In this document: positions 1 to 64,000 of the stretch, in pieces
How the letters are laid out: every line of letters begins with the position of its first letter
Position numbering within the stretch: position 1 is the first letter of the stretch
NCBI RefSeq assembly: GCF_021484805.1
Contig: NZ_CP090557.1
Span: 2,616,001 to 2,680,000, forward strand
Source: Tellurirhabdus bombi
Lineage (GTDB): Bacteria; Bacteroidota; Bacteroidia; Cytophagales; Spirosomataceae
DNA length: 64,000 bases
Direction: 5' to 3'
Translations under genes and position numbers: made by a program
Notes under the pieces: generated by a model
What the model was told of the DNA's origin: nothing
What the model saw: only the letters and a program-made list of their open reading frames with translations
Databases searched by the model: none

Positions 1-2
1 CA

Positions 3-2420
3 TTATATGGCTTGCGGGGTGCCAACGGGGTGGTTGTTATTACCACTAAATCAGGAAAGGCCGGTGCTTTCCGAGCCAATTACAGCGGCACATTCGGCAT
101 CGAGAATGTTAATAAATACCCCGAAGTACAGGATAAATACACCATTGGTTATTCGGGTGTTTATAATCCGCAGGATTTCTTTCCGTCGTGGGGACCAACC
201 GTGGAGGAGGCCATCAAGATCGATCCTACGCATCCGCAGAAGCTTTACAACCACTTCAAGGATGCCTATAGTACCGGTAAGCAATACCAAAACAACCTGT
301 CTTTCTCGGGCGGTACCGACAAGATTAATTTTCTGTCGTCCATCGGTCATTTGCGCCACGAAGGGGTCATTCCATTCACGGATTTTAACAAACTGTCGGT
401 TCGTCTGAATACGAATGTTAAGTTCAGCGAGAAGTTCACGACCAACGCTAACCTGAATTTTATCAATTCGGGCGGCGACCGGTACAATGCCGACCGTTTT
501 AGCGAGAGTTTGAGCTACTGGTCGCCGCGTTACGACGTGCGGGATTACCTGAATGCCGACGGAACGTATAAAACCTACGGTAACGGCAATCCGCTTTATG
601 GTGCCATGACCAACAAGCTGACCGACAACGTGAACCGACTGGTGGGGGGCATGAACTTTGTCTACAAACCCTTATCCTGGCTGACACTGAACTACCGCGC
701 GGGGATCGATACCTACTCGGAAGATCGCAAAAGAACGGCACCCGGTCCCATGGGAATTGCCAACGAGCGTGTGTATGAAGACAACGGATTGGGTTTTGTT
801 TATCAGTATAACACCAATTTCAGAGCCATCACCTCGACATTTACGGCCAGCGCCAACACCAAGTTAGGGGAAAGCATAAATGCTACTTTCCGTCTTGGAC
901 ATGACCTGTACAACCGCCGGATTCGGAGTTTTGGCGCTGAAGGAACGGAGCTAAGCGTTTATGACTACTTCGATCTGCGGAATGCCAAAACGGTGGTGCC
1001 AACGCAAGGGGCCGAAGACTATCGGTTGATGGGTATTTTCGGAGAATTAACCCTGGATTACAAAGATTATCTGTTCCTAACGCTGACAGGCCGGAATGAC
1101 GTAACCTCGTCGCTCATGGCACCGAATAACTCGTTCTTCTATCCATCCGCCAGCCTTGGGTATGTCTTTTCGCAGCATTTCAAGCTGCCCTCGGTGATTA
1201 GCATGGGTAAAGTCCGGGCTTCTTACGCCAAAATCGGGAAAGATGCGGCTCCGTATTCAACCGTTACGGGTTATTCGGCTTACACGAACCTTCCGGCGGG
1301 AACAACCGGCTTTACCCGGGGTGCCCTGCTCGGCGACCCGAATCTGCGCCCTGAATTCACGGATACCTACGAAGGCGGTCTGGAAATGAGTTTTCTGGAA
1401 AATCGCTTAGGACTGGATTTAACGTACTACCACTCCATCAGTAAAGACCAGATTATCCGAGTCGATGTAACTTCATCGACGGGATACGTCGTTGCGGCTA
1501 TTAACTCGGGCTCGATGCGCAACAAAGGACTTGAGCTGATTTTGAGAGCCACGCCAATTCGGCGCGGGAAATTTAACTGGGACGTTAATCTGAATTTCTC
1601 GGCCAACCGGAACAAGATTCTGAGTCTGCGCGATGGTCTGACGGAAATTAACTATGCCTCGCAGTTTGGTTATTCCAGCTCGACCGTGTCGATGAAGCTG
1701 ATTCCTGGTTATGCTTACGGAAACTTGTATGGACGAGGCTACCAGCGTTACTACGCCAACCCAAGCGAAAATACCTCCGTTGAGCTGGATAGAAGCCGTC
1801 CTATTGTGATCGGTGCCAACGGCTTCCCGGTGATCAGCACGGCCCAAAAATTGTTGGGTAATTCACAACCGGACTGGATTGGCGGTATTACTAACACCCT
1901 GAGCTACGGCAATTTCTCGGTAACCGCTCTGGTAGACGCGCGTATCGGGCAGGATCGGTACAATCAGTTAGGAAACTTCTTCTCGGCCTTCGGAATTGCC
2001 AAATACACGGAAGATCGCAACGATACCAAGGTTTTTGAGGGCGTTTTGGCCGATGGAAGTCCGAATACCAAAGCGGTTTGGCTGGGCCAGGGCGTTGGGC
2101 CGGATGGCGTAAACTACGGCAACGGGTTCTACCGGAATGTGCACCGGGGCGTCTCCGAAAACTTCATCGAAGATGCTTCGTGGGTGCGGCTCCGTTCGGT
2201 GGGCGTATCGTACAGTTTGCCGACGTCGTTGCTGAAAAATTCGTTTATCAAGAATGTGCGCATGAGCCTGACGGGCAACAACCTGGCCTTGTGGACCAAG
2301 TACACCGGGTACGATCCTGAAACAAGTTCGTCAAACAGCGGAAGCAACGTTGATGGATTTAGCGGATTTACGTACCCCGCCGTGCGCAGCTTCCTGTTCT
2401 CGTTAAATGTTGGTTTTTAA
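3..2420 (+). CDS. SusC/RagA-type TonB-dependent transporter, 5' truncated
   Basis: This is the C-terminal part (805 residues visible) of a SusC-like outer-membrane transporter that would import an oligosaccharide or other nutrient together with its SusD lipoprotein. The reading frame is open from the first bases of the window, and the first residues read LYGLRGANGVVVITTK, the conserved end of the plug domain in SusC proteins, so the signal peptide, CarboxypepD-like domain and most of the plug lie outside. The rest is beta-barrel with the usual alternation of aromatic and polar residues, and it ends in FSLNVGF with a terminal Phe, as expected for an outer-membrane barrel. The SusD partner starts 22 bp after the stop. 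The substrate cannot be read from the sequence. The family is certain; only the missing start is unresolved. Confidence 0.93.
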   Translation, partial: LYGLRGANGVVVITTKSGKAGAFRANYSGTFGIENVNKYPEVQDKYTIGYSGVYNPQDFFPSWGPTVEEAIKIDPTHPQKLYNHFKDAYSTGKQYQNNLSFSGGTDKINFLSSIGHLRHEGVIPFTDFNKLSVRLNTNVKFSEKFTTNANLNFINSGGDRYNADRFSESLSYWSPRYDVRDYLNADGTYKTYGNGNPLYGAMTNKLTDNVNRLVGGMNFVYKPLSWLTLNYRAGIDTYSEDRKRTAPGPMGIANERVYEDNGLGFVYQYNTNFRAITSTFTASANTKLGESINATFRLGHDLYNRRIRSFGAEGTELSVYDYFDLRNAKTVVPTQGAEDYRLMGIFGELTLDYKDYLFLTLTGRNDVTSSLMAPNNSFFYPSASLGYVFSQHFKLPSVISMGKVRASYAKIGKDAAPYSTVTGYSAYTNLPAGTTGFTRGALLGDPNLRPEFTDTYEGGLEMSFLENRLGLDLTYYHSISKDQIIRVDVTSSTGYVVAAINSGSMRNKGLELILRATPIRRGKFNWDVNLNFSANRNKILSLRDGLTEINYASQFGYSSSTVSMKLIPGYAYGNLYGRGYQRYYANPSENTSVELDRSRPIVIGANGFPVISTAQKLLGNSQPDWIGGITNTLSYGNFSVTALVDARIGQDRYNQLGNFFSAFGIAKYTEDRNDTKVFEGVLADGSPNTKAVWLGQGVGPDGVNYGNGFYRNVHRGVSENFIEDASWVRLRSVGVSYSLPTSLLKNSFIKNVRMSLTGNNLALWTKYTGYDPETSSSNSGSNVDGFSGFTYPAVRSFLFSLNVGF

Positions 2421-2442
2421 GGACTTATTTCTCTTGATTGTC

Positions 2443-3861
2443 ATGAAATTCTCTCATAAATACATTGTCCCGGTGCTGACTGGTCTGCTGGTGGTTGGCA
2501 TGGGCGGCTGCAAGGATTACTTTGAACTTAATCAAAATCCAAGCCTGATTTCCAATGCGCCGCTCAGTTCACTGCTTTCGACGACGACGCAGAAAACGGC
2601 CCTGAACTCGCAGCGGGTAGGCGGTTTTACATCTTATTTTGTGCAGTATCTGGCCAGTCCAGGCTCCGGCGGGTCAACGGATACCTACCAGATCACCGAT
2701 TATACGTCCACCTGGGATGCCGTTTATTTCGGGATGGCTGATTTGTATGACATGAAGCGCTCAGCCCAGGAGCAGGGCTCGTCTGAATACGTGGGTGTGG
2801 CTAATGTCATGATTGCGTATCACCTGACTCTCATTGCCGATGTGTTTGGCAGTGCGCCGTTTTCCGATGCATTCACGGGAACGACGCTGACGCCTAAATA
2901 CGATACGGCGGAAGAGTTATACGCTACTTCGCTTACCTTGTTGAACGAAGGCATTGCGGAACTGTCAAAAACAGATTCGAAGGTAAAACTCTCCGCGGCG
3001 AATGATTTGATTCATAAAGGCAATATGGCTGCCTGGATCAAAACGGCTTATGCCCTCAAGGCACGGATGCTCAACAAGGTATCCAAACAAAGCAGCTACA
3101 AGCCCGCCGACGTACTGGATGCGGTTTCCAAATCCTACACGTCGAATGCCGACGATGCGCAGATGTCGTCGTTCCTGTTGCGGAACCCCTGGGCGCAGGT
3201 GGCGCGGAACAATGCCGCGCTGGTCCTGGACGGCTGGCTGTCTGAGCAGTTTGTCAATCACCTGAATGGCGTAACCTACGGCGTTTTTGATCCCCGGATT
3301 GAGAAAATCACGGACAAAACCGTGAACAACGATTACAAAGGAACGGTCAACGGACAAGGCAACGTGGGGGGCAACAACACGGTTAAGGACGAAACGTACA
3401 TTTCGCTGAATTCACCGCTTACGGGTGACAACTCGCCACTGCTGATTGTGACCTACGCAGAAATGAAATTCGTCGAAGCGGAAGCGGCCCTTAGAGCGGG
3501 CGATAGAGCCCGGGCGTATAATGCGTATCTGACCGGAATCCGGGCCAACATGGACAAATACGGCGTGGCAGCAGCGGCTCGGGATGGCTATCTGGCTAAT
3601 CCGGCAGTAAGTGCCAGTGCGGCAACCCTTACATTGGACCTTATTTTCAAGGAAAAATACGTGGTTACCTACCTGAATCCCGAAGCTTGGAATGATGCCC
3701 GGCGCTACGATTACAAGTACAAAGACTTCGGTTTGCCAGTTAACGCGGCGCTTCCCACATTTATCCGTCGGGCGGCCTACCCGAATGGCGAAACAACGAA
3801 GAACGGAGCGAATTTACCAGCCGAGGTAGCCTTATCGACACCGCTCTGGTGGGACAAATAG
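2443..3861 (+). CDS. SusD/RagB-family nutrient-binding lipoprotein (SusD-like_2 type)
   Basis: Surface lipoprotein of 472 residues that partners the SusC barrel directly upstream. I chose the ATG at 2443 because it gives a clean lipoprotein signal (MKFSHKY, a hydrophobic stretch, then GMGGC with Cys at the lipobox); a longer reading from 2407 would put 12 odd residues before it and overlap susC. After the Cys comes DYFELNQNPS, the start typical of the SusD-like_2 group, followed by the alpha-helical TPR-like body (SYFVQYLASPG, TLIADVFGSAPFSDAF). The C-terminal part holds IFKEKYV and NPEAWNDARRYDY, conserved in this group. It forms a two-gene operon with susC and is closed by the terminator at 3884-3911. 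Its ligand is unknown. Confidence 0.92.
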   Translation: MKFSHKYIVPVLTGLLVVGMGGCKDYFELNQNPSLISNAPLSSLLSTTTQKTALNSQRVGGFTSYFVQYLASPGSGGSTDTYQITDYTSTWDAVYFGMADLYDMKRSAQEQGSSEYVGVANVMIAYHLTLIADVFGSAPFSDAFTGTTLTPKYDTAEELYATSLTLLNEGIAELSKTDSKVKLSAANDLIHKGNMAAWIKTAYALKARMLNKVSKQSSYKPADVLDAVSKSYTSNADDAQMSSFLLRNPWAQVARNNAALVLDGWLSEQFVNHLNGVTYGVFDPRIEKITDKTVNNDYKGTVNGQGNVGGNNTVKDETYISLNSPLTGDNSPLLIVTYAEMKFVEAEAALRAGDRARAYNAYLTGIRANMDKYGVAAAARDGYLANPAVSASAATLTLDLIFKEKYVVTYLNPEAWNDARRYDYKYKDFGLPVNAALPTFIRRAAYPNGETTKNGANLPAEVALSTPLWWDK

Positions 3862-3883
3862 AACAAAAATCTAGGCTTGAGTG

Positions 3884-3911
3884 AAAAAGGCGGTCATATG
3901 ACCGCCTTTTT
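3884..3911 (+). terminator. Rho-independent terminator after the first susCD pair
   Basis: Perfect 28-nt palindrome: the 14-nt arm 3884-3897 (AAAAAGGCGGTCAT) is followed directly by its exact complement 3898-3911, which ends in five T. It lies 23 bp after the SusD stop and separates the two SusC/SusD pairs, so they are probably independent transcription units. The A-run before and T-run after would let it act in both directions. Confidence 0.85.
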
Positions 3912-4072
3912 GTTTAATATACTACAAAAGCTTCTGGATGTAGTATTATTTTCTGTATATTTTGAATAATATGAGCCTTCTTTTCTTGTACTTTTTATAT
4001 TTCAAGAAAGATTAGAAGTAAATTAGAAATCGGTTCTGCTTTTCTATAAGAAGTTGCTATCTCAATACTTAT

Positions 4073-7000
4073 ATGAAAAGGAAGTCTACACAAACATGGA
4101 GGCGGGTTTTTGTGAGCGGAGCGTTTGCTGTTTGCTTGTTTCCGCTAAATTCTGCCTGGGCGGTGCCAAATTACAAGGAAAGCCCCACGCTGAGGCAGTT
4201 GGCTGACAAGACCATAACAGGTCGCGTATTATCAAAGGAGGATAATACACCAATACCGGGTGTTACTGTGGTGGTTAAAAACACGACGAATGGAACCACA
4301 ACCGATGTAGAAGGCCGTTACAAGCTCAATGTGCCTGACGATAAGGCGGTTCTTGTCTTCTCCTCGGTGGGCTACGTATCGCAGGAGGTTATCGTTGGAA
4401 GCCAAAGTACGCTGGACATTGCCTTAAGCAGCGATCAGAAAACCTTGAGTGAGGTAGTTGTGGTGGGGTACGGAACGCAGAAAAAGCGTGATTTAACGGG
4501 GGCCGTTTCGCAAATCAACACGACGAAGCTGGAGAATGAAAACCCCAACTCGGTTCAGGACATCCTGCGCGGAAACGTTGCTGGTCTGAACGTAGGGATG
4601 TCACCGTCAGCGAAAGGAGGCGGTAGCTTGCTGGTGCGGGGGCGTAATTCACTGAACGCGGCGACCAGTCCATTGCTGGTTCTGGACGGGGCTATTTACT
4701 ACGGAGAGCTATCCGATATTAACCCCAACGATATTCAAACCATCGATGTATTGAAAGATGCCAGCTCGGCGGCCGTATTCGGTGCTAAGGCGGCGAGCGG
4801 GGTTATTCTGATTACAACCAAGAAAGGCGAAGAAGGAAAGCCCCGCATCAACATCAATACCAATGCCGGCGTTGGAAGCGTATCCCGCAACCAGCCCGTT
4901 CTGGGACCAGATGAGTTTATTTCCTGGCGGAGCGATGTGATGAAAAACATCAACACCAGTTATAAGCCAGGTCAGTTTGACAACCCCAACAACCTGCCTT
5001 CGGGTGTGACACTTGACCAGTGGCTGGCCTACGACGGATCATCGGGCGACCCAACGACCATCTGGTTGCAGCGCCTGAACCTACAGCCCGTCGAAATTGA
5101 AAACTACAAGGCCGGACGCAGTGTAAACTGGTACGACAAAGTGTTCCAAAACGGTATGCGGCAGGATCATACGGTCAGCCTTTCCGGTAAAAAAGACGGG
5201 ACAAACTACTACATGTCGCTGGGTTACCTGGACAACAAGGGGATTATTTCCGGCGACCGCTTCAAAACCGTTCGGGGGCGGCTAAATCTGGAAAGTAAAG
5301 TAAGTAGCTTCTTATCCCTTGGAACCACGTTGCAGTTTGCCGATCGCGATGAAAGCCAGGTTCCTGTCGATTGGGGACTAGCCCGGATTCTTTCGCCCTG
5401 GGGTTCTGAATATAACGAAGATGGTAGCTACAAATGGCGTCCGAATAACGAAGCGAGTGGCGGGAATCACCCGAATTATGCCCCTAGTTTCACCGATCGG
5501 CGGCAAAAAATCACCACGCTGAACACCACGTTATTTGCGCAGGCAACGCTTCCGTTTGGGATTACGTATCGCGTCAATTTCACCCCGCGTTTTGAGTTTT
5601 ATGAGCGTTATAACCACGAATCCTCGAAACACGCCGAATGGGCAGCCACGGGCGGAAGCGTTAGCCGCCAGCAGCGCAAAACGTACTACTGGCAGGTGGA
5701 TAACATCATCAAATGGAACAAAACCCTTGGAGATCACAATTTTGACGTAACGCTGCTCGCCAACGCGGAGAAATACCAGCGGTGGGACAATACCATGACC
5801 AACAAGGGGTTATTGCCTTCCGATGTGTTGGGCTATCACGGAATTAGCACGGGTACAAACCCAACGGTGACGAGCAACGATGAATACAGCACCGGCGATG
5901 GTCTGATGGCCCGTTTGTTTTATTCGTTGAAAGATCGCTACATGGTTACGTTGTCCACGCGTCGGGACGGTTATTCGGCTTTCGGGCAAAAGAACCCACG
6001 CGCTCAGTTCTCTTCGGCGGCACTCGGCTGGGTGTTTACGGACGAGAAATTCTTCAAAAGCAGCTGGATGAACTACGGTAAACTCCGGTTATCCTGGGGA
6101 AGCAACGGAAACCGGGACATTGGTCGCTACGTTTCCCTGTCTGATTTGAACACGGGTAAGTATTTATATGTCCGGCCCGACGGAACGGTGTATCAGGCCA
6201 ACCAGTTGTATGTGAACCGCATGCAGAATCCGAACCTGAAATGGGAGCGGACTTCATCCCTGAACCTGGGCTTTGATTTTGGGCTGTTTAACAACCGACT
6301 GGATGGCTCTTTTGAAGTCTATCATTCGTCAACGAAGGATTTGCTGGTTCAGCGTTCTTTGCCGAACGTCGTTGGTTTCGACTGGGTGATGGATAACCTG
6401 GGCGAGGTGCAGAACCGAGGCTTCGAAATTAGCCTGAACTCGGTGAACATGAATCGGGAGAACTTCTCCTGGCGGACGACATTCAACCTCCAGTTAAACC
6501 GGAATAAAATCGTACACCTTTATGGAGACTACGATGAAAACGGAAAAGAGATTGATGACGTAAGCAACCGCTGGTTCATTGGCCATTCCATTGATGAAAT
6601 CTGGGACTTCAAGGTCGATGGCGTATGGCAAACGTCTGAAAAAGACCAGGCCGCCAAATACGGCGTGAAACCCGGTGATTTCAAGATTCGGGACGTAAAC
6701 GAGGATGGTAAATACACCAATGACGATAAGATGTTCCAGGGGTGGAGAAATCCGCGCTTCCGCTGGACCCTGCGCAACGAGTTCAAGCTGTTTAAAAACC
6801 TGGATGTGTCGTTTGTGATGTACTCGTACTGGGGGCACAAGGCTGGATTTAACCAGGCGAAAAATCGGGATGGCTTCCTGGACCGGACCAGCTCGTATGT
6901 ATTTCCATACTGGACCGAAGCCAATCCAAGCAACGAATGGGCGCGTCTGTATTCGAGCGAAGGAAGCACCAGCGGTTTTGGCGTGTACCGCGACCGCTCG

Positions 7001-7213
7001 TTTATTCGATTCGACAACATTTCGCTGGGCTACAGTTTGCCCAAATCATTGGTCCAGAAAGCAAGCGTACAGAATCTGAAAGTGTTTGCTTCCGTCCGGA
7101 ACATCGGCTACTTCGCACCAACCTGGAACTACTGGGATGCGGAGCCTGACGATGATGGAAATAACGTTCCAACACCAAGAATTATATCGGTAGGGCTTGA
7201 CATCACCCTGTAA
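4073..7213 (+). CDS. SusC/RagA-type TonB-linked outer-membrane transporter, complete
   Basis: Complete SusC-like transporter of 1046 residues. Order of parts: signal peptide (about residues 1-30, ending SAWA), a CarboxypepD_reg-like domain (TGRVLSKEDNTPIPGV, about 48-120), the TonB-box-like segment LSEVVVVGYGTQKK (about 126-139), plug domain (QDILRGNVAGLNV; LLVRGRNSLN; DVLKDASSAAVFGAKAASG) and then the 22-strand barrel ending in VGLDITL. There is no STN domain, so direct signalling to an anti-sigma factor is not suggested. It carries the SusC form of the plug end with ITTKKG. The SusD partner starts 27 bp downstream. The 160-bp stretch after the upstream terminator must hold its promoter, but I found no convincing one. 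The substrate is unknown. Confidence 0.95.
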   Translation: MKRKSTQTWRRVFVSGAFAVCLFPLNSAWAVPNYKESPTLRQLADKTITGRVLSKEDNTPIPGVTVVVKNTTNGTTTDVEGRYKLNVPDDKAVLVFSSVGYVSQEVIVGSQSTLDIALSSDQKTLSEVVVVGYGTQKKRDLTGAVSQINTTKLENENPNSVQDILRGNVAGLNVGMSPSAKGGGSLLVRGRNSLNAATSPLLVLDGAIYYGELSDINPNDIQTIDVLKDASSAAVFGAKAASGVILITTKKGEEGKPRININTNAGVGSVSRNQPVLGPDEFISWRSDVMKNINTSYKPGQFDNPNNLPSGVTLDQWLAYDGSSGDPTTIWLQRLNLQPVEIENYKAGRSVNWYDKVFQNGMRQDHTVSLSGKKDGTNYYMSLGYLDNKGIISGDRFKTVRGRLNLESKVSSFLSLGTTLQFADRDESQVPVDWGLARILSPWGSEYNEDGSYKWRPNNEASGGNHPNYAPSFTDRRQKITTLNTTLFAQATLPFGITYRVNFTPRFEFYERYNHESSKHAEWAATGGSVSRQQRKTYYWQVDNIIKWNKTLGDHNFDVTLLANAEKYQRWDNTMTNKGLLPSDVLGYHGISTGTNPTVTSNDEYSTGDGLMARLFYSLKDRYMVTLSTRRDGYSAFGQKNPRAQFSSAALGWVFTDEKFFKSSWMNYGKLRLSWGSNGNRDIGRYVSLSDLNTGKYLYVRPDGTVYQANQLYVNRMQNPNLKWERTSSLNLGFDFGLFNNRLDGSFEVYHSSTKDLLVQRSLPNVVGFDWVMDNLGEVQNRGFEISLNSVNMNRENFSWRTTFNLQLNRNKIVHLYGDYDENGKEIDDVSNRWFIGHSIDEIWDFKVDGVWQTSEKDQAAKYGVKPGDFKIRDVNEDGKYTNDDKMFQGWRNPRFRWTLRNEFKLFKNLDVSFVMYSYWGHKAGFNQAKNRDGFLDRTSSYVFPYWTEANPSNEWARLYSSEGSTSGFGVYRDRSFIRFDNISLGYSLPKSLVQKASVQNLKVFASVRNIGYFAPTWNYWDAEPDDDGNNVPTPRIISVGLDITL

Positions 7214-7240
7214 TGATCCACCTACTCATTTTTAGCAATC

Positions 7241-9073
7241 ATGAATAATTACAAAATCAATATAAAACGGGGTGTTTTCCTGGGCGCTATCGTTCTGGCA
7301 TCCACACTGACCAGTTGCGATAAATCCTGGCTGGAACCCAAACCCCTGTCCTTTTTTGCTCCTGAGAATACCTTTAACGACCCAAACGGTTTACGGGCTA
7401 CGTTGGTGGCGTGTGAGCGGAACATGCGTTACGAATGGTACGGAGACAACCCGCCCATTGTAACCGAAGCTGTTTTTTCGGACGTAGCGGTTGATGGAAC
7501 TACGGATAAATCGGGTCCGCCCCAGAATTTGGATTTGCAGATTACGCCAACGGCCCAGCTTAATGCGGTCGATTATAACCGGATTGGCTGGTACTGGAGC
7601 GAAGGCTACAAAGGGATTAAATACGCCAATGCCGCCATCACCCGCATTGATCAGCCTCAGTATGCATCGGAGCAGGAAAAGAACGAGATTCTTGGTATGG
7701 CTTATTTTCACCGCGCTTACCGGTATTACCGCCTGACGCATCAGTTCGGAGATGTCCCTCTGATTCTGGAAGAGGTTAATACGCCCAAACTGGATTACCA
7801 GACGACCAGTCGTGATGTGATTCTGAAAAGAATGAAAGAAGACCTGGAGTTTGCGGAGAAATGGGTGCCTGCGGTCATGCCGAAAGGAACGGTCAATAAA
7901 GGGTCGGTTAGCCATTTGCTTACCAAAGTGAATCTGGCGCTGGGCTTGTTTGACGATGCGATTAAGTCGGCCAGCAACGTCATTGACGGCGGAACGCATA
8001 GCCTGATGAAAGCGCGCTTCGGGATCAACCAAAGCGACGCTACACGAAACGTGATCTGGGATTTGCACCGGCCTGAAAATAAATCCCTGCCAGCCAACCG
8101 GGAGGGTCTGATGCTGGTCATCGACCGGTTATTGATTGAAGGGAATTTCGACGGCGGTATTCAGAGCATGCGGAACGCGGTTCCTTTCTGGCACAACAAC
8201 ATCAATACGCCGACGGGTAACCGGGGAACCATTGATACCTACAACATCGAAATCGATCAGGTTTCTAAAGTGGGTCGGGGAATTGGTCGGTTGCGGCCAA
8301 CGTGGTACTCAACCAACAGCGTCTGGGATGATGCTAAAGATTTGCGCCACGCTCCCGGCAACTGGATGCGTATGGAGGATTTGACGTACAACAACCCAGC
8401 CATTAAAGGAAGAGATACGTATTACGGTAAAAACCTGCAACTGCGCACCGCGGCGGGAGCCGTGTTGACCATCGACACGATCCGCAACTGGTTTGCGTGG
8501 CCGCATTACAAAATATTTATTCCTGATCCTGAGCGTGTTCAGCCTGCTGGTGGTCACACCGATTGGTATGTATTCCGACTAGCGGAGACGTATTTGCTAC
8601 GGGCTGAAGCGCATTTCTGGAAGGGCGATCTCGCCAGCGCCGCCAACGACCTGAATCAGGTTCGGACCCGCGCCGGTTGTGATCCGCTGCCCACTTCTAA
8701 AATCAACATCGGTACAATTCTGGACGAACGCGCTCGCGAGCTGTACTATGAAGAGCCCCGTAAAACCGAGCTAACCCGGATTGCCTACATTCTGGCGAAA
8801 ACGGGTAAACCCGCTTACAACGGAAAAACGTATAGTCTGACCAATTTTTCAGACAACAACTTTTTCTTTGATCGGGTCATCGAGAAAAGCAATTTTTACA
8901 ACAAAGGCGTAAAAACGCGCCACGGGGATGAATACAAAATAAGCCCTTACCACGTTCTGTGGCCAATTCCACAAAACGCCATTGATGGCAACTCAAAAGG
9001 AGTCATCAATCAAAATAAAGGCTATGCTGGTTTTGAGCGGAATATTCCCCCATTGACTGAAATTCCTAAATAA
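7241..9073 (+). CDS. SusD/RagB-family nutrient-binding outer-membrane lipoprotein
   Basis: Lipoprotein of 610 residues, partner of the SusC barrel that ends 27 bp upstream. The N-terminus [18 protein letters not shown] leads to the lipobox LTSC at about residue 25. Then come the typical SusD motifs: [16 protein letters not shown], the helical segment [20 protein letters not shown] (about 146-165), and in the C-terminal half [20 protein letters not shown] and LNQVRTRAG, followed by [12 protein letters not shown]. These belong to the classical SusD_RagB domains, a different subgroup from the SusD at 2443, so the two pairs are not recent duplicates of each other. The gene is closed by the terminator at 9095-9132. 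The ligand is not deducible. Confidence 0.94.
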
Positions 9074-9094
9074 AGCATCCATTTAGCACAGAGT

Positions 9095-9132
9095 AAAAGC
9101 AAAAACCACCTTAAGCGGTGGTTTTTGCTTTT
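9095..9132 (+). terminator. Rho-independent terminator after the second susCD pair
   Basis: Inverted repeat with 16-nt perfect arms (AAAAGCAAAAACCACC at 9095-9110 and its complement at 9117-9132) around a 6-nt loop. The 3' arm contains the T-rich GGTTTTTGCTTTT. It starts 22 bp after the SusD stop and precedes the promoter of the FKBP gene. Confidence 0.85.
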
Positions 9133-9140
9133 GTAAGCAG

Positions 9141-9169
9141 TTGGTTAAGTTGGGAAAAGCGTAATTTTG
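9141..9169 (+). promoter_or_regulatory. Bacteroidota-type promoter for the FKBP gene
   Basis: TTG at 9141-9143, an 18-nt spacer, then TAATTTTG at 9162-9169, which matches the -7 consensus TAnnTTTG at every fixed position. The start codon of the FKBP gene is 40 nt downstream and a terminator lies directly upstream, so the placement fits. Confidence 0.55.
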
Positions 9170-9208
9170 AGAAATCGTTTAAAACTTGCGTTGCATTTAA
9201 CCTTAATT

Positions 9209-9679
9209 ATGAAGAAATACATCCTGACCCTGTTTAGTTGTGCGGTCCTTTTGGGCAGTTGCCAGGACAAATCACCCTGCACTGATACCGTAATTACCGC
9301 CAAAGCACCTGATAGTGAGGTTGCTACCCTGAAGAAATACATCGAAGACAACAAAATCAACGCTACTGCCGACAATCGAGGGTTTTACTACACCATCAAC
9401 TCGGCGGGTACGGGGACAAAGCCAACGGTTTGCTCAAATGTATCCGTGAACTACGTTGGCAAGCTAACCAATGGCACTACATTCGACAGTGGGAATGCTG
9501 TCTCGTTTGGACTAAACCAACTGATTGTTGGCTGGCAGGCTGGTATTCCGTTGATCGCGCCGGGCGGAAATATTACGCTGTATTTGCCACCAAGCTTTGC
9601 CTATGGTTCGCAAGCCCAGCAAGGTATTCCGGCTAATTCAATTCTGGTGTTTACAATTGATTTACTGAAAGTTAACTAA
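9209..9679 (+). CDS. FKBP-type peptidyl-prolyl cis-trans isomerase, lipoprotein
   Basis: Predicted 156-residue envelope lipoprotein that would speed prolyl isomerisation during folding of exported proteins. I chose the ATG at 9209 because MKKYILTLFSCAVLLGSC is a clean lipoprotein signal with Cys at position 18; an upstream in-frame start would add 14 residues before it. The FKBP domain fills the C-terminal two thirds: VSVNYVGKLTNGTTFDSG (about 85-102), LIVGWQAGIPLIAPGG and LPPSFAYG, ending in NSILVFTIDLL. The segment between the signal and the domain contains a helix-like linker (EVATLKKYIEDNKI). It is monocistronic, with its own promoter at 9141-9169 and a hairpin after the stop. Confidence 0.9.
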   Translation: MKKYILTLFSCAVLLGSCQDKSPCTDTVITAKAPDSEVATLKKYIEDNKINATADNRGFYYTINSAGTGTKPTVCSNVSVNYVGKLTNGTTFDSGNAVSFGLNQLIVGWQAGIPLIAPGGNITLYLPPSFAYGSQAQQGIPANSILVFTIDLLKVN

Positions 9680-9684
9680 GGAAT

Positions 9685-9713
9685 GAGGTGCCAGCTTACA
9701 GAGCTGGCATTTC
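9685..9713. terminator. Hairpin between convergent FKBP and rarA genes
   Basis: TGCCAGCT (9689-9696) and AGCTGGCA (9702-9709) form a perfect 8-bp stem with a 5-nt loop; GU and AU pairs extend it to 9685 and 9713. It sits between the stop codons of two convergent genes. T-runs are short on both sides, so terminator function is likely but not strong. Confidence 0.5.
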
Positions 9714-10980
9714 AATACTCATACCAGTCATTCCACCAGCGCTGCAACTGCTTGCGGATTTCGCCCTCCCGGGCATTTTGGCCGGGATCGTAGAGCTTTT
9801 TCCCTTTTAGGTCTTCCGGCATAAAGTTTTGCTGGGTAAAATTTCCCGGATAGTCGTGCGCATATTGGTAGTTCGTCCCGTAACCGATTTGCTTCATGAG
9901 CTTGGTCGGGGAATTGCGGAGATGCAGCGGAACCGGCAGATCGGCGGTTTTTTCGGCGAGGGCCAGGGCCTCTTCAATGGCCACGTAACTAGCGTTACTT
10001 TTTGGGGACGTGGCTAAATAAATCACTGCTTGGGAGAGCACAATTCGGCATTCTGGGTAGCCAAGTACCTTAACCGCCTGCATGGCGTTGTTGGCCATGA
10101 TCAGCGCCGTTGGATTGGCATTTCCAATATCTTCGGACGCCAGAATGAGCATACGACGGGCAATAAACTCCGGGTCTTCTCCCGCCTGGATCATGCGCGC
10201 CATCCAGTACAACGCCGCATTCGGATCGCTGCCCCGCATGGACTTGATAAACGCGGAAATAATGTCGTAGTGCTGCTCGCCAGACTTGTCATACCGCGCA
10301 ATGTTGCGCTGGGCCACCGCCGTCACCACGTCGTCATTGATGGTGATTTCGTCGCTGTATACGCTGGTAACCACAATGTCGAGCAGATTGAGCAGCTTGC
10401 GCGCATCGCCGCCCGAGAGCCGCAGCAGCGCATCGTACGACTCCACACGAATGGTTTTGGTTTTCAGGTATTCATCTTCCCGAATGGCTTTATCGACTAG
10501 TTGTTTTAATTCATCCGCACCCAGCGATTCCAGAATGTAAACCTGACACCGGGAAATTAACGCCGCGTTGATCTCGAAAGATGGATTTTCGGTCGTAGCA
10601 CCAATCAAGGTGATATTTCCCCGTTCGACGGCCCCCAATAACGCATCCTGCTGGCTTTTGTTAAAGCGGTGAATCTCATCGATAAACACAATTGGCGGAA
10701 ACAGGCCCGCCGGTCGGTTGATGATTTCCCGCACGTCTTTTACTCCCGCGTTGATGGCACTAAGGCTGTGAAACGGACGCTTGGCTGCCTCCGCGATCAG
10801 GTAAGCCAGGGTGGTTTTGCCAACGCCTGGTGGTCCCCATAGGATAATGGATGGAATGCGGTTCGACTCGATGGCGCGTCGTAAAGGGCCATTCGGTCCG
10901 ATTAGGTTTTGTTGCCCAATGACATCATCTAATGTCCGTGGGCGCATGCGTTCGGGGAGGGGTGTGGTGGTAGGAGACAT
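9712..10980 (-). CDS. rarA: Replication-associated recombination protein A (RarA/MgsA AAA+ ATPase)
   Basis: AAA+ ATPase of 422 residues, homologous to RarA/MgsA of bacteria and Mgs1/WRNIP1 of eukaryotes, which act at stalled replication forks. Visible motifs: the N-terminal [16 protein letters not shown], Walker [10 protein letters not shown], Walker [10 protein letters not shown], sensor 1 [13 protein letters not shown], the sensor 2 region [13 protein letters not shown], and the C-terminal tetramerisation part ([31 protein letters not shown]). I chose the ATG at 10980 ([14 protein letters not shown]); an in-frame TTG eight codons upstream has no support. A TACGTTTG element at 11033-11040 probably drives it. 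Length and motifs are normal for the family. Confidence 0.95.
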
Positions 10981-10989
10981 AACGAATAA

Positions 10990-11031
10990 AAACCATTCAG
11001 TCAACGAAACTAGCCGTCGGCTGAATGGTTT
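10990..11031 (-). terminator. Hairpin downstream of the sigma-factor gene
   Basis: On the minus strand, AAACCATTCAG and CTGAATGGTTT form an 11-bp perfect stem with a 20-nt loop, followed by TTATTCG so that the T-rich run reads TTTTTATT. It lies after the sigma-factor stop at 11067. The predicted rarA start point would be near 11026, inside the first arm, so rarA transcripts would not contain the complete hairpin. Confidence 0.5.
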
Positions 11032-11032
11032 C

Positions 11033-11061
11033 CAAACGTAATAATGGGTTAAAAAATTGAA
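11033..11061 (-). promoter_or_regulatory. Candidate promoter for rarA
   Basis: Read on the minus strand: TTC (11061-11059), an 18-nt spacer, then TACGTTTG (11040-11033), a full match to the TAnnTTTG -7 element. The -33 box is TTC rather than TTG. The rarA start codon follows 52 nt downstream. Confidence 0.45.
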
Positions 11062-11066
11062 AGGGT

Positions 11067-11693
11067 TTAGGAAATCGTGTTAAGCGTAAATAGTGTTGCC
11101 AGCGATAAAATAACTTTTTCGGGAGTGATGTGCTTTTTCAAATTGCTGAGCGCGCCGAAAATGAGGTTGTAGACTGACTGAATGTTAATCTGCATCAGGG
11201 ACGAAATTTCTTCGTTGCTCAAATTCTGGTAATAACGCAAATAAACGGCTTCGCGTTGGCGGCGTGGCAGGCGATCCAGGGCTTTGGTAACGCAGCTGCT
11301 CATGTAGCCATCTTCCTCATCGGCAATCAGGCTCGCTTCGTAGGATGAAGTAGCGTTGGGAAGCAATTCCCGGCTATTCATCAGATCATCTTGGCTACAG
11401 AATTTCTGCTCGGCATTTAGGTGACGAACCAGTTTCCGTTTAATCGAAGCCATCAGGTAAAAACGAACCGAGGTGGTTTGGCCGATGGTCTGCCGGTGTT
11501 TCCACAACTCAACAAACAAATCGTGAATGCAATCTTTAATCAGTGCCCGGTCGGCGGTAAAATGGGAACAATAATGGTACAAGACCTGAACATACTCTTT
11601 ATACAACCGGGCAAATGCTACTTCATCTCCTCCCCGAAATTGATTCCAGAGCTGTTCTTCGTCCATTCCGGACGGTGTACGGTAGCGAGGCAT
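11067..11693 (-). CDS. RNA polymerase sigma factor, ECF (sigma-70 family)
   Basis: Sigma factor of 208 residues with region 2 (LWNQFRGGDEVAFARLYKEY, then IKDCIHDLFVELWKHR with the DCxxDxF-type signature and VRFYLMASIKRKLVRHL) and region 4 (LDRLPRRQREAVYLRYYQNL, SNEEISSLMQINIQSVYNLI as helix-turn-helix). I placed the start at 11693 (MPRYRTPSG); another Met lies nine codons later, and the longer open frame upstream reads as non-coding AT-rich sequence. Bacteroidota ECF factors of this group usually sit beside a FecR-type anti-sigma factor and a SusCD pair. None is adjacent here, so this is an orphan whose signal and regulon are unknown. Confidence 0.88.
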   Translation of the reverse strand: MPRYRTPSGMDEEQLWNQFRGGDEVAFARLYKEYVQVLYHYCSHFTADRALIKDCIHDLFVELWKHRQTIGQTTSVRFYLMASIKRKLVRHLNAEQKFCSQDDLMNSRELLPNATSSYEASLIADEEDGYMSSCVTKALDRLPRRQREAVYLRYYQNLSNEEISSLMQINIQSVYNLIFGALSNLKKHITPEKVILSLATLFTLNTIS

Positions 11694-11832
11694 ATGGTTA
11701 AGAAAGGTAAGGTAAGGGTAAAGGGAACGACAACTGGGATTGTTGTTGATGTAAAAATATTTATAAAAAATAGGAAACAAAAGTTTTACACAAAAAAGAA
11801 TTAAAGTTTTATTAAAAACTTTGGCATTATAC

Positions 11833-13473
11833 CTAGACGGCAGAATTAATGACGGGAACAAACGCAAAGCGCCCGCCATCGAAGAGGCCTTTGTCGCTTA
11901 ATTTGAGATAAGGAATAACCAGTAACGCCATGAAAGAAAGCGTCATAAAGGGAGAGGCCAGCGTGCTTTTCAACTCGTTTTTCACAAATTGATCGATAAC
12001 GGTGTACCGGCTAGCGACCTCGTATCCATCCACATCGGTCATCAACCCCGCAATGGGAAGCGGCAAAATGTGTTCTGCATCGGCGCTAACGGCACCAACG
12101 CCCCCCTTGGCCGCAATAATGCTGTTAACGGCCATGCATAAACTCTCGTCGTCGCAGCCAACCGCAATGATGTTATGGGAGTCGTGCGCAACCGATGAGG
12201 CAATGGCGCCCTTTTGTAAACCAAAGTTTTTGATGAAAGCGACGGCGGGCGGGGCGTCCTGATAGCGATTGACCACCGTAATTTTCAATACATCGCGCGC
12301 TGGGTCAGAAACGATAAGCCCATTTTCTATCCGGGGCTCGACCTGGAGCAGATTGGTAATCAGCTGTCCGTCCAGTGCTTCAATAACGCGAATTACCCCA
12401 GCATTTTCGGCAGGAACCGCAAAATCAGTTGGCGTTTTAGCGGTGCAGTTGAATTGGTTGACGTGCTCGCTCCGCAGGTCGGGCAGCTTCGACACGCCGT
12501 TTTCGGCAACCGTCTCGCCATTGATGACGGTTTGTTGAATATCAAAGTCGGTTAGGTTATTGAGGACGATAAAATCCGCCGGATCGCCCTCCCGCAAAAG
12601 GCCAACGGGCAGGCGGTAGTGCAGCACCGGATTCAGGCAGGCAGCTCTCAAAACGTTGAAAAGCTCCTGGCCATTGGCTAACGCCCGGCGCACCAGCTCA
12701 TTGATGTGCCCAACGATCAGGTTGTCCGGGTGTTTGTCATCGGAGCAGAACATAATCTTGTCGGGGAAATCGGCGAGAAGCGGAATGAGCGCGTCGAAGT
12801 TTTTGGCGGCGCTTCCTTCCCGAATCAAAATGTGCATGCCACGCTGGACCTTATCGAGTCCTTCTTCGTAAGTAAAACATTCGTGATCCGTTTCAATGCC
12901 CGCATCCATATAACGCTGGGCTTCGTCGCCGCGCAGGCCAGGAGCATGGCCGTCTACGGGTTTGTTGAACGCTTTTGCCAGTGCAATTTTCGCCATCACG
13001 TCCGCATCCTGATGCAGAACGCCGGGAAAATTCATCATCTCGGCCAGATAGCCAATTTCTTTCATGCCCAACAGTTGCTCCACATCCTGGACGCTAATTG
13101 TAGCCCCCGCGGTTTCAAAAGTTGTGGCCGGAACGCAGGAAGGAGCCCCAAAACAGAACTTGAATGGGACGCGTTTGCCGTCGGCAATCATGTATTCGAC
13201 GCCTTTTATGCCCAGCACGTTACCAATCTCGTGGGGGTCAGAAACGGTAGCGACCGTACCGTGGACCACCGCCAGCCGGGCAAACTGGGCGGGCGTCAGC
13301 ATGGAACTTTCGATGTGCACGTGAGCATCCACAAAGCCCGGCAGGAGGTAAGGTTGTCCCGGCTGTTCGGGGCCAGTTTCGGTAATTTGGTGAATGCGGC
13401 CCTGCTCAATCGTTAAGTGGCCAAAACGGATGGTGCGGTCGAATAAGTTGATTAGGTTACCAGAAACGAGCAT
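11833..13473 (-). CDS. ade: Adenine deaminase
   Basis: Amidohydrolase-superfamily enzyme of 546 residues that converts adenine to hypoxanthine plus ammonia for purine salvage. It matches E. coli Ade along its length in order: FVDAHVHIESSMLTP (metal-binding HxH), SDPHEIGNVLG, SSCVPA-like APSCVPATTFE, LAEMMNFPGV, DGHAPGLRG, the MHILIREGSAAKN segment, FCSDDKHPDNL and the C-terminal SVAHDSHNIIAVG, LPLPIAGLM and KLSDKGLFDG. I chose the ATG at 13473 (MLVSGNLINLFD), where homology begins; the frame is open for 49 further codons upstream, but that stretch resembles no Ade N-terminus. It is divergent from the fucose cluster at 13681. Confidence 0.94.
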   Translation of the reverse strand: MLVSGNLINLFDRTIRFGHLTIEQGRIHQITETGPEQPGQPYLLPGFVDAHVHIESSMLTPAQFARLAVVHGTVATVSDPHEIGNVLGIKGVEYMIADGKRVPFKFCFGAPSCVPATTFETAGATISVQDVEQLLGMKEIGYLAEMMNFPGVLHQDADVMAKIALAKAFNKPVDGHAPGLRGDEAQRYMDAGIETDHECFTYEEGLDKVQRGMHILIREGSAAKNFDALIPLLADFPDKIMFCSDDKHPDNLIVGHINELVRRALANGQELFNVLRAACLNPVLHYRLPVGLLREGDPADFIVLNNLTDFDIQQTVINGETVAENGVSKLPDLRSEHVNQFNCTAKTPTDFAVPAENAGVIRVIEALDGQLITNLLQVEPRIENGLIVSDPARDVLKITVVNRYQDAPPAVAFIKNFGLQKGAIASSVAHDSHNIIAVGCDDESLCMAVNSIIAAKGGVGAVSADAEHILPLPIAGLMTDVDGYEVASRYTVIDQFVKNELKSTLASPFMTLSFMALLVIPYLKLSDKGLFDGGRFAFVPVINSAV

Positions 13474-13680
13474 GGATGTCAGGGAAGTAAGTAAATGGAA
13501 ACTCGAAAAAAATAATTTTCCAGAGAAAAATGCCATTGGAGCCCGAAAATAACTGTTATTTCGCTGGCTAGTACGCATACTGAATATTCTGAAAGAGCCA
13601 TGAGGGGTGAAATTTTTCAATTGCCCCGGTGATGAAATGGCTTTTCTTATCTTTCTATATAAAAATCAGCGTTGATTCTC

Positions 13681-15345
13681 ATGCAACATCAAGTATTGAA
13701 GGTGCACCCCGCCGATAACGTTATTGTCGCACTTCGGAATTTCGCTTCTGGGGAGCAGGTTGATTTCGAAGGAGAAACCTATGAGCTACCGATTGGGGTA
13801 GGTGTGAAGCATAAATTCGTTACCGAAGACTTACAGAAAGGCGACGCCGTGACCATGTACGGGGTTCGGGTTGGCCGGGCCATGCAGCCCATCCGAAAAG
13901 GCGAACCCATCACGACGTTTAATCTGAAACACGATGCCGAGCCTTACAGCATCGACAAAAAGCAACCCTATAGCTGGCAGCCCCCTGACGTAACGGACTG
14001 GCAAAACCGGACTTTTCTGGGCTACCACCGGACCGACGGGCAGGTAGGTACGGCCAACTACTGGCTGGTTATTCCGCTGGTTTTCTGCGAGAATCGCAAT
14101 ATCCTGATCCTGAAAGATGCTTTTGAACGCGAGCTAGGCTATTCACAACCAGAAATTTACCGGGATCAGGTGCGGGAGATGCTGCATTTGTACCAGCACG
14201 GCGATATGGCTACGGTCAAGAAAATGCAGCCTTTCGCGGACCCTTCGATCATGAATGTATTTTCGAAGCCAGTCGAGCGGCCCTTCAAAAATATCGATGG
14301 CATCAAGTTTCTGACGCACGAAATGGGCTGCGGTGGCACGCGGCAGGACTCGGAGGCATTGTGCGGTTTGTTCGCTGGATTTATCAATAATCCGAATGTC
14401 GCTGGCGTAACGGTGCTGAGCCTGGGTTGCCAGCACACGCAGGCGTCCATGCTGGAGCCGGAAATTCGGAAGCGCAACCCTAAATTTAACAAGCCCATTC
14501 TGGTATATGAACAGCAAGATGGAACCGAATACGCCATGCTTTCAACGGCGGTGCGGGAAACGTTTCTGGCCATCGCCGAAGCCAATAAACTGGAACGGCA
14601 GCCCGCGCCCATCAGCAAGTTAACGGTTGGACTGAAGTGCGGCGGCTCCGATGGATTTTCGGGTCTTTCGGCCAATCCGGTGCTGGGGCATCTGTCTGAT
14701 ATTCTGGTGGGTGTTGGTGGAAAAACCGTGCTAGCCGAATTTCCGGAGCTGTGCGGCGTCGAGCAGGAACTGATTAACCGAACCACATCAGACGAAAAAG
14801 CCCAGAAGTTCATCACGCTGATGCAGGATTATTCAGCGAAGGCCGAGGCCGTTGGGTCAGGTTTTGACATGAACCCATCCCCCGGAAACATTCGCGACGG
14901 ATTGATCACCGATGCCATTAAATCGGCGGGGGCAGCCAAAAAAGGCGGAATGGCTCCCGTGGCCGACGTGCTGAATTATACGGAACCCGCCGTGGCTCCG
15001 GGCTTGAGTTTGCTGTGCACGCCGGGTAATGACGTCGAGGCCACAACCGGAATGGCCGGGTCTGGAACAAATGTCATTTTATTCACAACGGGTCTCGGAA
15101 CGCCAACGGGTAACCCGATCTGTCCGGTGGTTAAAGTCGCGACGAACACGGCTCTGGCCAACCGCATGCCTGATGTGATCGATTTCGACTGCGGCCCCAT
15201 CATTGAAGGCACGCAAACCATTGAGCAGAACGCAGAGCAACTGCTCGAGTACGTTATCAAACTAGCGAGTGGTGAGGTCCAGACCAAAGCCCAGCAGCTT
15301 GGGCAGGATGACTTTATCCCCTGGAAAAGAGGCGTTTCCCTGTAA
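13681..15345 (+). CDS. UxaA-family dehydratase, probable L-fuconate dehydratase
   Basis: Protein of 554 residues of the altronate/galactarate dehydratase (UxaA/GarD) family: an N-terminal SAF-like domain (about 1-95) and a large catalytic domain with HEMGCGGTRQDSEAL, VTVLSLGCQHTQASML, VGLKCGGSDGFSGLSANP, LLCTPGNDVEATTGMAGSG and IDFDCGPIIEG. I chose the ATG at 13681. By family this is a metal-dependent sugar-acid dehydratase. The following genes encode fuconolactonase-, fucose permease- and mutarotase-type proteins, so I infer that it dehydrates L-fuconate to 2-keto-3-deoxy-L-fuconate in place of the enolase-type enzyme known from Xanthomonas; Campylobacter jejuni has a UxaA protein in its fucose locus. 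Altronate as substrate is less likely, since no uronate genes are nearby. A TATCTTTC motif at 13648-13655 is a weak -7 candidate. Confidence 0.85.
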   Translation: MQHQVLKVHPADNVIVALRNFASGEQVDFEGETYELPIGVGVKHKFVTEDLQKGDAVTMYGVRVGRAMQPIRKGEPITTFNLKHDAEPYSIDKKQPYSWQPPDVTDWQNRTFLGYHRTDGQVGTANYWLVIPLVFCENRNILILKDAFERELGYSQPEIYRDQVREMLHLYQHGDMATVKKMQPFADPSIMNVFSKPVERPFKNIDGIKFLTHEMGCGGTRQDSEALCGLFAGFINNPNVAGVTVLSLGCQHTQASMLEPEIRKRNPKFNKPILVYEQQDGTEYAMLSTAVRETFLAIAEANKLERQPAPISKLTVGLKCGGSDGFSGLSANPVLGHLSDILVGVGGKTVLAEFPELCGVEQELINRTTSDEKAQKFITLMQDYSAKAEAVGSGFDMNPSPGNIRDGLITDAIKSAGAAKKGGMAPVADVLNYTEPAVAPGLSLLCTPGNDVEATTGMAGSGTNVILFTTGLGTPTGNPICPVVKVATNTALANRMPDVIDFDCGPIIEGTQTIEQNAEQLLEYVIKLASGEVQTKAQQLGQDDFIPWKRGVSL

Positions 15346-15367
15346 ATATAGAAAAGAGCGAAAGTAA

Positions 15368-15443
15368 TAAAGAGTGAAAGAGTGGCAATCAGGTCTTCTT
15401 TTTCATTCTTCACTCTTTCGCTCAATCACTCTTTCGCTCTTTA
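15368..15443 (+). repeat. Short-period inverted/direct repeats before the SDR start codon
   Basis: The gap between the dehydratase and the SDR gene is built from variants of an octamer ACTCTTTC/GCTCTTTA. TAAAGAGTGAAAGAGTG (15368-15384) can pair along 17 nt with CACTCTTTCGCTCTTTA (15427-15443; one GT pair), and also with the overlapping copy at 15411-15426 that lies 16 bp upstream of it. The last copy ends three bases before the ATG at 15447, so folding would bury the translation start. The function is unproven; it could be a translational switch or simply a repeat. Confidence 0.6.
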
Positions 15444-15446
15444 TTC

Positions 15447-16220
15447 ATGTTTAAACTTAACGGAAAAACCGCCATCATCACCGGTGGGGCCAGTGGTATT
15501 GGGCTGGCTATTTCAGAAACTTTCGCGCGGGCGGGGGCAACCGTCCATATTCTTGAACTCAACGCGGAACTGGCCCAGATGGCCGCCGACCGGCTGACTG
15601 CCGAGGGAGCCACAGTGCTGGTCCACGGGGTCGATGTGTCTAAACAGGCCCAGGTGATTGAAACGATTAACAGCATTACGTCGCAGGGGCGGGTACATAT
15701 TTTGGTCAATAATGCCGGAATTGCCCACGTCGGGACGGTCGAGACAACCACCGAAGCCGATTTTGATCGGGTATTTAATGTAAATGTAAAGGGAGCGTAT
15801 AATTGCCTTTACGCGACCATACCGCATATGAAAGCTAGCGGCGGTGGCGTTATTCTGAACATGGCGTCAGTAGCTTCCAGCGTTGGCATCTCGGATCGGT
15901 TTGCCTATTCCATGAGCAAAGGAGCCGTTCTGACCATGACGCTTTCAGTGGCCAAAGATTACCTGAAACATAACATTCGCTGCAACTGCATTTCGCCGGC
16001 GCGGGTGCATACGCCTTTCGTGGATGGTTTTATCGCCAAAAATTATCCAGGGCAAGAAGAAGAAATGTTTTCAAAGTTGGCTGCTTCTCAGCCGATTGGC
16101 CGCATGGCAAAACCCGAAGAAATTGCGGCGCTGGCCCTGTATCTCTGCTCCGACGAAGCAGGTTTTGCCACCGGTTGCGATTATCCGCTGGACGGAGGTT
16201 TTATTCGCTTAAATAATTGA
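15447..16220 (+). CDS. SDR oxidoreductase, probable 2-keto-3-deoxy-L-fuconate dehydrogenase
   Basis: Short-chain dehydrogenase of 257 residues with a classical Rossmann fold: TGGASGIG (about 12-19) for NAD(P), NNAG (about 89-92), the catalytic Ser in NMASVASS and the intact YSMSK (YxxxK) motif, then NCISPARVHTPF. The C-terminus DGGFIRLNN is typical. On its own, the family gives only an alcohol/ketone oxidoreductase. In this cluster, between a UxaA-type dehydratase and an FAH-family hydrolase, the best fit is oxidation of 2-keto-3-deoxy-L-fuconate to the 2,4-diketo acid, as in the Xanthomonas L-fucose route. Roles of the two SDRs in the cluster could be swapped; the one at 18085 looks more like L-fucose dehydrogenase. 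Confidence 0.82.
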   Translation: MFKLNGKTAIITGGASGIGLAISETFARAGATVHILELNAELAQMAADRLTAEGATVLVHGVDVSKQAQVIETINSITSQGRVHILVNNAGIAHVGTVETTTEADFDRVFNVNVKGAYNCLYATIPHMKASGGGVILNMASVASSVGISDRFAYSMSKGAVLTMTLSVAKDYLKHNIRCNCISPARVHTPFVDGFIAKNYPGQEEEMFSKLAASQPIGRMAKPEEIAALALYLCSDEAGFATGCDYPLDGGFIRLNN

Positions 16221-16290
16221 TCTTCTGGTTTTTGTAATTCCTTTTGTTTTTTCTTTTTAAGTCATTCTATTAGATAACTATTCATACCGT

Positions 16291-17148
16291 ATGAGACTTT
16301 TCCGCTTCGGAACCACCGACAATGAACGTCCTGGCGTCGTATTACCTTCGGGAGCCAACATCGATGTATCCGCGTTTGGGCAAGATTACGACGAAACTTT
16401 CTTTGCGACAGACGGCCTGCAACGGCTGGCTGAATGGCTGGAAGTAAATGCTGAAAACTGCCCAACGGTACCCGGTAGCGTTCGGAAAGCATCCTGCATC
16501 AAACGTCCGTCTAAAATTGTGTGTGTCGGATTGAACTATGCCAAACACGCTGCGGAAACCAACGCCCCCATTCCGGCAGAGCCGATCCTGTTTTTTAAGG
16601 CGACAACGGCGCTGGTCGGCCCAGACGATAATGTGGTGATTCCCAAGCGCTCGGAAAAGACCGATTGGGAAGTAGAACTGGCCATTATTATTGGCAAAAA
16701 AGCGACGTACGTTTCTAAAGAGGAGGCCTTTGACTATATCGCGGGTTATGCCCTGCACAACGATTATAGCGAACGGGCTTTTCAGCTTGAGCGCGGTGGA
16801 CAATGGGTGAAAGGCAAAAGTGCCGATACATTTGCGCCGCTCGGGCCGGTTTTAGTAACGAAAGATGAAATACCCAATCCGAATAGTTTGCCTCTCTGGC
16901 TTCGTTTGAACGGCGAATTGCTACAGGATTCGAATACCGACGACATGATTTTCGACGTGCCGACGCTGGTGAGTTACATCAGCCAATTCATGACCTTGCT
17001 TCCGGGCGATGTGATTTCAACCGGTACGCCGGCCGGGGTGGGGCTGGGCTTCAATCCGCCTCGTTACCTGAAGCCGGGTGATGTGGTTGAGCTGGGAATC
17101 GAGGGTCTGGGAGTCCAGAAACAAACCGCCGTTGCTTATACCGAATAG
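16291..17148 (+). CDS. FAH-family hydrolase, probable 2,4-diketo-3-deoxy-L-fuconate hydrolase
   Basis: Fumarylacetoacetate-hydrolase family protein of 285 residues. The N-terminal MRLFRFGTTDNERPGV segment and the catalytic domain starting at KIVCVGLNYAKHAAE are typical of bacterial FAH proteins. Metal ligands are visible in DWEVELAIIIG (two Glu) and LHNDYSERAFQ (Asp), followed by KGKSADTFAPLGP and GDVISTGTPAGVG. The family cleaves C-C bonds in diketo acids; with the neighbouring genes, cleavage of 2,4-diketo-3-deoxy-L-fuconate into pyruvate and L-lactate is the likely reaction (inference). Such proteins are often labelled ureidoglycolate lyase, for which there is no support here. The gap to the preceding gene is 70 bp of T-rich sequence, and the next gene starts 38 bp downstream. 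Confidence 0.85.
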   Translation: MRLFRFGTTDNERPGVVLPSGANIDVSAFGQDYDETFFATDGLQRLAEWLEVNAENCPTVPGSVRKASCIKRPSKIVCVGLNYAKHAAETNAPIPAEPILFFKATTALVGPDDNVVIPKRSEKTDWEVELAIIIGKKATYVSKEEAFDYIAGYALHNDYSERAFQLERGGQWVKGKSADTFAPLGPVLVTKDEIPNPNSLPLWLRLNGELLQDSNTDDMIFDVPTLVSYISQFMTLLPGDVISTGTPAGVGLGFNPPRYLKPGDVVELGIEGLGVQKQTAVAYTE

Positions 17149-17186
17149 ATTGACAGTTAGTTGTAATTTTAATTTAACCGCACGGA

Positions 17187-18011
17187 ATGACAATTGATTC
17201 ACACCAGCATTTCTGGTTCTTCGATCCGGTTCGCGATGCCTGGATTACGGACGAAATGGCCGTAATTCGGCAGGATTTTTTACCTGCCGATCTGGAGCCT
17301 GTATTGAAAGCCAACGGAATCGACGGCTGCGTGGCGGTTCAGGCGGCCCAGTCGGAGGACGAAACCCTATTGCTTCTTAAATTAGCCGAAGCCTACAGCT
17401 TCATAAAAGGCGTTGTGGGCTGGGTTGACTTGCAGTCGGAGAAGGTCTATGATCGGCTGGAATATTTTTCGCAGTACGAAGAACTGAAGGGGATTCGCCA
17501 TATCGTGCAGGCGGAACCCGACGACTTCATGACTCGCCCGGAATTTATTCGGGGGGTGCGCCAACTGGCGGCTTTTGACCTGACGTACGATATTCTGATT
17601 TACCCCACCCAACTGAAAGCGGCTTTGCAACTGGTGCGGGCTGTCCCGGAAGTCAATTTTGTAATTGATCATTTAGCAAAACCATATATCAAAGATCAGA
17701 AAATCAACACCTGGTCAAATTTTATGGTCGAGATCGCCAAGCATCCGAATGTCAGCTGCAAAGTATCGGGCATGGTAACGGAGGCTGACTGGAAGAACTG
17801 GAAAAAAGAAGACTTCTACCCGTATCTGGACGTAGTTTTTGAACACTTCGGACCGGATCGGTTAATGTTTGGTTCAGACTGGCCAGTAAGCCTGGTAGCC
17901 GCTGATTATGAGCAGGTAAAAGGCATGCTGGAAGAGTACACCAAACGCTGGGGCGACGAAGTTCATCGGAAGGTTTTTGGTGCTAACGCAGAGCGGTTTT
18001 ATAATCTCTAA
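17187..18011 (+). CDS. Amidohydrolase-2 family protein, probable L-fuconolactonase
   Basis: Protein of 274 residues of the metal-type TIM-barrel amidohydrolase_2 family, COG3618 type, to which L-fucono-1,5-lactonase belongs. Evidence is the N-terminal IDSHQHFWFFDP, GVVGWVDLQ, KGIRHIVQAEPDDFM, FVIDHLAKPYI, SCKVSGMVTEADW and the C-terminal RLMFGSDWPV, all in the order seen in the family. In the pathway it would open the lactone made by L-fucose dehydrogenase to give L-fuconate. The start codon is 38 bp after the FAH gene, so the genes are probably co-transcribed. L-rhamnonolactone as an alternative substrate cannot be excluded, because rhamnose and fucose pathways use related enzymes. Confidence 0.85.
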   Translation: MTIDSHQHFWFFDPVRDAWITDEMAVIRQDFLPADLEPVLKANGIDGCVAVQAAQSEDETLLLLKLAEAYSFIKGVVGWVDLQSEKVYDRLEYFSQYEELKGIRHIVQAEPDDFMTRPEFIRGVRQLAAFDLTYDILIYPTQLKAALQLVRAVPEVNFVIDHLAKPYIKDQKINTWSNFMVEIAKHPNVSCKVSGMVTEADWKNWKKEDFYPYLDVVFEHFGPDRLMFGSDWPVSLVAADYEQVKGMLEEYTKRWGDEVHRKVFGANAERFYNL

Positions 18012-18018
18012 GTTAAGC

Positions 18019-18072
18019 GGGCTTTAGCCCATCTTGAAGAAGTACTACTGACCAACAACGGGGCTAAAGCCC
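18019..18072. repeat. Palindromic GGGCTTTAGCCC / GGGCTAAAGCCC pair
   Basis: GGGCTTTAGCCC at 18019-18030 and GGGCTAAAGCCC at 18061-18072 are exact reverse complements 30 bp apart, and each is also a small GGGC/GCCC hairpin with a 4-nt loop. Both are followed by AT, so they also form a near direct repeat. They fill the gap between the lactonase and the next SDR gene. The form resembles a REP-type intergenic element; I did not notice other copies in the window. Confidence 0.7.
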
Positions 18073-18084
18073 ATCAGGAAACGC

Positions 18085-18867
18085 ATGAATCTAAATCTGA
18101 ACGATAAAATTATTCTTGTTACGGGCGGTGCCAAGGGCATTGGTGAAGGAATTTCGACGGTGTTGGCCGCCGAGGGTGCCGTCGTCGTCATTGTAGGACG
18201 CAACGCGGAAGACAACCAGCGGACCATCGACACGATTACCAAGGCAGGTGGCCGGGCGTTTTCGGTCGTCGCTGAATTGACCAAGCCCGAAGAATGTAAA
18301 AAAGCCGTCGAGCAAACCCTGGCTGAATTTGGGCGAATTGACGGGGTCGTTAACAATGCTGGTGTCAACGACGGGGTTGGGCTGGAAAGCGGTTCATACG
18401 AGAAATTTATGGAATCGCTGCACCGCAATCTGGTGCATTATTACCTGATCGTACACCACGCCCTTCCCGCCCTGAAAGAATCGAAAGGCGCGATTGTGAA
18501 TATTGGTTCTAAAACCGCCGAAACCGGGCAGGGAAATACCTCGGCTTACGCTGCTTCGAACGGTGGCCGTAACGCGCTAACGCGGGAGTGGGCTGTTGAA
18601 TTGCTGCCGTACAGCATCCGGGTGAACGCGGTGATTGTGGCCGAAAGCTGGACGCCTTTGTACGAACGCTGGATTCAAACCCTGCCTAACCCGGAAGAAA
18701 CGCTGGCTTCGATTGTGTCGAAAATCCCGTTGGAAAAGCGCATGACAACCACCGAAGAAATTGCCAATATGGTTGCGTTTTTACTATCCGATAAATCCAG
18801 CCATACGACCGGGCAGCTGATTCATGTCGATGGAGGGTATACGCACCTGGATCGGGCGCTAACCTAG
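18085..18867 (+). CDS. SDR oxidoreductase, probable L-fucose dehydrogenase, with YxxxN active site
   Basis: Short-chain dehydrogenase of 260 residues: TGGAKGIGEG (cofactor loop), NNAGVNDGVG, catalytic Ser in VNIGSKTAETGQ, and the active-site stretch TSAYAASNGGRNALTRE. Here Tyr155 is present, but position 159, which is Lys in the SDR YxxxK motif, is Asn (codon AAC at 18559-18561). The C-terminal part (AESWTPLYERW; HVDGGYTHLD) is intact. The TGQGNTSAYAAS context and the position beside fucP and a mutarotase gene suggest L-fucose dehydrogenase. The missing Lys is either a feature of this subfamily or a defect; the frame is otherwise undamaged. The gene is 28 bp from fucP. Confidence 0.82.
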   Translation: MNLNLNDKIILVTGGAKGIGEGISTVLAAEGAVVVIVGRNAEDNQRTIDTITKAGGRAFSVVAELTKPEECKKAVEQTLAEFGRIDGVVNNAGVNDGVGLESGSYEKFMESLHRNLVHYYLIVHHALPALKESKGAIVNIGSKTAETGQGNTSAYAASNGGRNALTREWAVELLPYSIRVNAVIVAESWTPLYERWIQTLPNPEETLASIVSKIPLEKRMTTTEEIANMVAFLLSDKSSHTTGQLIHVDGGYTHLDRALT

Positions 18868-18895
18868 TCTGAATACCCTTAACCTAAACTACGTA

Positions 18896-20185
18896 ATGGC
18901 ATCCGTTCCTTCTTCTACCACGGTTAAAGCGAGCAACTCAACGGGCAGTTATGCGCTGGCTTTTGCGCTGGTAACCAGTTTGTTTTTTTTATGGGCCTTT
19001 GTCCATAATCTCGAACCCATTCTGATTCCGCACCTGAAAAAAGCCTGCCAGCTAACAGATTTGCAATCGTCTCTGATCGACTCGGCGGTTTATCTGGGGT
19101 ACTTTATCATGGCACTACCGGCGGGTTTTGTCATGAAAAAGTATGGCTACCAGCGGGGAATTATCATCGGTCTGATCATGTACGCCGTTGGTGCTTTTCT
19201 GTTTGTGCCAGCAGCCGACACGCGCCTGTACACGTTCTTTCTGGGTGCTTTGTTCATTATTGCGTCGGGTTGCGCCTTTCTCGAAACGGCAGCAAATCCG
19301 TACGTAACTGTGCTGGGAAATCCGGAGACGGCCACGACGCGGCTTAATTTTAGCCAGTCGTTCAATGGGCTGGGGGCTTTTCTGGCCCCAGTTCTGGGCG
19401 GTAAATTCATCCTGAGCGGCATCGAGCATTCCGAGGCCGAACTGGCCGCTATGTCACCGGAAGCGCTGGACAGCTACCTGCAATACGAAGCGAGCCAGGT
19501 AAAATTGCCTTACCTGATTATCGGGATTGTGGTGGTCGCGGTGGCCGTTTTATTTATGCTGATCAAATTACCCAGCATCAGCGAAAGCCAGCAGAAAACG
19601 AAATCCAGCATTCAGTCGGCTTTGCGGCACCGGCACCTGAAATGGGGCGTTATTGCTCAGTTTTTCTACATCGGGGCGCAAGTCTGCGTAACTAGTTTTT
19701 TCATTCGTTTTGCCAAGTTCACGAGCGATATTCCCGAAAAAGACGCGGCCGAATGGCTGGGCTGGGCCATGCTCTTTTTCATGATTGGTCGCTTCGTCGG
19801 AACCTACCTGACCCGCTTTATCTCGGCCAACAAACTGCTGACAATTTACTCGCTGATCAGCGCATTTCTGCTGTTCATTGCCATGACGGTGGATTCGGAG
19901 ATAGCGGTATGGGCTATTTTTGCGGTACCTTTCTTCGAATCGATCATGTTTGCCACTATCTTTTCGCTGGGTATTGATAAGCTTGGCGAAGACACGGAAC
20001 TTGGTTCATCCCTGCTGGTCATGGCCATTGCGGGTGGGGCGCTGTTTCCGGTTTTGATGGGCTATATTTCGGATCAGAGCAATATCAAAATTGCCTATAT
20101 CGTTCCCTTGCTTTGCTTTTTTGTGGTGGCTTATTTCGGCTGGAAAGGCTACCAACCCGAAGTTCAGACGAACTCGGCTGACTAG
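18896..20185 (+). CDS. fucP: FucP-type L-fucose/proton symporter (MFS)
   Basis: Major facilitator superfamily permease of 429 residues with 12 predicted membrane segments. It follows E. coli FucP closely: LFFLWAFVHNL (TM1), GYFIMALPAGFVMKKYGYQR (TM2 and loop), CAFLETAANPYVTVLG, RLNFSQSFNGLG, and IFSLGIDKLGEDTELGSSLL near the end. The Glu in LETAANP (Glu130) corresponds to the essential Glu135 of FucP. The other FucP proton-coupling residue, Asp46 in the NLND motif, is not conserved: the segment reads NLEPILIP, with Glu40-Pro41. A carboxylate is thus shifted by one position. Sugar/proton symport is likely, with fucose as the probable substrate from context. Confidence 0.87.
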   Translation: MASVPSSTTVKASNSTGSYALAFALVTSLFFLWAFVHNLEPILIPHLKKACQLTDLQSSLIDSAVYLGYFIMALPAGFVMKKYGYQRGIIIGLIMYAVGAFLFVPAADTRLYTFFLGALFIIASGCAFLETAANPYVTVLGNPETATTRLNFSQSFNGLGAFLAPVLGGKFILSGIEHSEAELAAMSPEALDSYLQYEASQVKLPYLIIGIVVVAVAVLFMLIKLPSISESQQKTKSSIQSALRHRHLKWGVIAQFFYIGAQVCVTSFFIRFAKFTSDIPEKDAAEWLGWAMLFFMIGRFVGTYLTRFISANKLLTIYSLISAFLLFIAMTVDSEIAVWAIFAVPFFESIMFATIFSLGIDKLGEDTELGSSLLVMAIAGGALFPVLMGYISDQSNIKIAYIVPLLCFFVVAYFGWKGYQPEVQTNSAD

Positions 20186-20228
20186 TACACCAAAAAATTG
20201 CTATCATTCTATATTTTAAACGAAACCT

Positions 20229-20555
20229 ATGCGCTATTGCTTCGCCCTTGATCTGGTAGATGACCCCATCTTAATTGCTGAATATGAAAAGCACCACGAA
20301 AGAATTTGGCCGGAAATTCGGGAAAGCATCCAGGCAGCGGGCATTACGGTAATGGACATATACCGCACGGGCAATCGGTTGTTCATGATTATGGAGACCG
20401 ACGAGTCGTTTTCGTTTGCGCGCAAGGCCGAAATGGACGCATCAAATCCAGTTGTTCAGAAGTGGGAAACGCTCATGTGGGGTTATCAGCAATCCTTGCC
20501 GACGGCCCGCCCGGGCGAAAAATGGGTACTTATGAACCAAATTTTTAAGCTATAG
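20229..20555 (+). CDS. L-rhamnose mutarotase-family protein (RhaM/YiiL), probable fucose mutarotase
   Basis: Small protein of 108 residues of the RhaM/YiiL (DUF718) family, which interconverts alpha and beta anomers of 6-deoxy sugars. Conserved features are RYCFALDLVDD, YEKHHERIWPEI with the His of the active site, GITVMDIYRTGNRLFMIMET and the C-terminal WVLMNQIFKL. It starts 43 bp after fucP. The family name refers to rhamnose, but members also occur in fucose loci (for example in C. jejuni), and no rhamnose isomerase, kinase or aldolase gene is present here, so action on L-fucose is the better inference. Confidence 0.85.
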   Translation: MRYCFALDLVDDPILIAEYEKHHERIWPEIRESIQAAGITVMDIYRTGNRLFMIMETDESFSFARKAEMDASNPVVQKWETLMWGYQQSLPTARPGEKWVLMNQIFKL

Positions 20556-20600
20556 TCGCAGTTGTTCGTATTTTTGGGCGAAACCAAGTAGGAGGAGCTG

Positions 20601-21371
20601 ATGAGTAGAAGGTTTATAATACTTGCCTTGTCGTTGTGTATCACAACGGTTACCCTGGCCCAAACGACAATAACTGTTCTGTCTTATAACATTAATCACG
20701 GAGCCAATCCGAAGGGAAGAAACAACCTTATTCGAATTGGGCAACTTATTCGTCAGTACAAACCCGATCTGGTTGCTATTCAGGAAGTAGATAGTGCCAC
20801 GCGGCGGAGTTTCCACCGGAACCAGGTCCAGCAATTAGCCAACCTGGTGTCCATGACCCCCTTGTTCGGTGGTGCTTTGCCGTTTCAGGGAGGTTGGCAC
20901 GGACTGGGAATTTTATCCAGATTTCCTATCATTGCCTCGGATAAGTTGCTGTTACCCAACCCTGATTCAACGGTTCAGCGCATTTTGCTACAAGCTTATA
21001 TTGAGTTGCCAGACGGCCGAACCATTCGCTTTTGCACCACGCAACTCGACCCGAAATCGCCTTTCAACCGGGGCCTTCAGATGGCAACGGTGAAAAAAAC
21101 GCTGGCTCCCAGCATCCAGCCGGTGATCTTAACGGGCGATTTCAATACCGATCCTTACGATCCCATTGTTGTGAAAATGAAGGAAGAATGGGATGATGCA
21201 GGTGAGGATGCCCAACTGCCCACGCTCGTTGGAACCGGCGCCCGGATTGACTACGTAGCCACCAAAAAAGAGCAGGAACTGGAACTGGTTCGGTATCGGG
21301 TATTGAACGAGCCAAATACCTCGGACCATTTGCCTGTACTGGCTACTTACCGGTTTAAGAAAGTTAAGTAA
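20601..21371 (+). CDS. Endonuclease/exonuclease/phosphatase (EEP) fold protein, exported
   Basis: Protein of 256 residues with a signal peptide (MSRRFIILALSLCITTVTLAQ) and an EEP domain: VLSYNINHG (Asn), LVAIQEVDSAT (Glu), WHGLGILSRFPI, VILTGDFNTDP (Asp/Asn) and TSDHLPVLATY (Asp-His). The motif that normally reads T-H-L-D has Gln in place of His (TTQLD, Gln148, codon CAA). In DNase I the corresponding His takes part in catalysis, so activity may be altered or lost. An unusually good Shine-Dalgarno (GGAGGAG) precedes the ATG, which is uncommon in this phylum. It ends the fucose cluster 45 bp after the mutarotase gene, but a role in that pathway is not known. Confidence 0.82.
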   Translation: MSRRFIILALSLCITTVTLAQTTITVLSYNINHGANPKGRNNLIRIGQLIRQYKPDLVAIQEVDSATRRSFHRNQVQQLANLVSMTPLFGGALPFQGGWHGLGILSRFPIIASDKLLLPNPDSTVQRILLQAYIELPDGRTIRFCTTQLDPKSPFNRGLQMATVKKTLAPSIQPVILTGDFNTDPYDPIVVKMKEEWDDAGEDAQLPTLVGTGARIDYVATKKEQELELVRYRVLNEPNTSDHLPVLATYRFKKVK

Positions 21372-21545
21372 GGCCTGATTTCACAGAAATCGTTCCCGAC
21401 AGGACTTTGTTCCGTATTCTGATTAACAACAGACGAAAGAAGAATAACCAAAAACACAATTTGGGCGGATAACTAACTTCAGGCTAAACAACCGCTTGTT
21501 TGTACAGTTTTAGTCCTATATTGTGACAAAATCTATCCGCAGCAC

Positions 21546-22109
21546 GTGACCATTATTCGCCTACATTCGTGTACGCTCCGACCGTGGCGTGATGGCGACG
21601 AATACTCGCTATCCGAACAAGCCAGCAACCGCAAAATCTGGGATCGCGTCCGCGATTTCTTTCCTAATCCTTATACACTGCGTGATGCCACTTCGTGGAT
21701 ACGCATGAATCGTTCGTACCAGAATCCGGTCAATCTGGCCATTGAAATTGGCGGCAAAGCGGTTGGTAACATCGGCTTTACGATCAAAGAGGACATTTAC
21801 CGGTATAATGCCGAGATTGGTTACTGGCTAGGCGAGGACTACTGGGGCCGGGGCGTCATGTCGGAAGTCTTACCCGCCATGGTGGATTATATATTTCAGA
21901 ATTTTCAGATTAACCGTTTGTTTGCTTGTGTCTTAGAGGAGAACAACGGATCGATGCGTGTACTAACGCAGGCCGGGTTCCGCTCCGAAGCAGTGTTGAT
22001 TAAAGCCGCTGTAAAAAATAATCGCTACCTGAATGAACACATTTATGCCATGCTGCGCGAAGAGTATCTGGCTCGCCGTGAATCAGATAGCCTGGTGGCG
22101 AAACAATGA
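21546..22109 (+). CDS. GNAT-family N-acetyltransferase (RimJ/RimL-like)
   Basis: Acetyl-CoA dependent N-acetyltransferase of 187 residues, Acetyltransf_3 type. Core elements: LRPWRDGDEYSL at the N-terminus, NLAIEIGGKAVGNIGF (beta4), AEIGYWLGEDYWGRGVMSE (the acetyl-CoA loop, with GRG in place of Q/RxxGxG/A), VLEENNGSMRVLTQAGF and the C-terminal RYLNEHIYAMLREEY. The start is GTG at 21546, the first in-frame start before homology begins; no ATG lies before the core. TATATTGT at 21517-21524, 18 nt after a TTG, is a weak promoter candidate. The gene ends in a 4-bp ATGA overlap with a possible cmk start at 22106. The acceptor substrate is unknown. Confidence 0.85.
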   Translation: MTIIRLHSCTLRPWRDGDEYSLSEQASNRKIWDRVRDFFPNPYTLRDATSWIRMNRSYQNPVNLAIEIGGKAVGNIGFTIKEDIYRYNAEIGYWLGEDYWGRGVMSEVLPAMVDYIFQNFQINRLFACVLEENNGSMRVLTQAGFRSEAVLIKAAVKNNRYLNEHIYAMLREEYLARRESDSLVAKQ

Positions 22110-22132
22110 CTCAACGCACAAAGCTCTTTCTT

Positions 22133-22849
22133 ATGCCTAAAATAATTATTGCCATTGATGGATATTCCAGTTGCGGGAAAAGCACAACTGCCAAGCAGGT
22201 AGCCTCGCGGCTGGGTTATACGTACATTGATACCGGTGCCATGTACCGGGCCGTTACGCTTTACTTTCTTCAGAACCATACGCCGCTGACTAATCCCAAA
22301 GCGATACAGCAAACGTTGGAGAAAATCCATATTACGTTCAATTTCAATGCGAAAACAGGCCGCAACGAAACCTGCCTGAACGGTCTTAACGTAGAAGAAG
22401 AAATTCGGAAACTTTACATTGCCAACGCCGTGAGTGAGGTTAGCGCCATTCCAGAAGTGCGTTGGGCGCTGGTGGCGCAACAGCAGCAGCTAGGCCGAAA
22501 ACGCGGTGCCGTAATGGATGGCCGGGATATTGGCACGAAAGTGTTTCCAGATGCGGAATTAAAGGTTTTTATGACGGCCGATTCGTTTATTCGTGCCCAG
22601 CGGCGGCAGATTGAACTGCTGGAAAAAGGCGAAATGGTAGGGCTTGATGAGATCACGGAAAACATTAAAAAACGCGATCATATTGATACAACCCGGAGCG
22701 AAAGTCCGCTTCGGCGCGCCGAAGATGCGAAGTTGCTGGATACTTCTTTCATGACGATTGACGAACAGGTTGAGTGGGTGGTCCAGCTAGCAGACGAGCG
22801 AATTTCGAGCCTGCTGCGCCAGGGCCATTTCAAAAAAGAAATTGTATGA
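22133..22849 (+). CDS. cmk: Cytidylate kinase
   Basis: Nucleoside monophosphate kinase of 238 residues that phosphorylates CMP/dCMP. Features: P-loop IAIDGYSSCGKST (the SSCGKS form common in Bacteroidota), YIDTGAMYRAVTLY, RGAVMDGRDIGTKVFPDAEL, RAQRRQIELLEKGE and KKRDHIDTTRSESPLRRAEDA, with the Asp/Arg residues of the CMP site. I prefer the ATG at 22133, which gives the usual MPKIIIAIDG start; the ATG at 22106 would add nine residues and overlap the acetyltransferase gene by 4 bp. It is translationally coupled to the next gene through an ATGA overlap at 22846. Confidence 0.94.
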   Translation: MPKIIIAIDGYSSCGKSTTAKQVASRLGYTYIDTGAMYRAVTLYFLQNHTPLTNPKAIQQTLEKIHITFNFNAKTGRNETCLNGLNVEEEIRKLYIANAVSEVSAIPEVRWALVAQQQQLGRKRGAVMDGRDIGTKVFPDAELKVFMTADSFIRAQRRQIELLEKGEMVGLDEITENIKKRDHIDTTRSESPLRRAEDAKLLDTSFMTIDEQVEWVVQLADERISSLLRQGHFKKEIV

Positions 22850-23925
22850 GTGCCGATTATCTGATTGTCGGCCAGGGAGTTGCCGGCTCTGTATTGGCCT
22901 GGAGACTGCACCAGCAAGGAAAAACAGTACAGATCGTTGGCAATCCGAACGGACCCGCGGCCAGTCTGGCCGCCGCCGGAATTTTTAATCCATTAACCGG
23001 GAAAAAGCTGGTTCGTACTTGGAAGGCCGATCAGCTTTTTCCGTTTTTACACCAGTTCTACACAGAATTAGAAACGGCGCTGGGAGCTTCGTTTATGCAC
23101 CACACGGCCATTTACCGGCCTTACCGTTCCATCGAAGAACAGAATAGCTACCTGGCCCAAACGGCTGATCCGGTGATTGAGCCTTTTGTCGCTGCTCATT
23201 CTAACGATGAGGATTATGCACCCTTCATCAAGAATCCGTACGGTGGCCTGACCGTTACGCAGGCGGGCTGGATTGATACCAAGGCTTTGCTGACGGCAGT
23301 GCGGGCTTATTTCATCGAAAAAGGCCAATTTGTTGAAGCTACTTTTCAGTATGACCAATTAAAAGTAGACGCAGAGGGGGTGGAGTGGAACGGCCAACGG
23401 TTCCGTAAAGTCATTTTCTGCGAAGGACCCGAAGGAAATAAAAATCCATTTTTTGACTGGTTACCCTACAATCCGGTTAAGGGACAGGTGCTTGACGTAG
23501 AAATTGAGGGATATTCGGTACAAAATATCGTGAATCAGGGCATTTTTATCCTGCCTTACGCCGAAAACAAATGTAGGGTAGGAGCCACCTATACCTGGCA
23601 CGATTTGGATTGGGAAACAACCGAGGATGGAAAACAGTTTTTAGAAGTGAAACTGCGCGATTTGTTGACGGTTCCATACCGGATTATTGGCCAGCGGGCG
23701 GGGATACGTCCGGCGACTAAAGACCGGCGGCCTCTCATTGGCTTGCATCCGGAACACCCGGCGGTCGCTATTTTTAATGGACTGGGAACCAAAGGAGTGT
23801 CGCTGGCGCCGTTTTTTGCCGATCAGTTTGCTGATTATCTGGAAGGGCGTAAAGAATTAGAGTTAGCGGCGAATATAAGCCGTCACTTTTCGTTATATTA
23901 CCATCAGAAGAAATTGGATTTATGA
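22846..23925 (+). CDS. FAD-dependent oxidoreductase (DAO family)
   Basis: Protein of 359 residues with an N-terminal dinucleotide-binding fold (DYLIVGQGVAGSVLAWRL, GxGxxG) and the D-amino-acid-oxidase-like C-terminal part (QRAGIRPATKDRRPLIG; FNGLGTKGVSLAPFFADQ). The segment SLAAAGIFNPLTGKKLVRTW is typical of a Bacteroidota subgroup of FAD oxidoreductases without an assigned reaction. The start at 22846 overlaps the cmk stop by 4 bp and coincides with the beginning of the FAD motif; a longer frame upstream only reads cmk sequence out of frame. It would oxidise a C-N or similar bond of an unknown amine substrate. Confidence 0.85.
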   Translation: MSADYLIVGQGVAGSVLAWRLHQQGKTVQIVGNPNGPAASLAAAGIFNPLTGKKLVRTWKADQLFPFLHQFYTELETALGASFMHHTAIYRPYRSIEEQNSYLAQTADPVIEPFVAAHSNDEDYAPFIKNPYGGLTVTQAGWIDTKALLTAVRAYFIEKGQFVEATFQYDQLKVDAEGVEWNGQRFRKVIFCEGPEGNKNPFFDWLPYNPVKGQVLDVEIEGYSVQNIVNQGIFILPYAENKCRVGATYTWHDLDWETTEDGKQFLEVKLRDLLTVPYRIIGQRAGIRPATKDRRPLIGLHPEHPAVAIFNGLGTKGVSLAPFFADQFADYLEGRKELELAANISRHFSLYYHQKKLDL

Positions 23926-23943
23926 CGGATGATTTTCGATTTG
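23914..23943 (+). promoter_or_regulatory. Candidate promoter for the outer-membrane fusion protein
   Basis: TTG at 23914-23916, a 19-nt spacer, then TCGATTTG at 23936-23943, which differs from TAnnTTTG at one fixed position. It straddles the end of the oxidoreductase gene, and the next start codon is 72 nt downstream. Confidence 0.4.
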
Positions 23944-24015
23944 TCAGGCCTCTCGGCTTAAAATTGAAAACCTGGATTGTCATAGTTCGTAAATCATACT
24001 ACTAGATTGCTGTTT

Positions 24016-27000
24016 ATGGGCAAACAACCTATACGCTGGATTGCCGGGCTAATGTTGGTAACGCAGGTGGCAGTGGCCCAACATTATCCTTCTCAGGTAG
24101 AATTTGGACGCAACCGAATTCAGTACCGCGCATTTGATTGGAAGGTAATTAAAACCTCCAATTTTGAGATTTATTTTTATCAGGACGGTCAGCCGATTGC
24201 TAATCTGGCGGCACAATATGCCGAGACTGAATTTGACCGGATTACGGAGGTTTTGGGGTATACGCCTTACAACCGCGTTAAGATCTTTCTGTATAATTCT
24301 CCACAGGATCTTTCTCAGAGCAACATTGGTCTGAGCGTATCGGGTTACTCGAACGATAAAGAACTGGATTTGTCGAAATCACGCCTGGAACTGGCTTTCA
24401 CGGGTGATCAGATCAGTTTCAAAAAGCAACTTATCCGCGAAGTATCCTTGCTCTTTGTGTATGACATGCTTTACGGCGGTAGCCTAAAGGATGCTTTACA
24501 GAGCTCCCTGCTTCTTTCCCTACCTGAGTGGTTTATGCCAGGAATCGCTTCCTACATTGCGGAAGGATGGAGCGTGGAAATGGACGATTACATGCGTGAC
24601 GTCGCGCTAACCCGGCCTGTACGCCAGCCTTCAACGCTTGAGGGAGAAGATGCCCGGCGGGTTGGCCAGTCGATCTGGAATTACATTGCCGAAAAGTATG
24701 GAAAGGATAATATTTCCAACATTCTGAACCTGACGCGGATCATTCGGAATGAGAAAAACAGCGTAGCCAGTACGTTGGGAATTACGTATTCGCGTTTCCT
24801 GCGCGAATGGCGTGATTACTACGCGGGTATGGCCAAGCCCATTGCAGATGCCTACCAGTTTGGAAATGATGACTTTCAGTTAAGCGCTTCAACGCTGAAA
24901 GATCCGGCGCAATTAACCAGTCTTCGCCTTAGTTCCGACCAGACGCAATTTGCCTACGCAGTTGCCAAGCGGGGTAAGTTTGAAGTTTTTACGGTGAATA
25001 CTGCCACGAGAAAAAAGACTTCCATTCTAACCGGCGGCTACAAGCAAGACGAATCCAACGTTCGGTTGACAACGCCTCTGGTCGCCTGGCAGCGGAATAA
25101 CTTATTGGTGCTCACTGATGAAAAAGGTAAAACCTACCTGTATGTGTATACCAACCTGGACAAACGACCCAAATTGCAACGTCGGGTGGTCGTGCGGGGC
25201 GTCAATCAGGTAGTGGATATGGATGCTTCTGACGATGGTTCCAGCCTTGTTTTCAGTGCCGACCGTCGTGGGCAAAATGACCTTTATTTGTTTAGTATTA
25301 GCCGCGGGACCGTTCAGCAGTTAACGAACGATCTTTACGATGATCTTTATCCGCAGTTTGTAGGCCGTACGCGGCAAATCGTTTTTGCCTCCAATCGTAC
25401 GATGGACTCTTTGGGCGTCGATAAAGGCTCCTATAAAACGATCTCGAATAATCTGAGCCTGTTTCTGCATGATGGGTCACCACGGGCTGATGTGGCTACG
25501 CGCCTAACCGATTCGTTGGGTATCGCTACGCGCCCGCTGGCATCCAGCGAGTCGAGCATTTATTACCTGGACGACGTGTTTGGTGTGCGTAACCTGGTTC
25601 GTATGAATGCAGAGACGAAAGAAAAGCAATATGTCACCGCTTTGAGCCAAAACATCCGCAAGTATGATCTGAATCCTTCATCGGGTGCGTTTGTCTACAG
25701 TCGCTTGCAAAATGGCAGTGAAATCATCGGCTTCCGGACAAAAATTAACCTGAATCAGACGTTTCAGCCACAACCAACGCGCCGGGCAACGTCCTTAGGC
25801 GGAGCCAATCTGATCAATAATACGGAAAAAACAGCTCCGGTAACGCCAGCTCCGAGTACGGCACTATCACCTGATCCGGCAGAAACAGTTGCGCAGAAGG
25901 CCCTGCAACTGGAACCTGGAGAAGTAAATACCGATAATTACGAGTTTGATGGTGATGTGGCAAAAGCGCTGGAAAGCAAGCAACGCCGCAACCTGAATAC
26001 GTCGCCTACCACCATTGTGTCAACGCGCGGTCGTCGACGCGAAAACGTGACGATCCGTGGGCCTTATAATTACCAGGGCCTTTTTGTAGCCAGTGATGCT
26101 AGTTCGGATTGGCGGATTGACCCGATTCGGGGATTTGGGTATTTCCAGTCGTTAACCATGAATGACTTGCTGGAAAATCACATCATCAAAGCAGGGTTAT
26201 TCATCACAACAAACCTGCGCAACAGCGACATTTTTGCCGAGTATAAAAACCTGGAACATCTCATTGATTATGGCATCCGGGTTGACCGCAAGACCATTTT
26301 TAACGATCCGGGAGGATTCATCCAAAAATACCGCTTTAATCAGGTAACGGCTTCGGCTTCTTATCCGCTGTCGGTGAACAGCCGATTTACAGTGGCGCCT
26401 TTCTACGCCGTTACGCGTTTCATCAACATTGTCGGTCAGGGTGAAGGATCTGCCGATTACGGAGGGCTACGAGGCGAGTTCGTCTTTGACAATTCTACCC
26501 TGAACGGGATGAACATGATTGAAGGAACGCGGCTGAAGTTGAGTTACGAAAATTACATGGGCCTGTATCAGCGGACCGAGACTGGAAAGCAGCCCGCAGG
26601 GAATCTTTCATTCAACCGGGTTCGCCTTGATTTGCGGCACTACCAAAAGCTGCACCGCGACATTATTCTAGCTGGTCGTCTTTCATTTAGCCACTCGGCA
26701 GGCCGTTCGCCAAAACGGACTACGTTGGGCGGGATGGAAAACTGGATTCCGCTTGGTGTTGCACCAAAAGGAAATAATACCAACAATCCCCTGGTTTTAG
26801 ACCCTTCACGTGACAACCGGGATGTCTTCTTCCTGGATTTGGCAGCGCCTTTGCGGGGTTTCACGCTGGGCAGATTAACAGGAACCAGCCACATGCTGCT
26901 CAATGCAGAATTACGTTTGCCGTTGATCCGCTATTTCCACCGGGGGCCGGTTACCTCTAATTTCCTGCAAAATTTCCAGTTGGTTGCCTTCTCAGATATC

Positions 27001-27249
27001 GGTACAGCCTGGTCGGGGAAAGGGCCGTTTAACCGCCAGAACAGCCTGAATACAGAGGTCAAACGTGAGTTGGGTAATCCATTTAGCGCAACAGTTACTA
27101 ACTTCAAAAACCCGTTCTTGATCGGTTACGGTGCCGGGGCGCGGACAATGCTTTTCGGTTATTATGTCAAATTTGACTATGCCTGGGGTGTTGAAGATGG
27201 CGTCGTAAACAAACCCGTTGCTTATTTGACCTTGGGTTACGATTTCTAA
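24016..27249 (+). CDS. Outer-membrane fusion: peptidase-MA-like, TolB-like propeller and surface-antigen barrel
   Basis: Large envelope protein of 1077 residues. The ATG at 24016 gives a signal peptide (MGKQPIRWIAGLMLVTQVAVA). Residues about 30-270 resemble the gluzincin peptidase-MA domain (YNRVKIFLYNSPQDL; LPEWFMPGIASYIAEGWS), but the zinc motif HExxH is absent: the helix reads IREVSLLFVYDMLYGG. Residues about 290-580 hold TolB/PD40-type beta-propeller repeats (SSDQTQFAYAVAKRGKFEVF; SDDGSSLVFSADRRGQNDLY; GRTRQIVFASNR). A Pro/Thr/Arg-rich linker follows, and the last ~380 residues look like a barrel of the Omp85/surface-antigen type, ending in PVAYLTLGYDF. The function is unknown; an envelope biogenesis or anchoring role is inference. 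Confidence 0.78.
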   Translation: MGKQPIRWIAGLMLVTQVAVAQHYPSQVEFGRNRIQYRAFDWKVIKTSNFEIYFYQDGQPIANLAAQYAETEFDRITEVLGYTPYNRVKIFLYNSPQDLSQSNIGLSVSGYSNDKELDLSKSRLELAFTGDQISFKKQLIREVSLLFVYDMLYGGSLKDALQSSLLLSLPEWFMPGIASYIAEGWSVEMDDYMRDVALTRPVRQPSTLEGEDARRVGQSIWNYIAEKYGKDNISNILNLTRIIRNEKNSVASTLGITYSRFLREWRDYYAGMAKPIADAYQFGNDDFQLSASTLKDPAQLTSLRLSSDQTQFAYAVAKRGKFEVFTVNTATRKKTSILTGGYKQDESNVRLTTPLVAWQRNNLLVLTDEKGKTYLYVYTNLDKRPKLQRRVVVRGVNQVVDMDASDDGSSLVFSADRRGQNDLYLFSISRGTVQQLTNDLYDDLYPQFVGRTRQIVFASNRTMDSLGVDKGSYKTISNNLSLFLHDGSPRADVATRLTDSLGIATRPLASSESSIYYLDDVFGVRNLVRMNAETKEKQYVTALSQNIRKYDLNPSSGAFVYSRLQNGSEIIGFRTKINLNQTFQPQPTRRATSLGGANLINNTEKTAPVTPAPSTALSPDPAETVAQKALQLEPGEVNTDNYEFDGDVAKALESKQRRNLNTSPTTIVSTRGRRRENVTIRGPYNYQGLFVASDASSDWRIDPIRGFGYFQSLTMNDLLENHIIKAGLFITTNLRNSDIFAEYKNLEHLIDYGIRVDRKTIFNDPGGFIQKYRFNQVTASASYPLSVNSRFTVAPFYAVTRFINIVGQGEGSADYGGLRGEFVFDNSTLNGMNMIEGTRLKLSYENYMGLYQRTETGKQPAGNLSFNRVRLDLRHYQKLHRDIILAGRLSFSHSAGRSPKRTTLGGMENWIPLGVAPKGNNTNNPLVLDPSRDNRDVFFLDLAAPLRGFTLGRLTGTSHMLLNAELRLPLIRYFHRGPVTSNFLQNFQLVAFSDIGTAWSGKGPFNRQNSLNTEVKRELGNPFSATVTNFKNPFLIGYGAGARTMLFGYYVKFDYAWGVEDGVVNKPVAYLTLGYDF

Positions 27250-27316
27250 ACAGAGGTCCAAAATAAAAAAGCCCCAACCGCAATGGCTGGGGCTTTTTTA
27301 TTTTGGACCTCTGTTT
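27248..27316. terminator. Very long bidirectional terminator hairpin
   Basis: Arms of 32 nt (27248-27279 and 27285-27316) pair with a single GU mismatch around a 5-nt loop. The core is GCCCC/GGGGC flanked by A- and T-runs. The first arm overlaps the last two bases of the upstream stop codon. It isolates the fusion-protein gene from the giant gene. Confidence 0.88.
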
Positions 27317-27635
27317 AGTGCCTTCTAGAGGTATGCTTGAGTAGCTTAAGCCTATGCTTATGAGCATGAGTGAATTGCTACCTAGCCAGTGATCTGTCAA
27401 AAAAAATACCCTCTCATAAAGTGCAAATTGCGGTTACTTTCATCTGCTTTCTGTGTCAGTTATGCATATATAAATGAGCCTGGTAGTCAACACAGTTAGT
27501 CACGGCAAAATCCAGATTAAGATGAAGGAAACATTTACAATTAATCGATATCCTTTAGAGGTTGTTTCGGAACCTGGAGATGTTCTCCTTAAACCCAACA
27601 AATTAGCTTTCTACATTTGTTTGGCTAAGCGATTG
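27317..27635 (+). other. Leader region of the giant gene
   Basis: About 320 bp between the terminator and the chosen start of the giant gene. The frame of the giant gene is open back to an ATG at 27474. I saw no complete TTG/TAnnTTTG promoter in 27317-27473. A full -7 match TACATTTG lies at 27612-27619 but has no -33 partner and is only 16 nt before the ATG at 27636. No RNA gene or riboswitch was recognised. Confidence 0.4.
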
Positions 27636-30600
27636 ATGAGCTATGTAAGATCCCTATTTGCTGCTAAAAAAGGGGCACTTGCGTTAATCAAGTTTTGTCT
27701 GTTATATCTGATATTCTGCTCGAATGGACTAGCTCAAAGTTCACCAACTGCTTCTTCAGACGTTTACTTGTACAAAAAAATAAGCACACAAAAACCCAAG
27801 ATAGGCGATATAATTACTTTTACGCTTGTAGTTGGCAATGATGGAGGCGTTGCAGCCAATGGTATTATCGTTCAGGATAGCTTGCTGGCAGGCGGTGCGC
27901 GGTTTACTACGCAAACTGTTTTACGGGGCGGCGGCTCGCTCGCTTTCGGGGCTATGTCCGGTAAATGGAACGTTGGAACAATTGCTCCGGGCGATTCGGC
28001 AGTATTGGAAATAAAGGCGAAAGTAGAACAAGAGGGCGTTTATTTTGCCGCTGCTGAAGTCATTGCCGCCCAGGGCAGCGACCTGGATTCACAGCCAAAT
28101 AACTGGAAGATCTCCGAAGATGATTATGGGTCAGCCTGCTTCTCCGTTCCTATTATCTGGAATCCGGGTGATGAGTTTAGGGCGTCTATTCCCAGTAATT
28201 TTACAGGAACGCAATGGTCACGGAATGGGCAACCTATTACGGCCCAATATCCGTCTGATACGGCGGTTGCTTCGGGTGAGACTTTACTGATAAAAGCACC
28301 CGGTATTTACACGTTTGTAACCTCGAGCGGACAATGCCCAGCCAACGGTTGTTGCCCCATCGAGGTAGTGGCGGGCCCTTGCCTGAATCCAGTTTTAATT
28401 ACTGCACAAAGCGCAACAATCTGTGCGGGCAGTGTTGCCACATTGAATGCCACATCACCAGGAAATACAATTCGTTGGTATACGGTAAGCTCAGGGGGAA
28501 CGCCTTTTGCCACAGTGACTAGTGGTACAAGCGTAACCGCATTGCCGGGAAGTTCTACCACCTATTATGCTGAAGCAGTTACCGCTGCGGGTTGCCTCAG
28601 TGAACGGACCGCAGTACCTGTAACGGTCAATGCCTTGCCTCAAGTAAGCATCAGCCCCACGGTGAACGGCGTGCTGTGTCAGCAAGGTACCATCACGCTG
28701 GCAGCCTCCATCACCCCCAGCGGCGGCTACAGCTACGCCTGGCAGGGACCCAATGGCTTTAGCAGCTCCCTGGCCCAACCCAGCCTCACCAACGCCCAGG
28801 CCCTGGCCGGAGGCAGCTACCGAGTCGTGGTCAGCACGCCGGGGGGGTGTTCAGCCAGTGCTGTTACCAGCATCACTTCTACCACCTGTCCCTCGGGCGA
28901 GCCTTGTCAGCTGGCGGTGACCGCTCGGGCTAGCAGTGCCAGCGTGTGTGTGGGCAGCAGCTTAGGTTTAGTGGCCGAGGTCAGTGGGGGCGTAGCTCCC
29001 TATCAGTATGGGTGGCGGGGTCCTAACGGTTTTGTGGCCAGTGGGGCTAGTGCGAGTGTGCCTTCAGCCAGCAGTCTGGCTACGGGGTCATACACGGTGG
29101 AGGTGCGTGATGCTCAGGGGTGCAGCGCCACGGCCGTGACGGCTTCGGTGCTGGTCAAAGCGTGTGACACCGGCAGCGATTGCAATCCGCAAATCAGTTC
29201 AACATCGATTTGTGTGGGTAACACGTTGGTGCTAACGGCTAATGGAAGCTACAACAGTTATTTATGGCGAGGTCCCAATGGTTTTAGCTCGACCCAGCCA
29301 ACCGTAACTATACCGAACGCTACAGTAAGTATGGCTGGAAGCTACAGCCTGGCGGTTACAGGTCCTAATGGATGCAGTGGAACGGCAGTTGCGGAAGCAG
29401 TAGTCAAGCCGCAACCTACCATCAGTGCTTCGGCATCAACAACGGCTATCTGCATTGGGGGAAGCATTACGTTGAATGTTTCGTTAATTAGTCCAATATC
29501 AGCGCAACAATATCTTTGGACCGGACCAGATGGATTCAGCTCCACGTCGAAGGTGGCGGTGGTAAGCAACGTTCAGAATAGTGGTACGTATAAAATTACA
29601 CTTACGGATAATACGGGTTGTAGTGCTAGTGCTTTGGTGGGCATTACGGTCTATCCTAAACCTACAGTTAGTATACAGGCGTCGCCCGTTTGCACAGGCA
29701 GTCCCTTGACGTTAACAGCCGTTGTTGCAGGAAATGCCAGTTCGTATCAATATAGCTGGCAAGGTCCTAACGGATTTACCTCGTCTGAAAAAGAACCAAC
29801 CATTGCAGCTGCAAACAGCACCCACGCGGGTAGTTACAGCGTGGTCGTCTCGGATGCCATGGGTTGCACAGTCGTAGCTTCCACTAGTGTGACAGTGGGC
29901 AGTCAACCGTTGGCTTCAAACAATGGACCTGCCTGCGTTGGCGGCAGCGTGCAGTTATCGGCAACGGCAGGCGCCAGTAGCTATTTGTGGAGCGGGCCTA
30001 ATGGCTTTCAATCGACTCAGCAAAGTCCCGTTTTAACAAATGTAACAAGTGCCCAAGCTGGAAATTATTCAGTAGTTGTAGGTGGAGTAACCGGCTGTAG
30101 CGGTGCCGCCACTACCACAGTTATAGTCAATGCCTCTCCTCAGGTTAGTATCACTTCTACAGTGAACGGCGTGCTGTGTCAGGAAGGCACCATCACGCTG
30201 GCAGCCACCATCACCCCCAGCGGCGGCTACAGCTACGCCTGGCAGGGACCCAATGGCTTTAGCAGCTCCCTGGCCCAACCCAGCCTCACCAACGCCCAGG
30301 CCCTGGCCGGGGGCAGCTACCGTGTGGTGGTCAGCACGCCGGGGGGGTGTTCAGCCAGTGCTGTTACCAGCATCACTTCTACCACCTGTCCCTCGGGCGA
30401 GCCTTGTCAGCTGGCGGTGACCGCTCGGGCTAGCAGTGCCAGCGTGTGTGTGGGCAGCAGCTTAGGTTTAGTGGCCGAGGTCAGTGGGGGCGTAGCTCCC
30501 TATCAGTATGGGTGGCGGGGTCCCAACGGTTTTGTGGCCAGTGGGGCTAGTGCGAGTGTGCCTTCAGCCAGCAGTCTGGCTACGGGGTCATACACGGTGG

Positions 30601-33600
30601 AGGTGCGTGATGCTCAGGGGTGCAGCGCCACGGCCGTGACGGCTTCGGTGCTGGTCAAAGCCTGTGACACCGGCAGCGATTGTGATCTGAATGTAAGTCC
30701 TCCGGTGGTTACCTGCGCCGTAACGCACATTTGTCTTGGCGATGAAGTCAAATTGCACGCGGCCAATTGCGCCGGAACAGTTATCTGGTCGAATGGAAAA
30801 ACCGGTGCCAGTATCCTGATTACACCAACGGCAACGACAACCTATACGGCAAAATGCCAGGTGGGGAATTGCCTTAGTCCAGAATCAAATACAGAAACAA
30901 TTTATGTCAATGACCCGCAGCCGCCCGTAGTGACCGCAGAGACAGACACGATCTGTGTGGGTGGCCAAGTCCGGCTGACAGCAACGGGCTGCGACGGGAA
31001 AATTATCTGGTCAACGGGCGTAACAGGTGCGAGTATTCTGGTTTCACCGACTGCAGCAACAACCTATTACGCCAATTGCCGACTAGGAAATTGCATCAGT
31101 AACCCATCCGAGAAAGTAACCATTTATATCGGGCCACCAGCAACACCGCGGATTATTAGTTCAACTCAGGCGATATGTCCGGGCGGAGCCGCCACTTTAA
31201 CTGTAGCCAACTGTTCAGGTACGCCAGTATGGTCAACAGGTGAAACAACGGCTAGTATTTCGGTGTCGCCGCTTGCGACAACCACCTATTCGGTAGTTTG
31301 CAAATCGGGTACATGCGTAAGCCCACGGTCAGGCGATTATGCCATTACCGTGACGAAGCCTGATATACCCACTGTTGTTGCCAATGCCGATACAGTTTGT
31401 GTAGGTGGTAATGTTCTGTTAACTGCAACCAATTGTGCCGGTACCGTCATTTGGTCAACAGGAGCGTCGGGAACAAGCTTGTCTGTAAACCCTACGACAA
31501 ACATCAGTTATTCTGCGTATTGCAAGGTAGGTACGTGCAACAGCGAGATGTCGAACCCGGTTCAACTGGTTGTTGTCAATCCGTCTACACCACTTATTAA
31601 AACAACCAATACGTTAATCTGTGCAGGCGAGAAAGTTACACTCACCGCTGAAGGCTGCAACGGAACCGTAATTTGGTCGAACGGGATGATCGGTGCCAGC
31701 ATCGCCGACATGCCTGGAAAAACAACGAATTATTTTGCGAACTGTAAAATAGGTTCCTGCACTAGTCCGGCTTCCAATACCATTGCGGTTAACGTCAATA
31801 ATAGCGCGGCACCCAAACCAACGGTTGTCGCTTCGACAACGGCCATCTGCAAAGGAACAAATGTTACGCTGACGGCTTCCGGCTGCGCTGCGGGAACAAT
31901 TGTCTGGTCAACGGGCGAATCGGGATCAAGCATTGTTGTATCACCAACGGCTACGACAGACTACTATGCTGCCTGCAAAATGGGGGCGCAGTGCAACAGC
32001 CAGCCATCGGTTGTCAAAATTGTGGTTAATACACCGCCGACGCCAAAAATCTACGGGTGCAATTGCTCAAAGAATGAAATCTGTCCGGGAGACAGCGTGC
32101 CCCTAATGGCCAGTGGCTGTACAGGAACGCTGTTGTGGTCTAATGGCGCAACGTCTACCAGCATTGTTGTATCGCCAACCGTAACCACGGAATATACAGT
32201 AGTCTGTAAAGGGGCTGTTTGTACCAGTGATCCTTCGCCGTCGTATACCGTCGTTGTAGGCGAACCGGCGGCCCCTATAGTAACCGCGTCAAAAACTGAG
32301 TTTGACGAAGGTGAAACGGTAACACTAACGGCTGTGGGTTGCGAAGGTGGGCAAATCATCTGGTCTACGGGAGCAACAGGATCCAGCATCGTTGTAGCAC
32401 CAACGGCCTCAACTAGCTATTATGCCCAATGCCGTAAACATGGTTGCTTGAGTAATCCGACTGTTATTGAGCTGCGGAAAAAAGGCGATTGTGATTTAGT
32501 GGCTCCGATAACGAGCGCATCGGCCTTGACCGTGTGCCGGGGTGGTTCGGTGACCTTAACCGCTACAGCATGCAGTACGGGTGCAACGGTAGTGTGGTCA
32601 AACGGGATGACGGGAACCAGCATTACGGTAAACGACATTCAGGCGCTGACTCAATTTACGGCTGTCTGCAAGCGGGATGAGTTGTGCAGCAGCGAAGCAT
32701 CGGCTCCGATCAGCGTTGACGTAACCGAGATCTATGCGCCGACCGTAGTAGCCACCAAACCCATGATTTGTCCGGGTGATACCACCACCTTAACAGCGCT
32801 GGGCTGTGCTGGAACCGTCATCTGGTCAACGGGCGCAACAGGTTCAAGCATTACCGTACAGCCTGCCAACAACACAGATTACTGGGCCAAGTGCGAATCC
32901 AGCGCATGTGCCAGTGCTCCTTCGCCGGGCTTTACCATCAGAGTAGGCACACCGAATGCGCCGACCGTTTCGGCCTCGGTCAACACAATCTGTCTGGGAG
33001 CCTCCGTTACCTTGACGGCCAGTGCCTGCGACGGCGGCTCGGTTGTCTGGTCAACGGGTGCAATGGGTAATCAGATTATTGTTTCACCGACGAGTTCGAC
33101 AACGTACACGGCTGTTTGCCGGACGGCTGCCAACTGCCTGAGCGCGCCTTCGAACGGAGCAGTTATTTTGGTTAATCCTCCGCTTTCTAAACCAGTAACA
33201 ATTGCTAAAACAAATGCTTGTCCATTTAATACTGTAGATCTGAATGCAGCGGTAACTAGCCAGCCATCGGTGGGTGGTCGGTTTGAGTTCCACACAGAAA
33301 ATTCGGTCAGTTCGGCAGTGGTGGGCAACCCGTCGGCGGTTGGATCTGGAATGTACTATGTCTTTGAAAAATCAGCTAGTGGTTGTCATAGCGAGGCCGG
33401 AATTATTCATGTGCAGGTGACCGATTGCAATAGTGGTCCATCATGCACCACTAATCCAGCTACGGCAGTATCCGGTACAGATGCGACCATTTGCGCGGCT
33501 AAGGAATACAAACTAAGCGGAAAAATAGGCGGAGCAGCCACCAGCTCGGTCTGGACAACCAGCGGTACGGGTACGTTCGATAACGCGCTTTTGGTCAATG

Positions 33601-36600
33601 CCACGTACATTCCGTCTCAGGAGGATGTCAAGACCGGATTTGTAACCTTGACATTGACAACCAACGATCCGGATGCCAGCGGTTCCTGCCAGGCGGCCAA
33701 ATCGTCGATGAAGTTGACCATCAAAGGGGTAGCGATGAAACCAGCAATCCTGATGCAGAATAGCCCAACGCTTTGTGCTGGCGATTCGATTTTACTAAAG
33801 GCTTACCCGGATGGCTACAAGTATCTTTGGAGTACCGGCGCTACTACCCAAAGCATTCAGGCCAAAACAAGCGGAATTTATTCGGTTCAGTTGGTCGATG
33901 CGGAAGGGTGTACGTCAGTGAAATCGGATACCGTGCGGATTTCTATTGGTGCGCCAATTCTGCCGCCACAAGTGCCGAGCCTGGCACGGAACGACTGCCC
34001 AGGTAAAACGGTGAATTTGCTGAAGTTAATTACCAGTCAGCCACGCACGGAAGGTGGAGTGTTTGAATTCCACGCCGGACCTTCACCTACCTCGCCCGTT
34101 GTTTTACGCCCTGATTCGGTAGGACAGGGAACCTATTACATCTTTGAGCGGAGTAATAATTGTTGCTATAGCACGGGTAGCCCGGTGAAGGTGAACATCT
34201 TCAATTGCGCTGCCGACAGTTGCCGACCTGATGTATATATTGCGAAGACCGCCGACAAGCTCTACCCAAAAGTGGGCGAAGTGGTTACGTATACCATCAA
34301 AGTTGGAAACAAAGGGACTTGCTCCGCAACGAACGTAGATTTTGTAGACGTACTGCCTAATGGGCTGGAACTGGAATCGGAAGGAAATTGCGTTAAGAAT
34401 CCGTCGGGCAATCTGGTCGCCTTATCTACATCGCTAGCACCGGGAGAAATTCGTGAATATTTCTACAAAACGCGGGTTCGTAAACGAGGCGAGCTGAAGA
34501 ATGACGTATCGATAACCTACCTGGATCAGATTGACCCTGACACAACGAACAACCGGGCAAGTGTAACCATTCGGGATACAACAGCGGTCGTTCCGATGTA
34601 TGTTGGTTTGGCGAAAAAAGCGCTGGAGCCCATCAAGCAGTCGGATGGGAATTACACCTTTGGCTTCGTCTTCAATGTGACAAATTATAGTCCTAAAGAG
34701 GCGAAGGGAGTGCAGGTAACGGATGATTTAAGCAAAGTCTTTGCGCCGCACATGGTTACTGCCATCGATTTAGCCAACCAGGGAACCAGCCTGAAACTCA
34801 ACAACACTTACAACGGCATGGCTGGTAACGTTCAACTGCTGGATACGACAAGCCGCGTAGAAGCAGGGAAAACGGAGAGCTTTACTCTGACGGTTAGCGT
34901 TCATATGGCTTCCACCAGCGATTCGCTGATGACGTTCTATAACCAGGCAAAACTGACGGCAAAATTGGATACCATTTCCGTTAGCGATGTGTCTACTGAA
35001 GGTGAAGTGGCGGATGCGGATGGCGACGGTAATCCTTACAACGATGATACGCCAACGGCCATCAAACTGAACGGATCAATGACGAAATCGCAACTGGGTG
35101 TCGCGCTGTCGGTGGTCAACATGGCCATGGAACTGGATAGCAGCTATCTGGTCACGTACAAAATTACCGTCAAGAATTTTGGAGCGGCCAATCTGACCAA
35201 TGTTCAGTTAAGTGATTCCTTGTCTAAGTCGATCACGGCTCCGGCAGGCTTTACTGTGGCTGGGGCGCCAACGGTAGCCGCAGGTAGTTCGCTAATCCCC
35301 AATCCTGATTACAATGGAGACAGCAACCCAACCATTTTGCTACCCTCTAGCCATTTGCCAGCGGGCGGTACAGATAGTGTATTGGTAAGCGTGCGGATTC
35401 AACCAAATGGACTTACAGGAGCTATCTACACCCAGGTTATCGGAACTGGCCTTTATAACGATACGCTGGTAACCGATGTGTCAAATAACGGCATTGATCC
35501 CGAGCCGGTAGGAAGTGTCAAAACGCCAGTTCGCTTCGATTTGCCTGCTTCCATGTTGGGTGTGGCTAAGTCGGTAGGGCTGCCTATTGAAGTAAGCGAA
35601 GGAGTCTACGATATCCCATACACGATCAAACTCACAAACATGGGTGCGACAGATCTGAAACGAGTTCAGGTAGAGGATAACCTGTCGGAGACCTTCGAAA
35701 AACACGGTGCTGTAATTGTGTCAGATCGTATTGCGCTCATAACCGATCCGGGACTAGTGGCCGATACCACGTATACGGGACGTGGAGGATTCATTCGGTT
35801 GTTGAATGATTCGTTAAGTGTGCTGCCGAAGCGAACTAGCCGCACGGTGTCTTTCCTTGTGCGGGTAGATGTTCGGAATGCGGATTCAGTGCAGTTCAAT
35901 AACAGCGCGTTAGGTCTGGCTTATACGGAAAATGGCGTAATGGTGGCCGATACGTCAACATCGGGTACAGATCCTGATCCAGACAACGACCTGGATCCTC
36001 GCAACAACAGCCTTGCGACCCTAATCATCCTGAATGGCGTATCAACGACACCGTATATCGGCGTGGCTCTGTCCGTCAAGGACACGGCTCGCATGAGCGA
36101 TGGTAGCTTTAAGGTGGTCTACCAGATTGTTGTAAAGAACTACAGCAAGATTGAGTTGACGAACGTACAACTGAGTGATTCACTGGCGCAAAACGTATTC
36201 AATGCAACAACGGGTGCTTCCTTTGTTATGGCGGGTTCACCAATTGTATCCGCAGGCAGTGAGTTGGTACCAAATCCTCAGTTCAATGGTGACTCCGATA
36301 CGCGGATTCTTAACCTGGATAGCCGCCTGGCAGCTGGTAAGACCGATACGGTTTACATCACGGTTCGGGTTAGAACAGATGGACGTTCGGCACCTTACCT
36401 AAATACGGTAGTGGGCGAAGGATTGGCCGGAACACAGAAAGTGCAGGATACCTCAACCGAAGGCGTTGAGCCTGACCTGAATGGAAATGGCAACCCAACG
36501 GACGATACCGAAAGCGTAGCGACAGCCCTGGTTATTCCGAGTGGAAGTGATGTCCTGTTTATTCCGGAGGGTTTCTCCCCGAACGGCGATGGCATCAATG

Positions 36601-36833
36601 ATTACTTCATCATTCAGAACACCAACGGTGCAACCGTAAGCCTGGAAGTATATAACCGTTGGGGACATGCCGTTTACAAAAACGATAATTACGAGAATGA
36701 TTGGGATGGGAAGTCCAATACCGGGGCGCTGGTTGGCTCGACCTCGAACGGCGTGCCGGATGGAACTTACTTCTACGTCGTTCGCCTGAGTGATGGCCGC
36801 AAGTATGTGAGATACATGACAATTAACCGCTAA
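27636..36833 (+). CDS. Giant modular secreted protein with T9SS type B sorting domain (SprB/CHU_C-like)
   Basis: Predicted cell-surface or secreted protein of 3065 residues. The ATG at 27636 gives a signal peptide (ALIKFCLLYLIFCSNGLAQ); the frame is open to an ATG at 27474, which would add 54 residues. Order of parts by nucleotide position: a DUF11-like domain (27756-28110); eight modules with a GPNGF signature (about 28390-30690); eleven Ig-like modules with paired Cys (30700-33180); two related modules with FEFH and YYVFEKS/YYIFERS (33181-33430 and 33960-34215); a DUF11 region with four long repeats and acidic DxDxDG-type stretches that may bind calcium (34220-36540); and a C-terminal FIPEGFSPNGDGINDYF domain with YNRWGHAVYKN, the T9SS type B signal. 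PorP/SprF follows 11 bp downstream, as SprF follows SprB in Flavobacterium johnsoniae. An adhesin role is inference. Confidence 0.9.
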   Translation: MSYVRSLFAAKKGALALIKFCLLYLIFCSNGLAQSSPTASSDVYLYKKISTQKPKIGDIITFTLVVGNDGGVAANGIIVQDSLLAGGARFTTQTVLRGGGSLAFGAMSGKWNVGTIAPGDSAVLEIKAKVEQEGVYFAAAEVIAAQGSDLDSQPNNWKISEDDYGSACFSVPIIWNPGDEFRASIPSNFTGTQWSRNGQPITAQYPSDTAVASGETLLIKAPGIYTFVTSSGQCPANGCCPIEVVAGPCLNPVLITAQSATICAGSVATLNATSPGNTIRWYTVSSGGTPFATVTSGTSVTALPGSSTTYYAEAVTAAGCLSERTAVPVTVNALPQVSISPTVNGVLCQQGTITLAASITPSGGYSYAWQGPNGFSSSLAQPSLTNAQALAGGSYRVVVSTPGGCSASAVTSITSTTCPSGEPCQLAVTARASSASVCVGSSLGLVAEVSGGVAPYQYGWRGPNGFVASGASASVPSASSLATGSYTVEVRDAQGCSATAVTASVLVKACDTGSDCNPQISSTSICVGNTLVLTANGSYNSYLWRGPNGFSSTQPTVTIPNATVSMAGSYSLAVTGPNGCSGTAVAEAVVKPQPTISASASTTAICIGGSITLNVSLISPISAQQYLWTGPDGFSSTSKVAVVSNVQNSGTYKITLTDNTGCSASALVGITVYPKPTVSIQASPVCTGSPLTLTAVVAGNASSYQYSWQGPNGFTSSEKEPTIAAANSTHAGSYSVVVSDAMGCTVVASTSVTVGSQPLASNNGPACVGGSVQLSATAGASSYLWSGPNGFQSTQQSPVLTNVTSAQAGNYSVVVGGVTGCSGAATTTVIVNASPQVSITSTVNGVLCQEGTITLAATITPSGGYSYAWQGPNGFSSSLAQPSLTNAQALAGGSYRVVVSTPGGCSASAVTSITSTTCPSGEPCQLAVTARASSASVCVGSSLGLVAEVSGGVAPYQYGWRGPNGFVASGASASVPSASSLATGSYTVEVRDAQGCSATAVTASVLVKACDTGSDCDLNVSPPVVTCAVTHICLGDEVKLHAANCAGTVIWSNGKTGASILITPTATTTYTAKCQVGNCLSPESNTETIYVNDPQPPVVTAETDTICVGGQVRLTATGCDGKIIWSTGVTGASILVSPTAATTYYANCRLGNCISNPSEKVTIYIGPPATPRIISSTQAICPGGAATLTVANCSGTPVWSTGETTASISVSPLATTTYSVVCKSGTCVSPRSGDYAITVTKPDIPTVVANADTVCVGGNVLLTATNCAGTVIWSTGASGTSLSVNPTTNISYSAYCKVGTCNSEMSNPVQLVVVNPSTPLIKTTNTLICAGEKVTLTAEGCNGTVIWSNGMIGASIADMPGKTTNYFANCKIGSCTSPASNTIAVNVNNSAAPKPTVVASTTAICKGTNVTLTASGCAAGTIVWSTGESGSSIVVSPTATTDYYAACKMGAQCNSQPSVVKIVVNTPPTPKIYGCNCSKNEICPGDSVPLMASGCTGTLLWSNGATSTSIVVSPTVTTEYTVVCKGAVCTSDPSPSYTVVVGEPAAPIVTASKTEFDEGETVTLTAVGCEGGQIIWSTGATGSSIVVAPTASTSYYAQCRKHGCLSNPTVIELRKKGDCDLVAPITSASALTVCRGGSVTLTATACSTGATVVWSNGMTGTSITVNDIQALTQFTAVCKRDELCSSEASAPISVDVTEIYAPTVVATKPMICPGDTTTLTALGCAGTVIWSTGATGSSITVQPANNTDYWAKCESSACASAPSPGFTIRVGTPNAPTVSASVNTICLGASVTLTASACDGGSVVWSTGAMGNQIIVSPTSSTTYTAVCRTAANCLSAPSNGAVILVNPPLSKPVTIAKTNACPFNTVDLNAAVTSQPSVGGRFEFHTENSVSSAVVGNPSAVGSGMYYVFEKSASGCHSEAGIIHVQVTDCNSGPSCTTNPATAVSGTDATICAAKEYKLSGKIGGAATSSVWTTSGTGTFDNALLVNATYIPSQEDVKTGFVTLTLTTNDPDASGSCQAAKSSMKLTIKGVAMKPAILMQNSPTLCAGDSILLKAYPDGYKYLWSTGATTQSIQAKTSGIYSVQLVDAEGCTSVKSDTVRISIGAPILPPQVPSLARNDCPGKTVNLLKLITSQPRTEGGVFEFHAGPSPTSPVVLRPDSVGQGTYYIFERSNNCCYSTGSPVKVNIFNCAADSCRPDVYIAKTADKLYPKVGEVVTYTIKVGNKGTCSATNVDFVDVLPNGLELESEGNCVKNPSGNLVALSTSLAPGEIREYFYKTRVRKRGELKNDVSITYLDQIDPDTTNNRASVTIRDTTAVVPMYVGLAKKALEPIKQSDGNYTFGFVFNVTNYSPKEAKGVQVTDDLSKVFAPHMVTAIDLANQGTSLKLNNTYNGMAGNVQLLDTTSRVEAGKTESFTLTVSVHMASTSDSLMTFYNQAKLTAKLDTISVSDVSTEGEVADADGDGNPYNDDTPTAIKLNGSMTKSQLGVALSVVNMAMELDSSYLVTYKITVKNFGAANLTNVQLSDSLSKSITAPAGFTVAGAPTVAAGSSLIPNPDYNGDSNPTILLPSSHLPAGGTDSVLVSVRIQPNGLTGAIYTQVIGTGLYNDTLVTDVSNNGIDPEPVGSVKTPVRFDLPASMLGVAKSVGLPIEVSEGVYDIPYTIKLTNMGATDLKRVQVEDNLSETFEKHGAVIVSDRIALITDPGLVADTTYTGRGGFIRLLNDSLSVLPKRTSRTVSFLVRVDVRNADSVQFNNSALGLAYTENGVMVADTSTSGTDPDPDNDLDPRNNSLATLIILNGVSTTPYIGVALSVKDTARMSDGSFKVVYQIVVKNYSKIELTNVQLSDSLAQNVFNATTGASFVMAGSPIVSAGSELVPNPQFNGDSDTRILNLDSRLAAGKTDTVYITVRVRTDGRSAPYLNTVVGEGLAGTQKVQDTSTEGVEPDLNGNGNPTDDTESVATALVIPSGSDVLFIPEGFSPNGDGINDYFIIQNTNGATVSLEVYNRWGHAVYKNDNYENDWDGKSNTGALVGSTSNGVPDGTYFYVVRLSDGRKYVRYMTINR
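28662..29182 (+). repeat. GC-rich near-identical module pair, copy 1
   Basis: A 521-bp block that recurs at 30162-30682, exactly 1500 bp away, with eight base differences (about 98.5% identity). It encodes two GPNGF modules, beginning VNGVLCQQGTITLAA and ending SVLVKACDTGSD. Composition is unlike the surroundings: 40 of 60 bases are G/C at 28741-28800, against 21 of 60 at 29461-29520. Confidence 0.95.
30162..30682 (+). repeat. GC-rich near-identical module pair, copy 2
   Basis: Second copy of the block at 28662-29182, in the same frame (500 codons away). The upstream flank (VNASPQVSI against VNALPQVSI) is homologous but diverged, so the high identity has fairly sharp edges, as expected from recent gene conversion or duplication. 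Confidence 0.95.
30700..33180 (+). repeat. Array of eleven Ig-like modules within the giant protein
   Basis: Eleven modules of about 75 residues with the pattern ICxGxxVTLTAxxCxGTVIWS(T/N)G, then SIxVSPTATTxY, CKxGxC. Each normally has a Cys pair in the first half and another in the second. The eighth module (starting near 32270) reads TEFDEGETVTLTAVGC and has lost the first Cys. Unlike the GPNGF block, these repeats are diverged from each other at the DNA level. Confidence 0.85.
34597..36540 (+). repeat. Four DUF11-type long repeats of the giant protein
   Basis: Four repeats of about 150-165 residues starting near 34597, 35090, 35550 and 36050, each with (L)GVA(L/K)S or VGLAKKA, then YxIxVKNxGxxxLTNVQLSDSL and an ending DTSTEG followed by an acidic run (ADADGDGNPYNDDTP; DPDPDNDLDPRNN; EPDLNGNGNPTDD). 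The second repeat's tail (EPVGSVKTP) lacks the acidic run. Confidence 0.8.
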
Positions 36834-36844
36834 AAGCTATAAAA

Positions 36845-37816
36845 ATGACACGCAGAAGTCTTCGAGGAATTGGAACCTCCCTGCTATTACTGGCCCTGCT
36901 GATCGGCAGTGGCCGAGTGCAGGCGCAACAGGATAAGATGTTTTCGCAGTACATGTTCAACCTGATGGCGCTCAATCCGGCCTATGCCGGTAGCCGGGAT
37001 GTCTTGAGCATGACGGGCCTTTACCGCAACCAGTGGGGGGGCATTGAAGGGGCTCCGCAAACGGCTACCTTTACCATCGATATGCCCATCAATCGCGAGC
37101 GGGTTGGGGTAGGATTACAACTTTACAACGACCGCATTGGCGAATGGAATGAAACCGGGGCGTTTGCCAGTTACGCCTTTCGGATCAAGGTAGGCGAACG
37201 TTCAACGCTGGCGCTGGGCTTGCAGGGCGGGGCGGTCAGCCTACGGTGGAATCTGGCCGAAGTGGCTACTGGCAACCCCAACGACCCCTCTTTTGCGCAG
37301 AATATTGCGAAAGTGCTGCCAAACTTCGGAACGGGTATTTACCTGAGCAACGACCGGTCCTATATTGGCGTATCAGTGCCGCAGTTGATTAAAAACAAAA
37401 TTAGCGATTACGATTCTGGCCCCAATCGTGCGGTACAGCGTCGCCATGCGTATGCGATGGCCGGGTTTGTTATTGGCCTTGGACCTTCCTTGAAGCTGAA
37501 ACCATCCATCCTGGCCAAGTATGCGGAGTCTTCGCCGCTTGGGTTTGATGGCAACCTAAATTTGTGGATCGCCGACCGGGTTGGCCTCGGCGTTTCATAC
37601 CGGCGCAATCAATTCAATACGTTCGGGGGCAGCACCAACGACGCCATTGTGGGAATTGTCGAAATTCAGTTGTCGGATCAGCTACGGCTAGGCTATGCTT
37701 ACGACCGAATGCTAAACAACTTGCGAACCGTTGGCGGACAGAATTCGCATGAATTTATGCTGCGCTACGAGTTCGGTTACGGCAAAAACAAGATTCTGAC
37801 GCCACGCTACTTCTAA
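36845..37816 (+). CDS. PorP/SprF-family type IX secretion outer-membrane protein
   Basis: Outer-membrane protein of 323 residues. Signal peptide ending RVQAQQ, then the family hallmark KMFSQYMFNLMALNPAYAGS followed by SMTGLYRNQWGGIEGAPQT, RERVGVGLQLYNDRIG and a C-terminal IQLSDQLRLGYAYDR and SHEFMLRYEFGY. In F. johnsoniae, SprF is needed to place the adhesin SprB on the surface, and proteins with a type B signal depend on such partners. The gene starts 11 bp after the giant gene and is followed 6 bp later by the TPR/PD40 gene, so the three are probably co-transcribed. This protein is therefore the likely attachment or secretion partner of the giant protein. Confidence 0.93.
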   Translation: MTRRSLRGIGTSLLLLALLIGSGRVQAQQDKMFSQYMFNLMALNPAYAGSRDVLSMTGLYRNQWGGIEGAPQTATFTIDMPINRERVGVGLQLYNDRIGEWNETGAFASYAFRIKVGERSTLALGLQGGAVSLRWNLAEVATGNPNDPSFAQNIAKVLPNFGTGIYLSNDRSYIGVSVPQLIKNKISDYDSGPNRAVQRRHAYAMAGFVIGLGPSLKLKPSILAKYAESSPLGFDGNLNLWIADRVGLGVSYRRNQFNTFGGSTNDAIVGIVEIQLSDQLRLGYAYDRMLNNLRTVGGQNSHEFMLRYEFGYGKNKILTPRYF

Positions 37817-37822
37817 GGTTGC

Positions 37823-39400
37823 ATGAAGAAGCTATACACTATTTTTTGGGGTGGTCTGGTCTTGTTAAGCTTATCCGGAAAAGCGAATGCGCAGTCGCTG
37901 GCTAAGCAGGCAGATCACCAGTTCGGGCAAATGGCGTATGGTCGTGCCATCGAACTTTACGAGCAGGCTTTGTCCAATTCGTTGCTGTCCGAAGCGGAGC
38001 GGGGAACTATCCTGAGAAAACTAGGAACTAGTTATCGGCAGATCCGCGACATGGAAAGTGCCGAACGTATATACCAGACGATACTGACTGAGCAGGCAAT
38101 AAACAAAGAAGAAGCAGACCTTTATCTGTACTTTGCGCAGGCGTTGGCCAGCAACGGGAAATACCGGGAATCGCAGGGAGCTTATGAAAAATACCTGCGG
38201 TTTCGGGGTGATGATCAACGGGCAAAAGTCTTCGCTGAGTTGTATAAAGATGTTAGCTCGCTAACGCGGGATTCCAGCAATTACCATATTGAAGCCCTCG
38301 CCTTTAATACGGATAACGCCGAATTTAGCCCGGCTTACTACAAAAATAGTGTGGTCTTTGTTTCAAGTCGGTCGAATGCGGGAGGACTCAAGCGGGTTTT
38401 TGGCTGGAACAATACGCCGTTTCTGGACCTTTACCAAATTCCTAATCTAAGCTCAACATTTGATTTGAGTGATAGTTCGTCGCAAACGTCCCGAAAGGAG
38501 AACAGCCTACCAACTCGGCTGATCCGTCCATTAGGTATGGATAATTACACGGCTTCAACCGCGAATGATTCCCGGACGGTAGGCTTTAGCAGTACTGCTG
38601 GTCAGCCTCAGAACCTAAACTACATCGAGGAACCCATTACTGGAATCAAGCCGTTCAGTACGAACTTAAACTCCAAATACCACGAAGGCCCCGTTGCTTT
38701 TTCCAAGGATTTCAACCGCGTATATTTCACCCGCAATTCAACAAAGGGAAGCAAAGATGGCATTACGAAGTTAAAGATTTACGCCGCTCGCAACGGTGCA
38801 AAAAACTGGGAGCTAGAACGGGAATTGTCGTTCAACAGCGATGACTATTCGTGCGGACATCCTACACTAAGCGCCGACGATAAAATGATGATTTTTGCGT
38901 CGGATATGCCCGGCGGATTCGGAGGAGTTGACTTATACGTAACGCGGTATGAAAAAGGACGCTGGTCGAAGCCGGTAAATCTAGGCGAGAAAATCAATAC
39001 AAAAGGCAACGAGATGTTTCCGTTTCTGGATGAATCAGGAAATCTTTATTTCTCATCCGACGGGCTTCCTGGTTTGGGGGAGCTGGATATTTTTTACGCC
39101 CAGCTCACGGTCGATGCGGTGGTCGAAAAAATTCAGAACCTGGGGGCTCCCATCAACTCATCCAAAGATGATTTCGGCATTATTACCGACGGACAGCAGC
39201 ACAAAGGCTATTTCTGTAGTAACCGGCGTCGGGGTGGGGCTGATGATGATATTTATCGCTTCCAGCGGAAAAAAGAAAAATCGGTGCCGCCAACCTTAGA
39301 GCCAGTTTTAACGCAAAAAACACCGCACTTGCGCGAGGTCGGTATGTTGATGAGTATTGAAAAAAGGCGGCAATCAGTCCAGACGGGCGAATCGCATTAA
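37823..39400 (+). CDS. TPR/PD40 envelope protein, lacking the usual C-terminal OmpA domain
   Basis: Protein of 525 residues with a signal peptide (ending KANAQ), two to three TPR-like repeats (about 25-140: FGQMAYGRAIELYEQALS; ESAERIYQTIL; GKYRESQGAYEKYL) and a PD40-type beta-propeller (about 160-480), with motifs AEFSPAYYKNSVVFVSSR, HEGPVAFSKDFNRVYFTRN, GHPTLSADDKMMIFASD, FLDESGNLYFSSDG and GYFCSNRRRGGADDDIY. Proteins of this type beside PorP/SprF normally continue with a CarboxypepD_reg and a peptidoglycan-binding OmpA domain. Here the protein stops about 40 residues after the propeller, and the next 150 bp code for neither domain. It may be a natural short form or a truncation. Confidence 0.85.
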   Translation: MKKLYTIFWGGLVLLSLSGKANAQSLAKQADHQFGQMAYGRAIELYEQALSNSLLSEAERGTILRKLGTSYRQIRDMESAERIYQTILTEQAINKEEADLYLYFAQALASNGKYRESQGAYEKYLRFRGDDQRAKVFAELYKDVSSLTRDSSNYHIEALAFNTDNAEFSPAYYKNSVVFVSSRSNAGGLKRVFGWNNTPFLDLYQIPNLSSTFDLSDSSSQTSRKENSLPTRLIRPLGMDNYTASTANDSRTVGFSSTAGQPQNLNYIEEPITGIKPFSTNLNSKYHEGPVAFSKDFNRVYFTRNSTKGSKDGITKLKIYAARNGAKNWELERELSFNSDDYSCGHPTLSADDKMMIFASDMPGGFGGVDLYVTRYEKGRWSKPVNLGEKINTKGNEMFPFLDESGNLYFSSDGLPGLGELDIFYAQLTVDAVVEKIQNLGAPINSSKDDFGIITDGQQHKGYFCSNRRRGGADDDIYRFQRKKEKSVPPTLEPVLTQKTPHLREVGMLMSIEKRRQSVQTGESH

Positions 39401-39451
39401 TGCATTCTGGTTAGAAAAGTGAACGTAGACTATGTCTGTGATTAACGTCAG

Positions 39452-39485
39452 AAAGCGAATGGCAGTTTTGCGATTCGCTTTTTTG
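39452..39485 (+). terminator. Terminator after the giant-gene operon
   Basis: AAAGCGAAT (39452-39460) pairs with ATTCGCTTT (39473-39481) around a 12-nt loop, and T-rich sequence follows to 39484. It lies 52 bp after the TPR/PD40 stop and before the second PorP/SprF gene. Confidence 0.65.
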
Positions 39486-39518
39486 TTGAACTTCGATGTA
39501 ACCTAGCCAAAACTGCCT

Positions 39519-39526
39519 TACTTTCG
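39519..39526 (+). promoter_or_regulatory. Candidate -7 element for the second PorP/SprF gene
   Basis: TACTTTCG differs from TAnnTTTG at one position and is the same octamer as in the CPBP promoter at 47465-47472. It lies 23 nt before the ATG at 39550 and downstream of a terminator. No well-spaced TTG was found. Confidence 0.35.
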
Positions 39527-39549
39527 TCTTGCTGTTCGTTTTTATACCC

Positions 39550-40464
39550 ATGATCGTGATAAAAAAAGGATTTTTATACCTGTTCGGCCTTTTTTCACTG
39601 GCCTTGATCGCTACCCCCGCCCGTGCGCAACGGGAGGTGCTTTACGCGCAATATTTGTCAAATCCGTTAACCATCAACCCCGCTTATACGGGTGTTCGGG
39701 AGGTTTTTTCGATGACGGGCATTTTTCGGCGCAAATGGTTGGGTGTTCAGGGCTTTCCGGTCACGCAGAGTTTTGGCGCGGATGGTTCGCTGGCACAAGG
39801 CGGGCTTGGTCTGGGTTTGCAGGCTCTGAATGACCGGATGAGTCCTTATTCCAATACGGGTATTTACGGCAGTCTGGCTTATCACATCAAGCTTCCGTCG
39901 GGGGGGAAAGTATCGTTTGGCGGTTCGGGAGGAATCAATGTTCTGCCGGTCTATAACCCGGGCACCGGAATGGGCTTCAATCGGGCGTTGCCGAGCGTTG
40001 GTGTTGGGGTACACTACCAGTCGGATAATTTCTGGGCGGGGGTTTCCAAACCTGAGCTAGTAAACCGTCCACTATCCTTGTCCGGTAGCAATTCCCCCAT
40101 TCGTTATAACCGTCCCTTGTTCGTTCACGTGGGAGGGCAGATGGTGCCTGCCGACAACGTGGTTTTATTGCCTTCAATTCTGATTACGCAGCAGACTGAC
40201 CTGCCGCTTGGCATCGACCTCAACGCTAAGGCCTGGTTTTACCAAAAGCTGGGGTTGGGCGTATCGGTCCGCTTAAACAACAGCTCCTTGATTGCAACGC
40301 AAAGCTATGTCATGGGTATGGCGGAATACGAACTATCACGAAATATCCGGGTGGGGTACACCATTAGTAGCCGAACTGCGGAAAATCCGAATTTCCCGCA
40401 GCGCAGCGTTCATGAACTTGTTTTTCGCTTTACACCCAACCCGTTGCTGTTCTCGCACCGATAA
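39550..40464 (+). CDS. PorP/SprF-family type IX secretion outer-membrane protein, second copy
   Basis: Outer-membrane protein of 304 residues, paralogue of the protein at 36845. The ATG at 39550 gives a signal peptide (MIVIKKGFLYLFGLFSLALI, ending PARAQ); a TTG seven codons upstream is less likely. Family hallmarks: EVLYAQYLSNPLTINPAYTG, VFSMTGIFRRKWLGVQGFP, GLGLGLQALNDRMSP and the C-terminal ELSRNIRVGYTIS and SVHELVFRF. A terminator and a -7-like element lie between it and the preceding genes, so it is probably transcribed separately. It may serve a different type B protein encoded elsewhere, or provide a second partner for the giant protein. It converges on the glycosyltransferase gene with only 4 bp between stop codons. 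Confidence 0.9.
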   Translation: MIVIKKGFLYLFGLFSLALIATPARAQREVLYAQYLSNPLTINPAYTGVREVFSMTGIFRRKWLGVQGFPVTQSFGADGSLAQGGLGLGLQALNDRMSPYSNTGIYGSLAYHIKLPSGGKVSFGGSGGINVLPVYNPGTGMGFNRALPSVGVGVHYQSDNFWAGVSKPELVNRPLSLSGSNSPIRYNRPLFVHVGGQMVPADNVVLLPSILITQQTDLPLGIDLNAKAWFYQKLGLGVSVRLNNSSLIATQSYVMGMAEYELSRNIRVGYTISSRTAENPNFPQRSVHELVFRFTPNPLLFSHR

Positions 40465-40468
40465 GCGA

Positions 40469-41371
40469 TCAGGGTTCTATAAGGCGGTAGTTTTTATATT
40501 CGCCAATGCGAATGGGTAGCCGGTCCTCGATCCAATAAGCAATCTTGTCTTTTAGACGAAGCTTTTTACTGATACGCGTAGGGTCAAAGTCATAACTACC
40601 ATTCCGAACGGCCTCCTGCATGACGGCGGGGTGCGTTCCCTCAAAGCGCTTGACGCGCTCGATGTTGTAGTAGTCATAAACCTTTTTGTTCGTATATACT
40701 TTCTCAATGTAAGTATCGTCGTGCCAGAACGTTTCAAAGAACTTAGACTTTTCGTTCATCTGCTCGGGAGGGCGTACGTAACTATAGTGATAAACCGGCT
40801 TATCCAGATAGTGGACGGCTAGTTTCTGGCCCTTGTGCCCCTGCTGATACGCTTCCCAGGATGGGTATTTCCGGAAGCCTTGCGAGTCTCGGTAAGAGAA
40901 AACATTCAGACCTTTCCGAAAGGCGCGAACCTCTTTTTTATGCTGATAACGAGTGTTATTCAGGTAGTCATAACTGCCGTAGAAATTCAGAAAAGCCAGA
41001 AGCAAGCCCTCAATCTTAGGGTTCTTATCAATCTCCTGAATGGTTTTTAGAATGACGGGCAAATCAGCTTCGTGAATCACCTCATCCGCCTGAATATGAA
41101 ACAGCCAGTCACCTTTGCATTCCCGTAAAGCAACGTTAGACTGTTGAGCAAAAATTTTTCCACCGACGCGTAACTGCTCATCCCAAACGGTATCAACTAT
41201 TCTGATTTTTGGCGAGTTAAGCGCTTCTATTGCTTCCCGTGTTCCATCTTTGGAATTGCCTACGGCAATGACAAATTCATCGCAGATGGGCAGAATAGAC
41301 TGAATGGATTGCAGGAAAGGATACTGGTATTCAAATCCGTTACGGATATAACTAAAACCGCTAATCGTCAT
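40469..41371 (-). CDS. Glycosyltransferase family 2-type protein
   Basis: Predicted GT-A fold glycosyltransferase of 300 residues. Visible parts: SGFSYIRNGFEYQYPFLQSI at the N-terminus, CDEFVIAVGNSKDGTREAI (nucleotide-binding), LFHIQADEVIHEADLP with the DxD-like ADE motif, and the C-terminal half (VRAFRKGLNVFSYRDSQGF; FEGTHPAVMQEAV) found in a Bacteroidota subgroup of glycan-modifying GT2 enzymes. There are no membrane segments, so it is cytoplasmic or peripheral. No polysaccharide cluster is adjacent and the acceptor is unknown. The 60 bp between it and the upstream thioredoxin gene include a terminator-like hairpin, so it is probably monocistronic. Confidence 0.82.
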   Translation of the reverse strand: MTISGFSYIRNGFEYQYPFLQSIQSILPICDEFVIAVGNSKDGTREAIEALNSPKIRIVDTVWDEQLRVGGKIFAQQSNVALRECKGDWLFHIQADEVIHEADLPVILKTIQEIDKNPKIEGLLLAFLNFYGSYDYLNNTRYQHKKEVRAFRKGLNVFSYRDSQGFRKYPSWEAYQQGHKGQKLAVHYLDKPVYHYSYVRPPEQMNEKSKFFETFWHDDTYIEKVYTNKKVYDYYNIERVKRFEGTHPAVMQEAVRNGSYDFDPTRISKKLRLKDKIAYWIEDRLPIRIGEYKNYRLIEP

Positions 41372-41400
41372 TACACTAATTTTCTGGTTTGACCATGCAA

Positions 41401-41424
41401 AGAACCAGATTAAAATCCGGTTCT
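41401..41424 (-). terminator. Hairpin after the thioredoxin-like gene
   Basis: On the minus strand, AGAACCGGATT and AATCTGGTTCT form an 11-bp stem with one GU pair and a 2-nt loop, seven bases after the stop at 41432. The T-run that follows is short. Confidence 0.5.
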
Positions 41425-41431
41425 CGAAGGC

Positions 41432-42787
41432 TTATTTGCCACTTTTCATTTTTGTCAGTTCCTCTTCCAGCTGCGTGCTATCTTCGCCTATTGCTTTAGC
41501 TTTGGCAATCGCTTCTTCCTGAACTTTTGTCGCTTCGGCTTTTTTGCCTAGTTTGTGAAGCAGGTGCGCATACGTATCCATAAACGCTGGTTTGGCATCC
41601 AGATCCAACGACCGCTTCGACCAGGCCAGCGCCTGGTTAAGTTGTTTAGGATCGGTTACGCCGTTGTAATAATTCCAGGCGAGGCTGTTGAGCTTATTGG
41701 CTACCTGCCCTGATTCCGCGGATTTCATAAACGCTTTCAGGCGCTCAAAATTTTCGCCTTTTTTCTCGGCTTCGGGCCTTTTTGCCATATCATCTTCAAA
41801 GCGCTGATAATTAGCCGCATCTTTTTTACGCAGTTCATCAACCGATTGGGTCATGAGTTTTCCATCGGCATACGTACTCGCCAACGCGCTGAATTTTTCG
41901 GTATCCTTGGTTTTCAAATAAAAATTCATGCGGTGTTCGTTAGCCATTTCGTCAACGGCTTCCGGCGTCATCGGGCGGAAATGAACAACGAGCTTTTTAT
42001 TCTGCGCAATTACTTCTTCCAGCTGTTGTTCGTCTTTGTTTTCAGCCGCTTGTTTGAGATCGTTATAAACCGCCGTCTGCATGTTGCGGAGTGCCATCGT
42101 TCCGATCGGCGAGGACTTCAGTTTAGGCATTTGCTCCTGCAAAACCGTGAATGCTTTGGAGCGGGTTGAGGCCACCGTACCAGCCATGATGGTCAGGTTA
42201 TCAAGTGTCGTTAACTCGCCTTCGGGAACTGTTTTTAAATATTCGTCCAGAATTGGGCCACTGGGTAGTCCTGCTTTGGATCGCTTTGCCAGATAGCCCG
42301 CCAGGAAAGTGGCATCTCGCTTGCCGCTGTTGTATTCCTTTTCCCAGACCGCTATTGGTTTCGGGTCTTTTGCGGCTTCTAGTGCCTTGTCGGCTTCTTC
42401 CAACATCTTTTTAACCCCACCGTAGCCTAATGTGCGGTAGATTAAATCGCCGTTGGCACTAACAAACAGCGACGTGGGATAACCTTCAACGTTGTATTTT
42501 TTGGCCAGGCCGATGCCTTCGCCTTTTTCCGCATCAATTTTATAGCTCACAAATCCCGCATTGAACTTCTCCGCTACTTTCGGGTCTGGAAAAGCCTCTT
42601 TGGACATGAGTTTGCAGGGACCGCACCAGGTGGTGTAGATATCGATAAAGATAGGTTTGTTTTGGCGCTTGGCTTCGGCCAGGACGTCCTTCCACGGGCC
42701 GGTGAAAAAGCGCACCCCAACTGGCTCATCGGCGTAGCTACTCAGAAAGGCCAGGCAAAGGCCCAGCAGGAAAGGGAGTTTTTTCAT
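41432..42787 (-). CDS. Exported thioredoxin-fold protein with helical C-terminal extension
   Basis: Protein of 451 residues. It has a signal peptide (MKKLPFLLGLCLAFLSSYA), then a thioredoxin domain (about 25-135) with the redox-active YTTWCGPCKLMSKEAF and the cis-Pro region NVEGYPTSLFV. The remaining ~310 residues are charged and mostly helical, with TPR-like segments near the end (NSLAWNYYNGVTDPKQLNQA; LDLDAKPAFMDTYAHLLHKL). A periplasmic disulfide reductase or isomerase role is likely; the extension suggests binding to partner proteins. It is separated from the small membrane-protein gene at 42837-43316 by about 50 bp, so the two may be co-transcribed. Confidence 0.85.
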   Translation of the reverse strand: MKKLPFLLGLCLAFLSSYADEPVGVRFFTGPWKDVLAEAKRQNKPIFIDIYTTWCGPCKLMSKEAFPDPKVAEKFNAGFVSYKIDAEKGEGIGLAKKYNVEGYPTSLFVSANGDLIYRTLGYGGVKKMLEEADKALEAAKDPKPIAVWEKEYNSGKRDATFLAGYLAKRSKAGLPSGPILDEYLKTVPEGELTTLDNLTIMAGTVASTRSKAFTVLQEQMPKLKSSPIGTMALRNMQTAVYNDLKQAAENKDEQQLEEVIAQNKKLVVHFRPMTPEAVDEMANEHRMNFYLKTKDTEKFSALASTYADGKLMTQSVDELRKKDAANYQRFEDDMAKRPEAEKKGENFERLKAFMKSAESGQVANKLNSLAWNYYNGVTDPKQLNQALAWSKRSLDLDAKPAFMDTYAHLLHKLGKKAEATKVQEEAIAKAKAIGEDSTQLEEELTKMKSGK

Positions 42788-42836
42788 GGGAGATAAAGCT
42801 TTGGAAGCCTGAATTTAAGCAAAAGTTGGTAATCCA

Positions 42837-43316
42837 TTAAGCCGCCTTTGGCTGAACTTTGTCTTTGCGCTGATCTTCTAATTTTTCTTCGTGACGTTCT
42901 TCGGCTTCCTCGATGGAGTGCGAAGCCGTAAGCTTTAGATCCTGCTTCGATTTCTCAACCAGAACGGTAAAGTAACGGTGCAACGTAATCAGTTCTTCTT
43001 CCGACAAATCCTCGATGTTAAGCAAACGATTGCTGGCCCCGTCCTGAGAGGCAATGAGCTCATTTAGCTTTAGTTGGATGGCCATAGAATCCTTATTCTG
43101 CGATTTCTGAATCAGAAAAACCATGAGAAACGTAATGATGGTCGTACCCGTGTTGATAACCAGCTGCCAGGTATCGGAATAATGAAAAATGGGACCAGTA
43201 ATAAGCCAGATAATGACCGTTAGTAACGCCAGCAAAAACGCTGTTGAACTGCCCGTTGCTTTCGTGACCAAGGTTGAAAATCGTTCAAAGACGGCGGAGA
43301 AACCTTTCTTTTTCAT
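42837..43316 (-). CDS. Low-affinity iron permease-family membrane protein
   Basis: Protein of 159 residues with two membrane segments (about 22-43, FLLALLTVIIWLITGPIF, and 49-69, LVINTGTTIITFLMVFLIQ), followed by KSQNKDSMAIQLKLNELI and a charged coiled-coil tail (EEAEERHEEKLEDQRKDK). This matches the bacterial low-affinity iron permease family (PF04120); the name comes from yeast Fet4, and iron transport is not established for the short bacterial members. The N-terminal FERFSTLVTKATGSSTAF is the family's typical start. The 255 bp upstream hold no other gene and no clear promoter. Confidence 0.8.
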   Translation of the reverse strand: MKKKGFSAVFERFSTLVTKATGSSTAFLLALLTVIIWLITGPIFHYSDTWQLVINTGTTIITFLMVFLIQKSQNKDSMAIQLKLNELIASQDGASNRLLNIEDLSEEELITLHRYFTVLVEKSKQDLKLTASHSIEEAEERHEEKLEDQRKDKVQPKAA

Positions 43317-43571
43317 GGTATTAAGGAAAATTGAATAAAATGACAGATTAGGTCGGTGATTTTTGGCTGTAGAAGCAAAAAATGAGGCCGGATAAATTTA
43401 CTATTTATTCCCACTTATTTCTTCTAGAGCACAAAACGTTTTCTAGGTCTGCTGATGCGGAGGTAGGCCACCCCCAGCTACGTATATAAGCTGACTTTCA
43501 GGGTGATTTTTTGCAGGCAAGGTAGCCCTTTTTGAATAGAACCAATTCGGTTTCGCGCGTGTATTTATAGT

Positions 43572-45431
43572 ATGTCAAAACCGTCAAAATCGGAATCTTC
43601 AAATCGAAAAAACACCGAGCAAAACAATCCTTCATTAAACTGGCGCGACCGTTTCGCGGCGCTGCGTAATCTTCCCGCTTTTTTCCGCATCATTTGGAAA
43701 ACATCGCCCGGCCTGTTCATCAGTAATGCTGCCGTTCGGCTGATTCGGGCCGCCATCCCGGCTCTAACACTATACGTAGGCAAACTGATCATTGATGAGG
43801 TAGTGCTGCTGTCTACCCAAAAGGGAGGTGATACCCAGTGGATTTGGGTACTGGTGGCCGCCGAATTTGGACTTGCTTTTCTCTCAACCGCGCTAGGTCG
43901 CTTGACGAGTCTGATCGACGGTTTATTGGGTGATCTGGTGACAAACCGGATTTCCATCGACCTCATGGAGCACGCGGCAACGCTCGATCTGGAGCAATTT
44001 GAGGATGCTACCTTCTATGACAAACTGGAGCGGGCCCGGCGGCAGACTACGGGTCGGTCGATTTTACTATCCAGCGTTTTCGGACAGGTGCAGGAGCTGA
44101 TTTCGGTTGGTTTTCTGGGGGCCGGTCTGGTTGTATACAATCCGTGGTTGCTGCTCCTGCTTTTGCTGGCGGTCATTCCGGCCTTCCTCGGCGATAACTA
44201 TTTTAACCAGAAAAGTTACTCACTCTCGCGCAGCTGGACCCCCGAACGGCGCGAACTAGATTACTTACGCTTCATCGGAGCTAGCGACGAAACCGCCAAA
44301 GAAGTGAAAATTTTCGGCTTATCGAGCTTCCTGATCGACCGCTTTCGCCACTTATCAGGTGAATACTACCTGAAAAATCGCGCTTTGTCCATTCGACGGG
44401 CGGGATGGGGGACCTTGCTTACCGTTCTGGGAACAGTTGGGTATTACGCGGCTTATGTCTGGATTGTGGCGCGGGCCATTGGCGGCACGATTTCCCTGGG
44501 TGATCTGACGTTTCTGGCGGGGTCGTTTCGGCAACTGCGCTCGTCGATGGAAGGGATTCTGCTGCAATTCAGTAGCTTGACCCAGGAAGCCGTTTATTTG
44601 CAGGACTTATTTGATTTTTTTGAGATTAAACCGCTGATTCATTCGACCAGCAAACCGCTGCCTTTTCCCGCTAAAATTCAGGAAGGATTTGTATTTGAGA
44701 ATGTTGGCTTTAAATACACAAACTCCGAGCGCTGGGCGTTGCGAAACGTGAACTTTACCTTGCATCCCGGAGAAAAACTGGCGCTCGTGGGTGAAAATGG
44801 TGCGGGAAAAACCACGTTGGTGAAGCTGCTGGCTCGTCTTTATGATCCCGCCGAGGGGCGAATTTTACTGGATGGCCACGATCTTCGCGACTACGATTTG
44901 CTGGATTTGCGTCGGAATATCAGTGTTATTTTTCAGGATTATGTTCGGTTCAAAATGTCGGCGGGTGTGAACATTGCGGTGGGTGATATCGACGAGCGGA
45001 GCAATCAGCCCCGCATTGAAACCTCCGCCCAGCGCAGTCTGGCCGATACGGTAATTGCAAAATTACCCGGCGGATATGAGCAGCAGTTGGGCCGAAACTT
45101 CGGCAAAGGCGTCGAATTGTCGGGGGGCGAATGGCAAAAAGTGGCCCTGGGTCGCGCGTACATGCGAGATTCGCAGATGCTTATTCTGGATGAGCCAACC
45201 GCCGCCCTGGATGCCCGCGCGGAATACGAAGTCTTTCAGCGGTTTGCCCGCCTGACCGAAGGGAAAACATCGGTCATCATTTCCCACCGCTTTTCGACGG
45301 TCCGCATGGCTGACCGCATTTTGGTGCTGGAAGGTGGCCAGCTACTGGAAATTGGCAGCCACCAGGAATTAGTAGCCCAGGAGGGACGGTATGCCGAACT
45401 GTTCCAGTTGCAGGCCAGAGGCTATCAGTAA
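43572..45431 (+). CDS. ABC exporter, fused permease and ATPase
   Basis: Half-transporter of 619 residues that would work as a homodimer in the inner membrane. Residues about 40-340 form the six-helix permease; residues about 380-610 the ATPase with Walker A GENGAGKTTL, Q-loop ISVIFQDYVRF, signature LSGGEWQKVALGRAYMR, Walker B MLILDEPTAALD and the switch ISHRFSTVRMADRI. The signature is LSGGE rather than LSGGQ, still a common form. An N-terminal Lys/Asn/Ser-rich stretch of about 25 residues precedes the first membrane part. The substrate (lipid, peptide or drug) cannot be told. It converges with the kinase gene, with 3 bp between stop codons. Confidence 0.9.
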   Translation: MSKPSKSESSNRKNTEQNNPSLNWRDRFAALRNLPAFFRIIWKTSPGLFISNAAVRLIRAAIPALTLYVGKLIIDEVVLLSTQKGGDTQWIWVLVAAEFGLAFLSTALGRLTSLIDGLLGDLVTNRISIDLMEHAATLDLEQFEDATFYDKLERARRQTTGRSILLSSVFGQVQELISVGFLGAGLVVYNPWLLLLLLLAVIPAFLGDNYFNQKSYSLSRSWTPERRELDYLRFIGASDETAKEVKIFGLSSFLIDRFRHLSGEYYLKNRALSIRRAGWGTLLTVLGTVGYYAAYVWIVARAIGGTISLGDLTFLAGSFRQLRSSMEGILLQFSSLTQEAVYLQDLFDFFEIKPLIHSTSKPLPFPAKIQEGFVFENVGFKYTNSERWALRNVNFTLHPGEKLALVGENGAGKTTLVKLLARLYDPAEGRILLDGHDLRDYDLLDLRRNISVIFQDYVRFKMSAGVNIAVGDIDERSNQPRIETSAQRSLADTVIAKLPGGYEQQLGRNFGKGVELSGGEWQKVALGRAYMRDSQMLILDEPTAALDARAEYEVFQRFARLTEGKTSVIISHRFSTVRMADRILVLEGGQLLEIGSHQELVAQEGRYAELFQLQARGYQ

Positions 45432-45434
45432 GCG

Positions 45435-46544
45435 CTACAGGTGGATGGTTAGCTCTACCCGGAACACATTGTCTTTTTCGGTTAGGCTTAGAATGTGCCG
45501 ATTGGGGTAAATCAGTTGCAGCCGCTGTCGGATGTTGTCGATGCCGGTTCCGGTGCTGGATTGCAGGCGGTTGGCGGCCACAATGCTGTTTTGGCAGACG
45601 AAGTGCAGACGGCCCTGTTCCACGTTTAGCTGAATGTGCACAAAACAGTTCTGACTAACGCTGATTCCGTATTTAAAGGCGTTTTCAACGAACGAAACCA
45701 GCAGCAAAGGGGCAATCTCAACGGGTCCGTTGGGGCCTGGTTGCTCGTCCCATTCCATGATGGATTGAACGCTGATGGCATCGCTTTTGGGTAAACGCAT
45801 GCGGTGCAATTCAACGGTATCTTCCAGAAACTGAATCTCCTTCTGGATTGGCGTGCGGTCGCGTTTTGACTCTTCAACCATGTGGCGCATGACACCCGAT
45901 AGTTGCTCAATGCCGGCGGCGGTTCGGTTGGTGTCGCCGGTGAGTGCCGTTCCGTAAAGGTTATTGAGCGTATTGAACAGGAAGTGAGGATTCACTTGGG
46001 ATTTCAAGGCGGCGATTTCCGCTTCGGCCTTTTGGCGTTGCAGTTCCACCTGCTGGCGGCGGTTGTGGCGGTAGATCCGAATACCAATAAATAAAAGCGA
46101 GTAGGCCCAGGTAAAAAAGACAACGATAAGGGCCTCTTCCTGAGTGACGCGATTGTGCGTATAAGCCACGTAAAATCCCGCGCATACAGACAAAAAGAAA
46201 AGATAAAAAACCAGAAAGGCCCCAAAAGCGACAATATTCCAGACGCGGGTTTTCCGGACAATAAGCCGATAGACAAAATAACAGCCGTGAACGGGAAGTA
46301 AAACCAAGAAGTTGAGAAAGATAGAATCCGTGATGAAGCTCCATTTATCGGCAAAATAGCGCGCCATAGAGGGCATCTTATCGTAATCCTTGGCAGGGAG
46401 CAGGAACAGAGAGAATACAGAAAGAATACTCAAAAACAACCAGAGCCCATAGTGAATGGCAAACACTTTCAGTTCGTGGGGAGCTGCCCGGCGAACGCGT
46501 TGCCAAAAAGAGATAGACTGAGGAGGTACTAAGGAACTTTGCAT
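45435..46544 (-). CDS. LytS/YehU-type sensor histidine kinase
   Basis: Membrane histidine kinase of 369 residues. The first ~160 residues hold four hydrophobic segments (YGLWLFLSILSVFSLFLL; FLNFLVLLPVHGCYFVYRLI; NIVAFGAFLVFYLFFLSV; ALIVVFFTWAYSLLFIGI). Then comes a coiled-coil (RRQQVELQRQKAEAEIAALK) and the His_kinase domain with the phospho-acceptor NPHFLFNTLNNLYG, the N-box VSFVENAFKYGI and the G-box GTGIDNIRQRLQLIYP. Kinases of this family normally signal to a LytTR response regulator. No such gene is in the window, so the partner is elsewhere. It lies 55 bp downstream of the CPBP gene on the same strand and probably shares its promoter, which has a direct repeat suited to a LytTR protein. 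Confidence 0.9.
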   Translation of the reverse strand: MQSSLVPPQSISFWQRVRRAAPHELKVFAIHYGLWLFLSILSVFSLFLLPAKDYDKMPSMARYFADKWSFITDSIFLNFLVLLPVHGCYFVYRLIVRKTRVWNIVAFGAFLVFYLFFLSVCAGFYVAYTHNRVTQEEALIVVFFTWAYSLLFIGIRIYRHNRRQQVELQRQKAEAEIAALKSQVNPHFLFNTLNNLYGTALTGDTNRTAAGIEQLSGVMRHMVEESKRDRTPIQKEIQFLEDTVELHRMRLPKSDAISVQSIMEWDEQPGPNGPVEIAPLLLVSFVENAFKYGISVSQNCFVHIQLNVEQGRLHFVCQNSIVAANRLQSSTGTGIDNIRQRLQLIYPNRHILSLTEKDNVFRVELTIHL

Positions 46545-46599
46545 GAGTTAGAATGAGTTGAATTTCCTGGTTCACCCTTCAGTGGCCCAGGAAAGTAGG

Positions 46600-47436
46600 C
46601 TATTTCGTTTTTGGAGTCGGCAGAATACGGTTTAGGAAATAATAGCAAACATAGGCGATAATGGCGGTTGCTACCAGAAGGCCCATGTACATCGTATCGT
46701 TGTTCAACCAGGTACGGGTTAGATTGGCGCTCATGTCCAGGTGGTTTTCGTACAGAAGCGGAATTGAGCTTAACGCATTGTTTACAAAATGCAGGAAAAT
46801 ACAGAGCCAGAGCGATTGGGTCCGGTAGTAAAGCCAGCCCAGCGCCAGACCAATGAGAAAGCCACCAACAGCCTGCGCCGGATTCAGGTGAATAATACCG
46901 AATAAAACAGCGGACCAAACAATGGCTTTGGCAGGGTTGTATTGTTTTAAAAAGCCATCCAGAATAACGCCCCGAAATAATACTTCTTCCAGAATGGGCG
47001 CGGCCAGCACAACTGTCCAAATGGCACTTTTGGTGAACGAACTAGCCAGAATTTTTTCCATCCAGACCGGAACCGGTAGCGAGGCCGTAAGTGGTTCCAG
47101 CAAAATGGCCAGCGCGATGGTACCCACCAGCACCAGCGGGAAAGCACGGCCTTTAACCGCTCCCAACCGAACCGTCGAAGAACGGCGTTTGCGCATGCCG
47201 AAAGCGATGGTCAGCCCGAATGAGGCTACGTAAACGAGAAAATCAGGCAGGCCAGCCAGGGAAAACCAACCCATTTTTTCGATCACAACTTTCAAAAGTC
47301 CAAAAGGAATCGACGCGGCAATTTGCCAGAAAATCAGCGTCGTCAGCAACCACCACGATTGACGGAGGCTAGGATAAACGGTTGTTGAAGCGTTGGATTC
47401 GAAGGGAAGGGGTGAGGGAGCAATAAGCGTTTGCAT
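46600..47436 (-). CDS. CPBP-family intramembrane metalloprotease
   Basis: Membrane protein of 278 residues with about seven to eight hydrophobic segments. The CPBP (CAAX-protease and bacteriocin-processing) motifs are intact: EEVLFRGVIL (EExxxR), FGIIHLNPAQAVGGF (FxxxH) and HFVNNALS (HxxxN). Bacterial members process or confer immunity to peptides, or act on membrane proteins; the substrate here is unknown. The ATG at 47436 follows a well-formed promoter with a direct-repeat operator (47465-47532). The histidine kinase gene follows, so the protease may belong to that signalling pathway (inference). Confidence 0.88.
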   Translation of the reverse strand: MQTLIAPSPLPFESNASTTVYPSLRQSWWLLTTLIFWQIAASIPFGLLKVVIEKMGWFSLAGLPDFLVYVASFGLTIAFGMRKRRSSTVRLGAVKGRAFPLVLVGTIALAILLEPLTASLPVPVWMEKILASSFTKSAIWTVVLAAPILEEVLFRGVILDGFLKQYNPAKAIVWSAVLFGIIHLNPAQAVGGFLIGLALGWLYYRTQSLWLCIFLHFVNNALSSIPLLYENHLDMSANLTRTWLNNDTMYMGLLVATAIIAYVCYYFLNRILPTPKTK

Positions 47437-47464
47437 AGCGGGTTTAGTTGGCTAATTGATGCAT

Positions 47465-47532
47465 CGAAAGTACTCTCGGTGCTCCGATTCGGCAATAAAG
47501 TGGGACAAACGACAGCAAGTTTGGGACAAACG
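47465..47532 (-). promoter_or_regulatory. Promoter with direct-repeat operator for the CPBP-kinase operon
   Basis: Read on the minus strand: TTG (47495-47493), a 20-nt spacer, then TACTTTCG (47472-47465), one mismatch to TAnnTTTG. Just upstream, TGGGACAAACG occurs twice in plus orientation (47501-47511 and 47522-47532), 21 bp apart, i.e. two helical turns, with the nearer copy 5 bp from the -33 box. Such spacing is typical of LytTR-regulator sites. The start codon of the CPBP gene is 28 nt downstream of the -7 box. Confidence 0.6.
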
Positions 47533-47547
47533 TGGAGAAAGATGGGA

Positions 47548-48759
47548 TCAGAAAATAAACCCAATCAAGAGCCCGCCTAAAATCAGCAAATAAGGAGGAA
47601 GCTTAGAAAATTCCAGTAGCAAGATGGTAGCAATCACAATCAGCACGGAGTGCCAGGTGCTTGACATGGGTTCGAAAAGCGTGAGGGCGGCGGCGGCCGT
47701 CAGGCCCGTGCTGGCGGCGTTGATTCCTTCCAGCGAGGCCCGGACCGGGCGGTACCGTTTTAACTGATTCCAGAAGCGGTAAACAAAGAAAATCAGAAAC
47801 GTGCCGGGAAGAAAAATACCGACGGTTGCTGCCAGACTGCCAATAAGCTGACCGCTCAGGCCGTCATGACGCATGGAAAGGGCACCAATGTAGGAAGCAA
47901 ACGAAAAAACCGGGCCGGGAACGGTTTGCACCAGTGCCAGACCCGACAGAAATTCTTCACGGGATAAATAATGCTTAAACTCAACAAATTCGTTGTAAAG
48001 CATCGGGGTAAGTACCTGACCACCCCCAAAAACCAGACTGCCGTTGCGGTAAAAGTTTTCAAAAAGTCGGATTGGTAACCAGCGCGTAGCCGCACCAATA
48101 GCGGCAGCTACTAGAAATACGCCCAACCACAGAAAAAAATTAGCCCACTGGATGCGAATAGGCGCTTTTTCCATGACCTGGTGTTTTTGGTACGTTAGGG
48201 CTGTTACCAGGCCACCCGCCACAATGGCTATAGGCGTAACAAAAGGGGAGGGAAAGGCATACGCCGCCAGGGCAGAAACAACGCCAAGTACCAAATCCAT
48301 CTGATTTCGGATCACTTTACGGGCGATGCGGTAACCGGCAACGATCAGGAAACCCACCGCCATCGGCTGAATAAAGCGCGTAAAAGTGAGGGGAATGTTG
48401 TTCTTCTGAAAGTAATAAATGCCAATTCCGGCAGCGGTCATGACCAGAGCGGCAGGGAGCGACCAAACCAAAAGTGTAAGGTAAGCCAGGTTTGGCCCAC
48501 CAATTTTAAAGCCCAGCGCCGTAATGGTTTGCGTCGATGTTGGACCCGGTAAAATCTGACAGAGAGCATTCAATTCCATCAGTTCATCTTCGGTCAGGTA
48601 ACGGCGTTTGGTCACCAGTCGGTCGAGCATCATGGCCAGGTGCACTTGCGGCCCGCCAAAGGTGGTGCAGGCTAAAATCAGAACGTCTTTCAGGAAAATG
48701 ATATAGCGAATTCGTCTTACCGGAGCGAGGGGTGTAAGAGTTGGTAAATAAGCGTTCAT
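47548..48759 (-). CDS. chrA: Chromate transporter, CHR family, two-domain
   Basis: Inner-membrane protein of 403 residues with two homologous chromate_transp halves. First half: CTTFGGPQVHLAMMLDRLV, LNALCQILPGPTSTQTITAL; second half: NGSLVFGGGQVLTPMLYNEF, LSGLALVQTVPGPVFSFASY. These FGGxQ and PGP motifs are diagnostic. Known two-domain members export chromate; many homologues have unproven substrates. The start ATG at 48759 is downstream of the terminator at 48795-48847, so it has its own promoter; a TATCTTTC motif in the hairpin loop (48821-48814 on the minus strand) is only a weak candidate. Its stop is 15 bp from the operator of the CPBP-kinase operon, with no clear terminator between. Confidence 0.9.
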   Translation of the reverse strand: MNAYLPTLTPLAPVRRIRYIIFLKDVLILACTTFGGPQVHLAMMLDRLVTKRRYLTEDELMELNALCQILPGPTSTQTITALGFKIGGPNLAYLTLLVWSLPAALVMTAAGIGIYYFQKNNIPLTFTRFIQPMAVGFLIVAGYRIARKVIRNQMDLVLGVVSALAAYAFPSPFVTPIAIVAGGLVTALTYQKHQVMEKAPIRIQWANFFLWLGVFLVAAAIGAATRWLPIRLFENFYRNGSLVFGGGQVLTPMLYNEFVEFKHYLSREEFLSGLALVQTVPGPVFSFASYIGALSMRHDGLSGQLIGSLAATVGIFLPGTFLIFFVYRFWNQLKRYRPVRASLEGINAASTGLTAAAALTLFEPMSSTWHSVLIVIATILLLEFSKLPPYLLILGGLLIGFIF

Positions 48760-48794
48760 ACAACCGGAGACGACAGAAGAAACAATTGTGTTGC

Positions 48795-48847
48795 AAAAAA
48801 GCCGTAGCTGGCAGAAAGATACAAAATTTTATCTGCTAACTACGGCT
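48795..48847 (-). terminator. Rho-independent terminator after the oxygenase gene
   Basis: Outer arms AGCCGTAG and CTACGGCT (48800-48807 with 48840-48847) enclose inner pairing GCAGA/TCTGC and AGAT/ATCT. On the minus strand the stem is followed by six T (one shared with the stem). It lies 21 bp after the stop at 48869. Confidence 0.75.
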
Positions 48848-48868
48848 AATGAACATAGATAAATGATC

Positions 48869-49825
48869 TCAGGCTTTCTTTAATCCTAATTCCCGAAGGC
48901 GTTCGTCCAGAAATTCCCCGGCGGTCATATCGGCATACAGTTTCGGGTGATCGCTGTCTACGCAGGTGTCGAGCGAGCTTAGGTTCATATCGCCACGCGG
49001 GTGCATGAAAAAGGGAATGGAATAGCGGGGAGACGCCATCCGTTCGCGAGGCGGGTTCACAACGCGGTGAATGGTTGATTTCAGTTTGTGGTTCGTTAAG
49101 CGGTCGAGCATGTCCCCCACGTTCACGATAACCTGATCGGGCAGCGCCGTAATGGGAATCCATTTGCCGTCTCGGCGCAATACTTCCAGGCCCTCTGCCG
49201 AAGCGCCCATCAGCAACGTAATGAGGTTGATATCGCCATGCGCCGCCGCCCGAACGGCACCGTCTGGAACCAGATCCGGATTCAGGGGGAAATAATGAAT
49301 GGCCCGCAGGATGCTGTCGCCACTTTTTACTTTACTTTCGAAATAATCCTGGGGCAATTCAAGATAAAGCGCAATAGCCTGCAACAGCATTTTACCCGCA
49401 TTTTCGAGCGTTCGGTAGGTTTCCAGCGTGTATTCCCTGAAAGCAGGAAATTCGTCCGGGAACACGTTATCCGGCATGTCGTTGATGGGTTCAGGCTGTC
49501 CAATGTGGTAAAACTCCTTTAAATCGGCCACCTTAAAGCCTTTGGCAGTCTCTTTGTTCTTGCCCACGTAGCCACGCTGGCCGTGAAGTTCCGGGTGTTC
49601 GTATTTCTTTTTAAGCGTATCCTCCGCCTGGAAAAATTCCTGAACGGAGCCGTAAAGCTTGTCGGTCAGTTCGTTGGTCAAGCCGTGGTTTTTGAGGGCA
49701 ATAAATCCGATGTTATTAAAGGCCGCGCCGAGATCGCGGACGAATTTTGCTTTACGCTCGGGGTCGCCAGATGTGAAATCGGCTAAATCCAGCGACGGAA
49801 TCTCATCATACAGGATGTCGCTCAT
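48869..49825 (-). CDS. Isopenicillin-N-synthase-like 2-oxoglutarate/Fe(II) oxygenase
   Basis: Non-heme iron oxygenase of 318 residues with both family domains: DIOX_N (IPSLDLADF; FNNIGFIALKNHGL; QRGYVGKNKETAKG) and the 2OG-FeII core with iron ligands in AHGDINLITLL (His-x-Asp) and STIHRVVNPP (His), and the 2-oxoglutarate anchor in RYSIPFF (RxS). These are all intact, so the enzyme should be active. The family hydroxylates or oxidises small molecules; no biosynthetic cluster surrounds this gene, so the substrate is unknown and penicillin chemistry is not implied. It appears monocistronic, with a terminator downstream and candidate promoters upstream. Confidence 0.88.
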   Translation of the reverse strand: MSDILYDEIPSLDLADFTSGDPERKAKFVRDLGAAFNNIGFIALKNHGLTNELTDKLYGSVQEFFQAEDTLKKKYEHPELHGQRGYVGKNKETAKGFKVADLKEFYHIGQPEPINDMPDNVFPDEFPAFREYTLETYRTLENAGKMLLQAIALYLELPQDYFESKVKSGDSILRAIHYFPLNPDLVPDGAVRAAAHGDINLITLLMGASAEGLEVLRRDGKWIPITALPDQVIVNVGDMLDRLTNHKLKSTIHRVVNPPRERMASPRYSIPFFMHPRGDMNLSSLDTCVDSDHPKLYADMTAGEFLDERLRELGLKKA

Positions 49826-49865
49826 GGTGCGGCTAGTATTTTAATGGCAAAATATATTCTATAAA

Positions 49866-49934
49866 CAAAAATAAGGCTGTCACGCCAATTATGTAGTACG
49901 GACGTGACAAACCTAATCACAAATTCTTTAGCAA
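49866..49934 (-). promoter_or_regulatory. Two candidate promoters for the oxygenase gene
   Basis: The 126-bp gap before the oxygenase gene contains two full matches to TAnnTTTG on the minus strand: TATTTTTG (49873-49866), without a well-placed TTG, and TAGGTTTG (49915-49908), with TTG at 49934-49932 after a 16-nt spacer. Which of them is used cannot be told. Confidence 0.35.
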
Positions 49935-49951
49935 ATTTTCCTGAACTTTGT

Positions 49952-50656
49952 TTAGGCTTTCAGGGCTGCATTGTACAATTCGTTGACCTTCGACCAGTTA
50001 ACGACGTTCCAGAAAGCGGTGATGTATTCAGGACGACGGTTCTGGTATTTTAGGTAGTAAGCATGTTCCCAAACATCAAGACCCAACACCGGTGTGCCTT
50101 TTTTGTCGGCCAAAGCCATCAATGGATTGTCTTGATTAGGCGTCGAGACAATTTCCAGTTCTTTGCCGTTCACGATCAGCCAGGCCCAGCCTGAACCAAA
50201 GCGGCCTGAAGCGGCTTTCGCCCATTCTTCCTTAAACTTATCGAACGAGCCAAATTTTTTGTTGATGGCTTCGGCAATGTTGCCGCTTGGCTGTTTGCCG
50301 CCGTTTGCCGAAAGAATATTCCAGAAGAAAGTATGGTTCCAGTGGCCACCACCGTTGTTGCGAATCGCTGCCGGCGTGCTGCTGTCAATTTTCTTCACCA
50401 ACTCGTCAATCGACATACCGGCCATGGCTGATCCGGCAACGGCTTTGTTCAGATTATCGACATACGCTTTGTGGTGCTTGCCGTGGTGGATCTCCATCGT
50501 CTGCTTGTCAATGTGCGGCTCCAGGGCACCCGCGTTGTAGGGGAGAGCAGGCAACGTGAACGGGCCATCCTGCTGGGTTGAGCTACCTAACGAGCGAAAA
50601 GCGGTTAGGGTCAACGCACTACCAAAGGCCAATTTTAAAAACTCACTGCGATTCAT
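49952..50656 (-). CDS. sodA: Superoxide dismutase, Mn-type, exported
   Basis: Superoxide dismutase of 234 residues. The mature enzyme (from about residue 30) has all metal ligands: His in [18 protein letters not shown], His in [11 protein letters not shown], and Asp/His in [16 protein letters not shown]. The GGGH stretch and the Gln in STPNQDNPL favour manganese over iron; this is inference from known Mn/Fe signatures. The N-terminus [20 protein letters not shown] looks like a signal peptide and resembles the MNRREFLK Tat leader, but the second Arg is Ser, so the export route is unclear. A periplasmic enzyme is likely. It is divergent from the cytochrome gene, with 167 bp between starts. Confidence 0.92.
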
Positions 50657-50823
50657 GTTGGGGAAGTTGTTTTTTGATGTGACGAATTCCTACTTAATTA
50701 CGAAACAAATAAAATGAGTTTTTGTCAGAAAATAGCTGCTTTTGACCGTTCGCGAAATCCTTTAAAATGAAAAGAGGCCAATCGGCTATCTTTACCCGAA
50801 CAACAAATACTTAATTCTTCTTG

Positions 50824-51789
50824 ATGAAACAGTTACAAAAACTGCTTTGGGCTCTGGTGTCAGTGCTGCTGCTTCAGTGCGTTAACCCAAAAGCGTATTC
50901 GCCCGTAAATGAACGGATTAGGGCTGTTACGCTGGCAAAATCTGACGCCGAGATTGAACGCGGGCGTTACCTTGTCAATCATGTGGCGGCCTGCATGGAT
51001 TGTCATTCCCGCCGCGATTATACCCGTTTGGCGGGTCCCATTGTACCCGGAACCTTAGGTGCAGGTGGTCAGAAATTTGGCAAAGAGCTGGGATTGCCCG
51101 GCACGGTTTACGGGAAAAATATCACCCCTTTTGCGCTTAAAGCCTGGTCTGACCAAGAGTTATTATTGGCAATTACGGCGGGCGTTTCGAAGAACGGAAA
51201 ACCGCTTTTTCCCATGATGCCTTCCCGGAATTATGCGCACATGGCCGAGAGCGATGCGAAAGCCGTTATTGCTTATTTACGAACGCTTGAACCCGTGGAA
51301 GGGACAACACCACCGGCCAAAATTGCCGCACCTGTGCGTATGGCCATGCGCATGATGCCGCACAAAGCGCATTTACAAACGCTACTCGACCGAAAAAATA
51401 GGATTGAATACGGGAAATACCTGGTTACGATGGCGGGTTGTGCCGACTGCCATACGAAGCGGACCATGGGCATGCTGGTAAAGAAGGCGGCCTTTTCGGG
51501 AGGGACGGAAATGCAGCTAGCGGGTGGAACCGTGCGTTCGGCCAATGTAACGCCCGATCAGGAAACGGGAATTGGCTCCTGGACAAAACAGGATTTTATT
51601 CGTCGTTTCAAAATGTATGATCCCGCAACCTATCAGGCACCAGCAGCGGGTGATGGTTTTAACACCATGATGCCCTGGACGCTCTACGCAAACATGACAG
51701 AAGACGATTTAGGGGCCATCTATGAGTATCTGCGCACGGTAAAACCCGCAAAAAATAAAGTGATGGTGTTTACACCCCGAAAACCATAG
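50824..51789 (+). CDS. Diheme c-type cytochrome
   Basis: Exported protein of 321 residues with two heme-binding motifs, CMDCH (about residue 58) and CADCH (about 211), each in a cytochrome c domain that starts with GRYLV or GKYLV and ends with an AYLRTLEP or EYLRTVKP helix. Possible axial Met residues are in PLFPMMPSRNY and NTMMPWTLY. The start is the ATG at 50824. The N-terminal hydrophobic stretch ends LLLQC, but Gln at the -1 position is unusual for a lipobox, so the protein is either a lipoprotein or a plain exported one. The role is periplasmic electron transfer; the partner enzyme is unknown. TATCTTTA at 50787-50794 is a weak -7 candidate. Confidence 0.87.
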   Translation: MKQLQKLLWALVSVLLLQCVNPKAYSPVNERIRAVTLAKSDAEIERGRYLVNHVAACMDCHSRRDYTRLAGPIVPGTLGAGGQKFGKELGLPGTVYGKNITPFALKAWSDQELLLAITAGVSKNGKPLFPMMPSRNYAHMAESDAKAVIAYLRTLEPVEGTTPPAKIAAPVRMAMRMMPHKAHLQTLLDRKNRIEYGKYLVTMAGCADCHTKRTMGMLVKKAAFSGGTEMQLAGGTVRSANVTPDQETGIGSWTKQDFIRRFKMYDPATYQAPAAGDGFNTMMPWTLYANMTEDDLGAIYEYLRTVKPAKNKVMVFTPRKP

Positions 51790-51800
51790 CCGCTTTAACC

Positions 51801-51827
51801 AAAAGAGCCAGCTTAGCTGGCTCTTTT
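51801..51827. terminator. Bidirectional terminator between cytochrome and recR
   Basis: Perfect 12-bp arms (AAAAGAGCCAGC at 51801-51812 and its complement at 51816-51827) around a TTA loop, with A-run before and T-run after. It lies between convergent genes and can serve both. Confidence 0.88.
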
Positions 51828-51834
51828 AAGAGGG

Positions 51835-52446
51835 TTACTCGTATGCGATTCGACTTAAAATACTGCGTCCGAGGGTAACTTCGTCGGCATATTCCAGATC
51901 GCCACCGATGGGAACACCCCGCGCGATGGTCGAAATTTTAACCTTGAAGGGCCGTAATTTCTTTTGCAGGTAGAAAGCCGTCGTGTCGCCCTCCATGGTT
52001 GGACTGAGCGCCAGAATCACTTCCCGGACCTGTTCGCTTTCGTCGCTTCGGAGCCGCTCAACCAGAGAATCGATGTGCAGATCGCTCGGACCAATGCCTT
52101 CAACGGGCGAAATAATCCCCCCTAAAACGTGGTACAATCCTTTGAACTGAGCCGTATTTTCGATGGCCAGCACATCGCGAATATCTTCCACAACGCAAAT
52201 GAGCGAGGCATCGCGTTTGCGGTTAGCGCAGATGCTGCACAGTTCCTCATCCGACAGGTTATGGCACTTGCGACAGTAGGTCACGTTGGTGCGCATGGCC
52301 TGCAAGGTCTCGGCCAGCCGCTGCGTTTGTTCTTCGTCGCGTTTGAGCAGGTGCAACACAAGGCGCAAGGCGGTTTTCTTACCAATACCCGGCAGCTTGG
52401 CGACCTCTTCAACCGCACTTTCTATTAATTTGGAAGGAAAATCCAA
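51835..52446 (-). CDS. recR: Recombination mediator protein RecR
   Basis: RecR of 203 residues, which with RecO/RecF loads RecA at single-stranded gaps. Order: helix-hairpin-helix ([20 protein letters not shown]), the zinc finger [16 protein letters not shown], the Toprim domain ([31 protein letters not shown]) and the C-terminal Walker-B-like segment ([20 protein letters not shown]). The family normally begins M(N/D)FPSKLIE; here the matching codon is TTG at 52446 (reads LDFPSKLIE), and no in-frame ATG lies just upstream, so I take TTG as the start. The protein is otherwise of normal length. Confidence 0.93.
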
Positions 52447-52543
52447 GAGAATTAAGCGATTAGTGGTTAAGAATCAGGACTATCTGTAACCGAATAAAGA
52501 GCGTGAGTGTTGTTACTCACAAGCCTTACCTGATGACTTCTAA

Positions 52544-52822
52544 TTAATTCAAGACTTCTGCCGAAATACCACGGCGGCAGATTTCGTTCCGTTTAGGGAC
52601 CAGTTCTTCCCAAGAGCCATTTTTAACCGTGCATTTACCTTTATAATGAATCAGGAGCGTACATTGTTCGGCCTGTTCGGGTGTATGCTCGCACACGTCC
52701 ATGAGCGTATCAATGACATGCTCGAACGTATTGACATCATCATTAAAGACAACAAGATTAAACACATCTGTCTCAACGACTTCATCCAGCACGTCTACCT
52801 CGTTTTCTTTGAAGGGTTGCAT
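52544..52822 (-). CDS. clpS: ATP-dependent Clp protease adaptor ClpS
   Basis: Small adaptor of 92 residues that delivers N-degron substrates to ClpAP. The core VFNLVVFNDDVNTFEHVIDT contains the FNDD-N motif that contacts the N-terminal residue and the Clp chaperone, followed by VCEHTPEQAEQCTLLIHYKG (with the conserved His-x-Lys/Gly region) and RGISAEVLN at the end. The N-terminal extension is short, as usual. A full TAAATTTG promoter element lies 25 nt upstream of the ATG. A weak stem (GTGAGT/ACTCAC, 52503-52520) after the stop may mark the transcript end. Confidence 0.92.
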   Translation of the reverse strand: MQPFKENEVDVLDEVVETDVFNLVVFNDDVNTFEHVIDTLMDVCEHTPEQAEQCTLLIHYKGKCTVKNGSWEELVPKRNEICRRGISAEVLN

Positions 52823-52847
52823 TGCAGCTAAAATTAAGTTTATTTAG

Positions 52848-52877
52848 CAAATTTACGAAAAATAGGCCTCTTCTGAA
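52848..52877 (-). promoter_or_regulatory. Promoter for clpS
   Basis: On the minus strand: TTC (52877-52875), a 19-nt spacer, then TAAATTTG (52855-52848), a full match to TAnnTTTG. The clpS start codon is 25 nt downstream. As at rarA, the -33 box is TTC rather than TTG. Confidence 0.5.
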
Positions 52878-52935
52878 AGGTTGATCCCTACGTATAAAGA
52901 ACCCGCTTTTCAGCCTAAAAGTTGCTTTTTAATTC

Positions 52936-54402
52936 ATGGATCCGTCGATTGCGCTCACAATTCTGATTGCCTATTTTGCGATGCTCATTGTGGTTTCCTG
53001 GTATACCGCCCGGGGAGCCGATACGAACACGTTTTTTACCGCTAACCGGCAGACGCCCTGGTATTTAGTGGCGTTTGCCATGATCGGTACGTCGCTATCG
53101 GGGGTTACCTTCATCTCGGTACCGGGGGCGGTGGGTGGCAAAGCCTTTTCTTACTTTCAGGTTATTCTGGGCAATATCGTGGGTTATTATGTCATTGCAA
53201 CGGTTTTGATGCCGCTGTATTACCGCATGAACCTGATTTCTATTTACGGCTATCTGGAAAAACGCTTTGGGTTCTGGTCGTACAAAACCGGAGCCGCTTT
53301 CTTTTTACTAGCCCGAACGGTTGGCTCAGCCATTCGCCTCTACATTGCCGCTGGGGTGTTGCAGATTGCCATTTTCAACAGTTTTGGTATTCCGTTTGAA
53401 GTGTCAGTTGCCATCACCATTCTGCTGATCTGGCTATACACGTTCAAAGGCGGGGTGAAAACCATCATCGTAACCGACACCCTCCAGACCACTTTCCTGG
53501 TAACGGCGGTGATTCTGACCATCATTCTGATTTCTAGGGAGTTGGGTCTCGGCTTCGGCGAGATGGTATCAACAATTTCACAAAGTGACTACTCCCAGAT
53601 TTTTTTCTGGGATGCCAACGACCCAAAAAACTTCTTCAAGCAGTTTATTTCCGGGATCTTCATCGCCATTGTCATGACGGGTCTGGACCAGGACCTGATG
53701 CAGAAAAACCTGACCTGCAAGAACATTGGTGAGGCTCAGAAGAACATGTACTGGTTTACGGGTACTTTTGCCGTTGTTGTCTTCCTCTTCCTGTCGTTGG
53801 GGGCGCTGCTCTACATTTACGCCAATACTAAAGGCATTGCGATTCCGGCCAAAACCGATGATTTGTATCCCATGCTGGCGCTCGATCATTTCGGTATGGT
53901 TGTTGGCATCACCTTTTTGCTAGGCATCACGGCGGCTACCTACGCCAGCTCTGATTCGGCTCTGACGGCCCTAACTACCTCGTTCTGCGTGGATTTTATG
54001 AACGTAGAAAACCGCCCGGAAGTTGAGCGGGCCCGAATCAAACATTGGGTGCACATCGGCTTTTCGGTGCTGTTTTTTGTGGTCATTATTATTTTCAATC
54101 GGCTCAACAGCCAAGACGTTGTAACGGCGGTTTTCGATCTGGCGGGCTATACCTACGGGCCGTTGCTGGGGCTGTATGCTTTTGGTCTGTTTTCGAAGCG
54201 TCCTGTTCGCGATGGGTGGGTGCCATTCGTATGCCTGGCTTCGCCATTTCTAACCCTGTATATCAATAATCATTCGGCAGAGTGGTTCGGCGGCTACCGA
54301 TTTGGCTTTGAGCGATTGGTGCTAAACGGATTAATTACGTACCTCGGTTTGTGGGCCGTTTCGCGCAAAACAGCTCTTGGAGAGCCAGCGGTTACGGCCT
54401 AA
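52936..54402 (+). CDS. Sodium:solute symporter (SSS family)
   Basis: Membrane transporter of 488 residues with 13 or so hydrophobic segments. Characteristic parts: MLIVVSWYTARGADTNTFFT, GTSLSGVTFISVPGAVGG (TM2-3 region with the sodium-site Ser/Thr), the FKGGVKTIIVTDTLQ loop, GLDQDLMQKNLTCKNIGEAQ and LLGITAATYASSDSALTALT (TM8, sodium binding), then FDLAGYTYGPLLGLYAFGLF. The family carries sugars, organic acids, amino acids or sialic acid with Na+; the sequence alone does not give the substrate and no catabolic genes adjoin. It stands alone between clpS and the operon at 54529. A small palindrome (GGCCTA/TAGGCC, 54396-54412) at the stop lacks a T-run. Confidence 0.88.
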   Translation: MDPSIALTILIAYFAMLIVVSWYTARGADTNTFFTANRQTPWYLVAFAMIGTSLSGVTFISVPGAVGGKAFSYFQVILGNIVGYYVIATVLMPLYYRMNLISIYGYLEKRFGFWSYKTGAAFFLLARTVGSAIRLYIAAGVLQIAIFNSFGIPFEVSVAITILLIWLYTFKGGVKTIIVTDTLQTTFLVTAVILTIILISRELGLGFGEMVSTISQSDYSQIFFWDANDPKNFFKQFISGIFIAIVMTGLDQDLMQKNLTCKNIGEAQKNMYWFTGTFAVVVFLFLSLGALLYIYANTKGIAIPAKTDDLYPMLALDHFGMVVGITFLLGITAATYASSDSALTALTTSFCVDFMNVENRPEVERARIKHWVHIGFSVLFFVVIIIFNRLNSQDVVTAVFDLAGYTYGPLLGLYAFGLFSKRPVRDGWVPFVCLASPFLTLYINNHSAEWFGGYRFGFERLVLNGLITYLGLWAVSRKTALGEPAVTA

Positions 54403-54461
54403 GCTATAGGCCTTAAAAGTTGATTAAAGAGCAAAAAAACTTAAGGGAATTACTCAAGGAA

Positions 54462-54493
54462 TTGCAATTCTCGGAATATTATCTATATTTTTG
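54462..54493 (+). promoter_or_regulatory. Promoter for the four-gene TonB-receptor operon
   Basis: TTG at 54462-54464, a 21-nt spacer, then TATTTTTG at 54486-54493, a full match to TAnnTTTG. The first gene starts 35 nt downstream at 54529. No Fur-box-like palindrome was recognised around it. Confidence 0.5.
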
Positions 54494-54528
54494 TCAGAAT
54501 ATTGAAAATTTTCCGATAGGCGCTATTG

Positions 54529-55071
54529 ATGAAACGTTTCCTTTCTCTTGCTTTGTGCTTGTTGCTGCTATACCACTCGCTGGGCTCGATTTTCGTGCTC
54601 CTCAGCGTGCAGTGGCAGGAAGAGCATGAGCTGTCGGAAAGACTCGTTTTATACCCTTCAACGGACAGCATGGTCGAATTTCATATTCCGCTCTACCAGC
54701 ATCCAAATGAAGCCATTCTCACCCAGAAAAGCCCAGACGGGTTTTCATACCGGGGAAAATACTACGAAGTAGTCAATATGAGCTTATCCGGGGATACGTT
54801 GCACATCACCGGCTACGTCAACAAGGCCAAAGAATTCTGGCAGCAGGATTTATTATCCCTGGTGAATGAGCAATTTGATCAGCCGTCTAATAGTAACCAA
54901 AAAGCCAGTAACCTACTTAAGCTCCTGGTAAAGGAATATTACCAGCCGCAACGAACTCTTACTCAATTGTTTTGGCTTGACTGGTCAGAGAACAGTCTGT
55001 TTGCCAACTATGTCTATCCCCGCACATCCTGCACACTTGCGCATAATTCCCCACCTCCTGAACTAGCCTGA
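54529..55071 (+). CDS. Hypothetical exported or membrane-anchored protein
   Basis: Protein of 180 residues that I do not recognise. The N-terminus (MKRFLSLALCLLLLYHSLGS, then IFVLLSVQW) is a signal peptide or single anchor. The rest is hydrophilic with no Cys pairs except one Cys near the end (PRTSCTLAHNSPPPELA). A stretch DGFSYRGKYYEVVNMSLSGD suggests beta structure, and the C-terminal half is helix-rich. It is the first gene after the promoter at 54462-54493, 117 bp before the next gene of the same strand, and a FecA-like receptor ends the group, so a role linked to metal or cofactor uptake is possible but unproven. The ATG at 54529 is preferred over a TTG just before it. Confidence 0.65.
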   Translation: MKRFLSLALCLLLLYHSLGSIFVLLSVQWQEEHELSERLVLYPSTDSMVEFHIPLYQHPNEAILTQKSPDGFSYRGKYYEVVNMSLSGDTLHITGYVNKAKEFWQQDLLSLVNEQFDQPSNSNQKASNLLKLLVKEYYQPQRTLTQLFWLDWSENSLFANYVYPRTSCTLAHNSPPPELA

Positions 55072-55188
55072 TTTTGTGATTTTTAGTTGCTCGCGCTTTG
55101 TGCTTTGCTGAAAGTACTCTGGGCTTGCTACGCTTCTCTGTAGGTATCAGGAAGCGCCAAAATCCTCTTTTTTATTTACGAATCAGGT

Positions 55189-56109
55189 ATGAAATCATTG
55201 ATATACGGATTGATAGCCGTTCTGGTTATTAGTGTTCGTTCGGTTGTGGCCCAAACCCTGACGGACGGAATTTACATGGGCAAAAACCAGCTTTGCGGAG
55301 GCATTGGCTATTCGTACGACAGCTGGAAATTTTATTGGGAGGGCACGTTTCGCCGCGAAAACTTTAACATTGGAACGGTTAGTACACAGATGGTTGTGCC
55401 AATGGCCACCTACGGGATTAGCCAAAGGCTGAACGTCATGGCGATGCTCCCTTACGTAAGGACCCACGCTACGGCTGGAACGCTGCGGGGTATGCAGGGC
55501 TTTCAGGATGCCACCGTCGGGTTGAAATTTCGGCCTATCTCGCTTCGGCCCGCTTCTGGGCTGGCTTTTGACTGGTCGGTTGTCGGGGCGGCTTCGATAC
55601 CTACTACCAATTATGTAGCCGATTTTCTGCCCCTATCCATTGGGTTTCAGTCGAAAACGGCTCAACTGCGGACCATCCTGCACCTACGCCTGAAACAAGG
55701 CTGGTTCGTGACCGGCCAGGCAGGATACATTGCCCGCAGTAATGTCAAAATCGACCGGGAGGCTTATTATACGGATCGCCAGCATCGGACAAACATGGTC
55801 GACATGCCCAATGTGGCTGACTATACGGCGCGTCTGGGTTACATGAAATCGGAGTTTATTCTGGAAGGGTTCATGGAAAAAATGACAACCCTGGGCGGAA
55901 CCGATATTCGCAAAAATGACATGCCGTTTCTTTCCAACCGCATGAATTTTACTAAAGTAGGAGCGATGGTTACGCTTCGGCCAAGAGCCTGGAAAGGTTT
56001 CGGGCTGACTGCCTCGGCAGGTACAACGCTGGCGGGTCGTAATGTGGGCGAAAGCACCACGTTCGGTGGCTCGATTCTCTATCTGACTCATCATGCCATC
56101 CGGCACTGA
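55189..56109 (+). CDS. Predicted outer-membrane beta-barrel protein, function unknown
   Basis: Protein of 306 residues with a signal peptide (MKSLIYGLIAVLVISVRSVVAQ) and alternating hydrophobic/polar strands throughout: LCGGIGYSYDSWKFYWEG, TYGISQRLNVMAMLPYVRTH, LRGMQGFQDATVGLKFRP, QGWFVTGQAGYIARSNV and VGAMVTLRPRAWKGFGLTAS. This pattern resembles the broad 'transporter/MetA-pathway' barrel group, but I cannot name a family with certainty. It lies 29 bp before the PAP2-type lipoprotein gene, and with the TonB receptor further downstream probably forms an operon. It could be a pore or an envelope partner of the receptor. Confidence 0.7.
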   Translation: MKSLIYGLIAVLVISVRSVVAQTLTDGIYMGKNQLCGGIGYSYDSWKFYWEGTFRRENFNIGTVSTQMVVPMATYGISQRLNVMAMLPYVRTHATAGTLRGMQGFQDATVGLKFRPISLRPASGLAFDWSVVGAASIPTTNYVADFLPLSIGFQSKTAQLRTILHLRLKQGWFVTGQAGYIARSNVKIDREAYYTDRQHRTNMVDMPNVADYTARLGYMKSEFILEGFMEKMTTLGGTDIRKNDMPFLSNRMNFTKVGAMVTLRPRAWKGFGLTASAGTTLAGRNVGESTTFGGSILYLTHHAIRH

Positions 56110-56138
56110 TTGACTTCTACCTACCAACTTTTGATTTT

Positions 56139-57689
56139 ATGAAAACATCATTCCGTACGATAAGCCTTTGGGCAACAGTTGCCATTTTTGTATCATTTCT
56201 TCTTTATGCCTGCAATGAGAAAGTCGTTGAACAGGAAAATTTTGACCCCACTGCCCCAAGTGTTGTTAGCAAAGATGGCGGGAACTGGAAAACGTTTTTA
56301 GTCCCGACGCAGCACGCTGCTGCCGCCATTGCTGCCCCTACTTCCGTAAATTCAGATGCGTACAAGAAAGAAGTTGACGAAGTGGTGCAGCTTCAGAAAA
56401 CATTGACCGAAAGCCAGAAAGAAGCCATCCGGTACTGGAATGGCGGGGCCGTGCTGCGCTGGAATCAGATTATGCGCGAGTTGGTGGCAAAATATAACCT
56501 GCCTCCTTACCAGAAAGAAGATGGAACGTATCCTGCTCCGGATGCAGCCAATCCACTGGCATATCCATTTTTCCCGTTTGCCAATCCGCCGTATGCCGCC
56601 CGGGCGTATGGTTACATCAGCATCGCCCAGTATGATGCGTTAGTGGCTGCCTGGAAGCACAAATTTGCGCACAACCGTCCCGCGTTGACAAAAACTGCGT
56701 CAACCGTAACCGCTTTGGTACCTTTAAATGCTGATCTGCCATCTTATCCGTCGGAAGATGCCGTGCTGGCTTCGGTGACTTTGGAAATGATGAAAGTGAT
56801 GTTTCCGGGTGAAGTAGTTTATTTACAAGCTAAAGCAGACGAGCAGAAAGCTGCCGCTTTGTGGGCCGGTAAAGCCGTTCGGAGCGACATTGAAGCGGGT
56901 GACGCCTTAGGAAAAACCATTGCCGCGCAGTTTGTGGCGCGGGCAAAAACGGACAACGCGGGAAAAGCCGGTGGAAATAAATCGGTTTGGGATGGCTTTG
57001 CGACAAAAATAAAAGCCCAGGGAGAACGCCCGTGGATTAGTCTGGAGACCCCAGCTCGGCCACCAATGCTGCCTGTCTTCGGTGAAGTAAAGTCATTTGT
57101 TTTGTCCGCGGCAGACATTGCGAAGCTTCGCCCCGGCCCACCGCCTTCTACGAATTCTGAGCAAATGAAAAAAGAAGCCGACGAGGTATTGTCTTACGCC
57201 CAAAGCCTGACTCGTGAGCAGACGCGCATTGTGCATTTCTGGGCAGATGGCGCGGGAACTTATACACCTCCGGGCCACTGGAACGCCATTGCAGCAGAAA
57301 TGATTTGGAAAGCCAAAATGAACGATCTGGAAGCCGCCAAGGTATTTGCCATGCTAGGTAGCGCTGAGTTCGATGCGGCAATCTGCTGCTGGGAGGCGAA
57401 ATACTACTACTTCAATCCGCGTCCGTCAACCATCAATCCAAAAATAAAAACGGCAACGGGCGTTCCTAATTTCCCAGCTTATACGTCGGGTCACTCTACG
57501 TTTTCCGGTGCGGCGGCTACCGTATTGGGCGGTTTATTCCCAGCCGAGAAAGATCGTTTGATGAACATGGCGCAGGAAGCGTCTATGTCTCGCCTGTATG
57601 GGGGCATCCACTTCCGGAGCGACTGCGAAGTTGGTTTGAAATGCGGCATTGCCATTGGGCAGGAAACGCTAAAATGGTCTGCACAGTAA
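56139..57689 (+). CDS. PAP2/vanadium-haloperoxidase-type phosphatase lipoprotein with internal duplication
   Basis: Lipoprotein of 516 residues (signal ending FLLYACNEK, lipobox LYAC). The C-terminal half carries the acid-phosphatase/haloperoxidase signature in order: KYYYFNPRPS (about 420-429), YTSGHSTFSGAAATVLGG (about 447) and SRLYGGIHFRSD (about 483). The first half repeats the same layout without the catalytic residues: KHKFAHNRPA (about 172), SYPSEDAVLASVTLEMM (about 200), and LWAGKAVRSDIEAGDALG (about 239), the last clearly parallel to LYGGIHFRSDCEVGLKCG. Haloperoxidases of this fold also consist of duplicated helical bundles. The protein should bind phosphate or vanadate at the outer face of the envelope; the true substrate is unknown. 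The TonB receptor starts 10 bp downstream. Confidence 0.85.
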   Translation: MKTSFRTISLWATVAIFVSFLLYACNEKVVEQENFDPTAPSVVSKDGGNWKTFLVPTQHAAAAIAAPTSVNSDAYKKEVDEVVQLQKTLTESQKEAIRYWNGGAVLRWNQIMRELVAKYNLPPYQKEDGTYPAPDAANPLAYPFFPFANPPYAARAYGYISIAQYDALVAAWKHKFAHNRPALTKTASTVTALVPLNADLPSYPSEDAVLASVTLEMMKVMFPGEVVYLQAKADEQKAAALWAGKAVRSDIEAGDALGKTIAAQFVARAKTDNAGKAGGNKSVWDGFATKIKAQGERPWISLETPARPPMLPVFGEVKSFVLSAADIAKLRPGPPPSTNSEQMKKEADEVLSYAQSLTREQTRIVHFWADGAGTYTPPGHWNAIAAEMIWKAKMNDLEAAKVFAMLGSAEFDAAICCWEAKYYYFNPRPSTINPKIKTATGVPNFPAYTSGHSTFSGAAATVLGGLFPAEKDRLMNMAQEASMSRLYGGIHFRSDCEVGLKCGIAIGQETLKWSAQ

Positions 57690-57699
57690 ACAACCACTG

Positions 57700-60114
57700 A
57701 TGAAGTTTATTTATTCTCTTTTATTCATTTCCTTGTTCTTGCATCCCGGTGGTTCTGTGGGGCAGTCGACTACGGGTAGTATAAAAGGCAATGTCTTTAA
57801 TGCGAAGTGGGTGCCTCTGGAAGGTGTTGCCATACGCTTGCTGGAAACAGGTCAGGGAACGCTAACGGACGCTTCGGGTACGTTTGTTTTTCCTAACCTG
57901 CCACGGGGACGGTATACCATCGAAAGTTCTTTTTTAGGCTACGAAACCCAGCGTGAGCCAGTGCGCGTAGGAGAGAGTAGTTCCAAACTGGTTACGTTCA
58001 AATTGGCTGAACAGGCGCAATTGCTGAGTGAGGTGGACGTGGAAGGCAAGCGGCTGCGCATTGCGGAAGAGCTAACCGAAATCAACGGCACGTACCTAAA
58101 TACGGGTAAGCGGAACGAGGTCGTTCGGTTAGCTAACATTGACGCTAACATTGCGGAGAAAACGCCCCGACAGGTATTTGCGCGCATTCCGGGTGTGTTT
58201 GTCTACGACATGGACGGGGCTGGTAATCAGGTGAATGTGGCCACGCGAGGACTGGATCCGCACCGTTCCTGGGAAATGAATATTCGGCAAAACTCCGTCA
58301 TTACCAATTCGGATATGTACGGCTATCCGGCGAGTCATTATTCGCCGCCGATGGAAAGCATTGACCGGGTGGAATTGGTGCGTGGAACGGGATCGTTGCA
58401 ATACGGAGCGCAGTTTGGCGGTATGATTAATTACGTGACCAAAAGTGCCGACACAACCCGCAAGGTTGGTTTTGAAAGCATCAATTCCGTAGGGTCTTAT
58501 GGGTTGTTGAGTACATATAACGCTCTGGGCGGACGGGTAGGAAAGTTGACCTACTACGCCTACTACTACAAACGCGCCTCCGAAGGCTACCGCGATAATT
58601 CACGCTCCCAGGCGGAGTCTCAATTTGCGCACCTGGAGTATCGCTTTTCTTCCCGCTTGAAAGTGCAGGCAGAGCTGGGACGATCAACGTATGTGTATCA
58701 GATTCCGGGGCCTTTGACCGATTCCATGTTCCACCAGAACCCGCGCCAGTCAACCCGCAGCCGGAATTACTTCAATCCCGATATTTATGTGCCATCCATA
58801 AAATTGGACTGGCAGATTTCGGATCGGACGCACCTGAGCTGGACCACATCGGCGGTGTTGGGTGCTCGCAACAGTGTTCAACTGGACGCTTTCGCGACGG
58901 TGCAGGATATCATCAATCCGCAAACGGGGCAGTACCGGGGCCGTCAGGTAGACATTGACCATTTTAATAGCTACACCACTGAACTTCGGTTGTTGCATCA
59001 CTACCAAATTGGCAGAATCGGCTCTACCTTGGCGGTGGGCGCGCAGGGAATTACGACGGATTTGCACCGCCAGCAGCAAGGAAAAGGCACCACAGGAACC
59101 GATTTTGATTTGAGTATTGACCCGTCGGGTTGGGGCCGTGACCTGCATCTGTATACCAATAACATCGCCTTATTTGCTGAAAATCAATTTCGTTTAACGT
59201 CCCGTTTGTCGGTATCGCCCGGTATTCGGGTTGAGAATGGCCTGACAAAAATGCGGGGTACCATCAGTTATTATCCGGCCAATGACTTGCCCAACAACAT
59301 TGCGCACCGGTTCGCCTTGCTCGGCGTGAGCGCCCAGTATCGGTTAACGCCAGAACTGCGGTTGTTTGGCGGCTGGTCGCAAGCGTATAGACCCGTCATT
59401 TTCAAGGACATCATTCCGGCATCGGTTTACGAACGCGTGGACAACAACCTGAAAGATGCTTTTGGGTACAATGCAGAACTCGGCATTAGCGGTCAGTGGA
59501 AAGGCGTTCACCTCAACGTGAGTGTGTTCGATCTATTGTATCGGAACCGCCTGGGAACCTTGGTGAATACGGATGCTTCCGGCACGTCGACCGTGCTAAG
59601 AACCAACATTGGCGATAGCCGGAACCAGGGCGTTGAAGCGTTGATCGAAGCCAGTATCGTTCAGACAAAAGCCTTGTCGGTCAATGTGTTTACGTCAACG
59701 GCCTACATTGATGCGCGTTACACCAATGCGCAGGTAGCCACTGGAAACGAAAACCGGTCGGTTCGGGGAAACCGGGTTGAATCGGTGCCGGTCTGGACAA
59801 GCCGGAATGGGTTGACCCTGCGCCACCGGACCGCTAGCTTGACCATCCTGTACAGCTACGTAGGCAAAACATTTTCGGACGCGTTGAACACGCCCGTGGC
59901 CACGGCAAACGGGGCAAGAGGACCAGTTCCAGCGTATGGCTTACTGGATTTGGCTGCAACCTGGCGAATTGGCCGGCAATATTCTATTCGTGCGAGCCTC
60001 AACAACCTGGCTAATAAGCAGTATTTCACCAAGCGGCCAACCTTTTATCCGGGTCCGGGCGTTTGGTCTTCCGACGGGCGGAGTGCCGTCGTTACGGTGG
60101 GTATTCGGATATAA
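57700..60114 (+). CDS. TonB-dependent receptor, FecA-like, with CarboxypepD_reg domain
   Basis: Outer-membrane receptor of 804 residues. Signal peptide (ending GSVGQ), CarboxypepD_reg-like domain (about 25-110: GSIKGNVFNAKWVPLEGV; GTLTDASGTFVFPNLPRGRY), plug (about 140-260: IPGVFVYDMDGAGNQVNVAT with RGLDPHRSWEMNIRQ; VELVRGTGSLQYGAQFGGMI) and a barrel ending in SAVVTVGIRI. The segments SQAYRPVIFKDIIP and YFTKRPTFYPGPGVWSSDGR are characteristic of FecA-type receptors for iron(III) dicitrate and similar chelates. Ferric chelate uptake is the best guess, not proven. No STN domain is present. It is the last gene of the probable four-gene operon and is followed by a strong hairpin. Confidence 0.9.
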   Translation: MKFIYSLLFISLFLHPGGSVGQSTTGSIKGNVFNAKWVPLEGVAIRLLETGQGTLTDASGTFVFPNLPRGRYTIESSFLGYETQREPVRVGESSSKLVTFKLAEQAQLLSEVDVEGKRLRIAEELTEINGTYLNTGKRNEVVRLANIDANIAEKTPRQVFARIPGVFVYDMDGAGNQVNVATRGLDPHRSWEMNIRQNSVITNSDMYGYPASHYSPPMESIDRVELVRGTGSLQYGAQFGGMINYVTKSADTTRKVGFESINSVGSYGLLSTYNALGGRVGKLTYYAYYYKRASEGYRDNSRSQAESQFAHLEYRFSSRLKVQAELGRSTYVYQIPGPLTDSMFHQNPRQSTRSRNYFNPDIYVPSIKLDWQISDRTHLSWTTSAVLGARNSVQLDAFATVQDIINPQTGQYRGRQVDIDHFNSYTTELRLLHHYQIGRIGSTLAVGAQGITTDLHRQQQGKGTTGTDFDLSIDPSGWGRDLHLYTNNIALFAENQFRLTSRLSVSPGIRVENGLTKMRGTISYYPANDLPNNIAHRFALLGVSAQYRLTPELRLFGGWSQAYRPVIFKDIIPASVYERVDNNLKDAFGYNAELGISGQWKGVHLNVSVFDLLYRNRLGTLVNTDASGTSTVLRTNIGDSRNQGVEALIEASIVQTKALSVNVFTSTAYIDARYTNAQVATGNENRSVRGNRVESVPVWTSRNGLTLRHRTASLTILYSYVGKTFSDALNTPVATANGARGPVPAYGLLDLAATWRIGRQYSIRASLNNLANKQYFTKRPTFYPGPGVWSSDGRSAVVTVGIRI

Positions 60115-60184
60115 GAGCCGACGTATACTTGCTGCTAAGCAGACGTGATAAAGTTTTTACGATAAATTACACAGAAGTCAAAAC

Positions 60185-60229
60185 AAACAACGGGGCCAGA
60201 AACTTTCTATTTTCTGAGCCCCGTTGTTT
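60185..60229 (+). terminator. Rho-independent terminator after the TonB receptor
   Basis: Arms AAACAACGGGGC-CAGAAA (60185-60202) and TTTCTG-GCCCCGTTGTTT (60211-60229) pair over 18 bp with one bulged A at 60217 and an 8-nt loop. A short T-rich end follows. It lies 70 bp after the receptor stop and 66 bp before the GlgE-like start. Confidence 0.85.
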
Positions 60230-60295
60230 ATGTTAGGGCTTTCTTTTCATTTATCGCATCCATTAACTTGCGTTTCGCTAAGCTGGCATATCACC

Positions 60296-62044
60296 ATGAG
60301 TCGTACCACCCGAAAAAGTCCGACAAAGAAATCAAACACAGAAAGCCTGATCCAACACGAGGCGGGGCAGGTTCGTGCTGTCATTGAGCGGGTTAGTCCT
60401 GAGCTGGATGGCGGGCGTTTTCCGATCAAGGTACTTTCGGGAGAAACGGTAGTGGTCGAAGCGGACATCTTCACGGACAACCACGAGCCATTAACGGCTG
60501 TGCTGCTGTACAAGCACGCCGGTGATACGGAGTGGATCGAATCGCCCCTGACTTTTATCGATAATGACCGCTGGACGGGAAGCTTCTTACTGGAAAGCCC
60601 CGGACGCTATATATATACCATTGAAGCCTGGGTAGCTGACAAACGGCAATACGCGGCTCGTTACAAAGAATTAGTTGTTGAAGTAGATCCGCAAAAAGCC
60701 GGTTTTAGCGCGTGGTATGGCCTTTTCCCTCGCTCGATTTCCGAAGAGCCGGGGCAACACGGAACCTTCAGGGAGGTAGAACGAGCGTTGCCGCGTATCG
60801 CTGCGTTGGGTTTTGACGTGCTTTATTTGCCGCCTATTCACCCAATTGGCGTGACTGGTCGGCGGGGCAAGAACAACCAGTCCGGCGCTCAGGCGGGAGA
60901 TCCGGGTAACCCGTATAGCGTTGGGAATGAGTTGGGTGGACATACGGCCATTCATCCCGAGTTGGGCACGCTTGATGATTTTATTCACCTGATTCAAATT
61001 GCCCGCAACTACGAAATAGACGTGGCGCTGGATTTTGCGGTTCAGTGCTCACCCGACCACCCCTGGGTGAAAGAACATCCGAATTGGTTTAAAAAACCTG
61101 ATGCAGGGCAGAATGGTGTGGCCGAGCCGGAGATTTACGCCTTCGATTTCGAGACGGAAGATTGGGCCGCTTTGTGGCTGAGTCTGAAGCAGGTTCTGCT
61201 GACCTGGGCTTCGTGGGGTGTTCGGATTGTTCGGGCTTCGAGTGCCGACCAAAAGCCTTTTGCGTTCTGGGAGTGGATTATTCGAGAAGTAAAAAAAGAG
61301 TATCCAGACCTGGTCTTTCAGGCTGAGGCGTTCACGATGCCTAAAATCATGCGGCAGTTGGCTAAACGGGGTTTTAGCCAGTCGTGTACCTATTACATCT
61401 GGCGCAACACTAAACACGAGTTACAGGAATACGTGAATGAGCTGCGGTGGAGCGAAATGCAGACCTATTACCGGCCTGTTTTCTGGCCCGCAACACTAGA
61501 CATAAATCCGTTTAATTTACAGGCTGGCCACGAACCGCAGGCGCTTATCCGGTATTTTATGGCGGCCACGCTGTCGGCCAATTACGGTATTTTCGGACCT
61601 TCGTTTGAGCTAATGGCTTACGAAGCCATTCCAGGTAAGGAAGAATACCTGAACTCCGAAAAATACGAAATCCGGCACTGGAACCGCAACCGAAACAACC
61701 GCTTAAGCTACCTGATTGGCATTGTAAACCGGTTGCGGAAGGAAAATGCGGCTTTGCAAACAACCAATAATCTGACTTTCTGCCGCATTGACGATGATGC
61801 CCTGATGGCGTATTTAAAAGTAACGGAGGCCAACCGACTGCTGATTGTCGTCAACCTGGATACCTATAACAATCGGGGCGGAATGGTTCAGGTTCCAATC
61901 GGACAACTGGGCATCTCGGAGGAGCAAGAATACACCGTACATGATCTGCTGACGGATGCCTATTATACCTGGAAAGGTGCCTGGAACTATGTCGAACTCG
62001 ATCCGTACGTCCTGCCCATGCATTTATTAAGAATTGAGTTGTAG
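60296..62044 (+). CDS. GlgE-like GH13 protein lacking the catalytic nucleophile
   Basis: Protein of 582 residues similar to GlgE, the maltose-1-phosphate maltosyltransferase, from start to end: N-terminal beta domain (RAVIERVSPELDGGRFPIK), LYLPPIHPIGVTGRRGKNN, VALDFAVQCSPDHPWVKEHP, FQAEAFTMPKIM with the acid/base Glu, YYIWRNTKHELQEYV, NYGIFGPSFEL and LNSEKYEIRHWN. The nucleophile motif R-V-D-N-P-H reads R313-A-S315-S-A-D: the Asp is Ser (TCG at 61238-61240). The stretch that GlgE proteins carry after the NWF/EWF motif (YAENPPKKYQ) is also replaced by a shorter, unrelated one (DAGQNGVAEPEIYAF). I chose the ATG at 60296 (MSRTTRKSP) because the codons before it overlap the terminator. It is followed by glgB. 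It may be a pseudoenzyme with a binding or regulatory role in glycogen metabolism, or have another chemistry. Confidence 0.85.
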   Translation: MSRTTRKSPTKKSNTESLIQHEAGQVRAVIERVSPELDGGRFPIKVLSGETVVVEADIFTDNHEPLTAVLLYKHAGDTEWIESPLTFIDNDRWTGSFLLESPGRYIYTIEAWVADKRQYAARYKELVVEVDPQKAGFSAWYGLFPRSISEEPGQHGTFREVERALPRIAALGFDVLYLPPIHPIGVTGRRGKNNQSGAQAGDPGNPYSVGNELGGHTAIHPELGTLDDFIHLIQIARNYEIDVALDFAVQCSPDHPWVKEHPNWFKKPDAGQNGVAEPEIYAFDFETEDWAALWLSLKQVLLTWASWGVRIVRASSADQKPFAFWEWIIREVKKEYPDLVFQAEAFTMPKIMRQLAKRGFSQSCTYYIWRNTKHELQEYVNELRWSEMQTYYRPVFWPATLDINPFNLQAGHEPQALIRYFMAATLSANYGIFGPSFELMAYEAIPGKEEYLNSEKYEIRHWNRNRNNRLSYLIGIVNRLRKENAALQTTNNLTFCRIDDDALMAYLKVTEANRLLIVVNLDTYNNRGGMVQVPIGQLGISEEQEYTVHDLLTDAYYTWKGAWNYVELDPYVLPMHLLRIEL

Positions 62045-62181
62045 GGGGAGAAAGAGTTTATTCACACCTTTGTCCAATCCGGTTGAAGGGAGGGCTGTAT
62101 TTATTCCAGCATTTTTGTTTTATTTCATAAAAAATAGGAAATAGTCTGGATCAACCAGAAAATAGTTTAGAATACTAGCTG

Positions 62182-64000
62182 ATGGCAAAACGTAAAACGA
62201 CTACCGATAATATTCCTGAAACGACACCCGCCAAAAAAACGTCGCCGCGGAAGAAAAACGTTGAATCTGTTGAAGCAAGTGCTGCGCCTACGTCGCCAGA
62301 AACCAGCGTAGAAGCACCAGTCGTTGTGGCGGAAACCGTATTTGTGGACACGTCAAAATCCGTTTGGAACCATACTCGGTTCTCCGATTTTGACATTCAT
62401 CTTTTCCGTTCCGGGAAACATTACCGCTTGTACGAAAAATTAGGTTCGCACGTAGTGGAAGTCGTGGGCGTTGTTGGAACCTATTTTGCCGTCTGGGCAC
62501 CGTCGGCGCGGTCGGTATCCGTCATTGGTAATTTCAACGGCTGGAATCGTCAGAGTCATCAGTTAAGCGTCCGATGGGATAGCTCAGGCATCTGGGAAGG
62601 TTTTATTCCGCATGTTGGTCGGGGAGAAGTCTACAAATACTACATCCACGGGGCCAACGGGCTGCATTTTGAAAAAGGCGATCCGTACGCACTGCGCTGG
62701 GAAACACCGCCACAGACGGCTTCAGTCGTGTGGGATACCTGGTATGAATGGAAAGACGACTACTGGATTCGCAATCGGGGTAAGTTCAACGCGTTGAACA
62801 AGCCATTTTCGGTTTATGAAGTACACCTGGCTTCCTGGCGGCGTGATCCAAGCAATCCGAGTCGTTTTCTGAGTTACGAGGAAATTGCGGACGCGCTGGT
62901 GCCGTACGTGAAAGAAATGGGCTTCACGCACGTGGAATTTATGCCCGTTATGGAGTACCCTTATTCGCCATCGTGGGGGTATCAGATTACGGGCTATTTT
63001 GCGCCGAGCAGCCGTTTCGGAACACCGCAGGGCTTTATGGAACTCGTTGAGCGGCTTCACCAGGAGAATATTGGGGTATACCTGGACTGGGTACCTTCAC
63101 ACTTTCCGGGCGATGCCCACGGGCTGTATGAGTTTGATGGCTCGCACCTGTATGAGCACCCAGACATGCGCAAGGGTTACCATCCCGACTGGAAAAGCTA
63201 TATTTTCAATTATAGCCGCAACGAAGTCCGGTCGTTTTTGATCTCTAATGCCATGTTCTGGCTGGATCGTTTCCATATCGATGGCTTGCGGGTTGATGCG
63301 GTGGCGTCGATGCTGTACCTCGATTATTCGCGGAATCACGGAGAATGGGAGCCTAACATTTTCGGAGGGCGGGAAAACCTGGAAGTGATTTCGCTGCTTA
63401 AAGAGTTGAACGAAGCTGTATATAAAGAATACCCTGAAATACAGACTATTGCCGAAGAGTCAACGGCTTTCCCGGGCGTATCCCGACCTGCTTTCATGGG
63501 CGGCTTAGGCTTCGGTATGAAGTGGATGATGGGCTGGATGAACGATACACTGCGCTATTTCGAGCGTGATCCGTATTACCGCCGCTGGCACCAGGAAGAA
63601 ATTACATTCAGTACGGTCTACGCCTTTTCCGAAAATTTCATGCTGCCCCTTTCGCACGATGAAGTTGTATACGGAAAGAAATCGCTGGTAAGCAAAATGC
63701 CGGGCGATGAATGGCAACGCTTTGCCAATTTACGCCTTCTATTTTCCTATATGTTCACCCATCCAGGCACCAAGCTGCTGTTTATGGGAGGGGAATTTGG
63801 GCAGACCTCGGAATGGAAATTTGAGGGAAGTCTCGACTGGCACCTGCTGGATTTTGCGCCGCACCAGGGCATGAAAGAATGCATGAAAGCGTTGAACAAC
63901 GTGTACCGGAATGAGCTGGCGCTCCACGAGCAGAGTTTCGTACCAGAAGGTTTTGAGTGGATTGACACCTCCGACCGCGAAAACAGCATTATTGTGTTCG
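62182..64000 (+). CDS. glgB: 1,4-alpha-glucan branching enzyme GlgB, 3' truncated by window end
   Basis: Branching enzyme, 606 codons visible with no stop before the end of the window. It opens with a low-complexity, Lys/Pro/Ala-rich extension of about 60 residues (MAKRKTTTDNIPETTPAKK), then a CBM48 domain (FAVWAPSARSVSVIGNFNGW) and the GH13 core: FSVYEVHLASWRR, HVEFMPVMEYPYSPSWGYQ, YLDWVPSHFPGDAHGLYEFD, GLRVDAVASMLYLDYSR (nucleophile Asp), TIAEESTAFPGVSRP (acid/base Glu) and PLSHDEVVYGKKSLVSKMPG. All catalytic residues are present, in contrast to the GlgE-like neighbour 137 bp upstream. It introduces alpha-1,6 branches in glycogen. The VHGK of most GlgB proteins is VYGK here. CACCTTTG at 62065-62072, 23 nt after a TTG, is a weak promoter candidate. 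Confidence 0.95.
   Translation, partial: MAKRKTTTDNIPETTPAKKTSPRKKNVESVEASAAPTSPETSVEAPVVVAETVFVDTSKSVWNHTRFSDFDIHLFRSGKHYRLYEKLGSHVVEVVGVVGTYFAVWAPSARSVSVIGNFNGWNRQSHQLSVRWDSSGIWEGFIPHVGRGEVYKYYIHGANGLHFEKGDPYALRWETPPQTASVVWDTWYEWKDDYWIRNRGKFNALNKPFSVYEVHLASWRRDPSNPSRFLSYEEIADALVPYVKEMGFTHVEFMPVMEYPYSPSWGYQITGYFAPSSRFGTPQGFMELVERLHQENIGVYLDWVPSHFPGDAHGLYEFDGSHLYEHPDMRKGYHPDWKSYIFNYSRNEVRSFLISNAMFWLDRFHIDGLRVDAVASMLYLDYSRNHGEWEPNIFGGRENLEVISLLKELNEAVYKEYPEIQTIAEESTAFPGVSRPAFMGGLGFGMKWMMGWMNDTLRYFERDPYYRRWHQEEITFSTVYAFSENFMLPLSHDEVVYGKKSLVSKMPGDEWQRFANLRLLFSYMFTHPGTKLLFMGGEFGQTSEWKFEGSLDWHLLDFAPHQGMKECMKALNNVYRNELALHEQSFVPEGFEWIDTSDRENSIIVF

Follow-up and report, generated by a model that had tools for sequence, protein, structure and literature searches.

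The window analysed here, a stretch of 64,000 nucleotides from Tellurirhabdus bombi, contains a gene descended from the maltosyltransferase gene glgE whose product (P0001) has very likely lost GlgE chemistry, judging from its sequence. In P0001 the nucleophile and all four phosphate ligands are changed, most contacts to the sugar are retained, and the gene has been under purifying selection in a genome in which no maltokinase was detected. We see about an even chance that P0001 is a GlgE without maltosyltransferase chemistry that would have been kept as a non-catalytic alpha-1,4-glucan- or maltose-binding protein working with the branching enzyme GlgB.

Gene and protein

The gene and the site of its largest deletion are:

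60296..62044, plus strand: gene of P0001, a putative GlgE-derived pseudoenzyme; open frame, 582 aa, with Pfam GlgE N/S and GLGE_C
60635..60670 (approximate), plus strand: junction of an in-frame loss of 76-78 aa, most of domain S, seen as a gap between matches to the same-genus GlgE

P0001 matches the Pfam families GlgE N/S (1.6e-29) and GLGE_C (1.3e-24), and the GlgE-specific profiles PF11896 (103.9 bits, cut-off 25) and PF21702 (86.7 bits, cut-off 27) score above their cut-offs. The best 8 matches among the sequences of solved structures are all GlgE, with S. coelicolor GlgE at about 1e-117. An AlphaFold2 model of P0001 reached a mean pLDDT of 91.5 and a pTM of 0.89, with values below 50 for residues 270-276, the stub of the lid. 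In a structure search with this model the best 15 PDB matches were all GlgE, too.

The frame is undamaged, as had been stated in the preliminary description of this DNA: the 582 codons are open and all indels are in frame, so that P0001 does not show the broken frame of a pseudogene. Sequencing error is an unlikely source of the changes because these are numerous, dispersed and in frame and the genome consists of one contig.

The similarity to GlgE had been thought to run along the whole protein, which is not the case, as the 76-78 residues of domain S are missing. The same-genus GlgE comprises 665 aa; it matches P0001 in two parts, with 76 codons between them after residue ~115. The break is also seen in comparison with other relatives, and the Pfam GlgE N/S profile is matched at positions 2-94 of 179 only. 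In GlgE of M. thermoresistibile domain S comprises residues 123-204; its proposed role is to shift the domain B lid across the partner protomer's active site (PMC4663749). With domain S as the lid-mover, P0001 would therefore have lost part of the lid, the element moving it, the phosphate pocket and the nucleophile together.

Active site, phosphate pocket and sugar subsites

In S. coelicolor numbering, Asp394 is the nucleophile and Glu423 the acid/base of GlgE (PMC5076824). The phosphate is bound by Asn352, Lys355, Tyr357 and Asn395, the sugar in subsite -1 by Gln324, Arg392 and Asp480 and in subsite -2 by Lys264, Asn268, Asp359, Lys534 and Tyr535 (PMC4526890). Alignment with GlgE gave the following positions in P0001:

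60863..60877, plus strand: -2 subsite, Lys264 replaced by Arg190, Asn268 kept as Asn194 (roles from PMC4526890)
61043..61045, plus strand: Gln250 (Sco Gln324), kept
61124..61132, plus strand: remnant of the domain B lid/phosphate segment, Asn352 replaced by Glu277, Asp359 by Glu279; 5 residues including Lys355 and Tyr357 deleted
61232..61249, plus strand: RASSAD instead of RVDNPH, Asp394 replaced by Ser315, Asn395 by Ser316, His397 by Asp318
61325..61327, plus strand: acid/base Glu344 (Sco Glu423), kept
61499..61501, plus strand: Asp402 (Sco Asp480), kept
61661..61666, plus strand: Lys456-Tyr457 (Sco Lys534-Tyr535, -2 subsite), kept
61988..61990, plus strand: Tyr565, aligned with Sco Tyr646 (secondary glucan site; role from PMC5076824), kept

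The GlgE segment RVDNPHTKP aligns with RASSADQKP in P0001, so Asp394 corresponds to Ser315 (codon TCG, 61238-61240). The segment ENPPKKYQDIYP of GlgE aligns with a P0001 segment which is shorter by 5 residues (AEP-----EIYA). The preliminary description had reported the change from RVDNPH to RASSAD with Ser at residue 315, a replaced segment around YAENPPKKYQ and an acid/base Glu remaining in FQAEAF; the alignment agrees in all three points, adds that the ENPPKKYQ segment is also five residues shorter, and identifies the Glu as Glu344. RASSAD was not found outside P0001 among the GlgE sequences read.

Taken in order, K264, N268, Q324, N352, K355, Y357 and D359 correspond to R, N, Q, E, gap, gap and E in P0001, and R392, D394, N395, E423, D480, K534 and Y535 to R, S, S, E, D, K and Y. 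Hence none of the five residues forming the nucleophile and the phosphate ligands is kept (5/5 changed), whereas seven of the nine other site residues are identical and the remaining two are conservative exchanges (K to R, D to E). This combination of retained sugar contacts (7/9) and lost nucleophile and phosphate ligands (0/5) is the pattern of a glucan-binding pseudoenzyme.

The replacement exceeds chance. Among 172 near-invariant columns, defined as identical in at least 70 of the 71 canonical family sequences, 33 are changed in P0001 (7 of them as gaps), compared with at most 5 (median 0) when a canonical sequence is left out and scored in the same way. Fifteen of the 33 changed columns are located at Sco 345-362 and 394-398. 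Such a local replacement of the active site in an otherwise constrained protein is what a retained non-catalytic function predicts. In summary of the comparison with GlgE (GH13_3), P0001 shares with it descent, the domains N, A and C, most of the -1 and -2 subsites, the acid/base Glu and the equivalent of Asp480, but differs in the nucleophile, the phosphate ligands, domain S, the incomplete lid and a genome without detected maltokinase.

Genome context and supply of maltose-1-phosphate

Two further features flank the gene:

60180..60234, plus strand: inverted repeat with 17-nt arms, 88% complementary, a possible terminator between the upstream TonB-receptor gene and the gene of P0001
62182..64000, continuing past the window end, plus strand: glgB, branching enzyme (NCBIfam GlgB equivalog over cut-off; full frame 693 aa)

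The intact glgB noted previously directly downstream begins after a gap of 137 bp and has a full frame of 693 aa. The inverted repeat is absent from the sites of the terminator scan. In one relative (L133) glgE and glgB are separated by a maltokinase gene and small frames. The adjacency of the two genes in the window is weak evidence for a functional link, because gene loss between glgE and glgB would yield it as well.

The host genome (one contig, 4.94 Mb, 99.9% complete) contains a single GlgE-like gene. It had been suggested that RASSAD proteins might form a clade which co-occurs with a second, canonical glgE; among the sequences read the motif occurs in P0001 only, and no second canonical glgE was found when the genome was searched. 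In the same-genus genome glgE is canonical and is followed by a maltokinase gene on the same strand.

Repeated profile searches of the host genome for maltokinase (TIGR02457) gave no match, and neither a TreS (TIGR02456) over cut-off nor a TreS-maltokinase fusion was found there. By comparison, all nine relatives examined, including the same-genus genome, possess both a TreS-maltokinase fusion and a stand-alone maltokinase. As neither a stand-alone nor a TreS-fused maltokinase was found, the host lacks the known trehalose route to maltose-1-phosphate. The genome encodes two unfused TreS-like proteins (582 and 552 bits, cut-off 678), which are also present in several relatives. A remnant of a maltokinase gene near P0001 was looked for, too, and nothing better than E 0.73 was obtained in window positions 50001-64000.

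The other known source of maltose-1-phosphate is GlgC-GlgM (PMC11046441, PMC4981310). For GlgM (TIGR02149, cut-off 302), four host GT4 proteins scored at most 71 bits. They come from seven stretches surrounding GT4-like matches, the glgA model having 17 matches in the genome, and belong to eight frames weakly resembling the GlgM-type protein of the genome G396 described below. As P0001 has lost the nucleophile, the phosphate ligands and domain S and the trehalose-route donor is missing, it should not, on this sequence evidence, be annotated as a maltosyltransferase.

Descent and selection

In a tree of 55 rows P0001 is located within a clade of 15 rows with 100/100 support, the other members of which are all canonical and include Spirosoma, Arsenicibacter, Fibrella, Rudanella and the same-genus genome. 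According to this placement P0001 is a vertical GlgE orthologue by descent. A horizontal origin is disfavoured by the tree, by a gene order around P0001 which is common to Spirosoma lacussanchae and Siphonobacter, and by GC3 values of 0.574 for P0001 and 0.575 for glgB.

A codon branch model (8 taxa, 570 codons) yielded an omega of 0.113 for the P0001 branch and 0.079 for the background. Fixing omega at 1 on the P0001 branch was rejected with a loss of 66.4 lnL units (2*deltalnL = 132.7), while equality with the background was not (2*deltalnL = 2.8). When four canonical tips were used as foreground their omega values were 0.045-0.085 and thus below that of P0001; with the two changed loops masked, the P0001 value was 0.105. 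A terminal neutral phase on the branch fitted best at the lowest value tried, a phase of 0.10 costing 1.2 and one of 0.15 costing 2.2 lnL units, compared with about 1.4-1.5 selected substitutions per codon; a brief neutral phase in recent time may thus have occurred. Because the branch is under purifying selection, plain decay is unlikely. The earlier view of a retained function instead of simple decay thus gains support from the omega of 0.113, the rejection of omega=1 and the independent clade of genus g32 presented in the next section.

Early decay deserves a closer look, as P0001 might be a relic that became unneeded after the loss of maltokinase and drifts in a still unbroken frame. The known supply of substrate is gone, 33 of 172 near-invariant columns are changed, most of one domain is lost and P0001 forms the longest end branch of its clade, all as expected for a relic. 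Neutrality is rejected, however, and a neutral phase of at least 0.15 substitutions per codon costs more than 2 lnL units, so that any such phase would have been short for drift to replace five neighbouring residues as well as every phosphate ligand. Moreover, the indels are all in frame, and the g32 clade has persisted through 7 species under selection. We therefore regard a drifting relic as unlikely.

A second clade without nucleophile

Among 222 genomes of the family we found a separate GlgE-derived clade in seven species of genus g32, for which we know of no name. The proteins are 61-87% identical to each other and comprise 660-662 aa, which suggests that domain S is probably kept; each genome contains one GlgE-like match at 1e-100. 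In all seven proteins the nucleophile is replaced by Ala, Val or Ile, the acid/base Glu by Gly, and none of the four phosphate ligands is kept. The equivalents of Arg392, Asp480, Lys264, Lys534, Asp359 and Tyr646 are retained, Asn268 is replaced by Gly in 7/7, Tyr535 by Phe in four and Gln324 by Lys in one. In the member L205 nucleophile and phosphate ligands are changed in 5/5 positions and 7/9 of the other site residues are kept, the same numbers as in P0001.

No match to maltokinase was obtained in the g32 genomes (G144, G180, G189, G597, G602, G606, G610). The gene order glgE-derived gene, dipeptidase gene, glgB on one strand is present in 7/7. The assignment of the dipeptidase to M19 is based on a test of the protein of G144, to which four others are 93-94% identical; the two remaining ones were assigned from near-identical N-termini.

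Within the clade omega is 0.085, and fixing it at 1 loses about 950 lnL units. In the free model two background branches and the stem hit the length bound, and we relied on the in-clade omega and the one-ratio omega of 0.072.

A common origin of P0001 and the g32 clade is disfavoured by the tree, in which P0001 belongs to the 15-row canonical clade (100/100); as far as the sequences tell, the two lineages are independent. They share 19 changed near-invariant columns, where 6.9 are expected (p = 1.6e-7), and outside the two loops 7 compared with 2.5 expected (p = 0.004). Like P0001, the g32 proteins lack the nucleophile and the phosphate pocket, are linked to glgB, are under purifying selection and occur in genomes without detected maltokinase. 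They differ from P0001 in their separate origin, the probably retained domain S, the additional loss of the acid/base Glu and the dipeptidase gene in between.

Siphonobacter and the distribution in family and phylum

In Siphonobacter (6 genomes) maltokinase is missing as in P0001's host, and phosphate ligands are changed (K355H, N395Q). Unlike in P0001, the triad of Asp, Glu and Asp is kept, the protein has its full length (644-664 aa), and no glgB was detected within the 19 kb taken around the gene.

The active site was read in 87 genomes of the family. All four phosphate ligands are intact in 71/71 genomes with maltokinase (Mak+; 71 of 135 Mak+ genomes read) and altered in 15/16 without (Mak-; all 12 Mak-, GlgE-positive ones of 200 genomes plus 4 further genomes), a tally of related and not independent genomes which corresponds to at least three events (window species, Siphonobacter and g32 clade). 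The seven GlgE-positive genomes G599, G600, G601, G605, G607, G608 and G612 were left out of this tally and of the maltokinase test. The exception among the Mak- genomes, G066, is a 71%-complete assembly; one of the altered cases, G011, is an 88%-complete assembly with a split gene.

A general rule by which the loss of maltokinase results in a dead GlgE fails in the phylum. Of 395 genomes sampled, 17 are PF11896-positive and Mak-, and 15 of these have a canonical site with the four ligands and the triad present, one of them with Phe for Tyr535. The other two are P0001's own genome and G241, a weak match to the profile without a GlgE match. One of the 15 canonical genomes, G396, possesses a GlgM-type gene (TIGR02149, 538 bits, cut-off 302) near glgE, which could explain its kept pocket.

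The Siphonobacter variant and the g32 clade bear on the possibility that P0001 performs a new reaction, in which the remodelled pocket with Glu344, Asp402 and Asp318 at the place of His397 would act on maltodextrins, e.g. by inverting hydrolysis or by transfer with another nucleophile. P0001 retains the acid/base Glu and the equivalent of Asp480, His397 is replaced by Asp or Glu in both lineages without nucleophile, Siphonobacter keeps the triad together with K355H and N395Q, and GlgE was reported to disproportionate maltodextrins without maltose-1-phosphate (PMC11046441). On the other hand, Asp is missing from the nucleophile position of P0001 and its lid is truncated, and the acid/base Glu is Gly in 7/7 members of the g32 clade. 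The preliminary description had left the choice between a pseudoenzyme and a new reaction; the pseudoenzyme seems to fit better because the g32 clade is without the acid/base Glu, too, and we consider a new reaction distinctly unlikely.

Proposed function

It seems that the Spirosoma-related host lost its maltose-1-phosphate supply and kept an intact, selected gene derived from glgE. Maltokinase would have been lost first or together with the active site, since a build-up of maltose-1-phosphate was reported to be toxic (PMC4526890). With nucleophile and all four phosphate ligands gone, and with them most of domain S and a portion of the lid, the chemistry would have disappeared; most -1 and -2 sugar contacts and the Tyr of domain C are retained, and the gene is under purifying selection. 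Crystal structures exist of the inactive D394A variant of Sco GlgEI in complex with maltose-1-phosphate and in complex with maltodextrin (PMC4526890; PDB titles), so that a GlgE may bind ligand even when the nucleophile is lost. P0001 may bind chain ends of alpha-1,4-glucan or maltose, and might in this way hold or guide GlgB on glycogen or sense glucan, as dead GH13 subunits do elsewhere.

Several observations count against a role of P0001 as a glucan-binding partner of GlgB. Glu344 is kept and would not be needed in a purely binding protein, Siphonobacter has no nearby glgB, and the Mak- genomes of the phylum are mostly canonical. Moreover, the end branch of P0001 is longer than any other in its clade, it carries many radical changes, and its omega is somewhat above background. 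Finally, the host has two unfused TreS-like proteins, and the GlgC-GlgM route is excluded in part only.

P0001 might also be a structural or regulatory part which does not bind glucan and is kept for contact with another protein only, e.g. GlgB. The neighbouring glgB, linked in 7/7 g32 members as well, would fit this, but a pure scaffold would need none of the -1 and -2 sugar contacts that are largely kept in both lineages, which makes protein contact alone rather improbable. That P0001 is an active GlgE, supplied with maltose-1-phosphate via GlgC-GlgM and using another catalytic residue, is hardly credible: such a route may exist in the Mak-less G396 of the same phylum, but the D394A variant is described as inactive (PMC4526890), the phosphate ligands of P0001 are all lost, and the four scanned host GT4 proteins remain at or below 71 bits for TIGR02149.

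Plant ISA2 is an inactive GH13 isoamylase and the partner of ISA1. A non-catalytic P0001 working with GlgB would resemble it as a dead GH13 protein serving an active alpha-glucan enzyme; ISA2 belongs to another subfamily, has another partner, and no relation by descent is claimed. As a more tentative idea, which we judge to be possible though less probable than the role proposed for P0001 itself, there could be a recurrent bacterial route with ISA2 as its plant counterpart, in which GlgE is turned into a non-catalytic, glucan-binding partner of GlgB after its supply is lost, independently in at least two lineages (three with the pocket variant of Siphonobacter). If so, GlgE would have had a second, structural role in building the glycogen particle while it was still an active enzyme.

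Genetic evidence has validated GlgE as a drug target (PMC5076824), and the literature surveyed portrays it as an enzyme. In the titles and abstract openings of open-licence PMC literature we found no report of a natural GlgE without nucleophile. A selected GlgE-derived protein without nucleophile, phosphate pocket and trehalose route to its substrate, together with an independent clade in seven species, opens a non-catalytic role of GlgE to experiment and allows GlgE chemistry to be separated from any scaffolding part in glycogen synthesis. Annotation by PF11896/PF21702 will label such genomes as GlgE-positive although the pathway probably cannot run.

As a minor observation, none of 21 genomes yielded a GlgA scoring above the TIGR02095 cut-off. 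The best GlgA match per genome covers the N-terminal half only, in frames of 270-292 aa, and of 359 aa in the host.

GlgE and the routes to maltose-1-phosphate

In six Siphonobacter genomes (L134-L139) the catalytic triad of GlgE is intact, but two of the phosphate ligands are exchanged, Lys355 for His and Asn395 for Gln (S. coelicolor numbering). A maltokinase, the enzyme of the trehalose route to maltose-1-phosphate, was not found in these six genomes. From its residues, the Siphonobacter GlgE is a candidate for the use of another donor, e.g. in maltodextrin disproportionation. Canonical GlgE is encoded in twelve genomes of the families f38 and f52 (L177-L188), and no maltokinase match was obtained in these twelve either.

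The Bacteroidota genome G396, also without maltokinase, carries near its canonical glgE (L175) a gene that we take to be glgC-like from its N-terminal motif. A GlgM-type GT4 gene (L175, 6231-8774; TIGR02149, 538 bits) is located there, too. GlgM is described as mostly actinobacterial in a review (PMC11046441).

Gene order and altered glgE genes

Upstream of glgE the window contains, at 52936-60114, genes for a symporter, a protein of about 310 amino acids, a PAP2-type protein and a TonB receptor. Judged by frame sizes and starts, with families assigned from the window proteins only, this order up to and including glgE appears to be common to the window and Siphonobacter (L197-L200, L203, L204). 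Part of it appears to be common to Spirosoma lacussanchae (L045) as well.

In all seven Spirosomataceae genomes of the g32 clade, whose GlgE-derived protein lacks nucleophile and acid/base (L194-L196, L241-L244), a dipeptidase gene, M19 according to Pfam for the L194 protein, separates this glgE from glgB.

In G011, an 88%-complete assembly, glgE lies in two frames (L201, 634-2594), with Thr352 and His355 and with Asp394 retained; the split reflects either decay or an assembly error.

A further GlgE homologue without nucleophile and acid/base is encoded in a Saprospiraceae MAG (CALMIT010000026.1; L091, 4511-6475), on a 7.5-kb contig which itself gave no match to maltokinase or glgB. Nucleophile Asp and acid/base Glu are both replaced by Ala (RVAVPQ and FLSAAF, respectively), and the protein forms a long branch in the tree.
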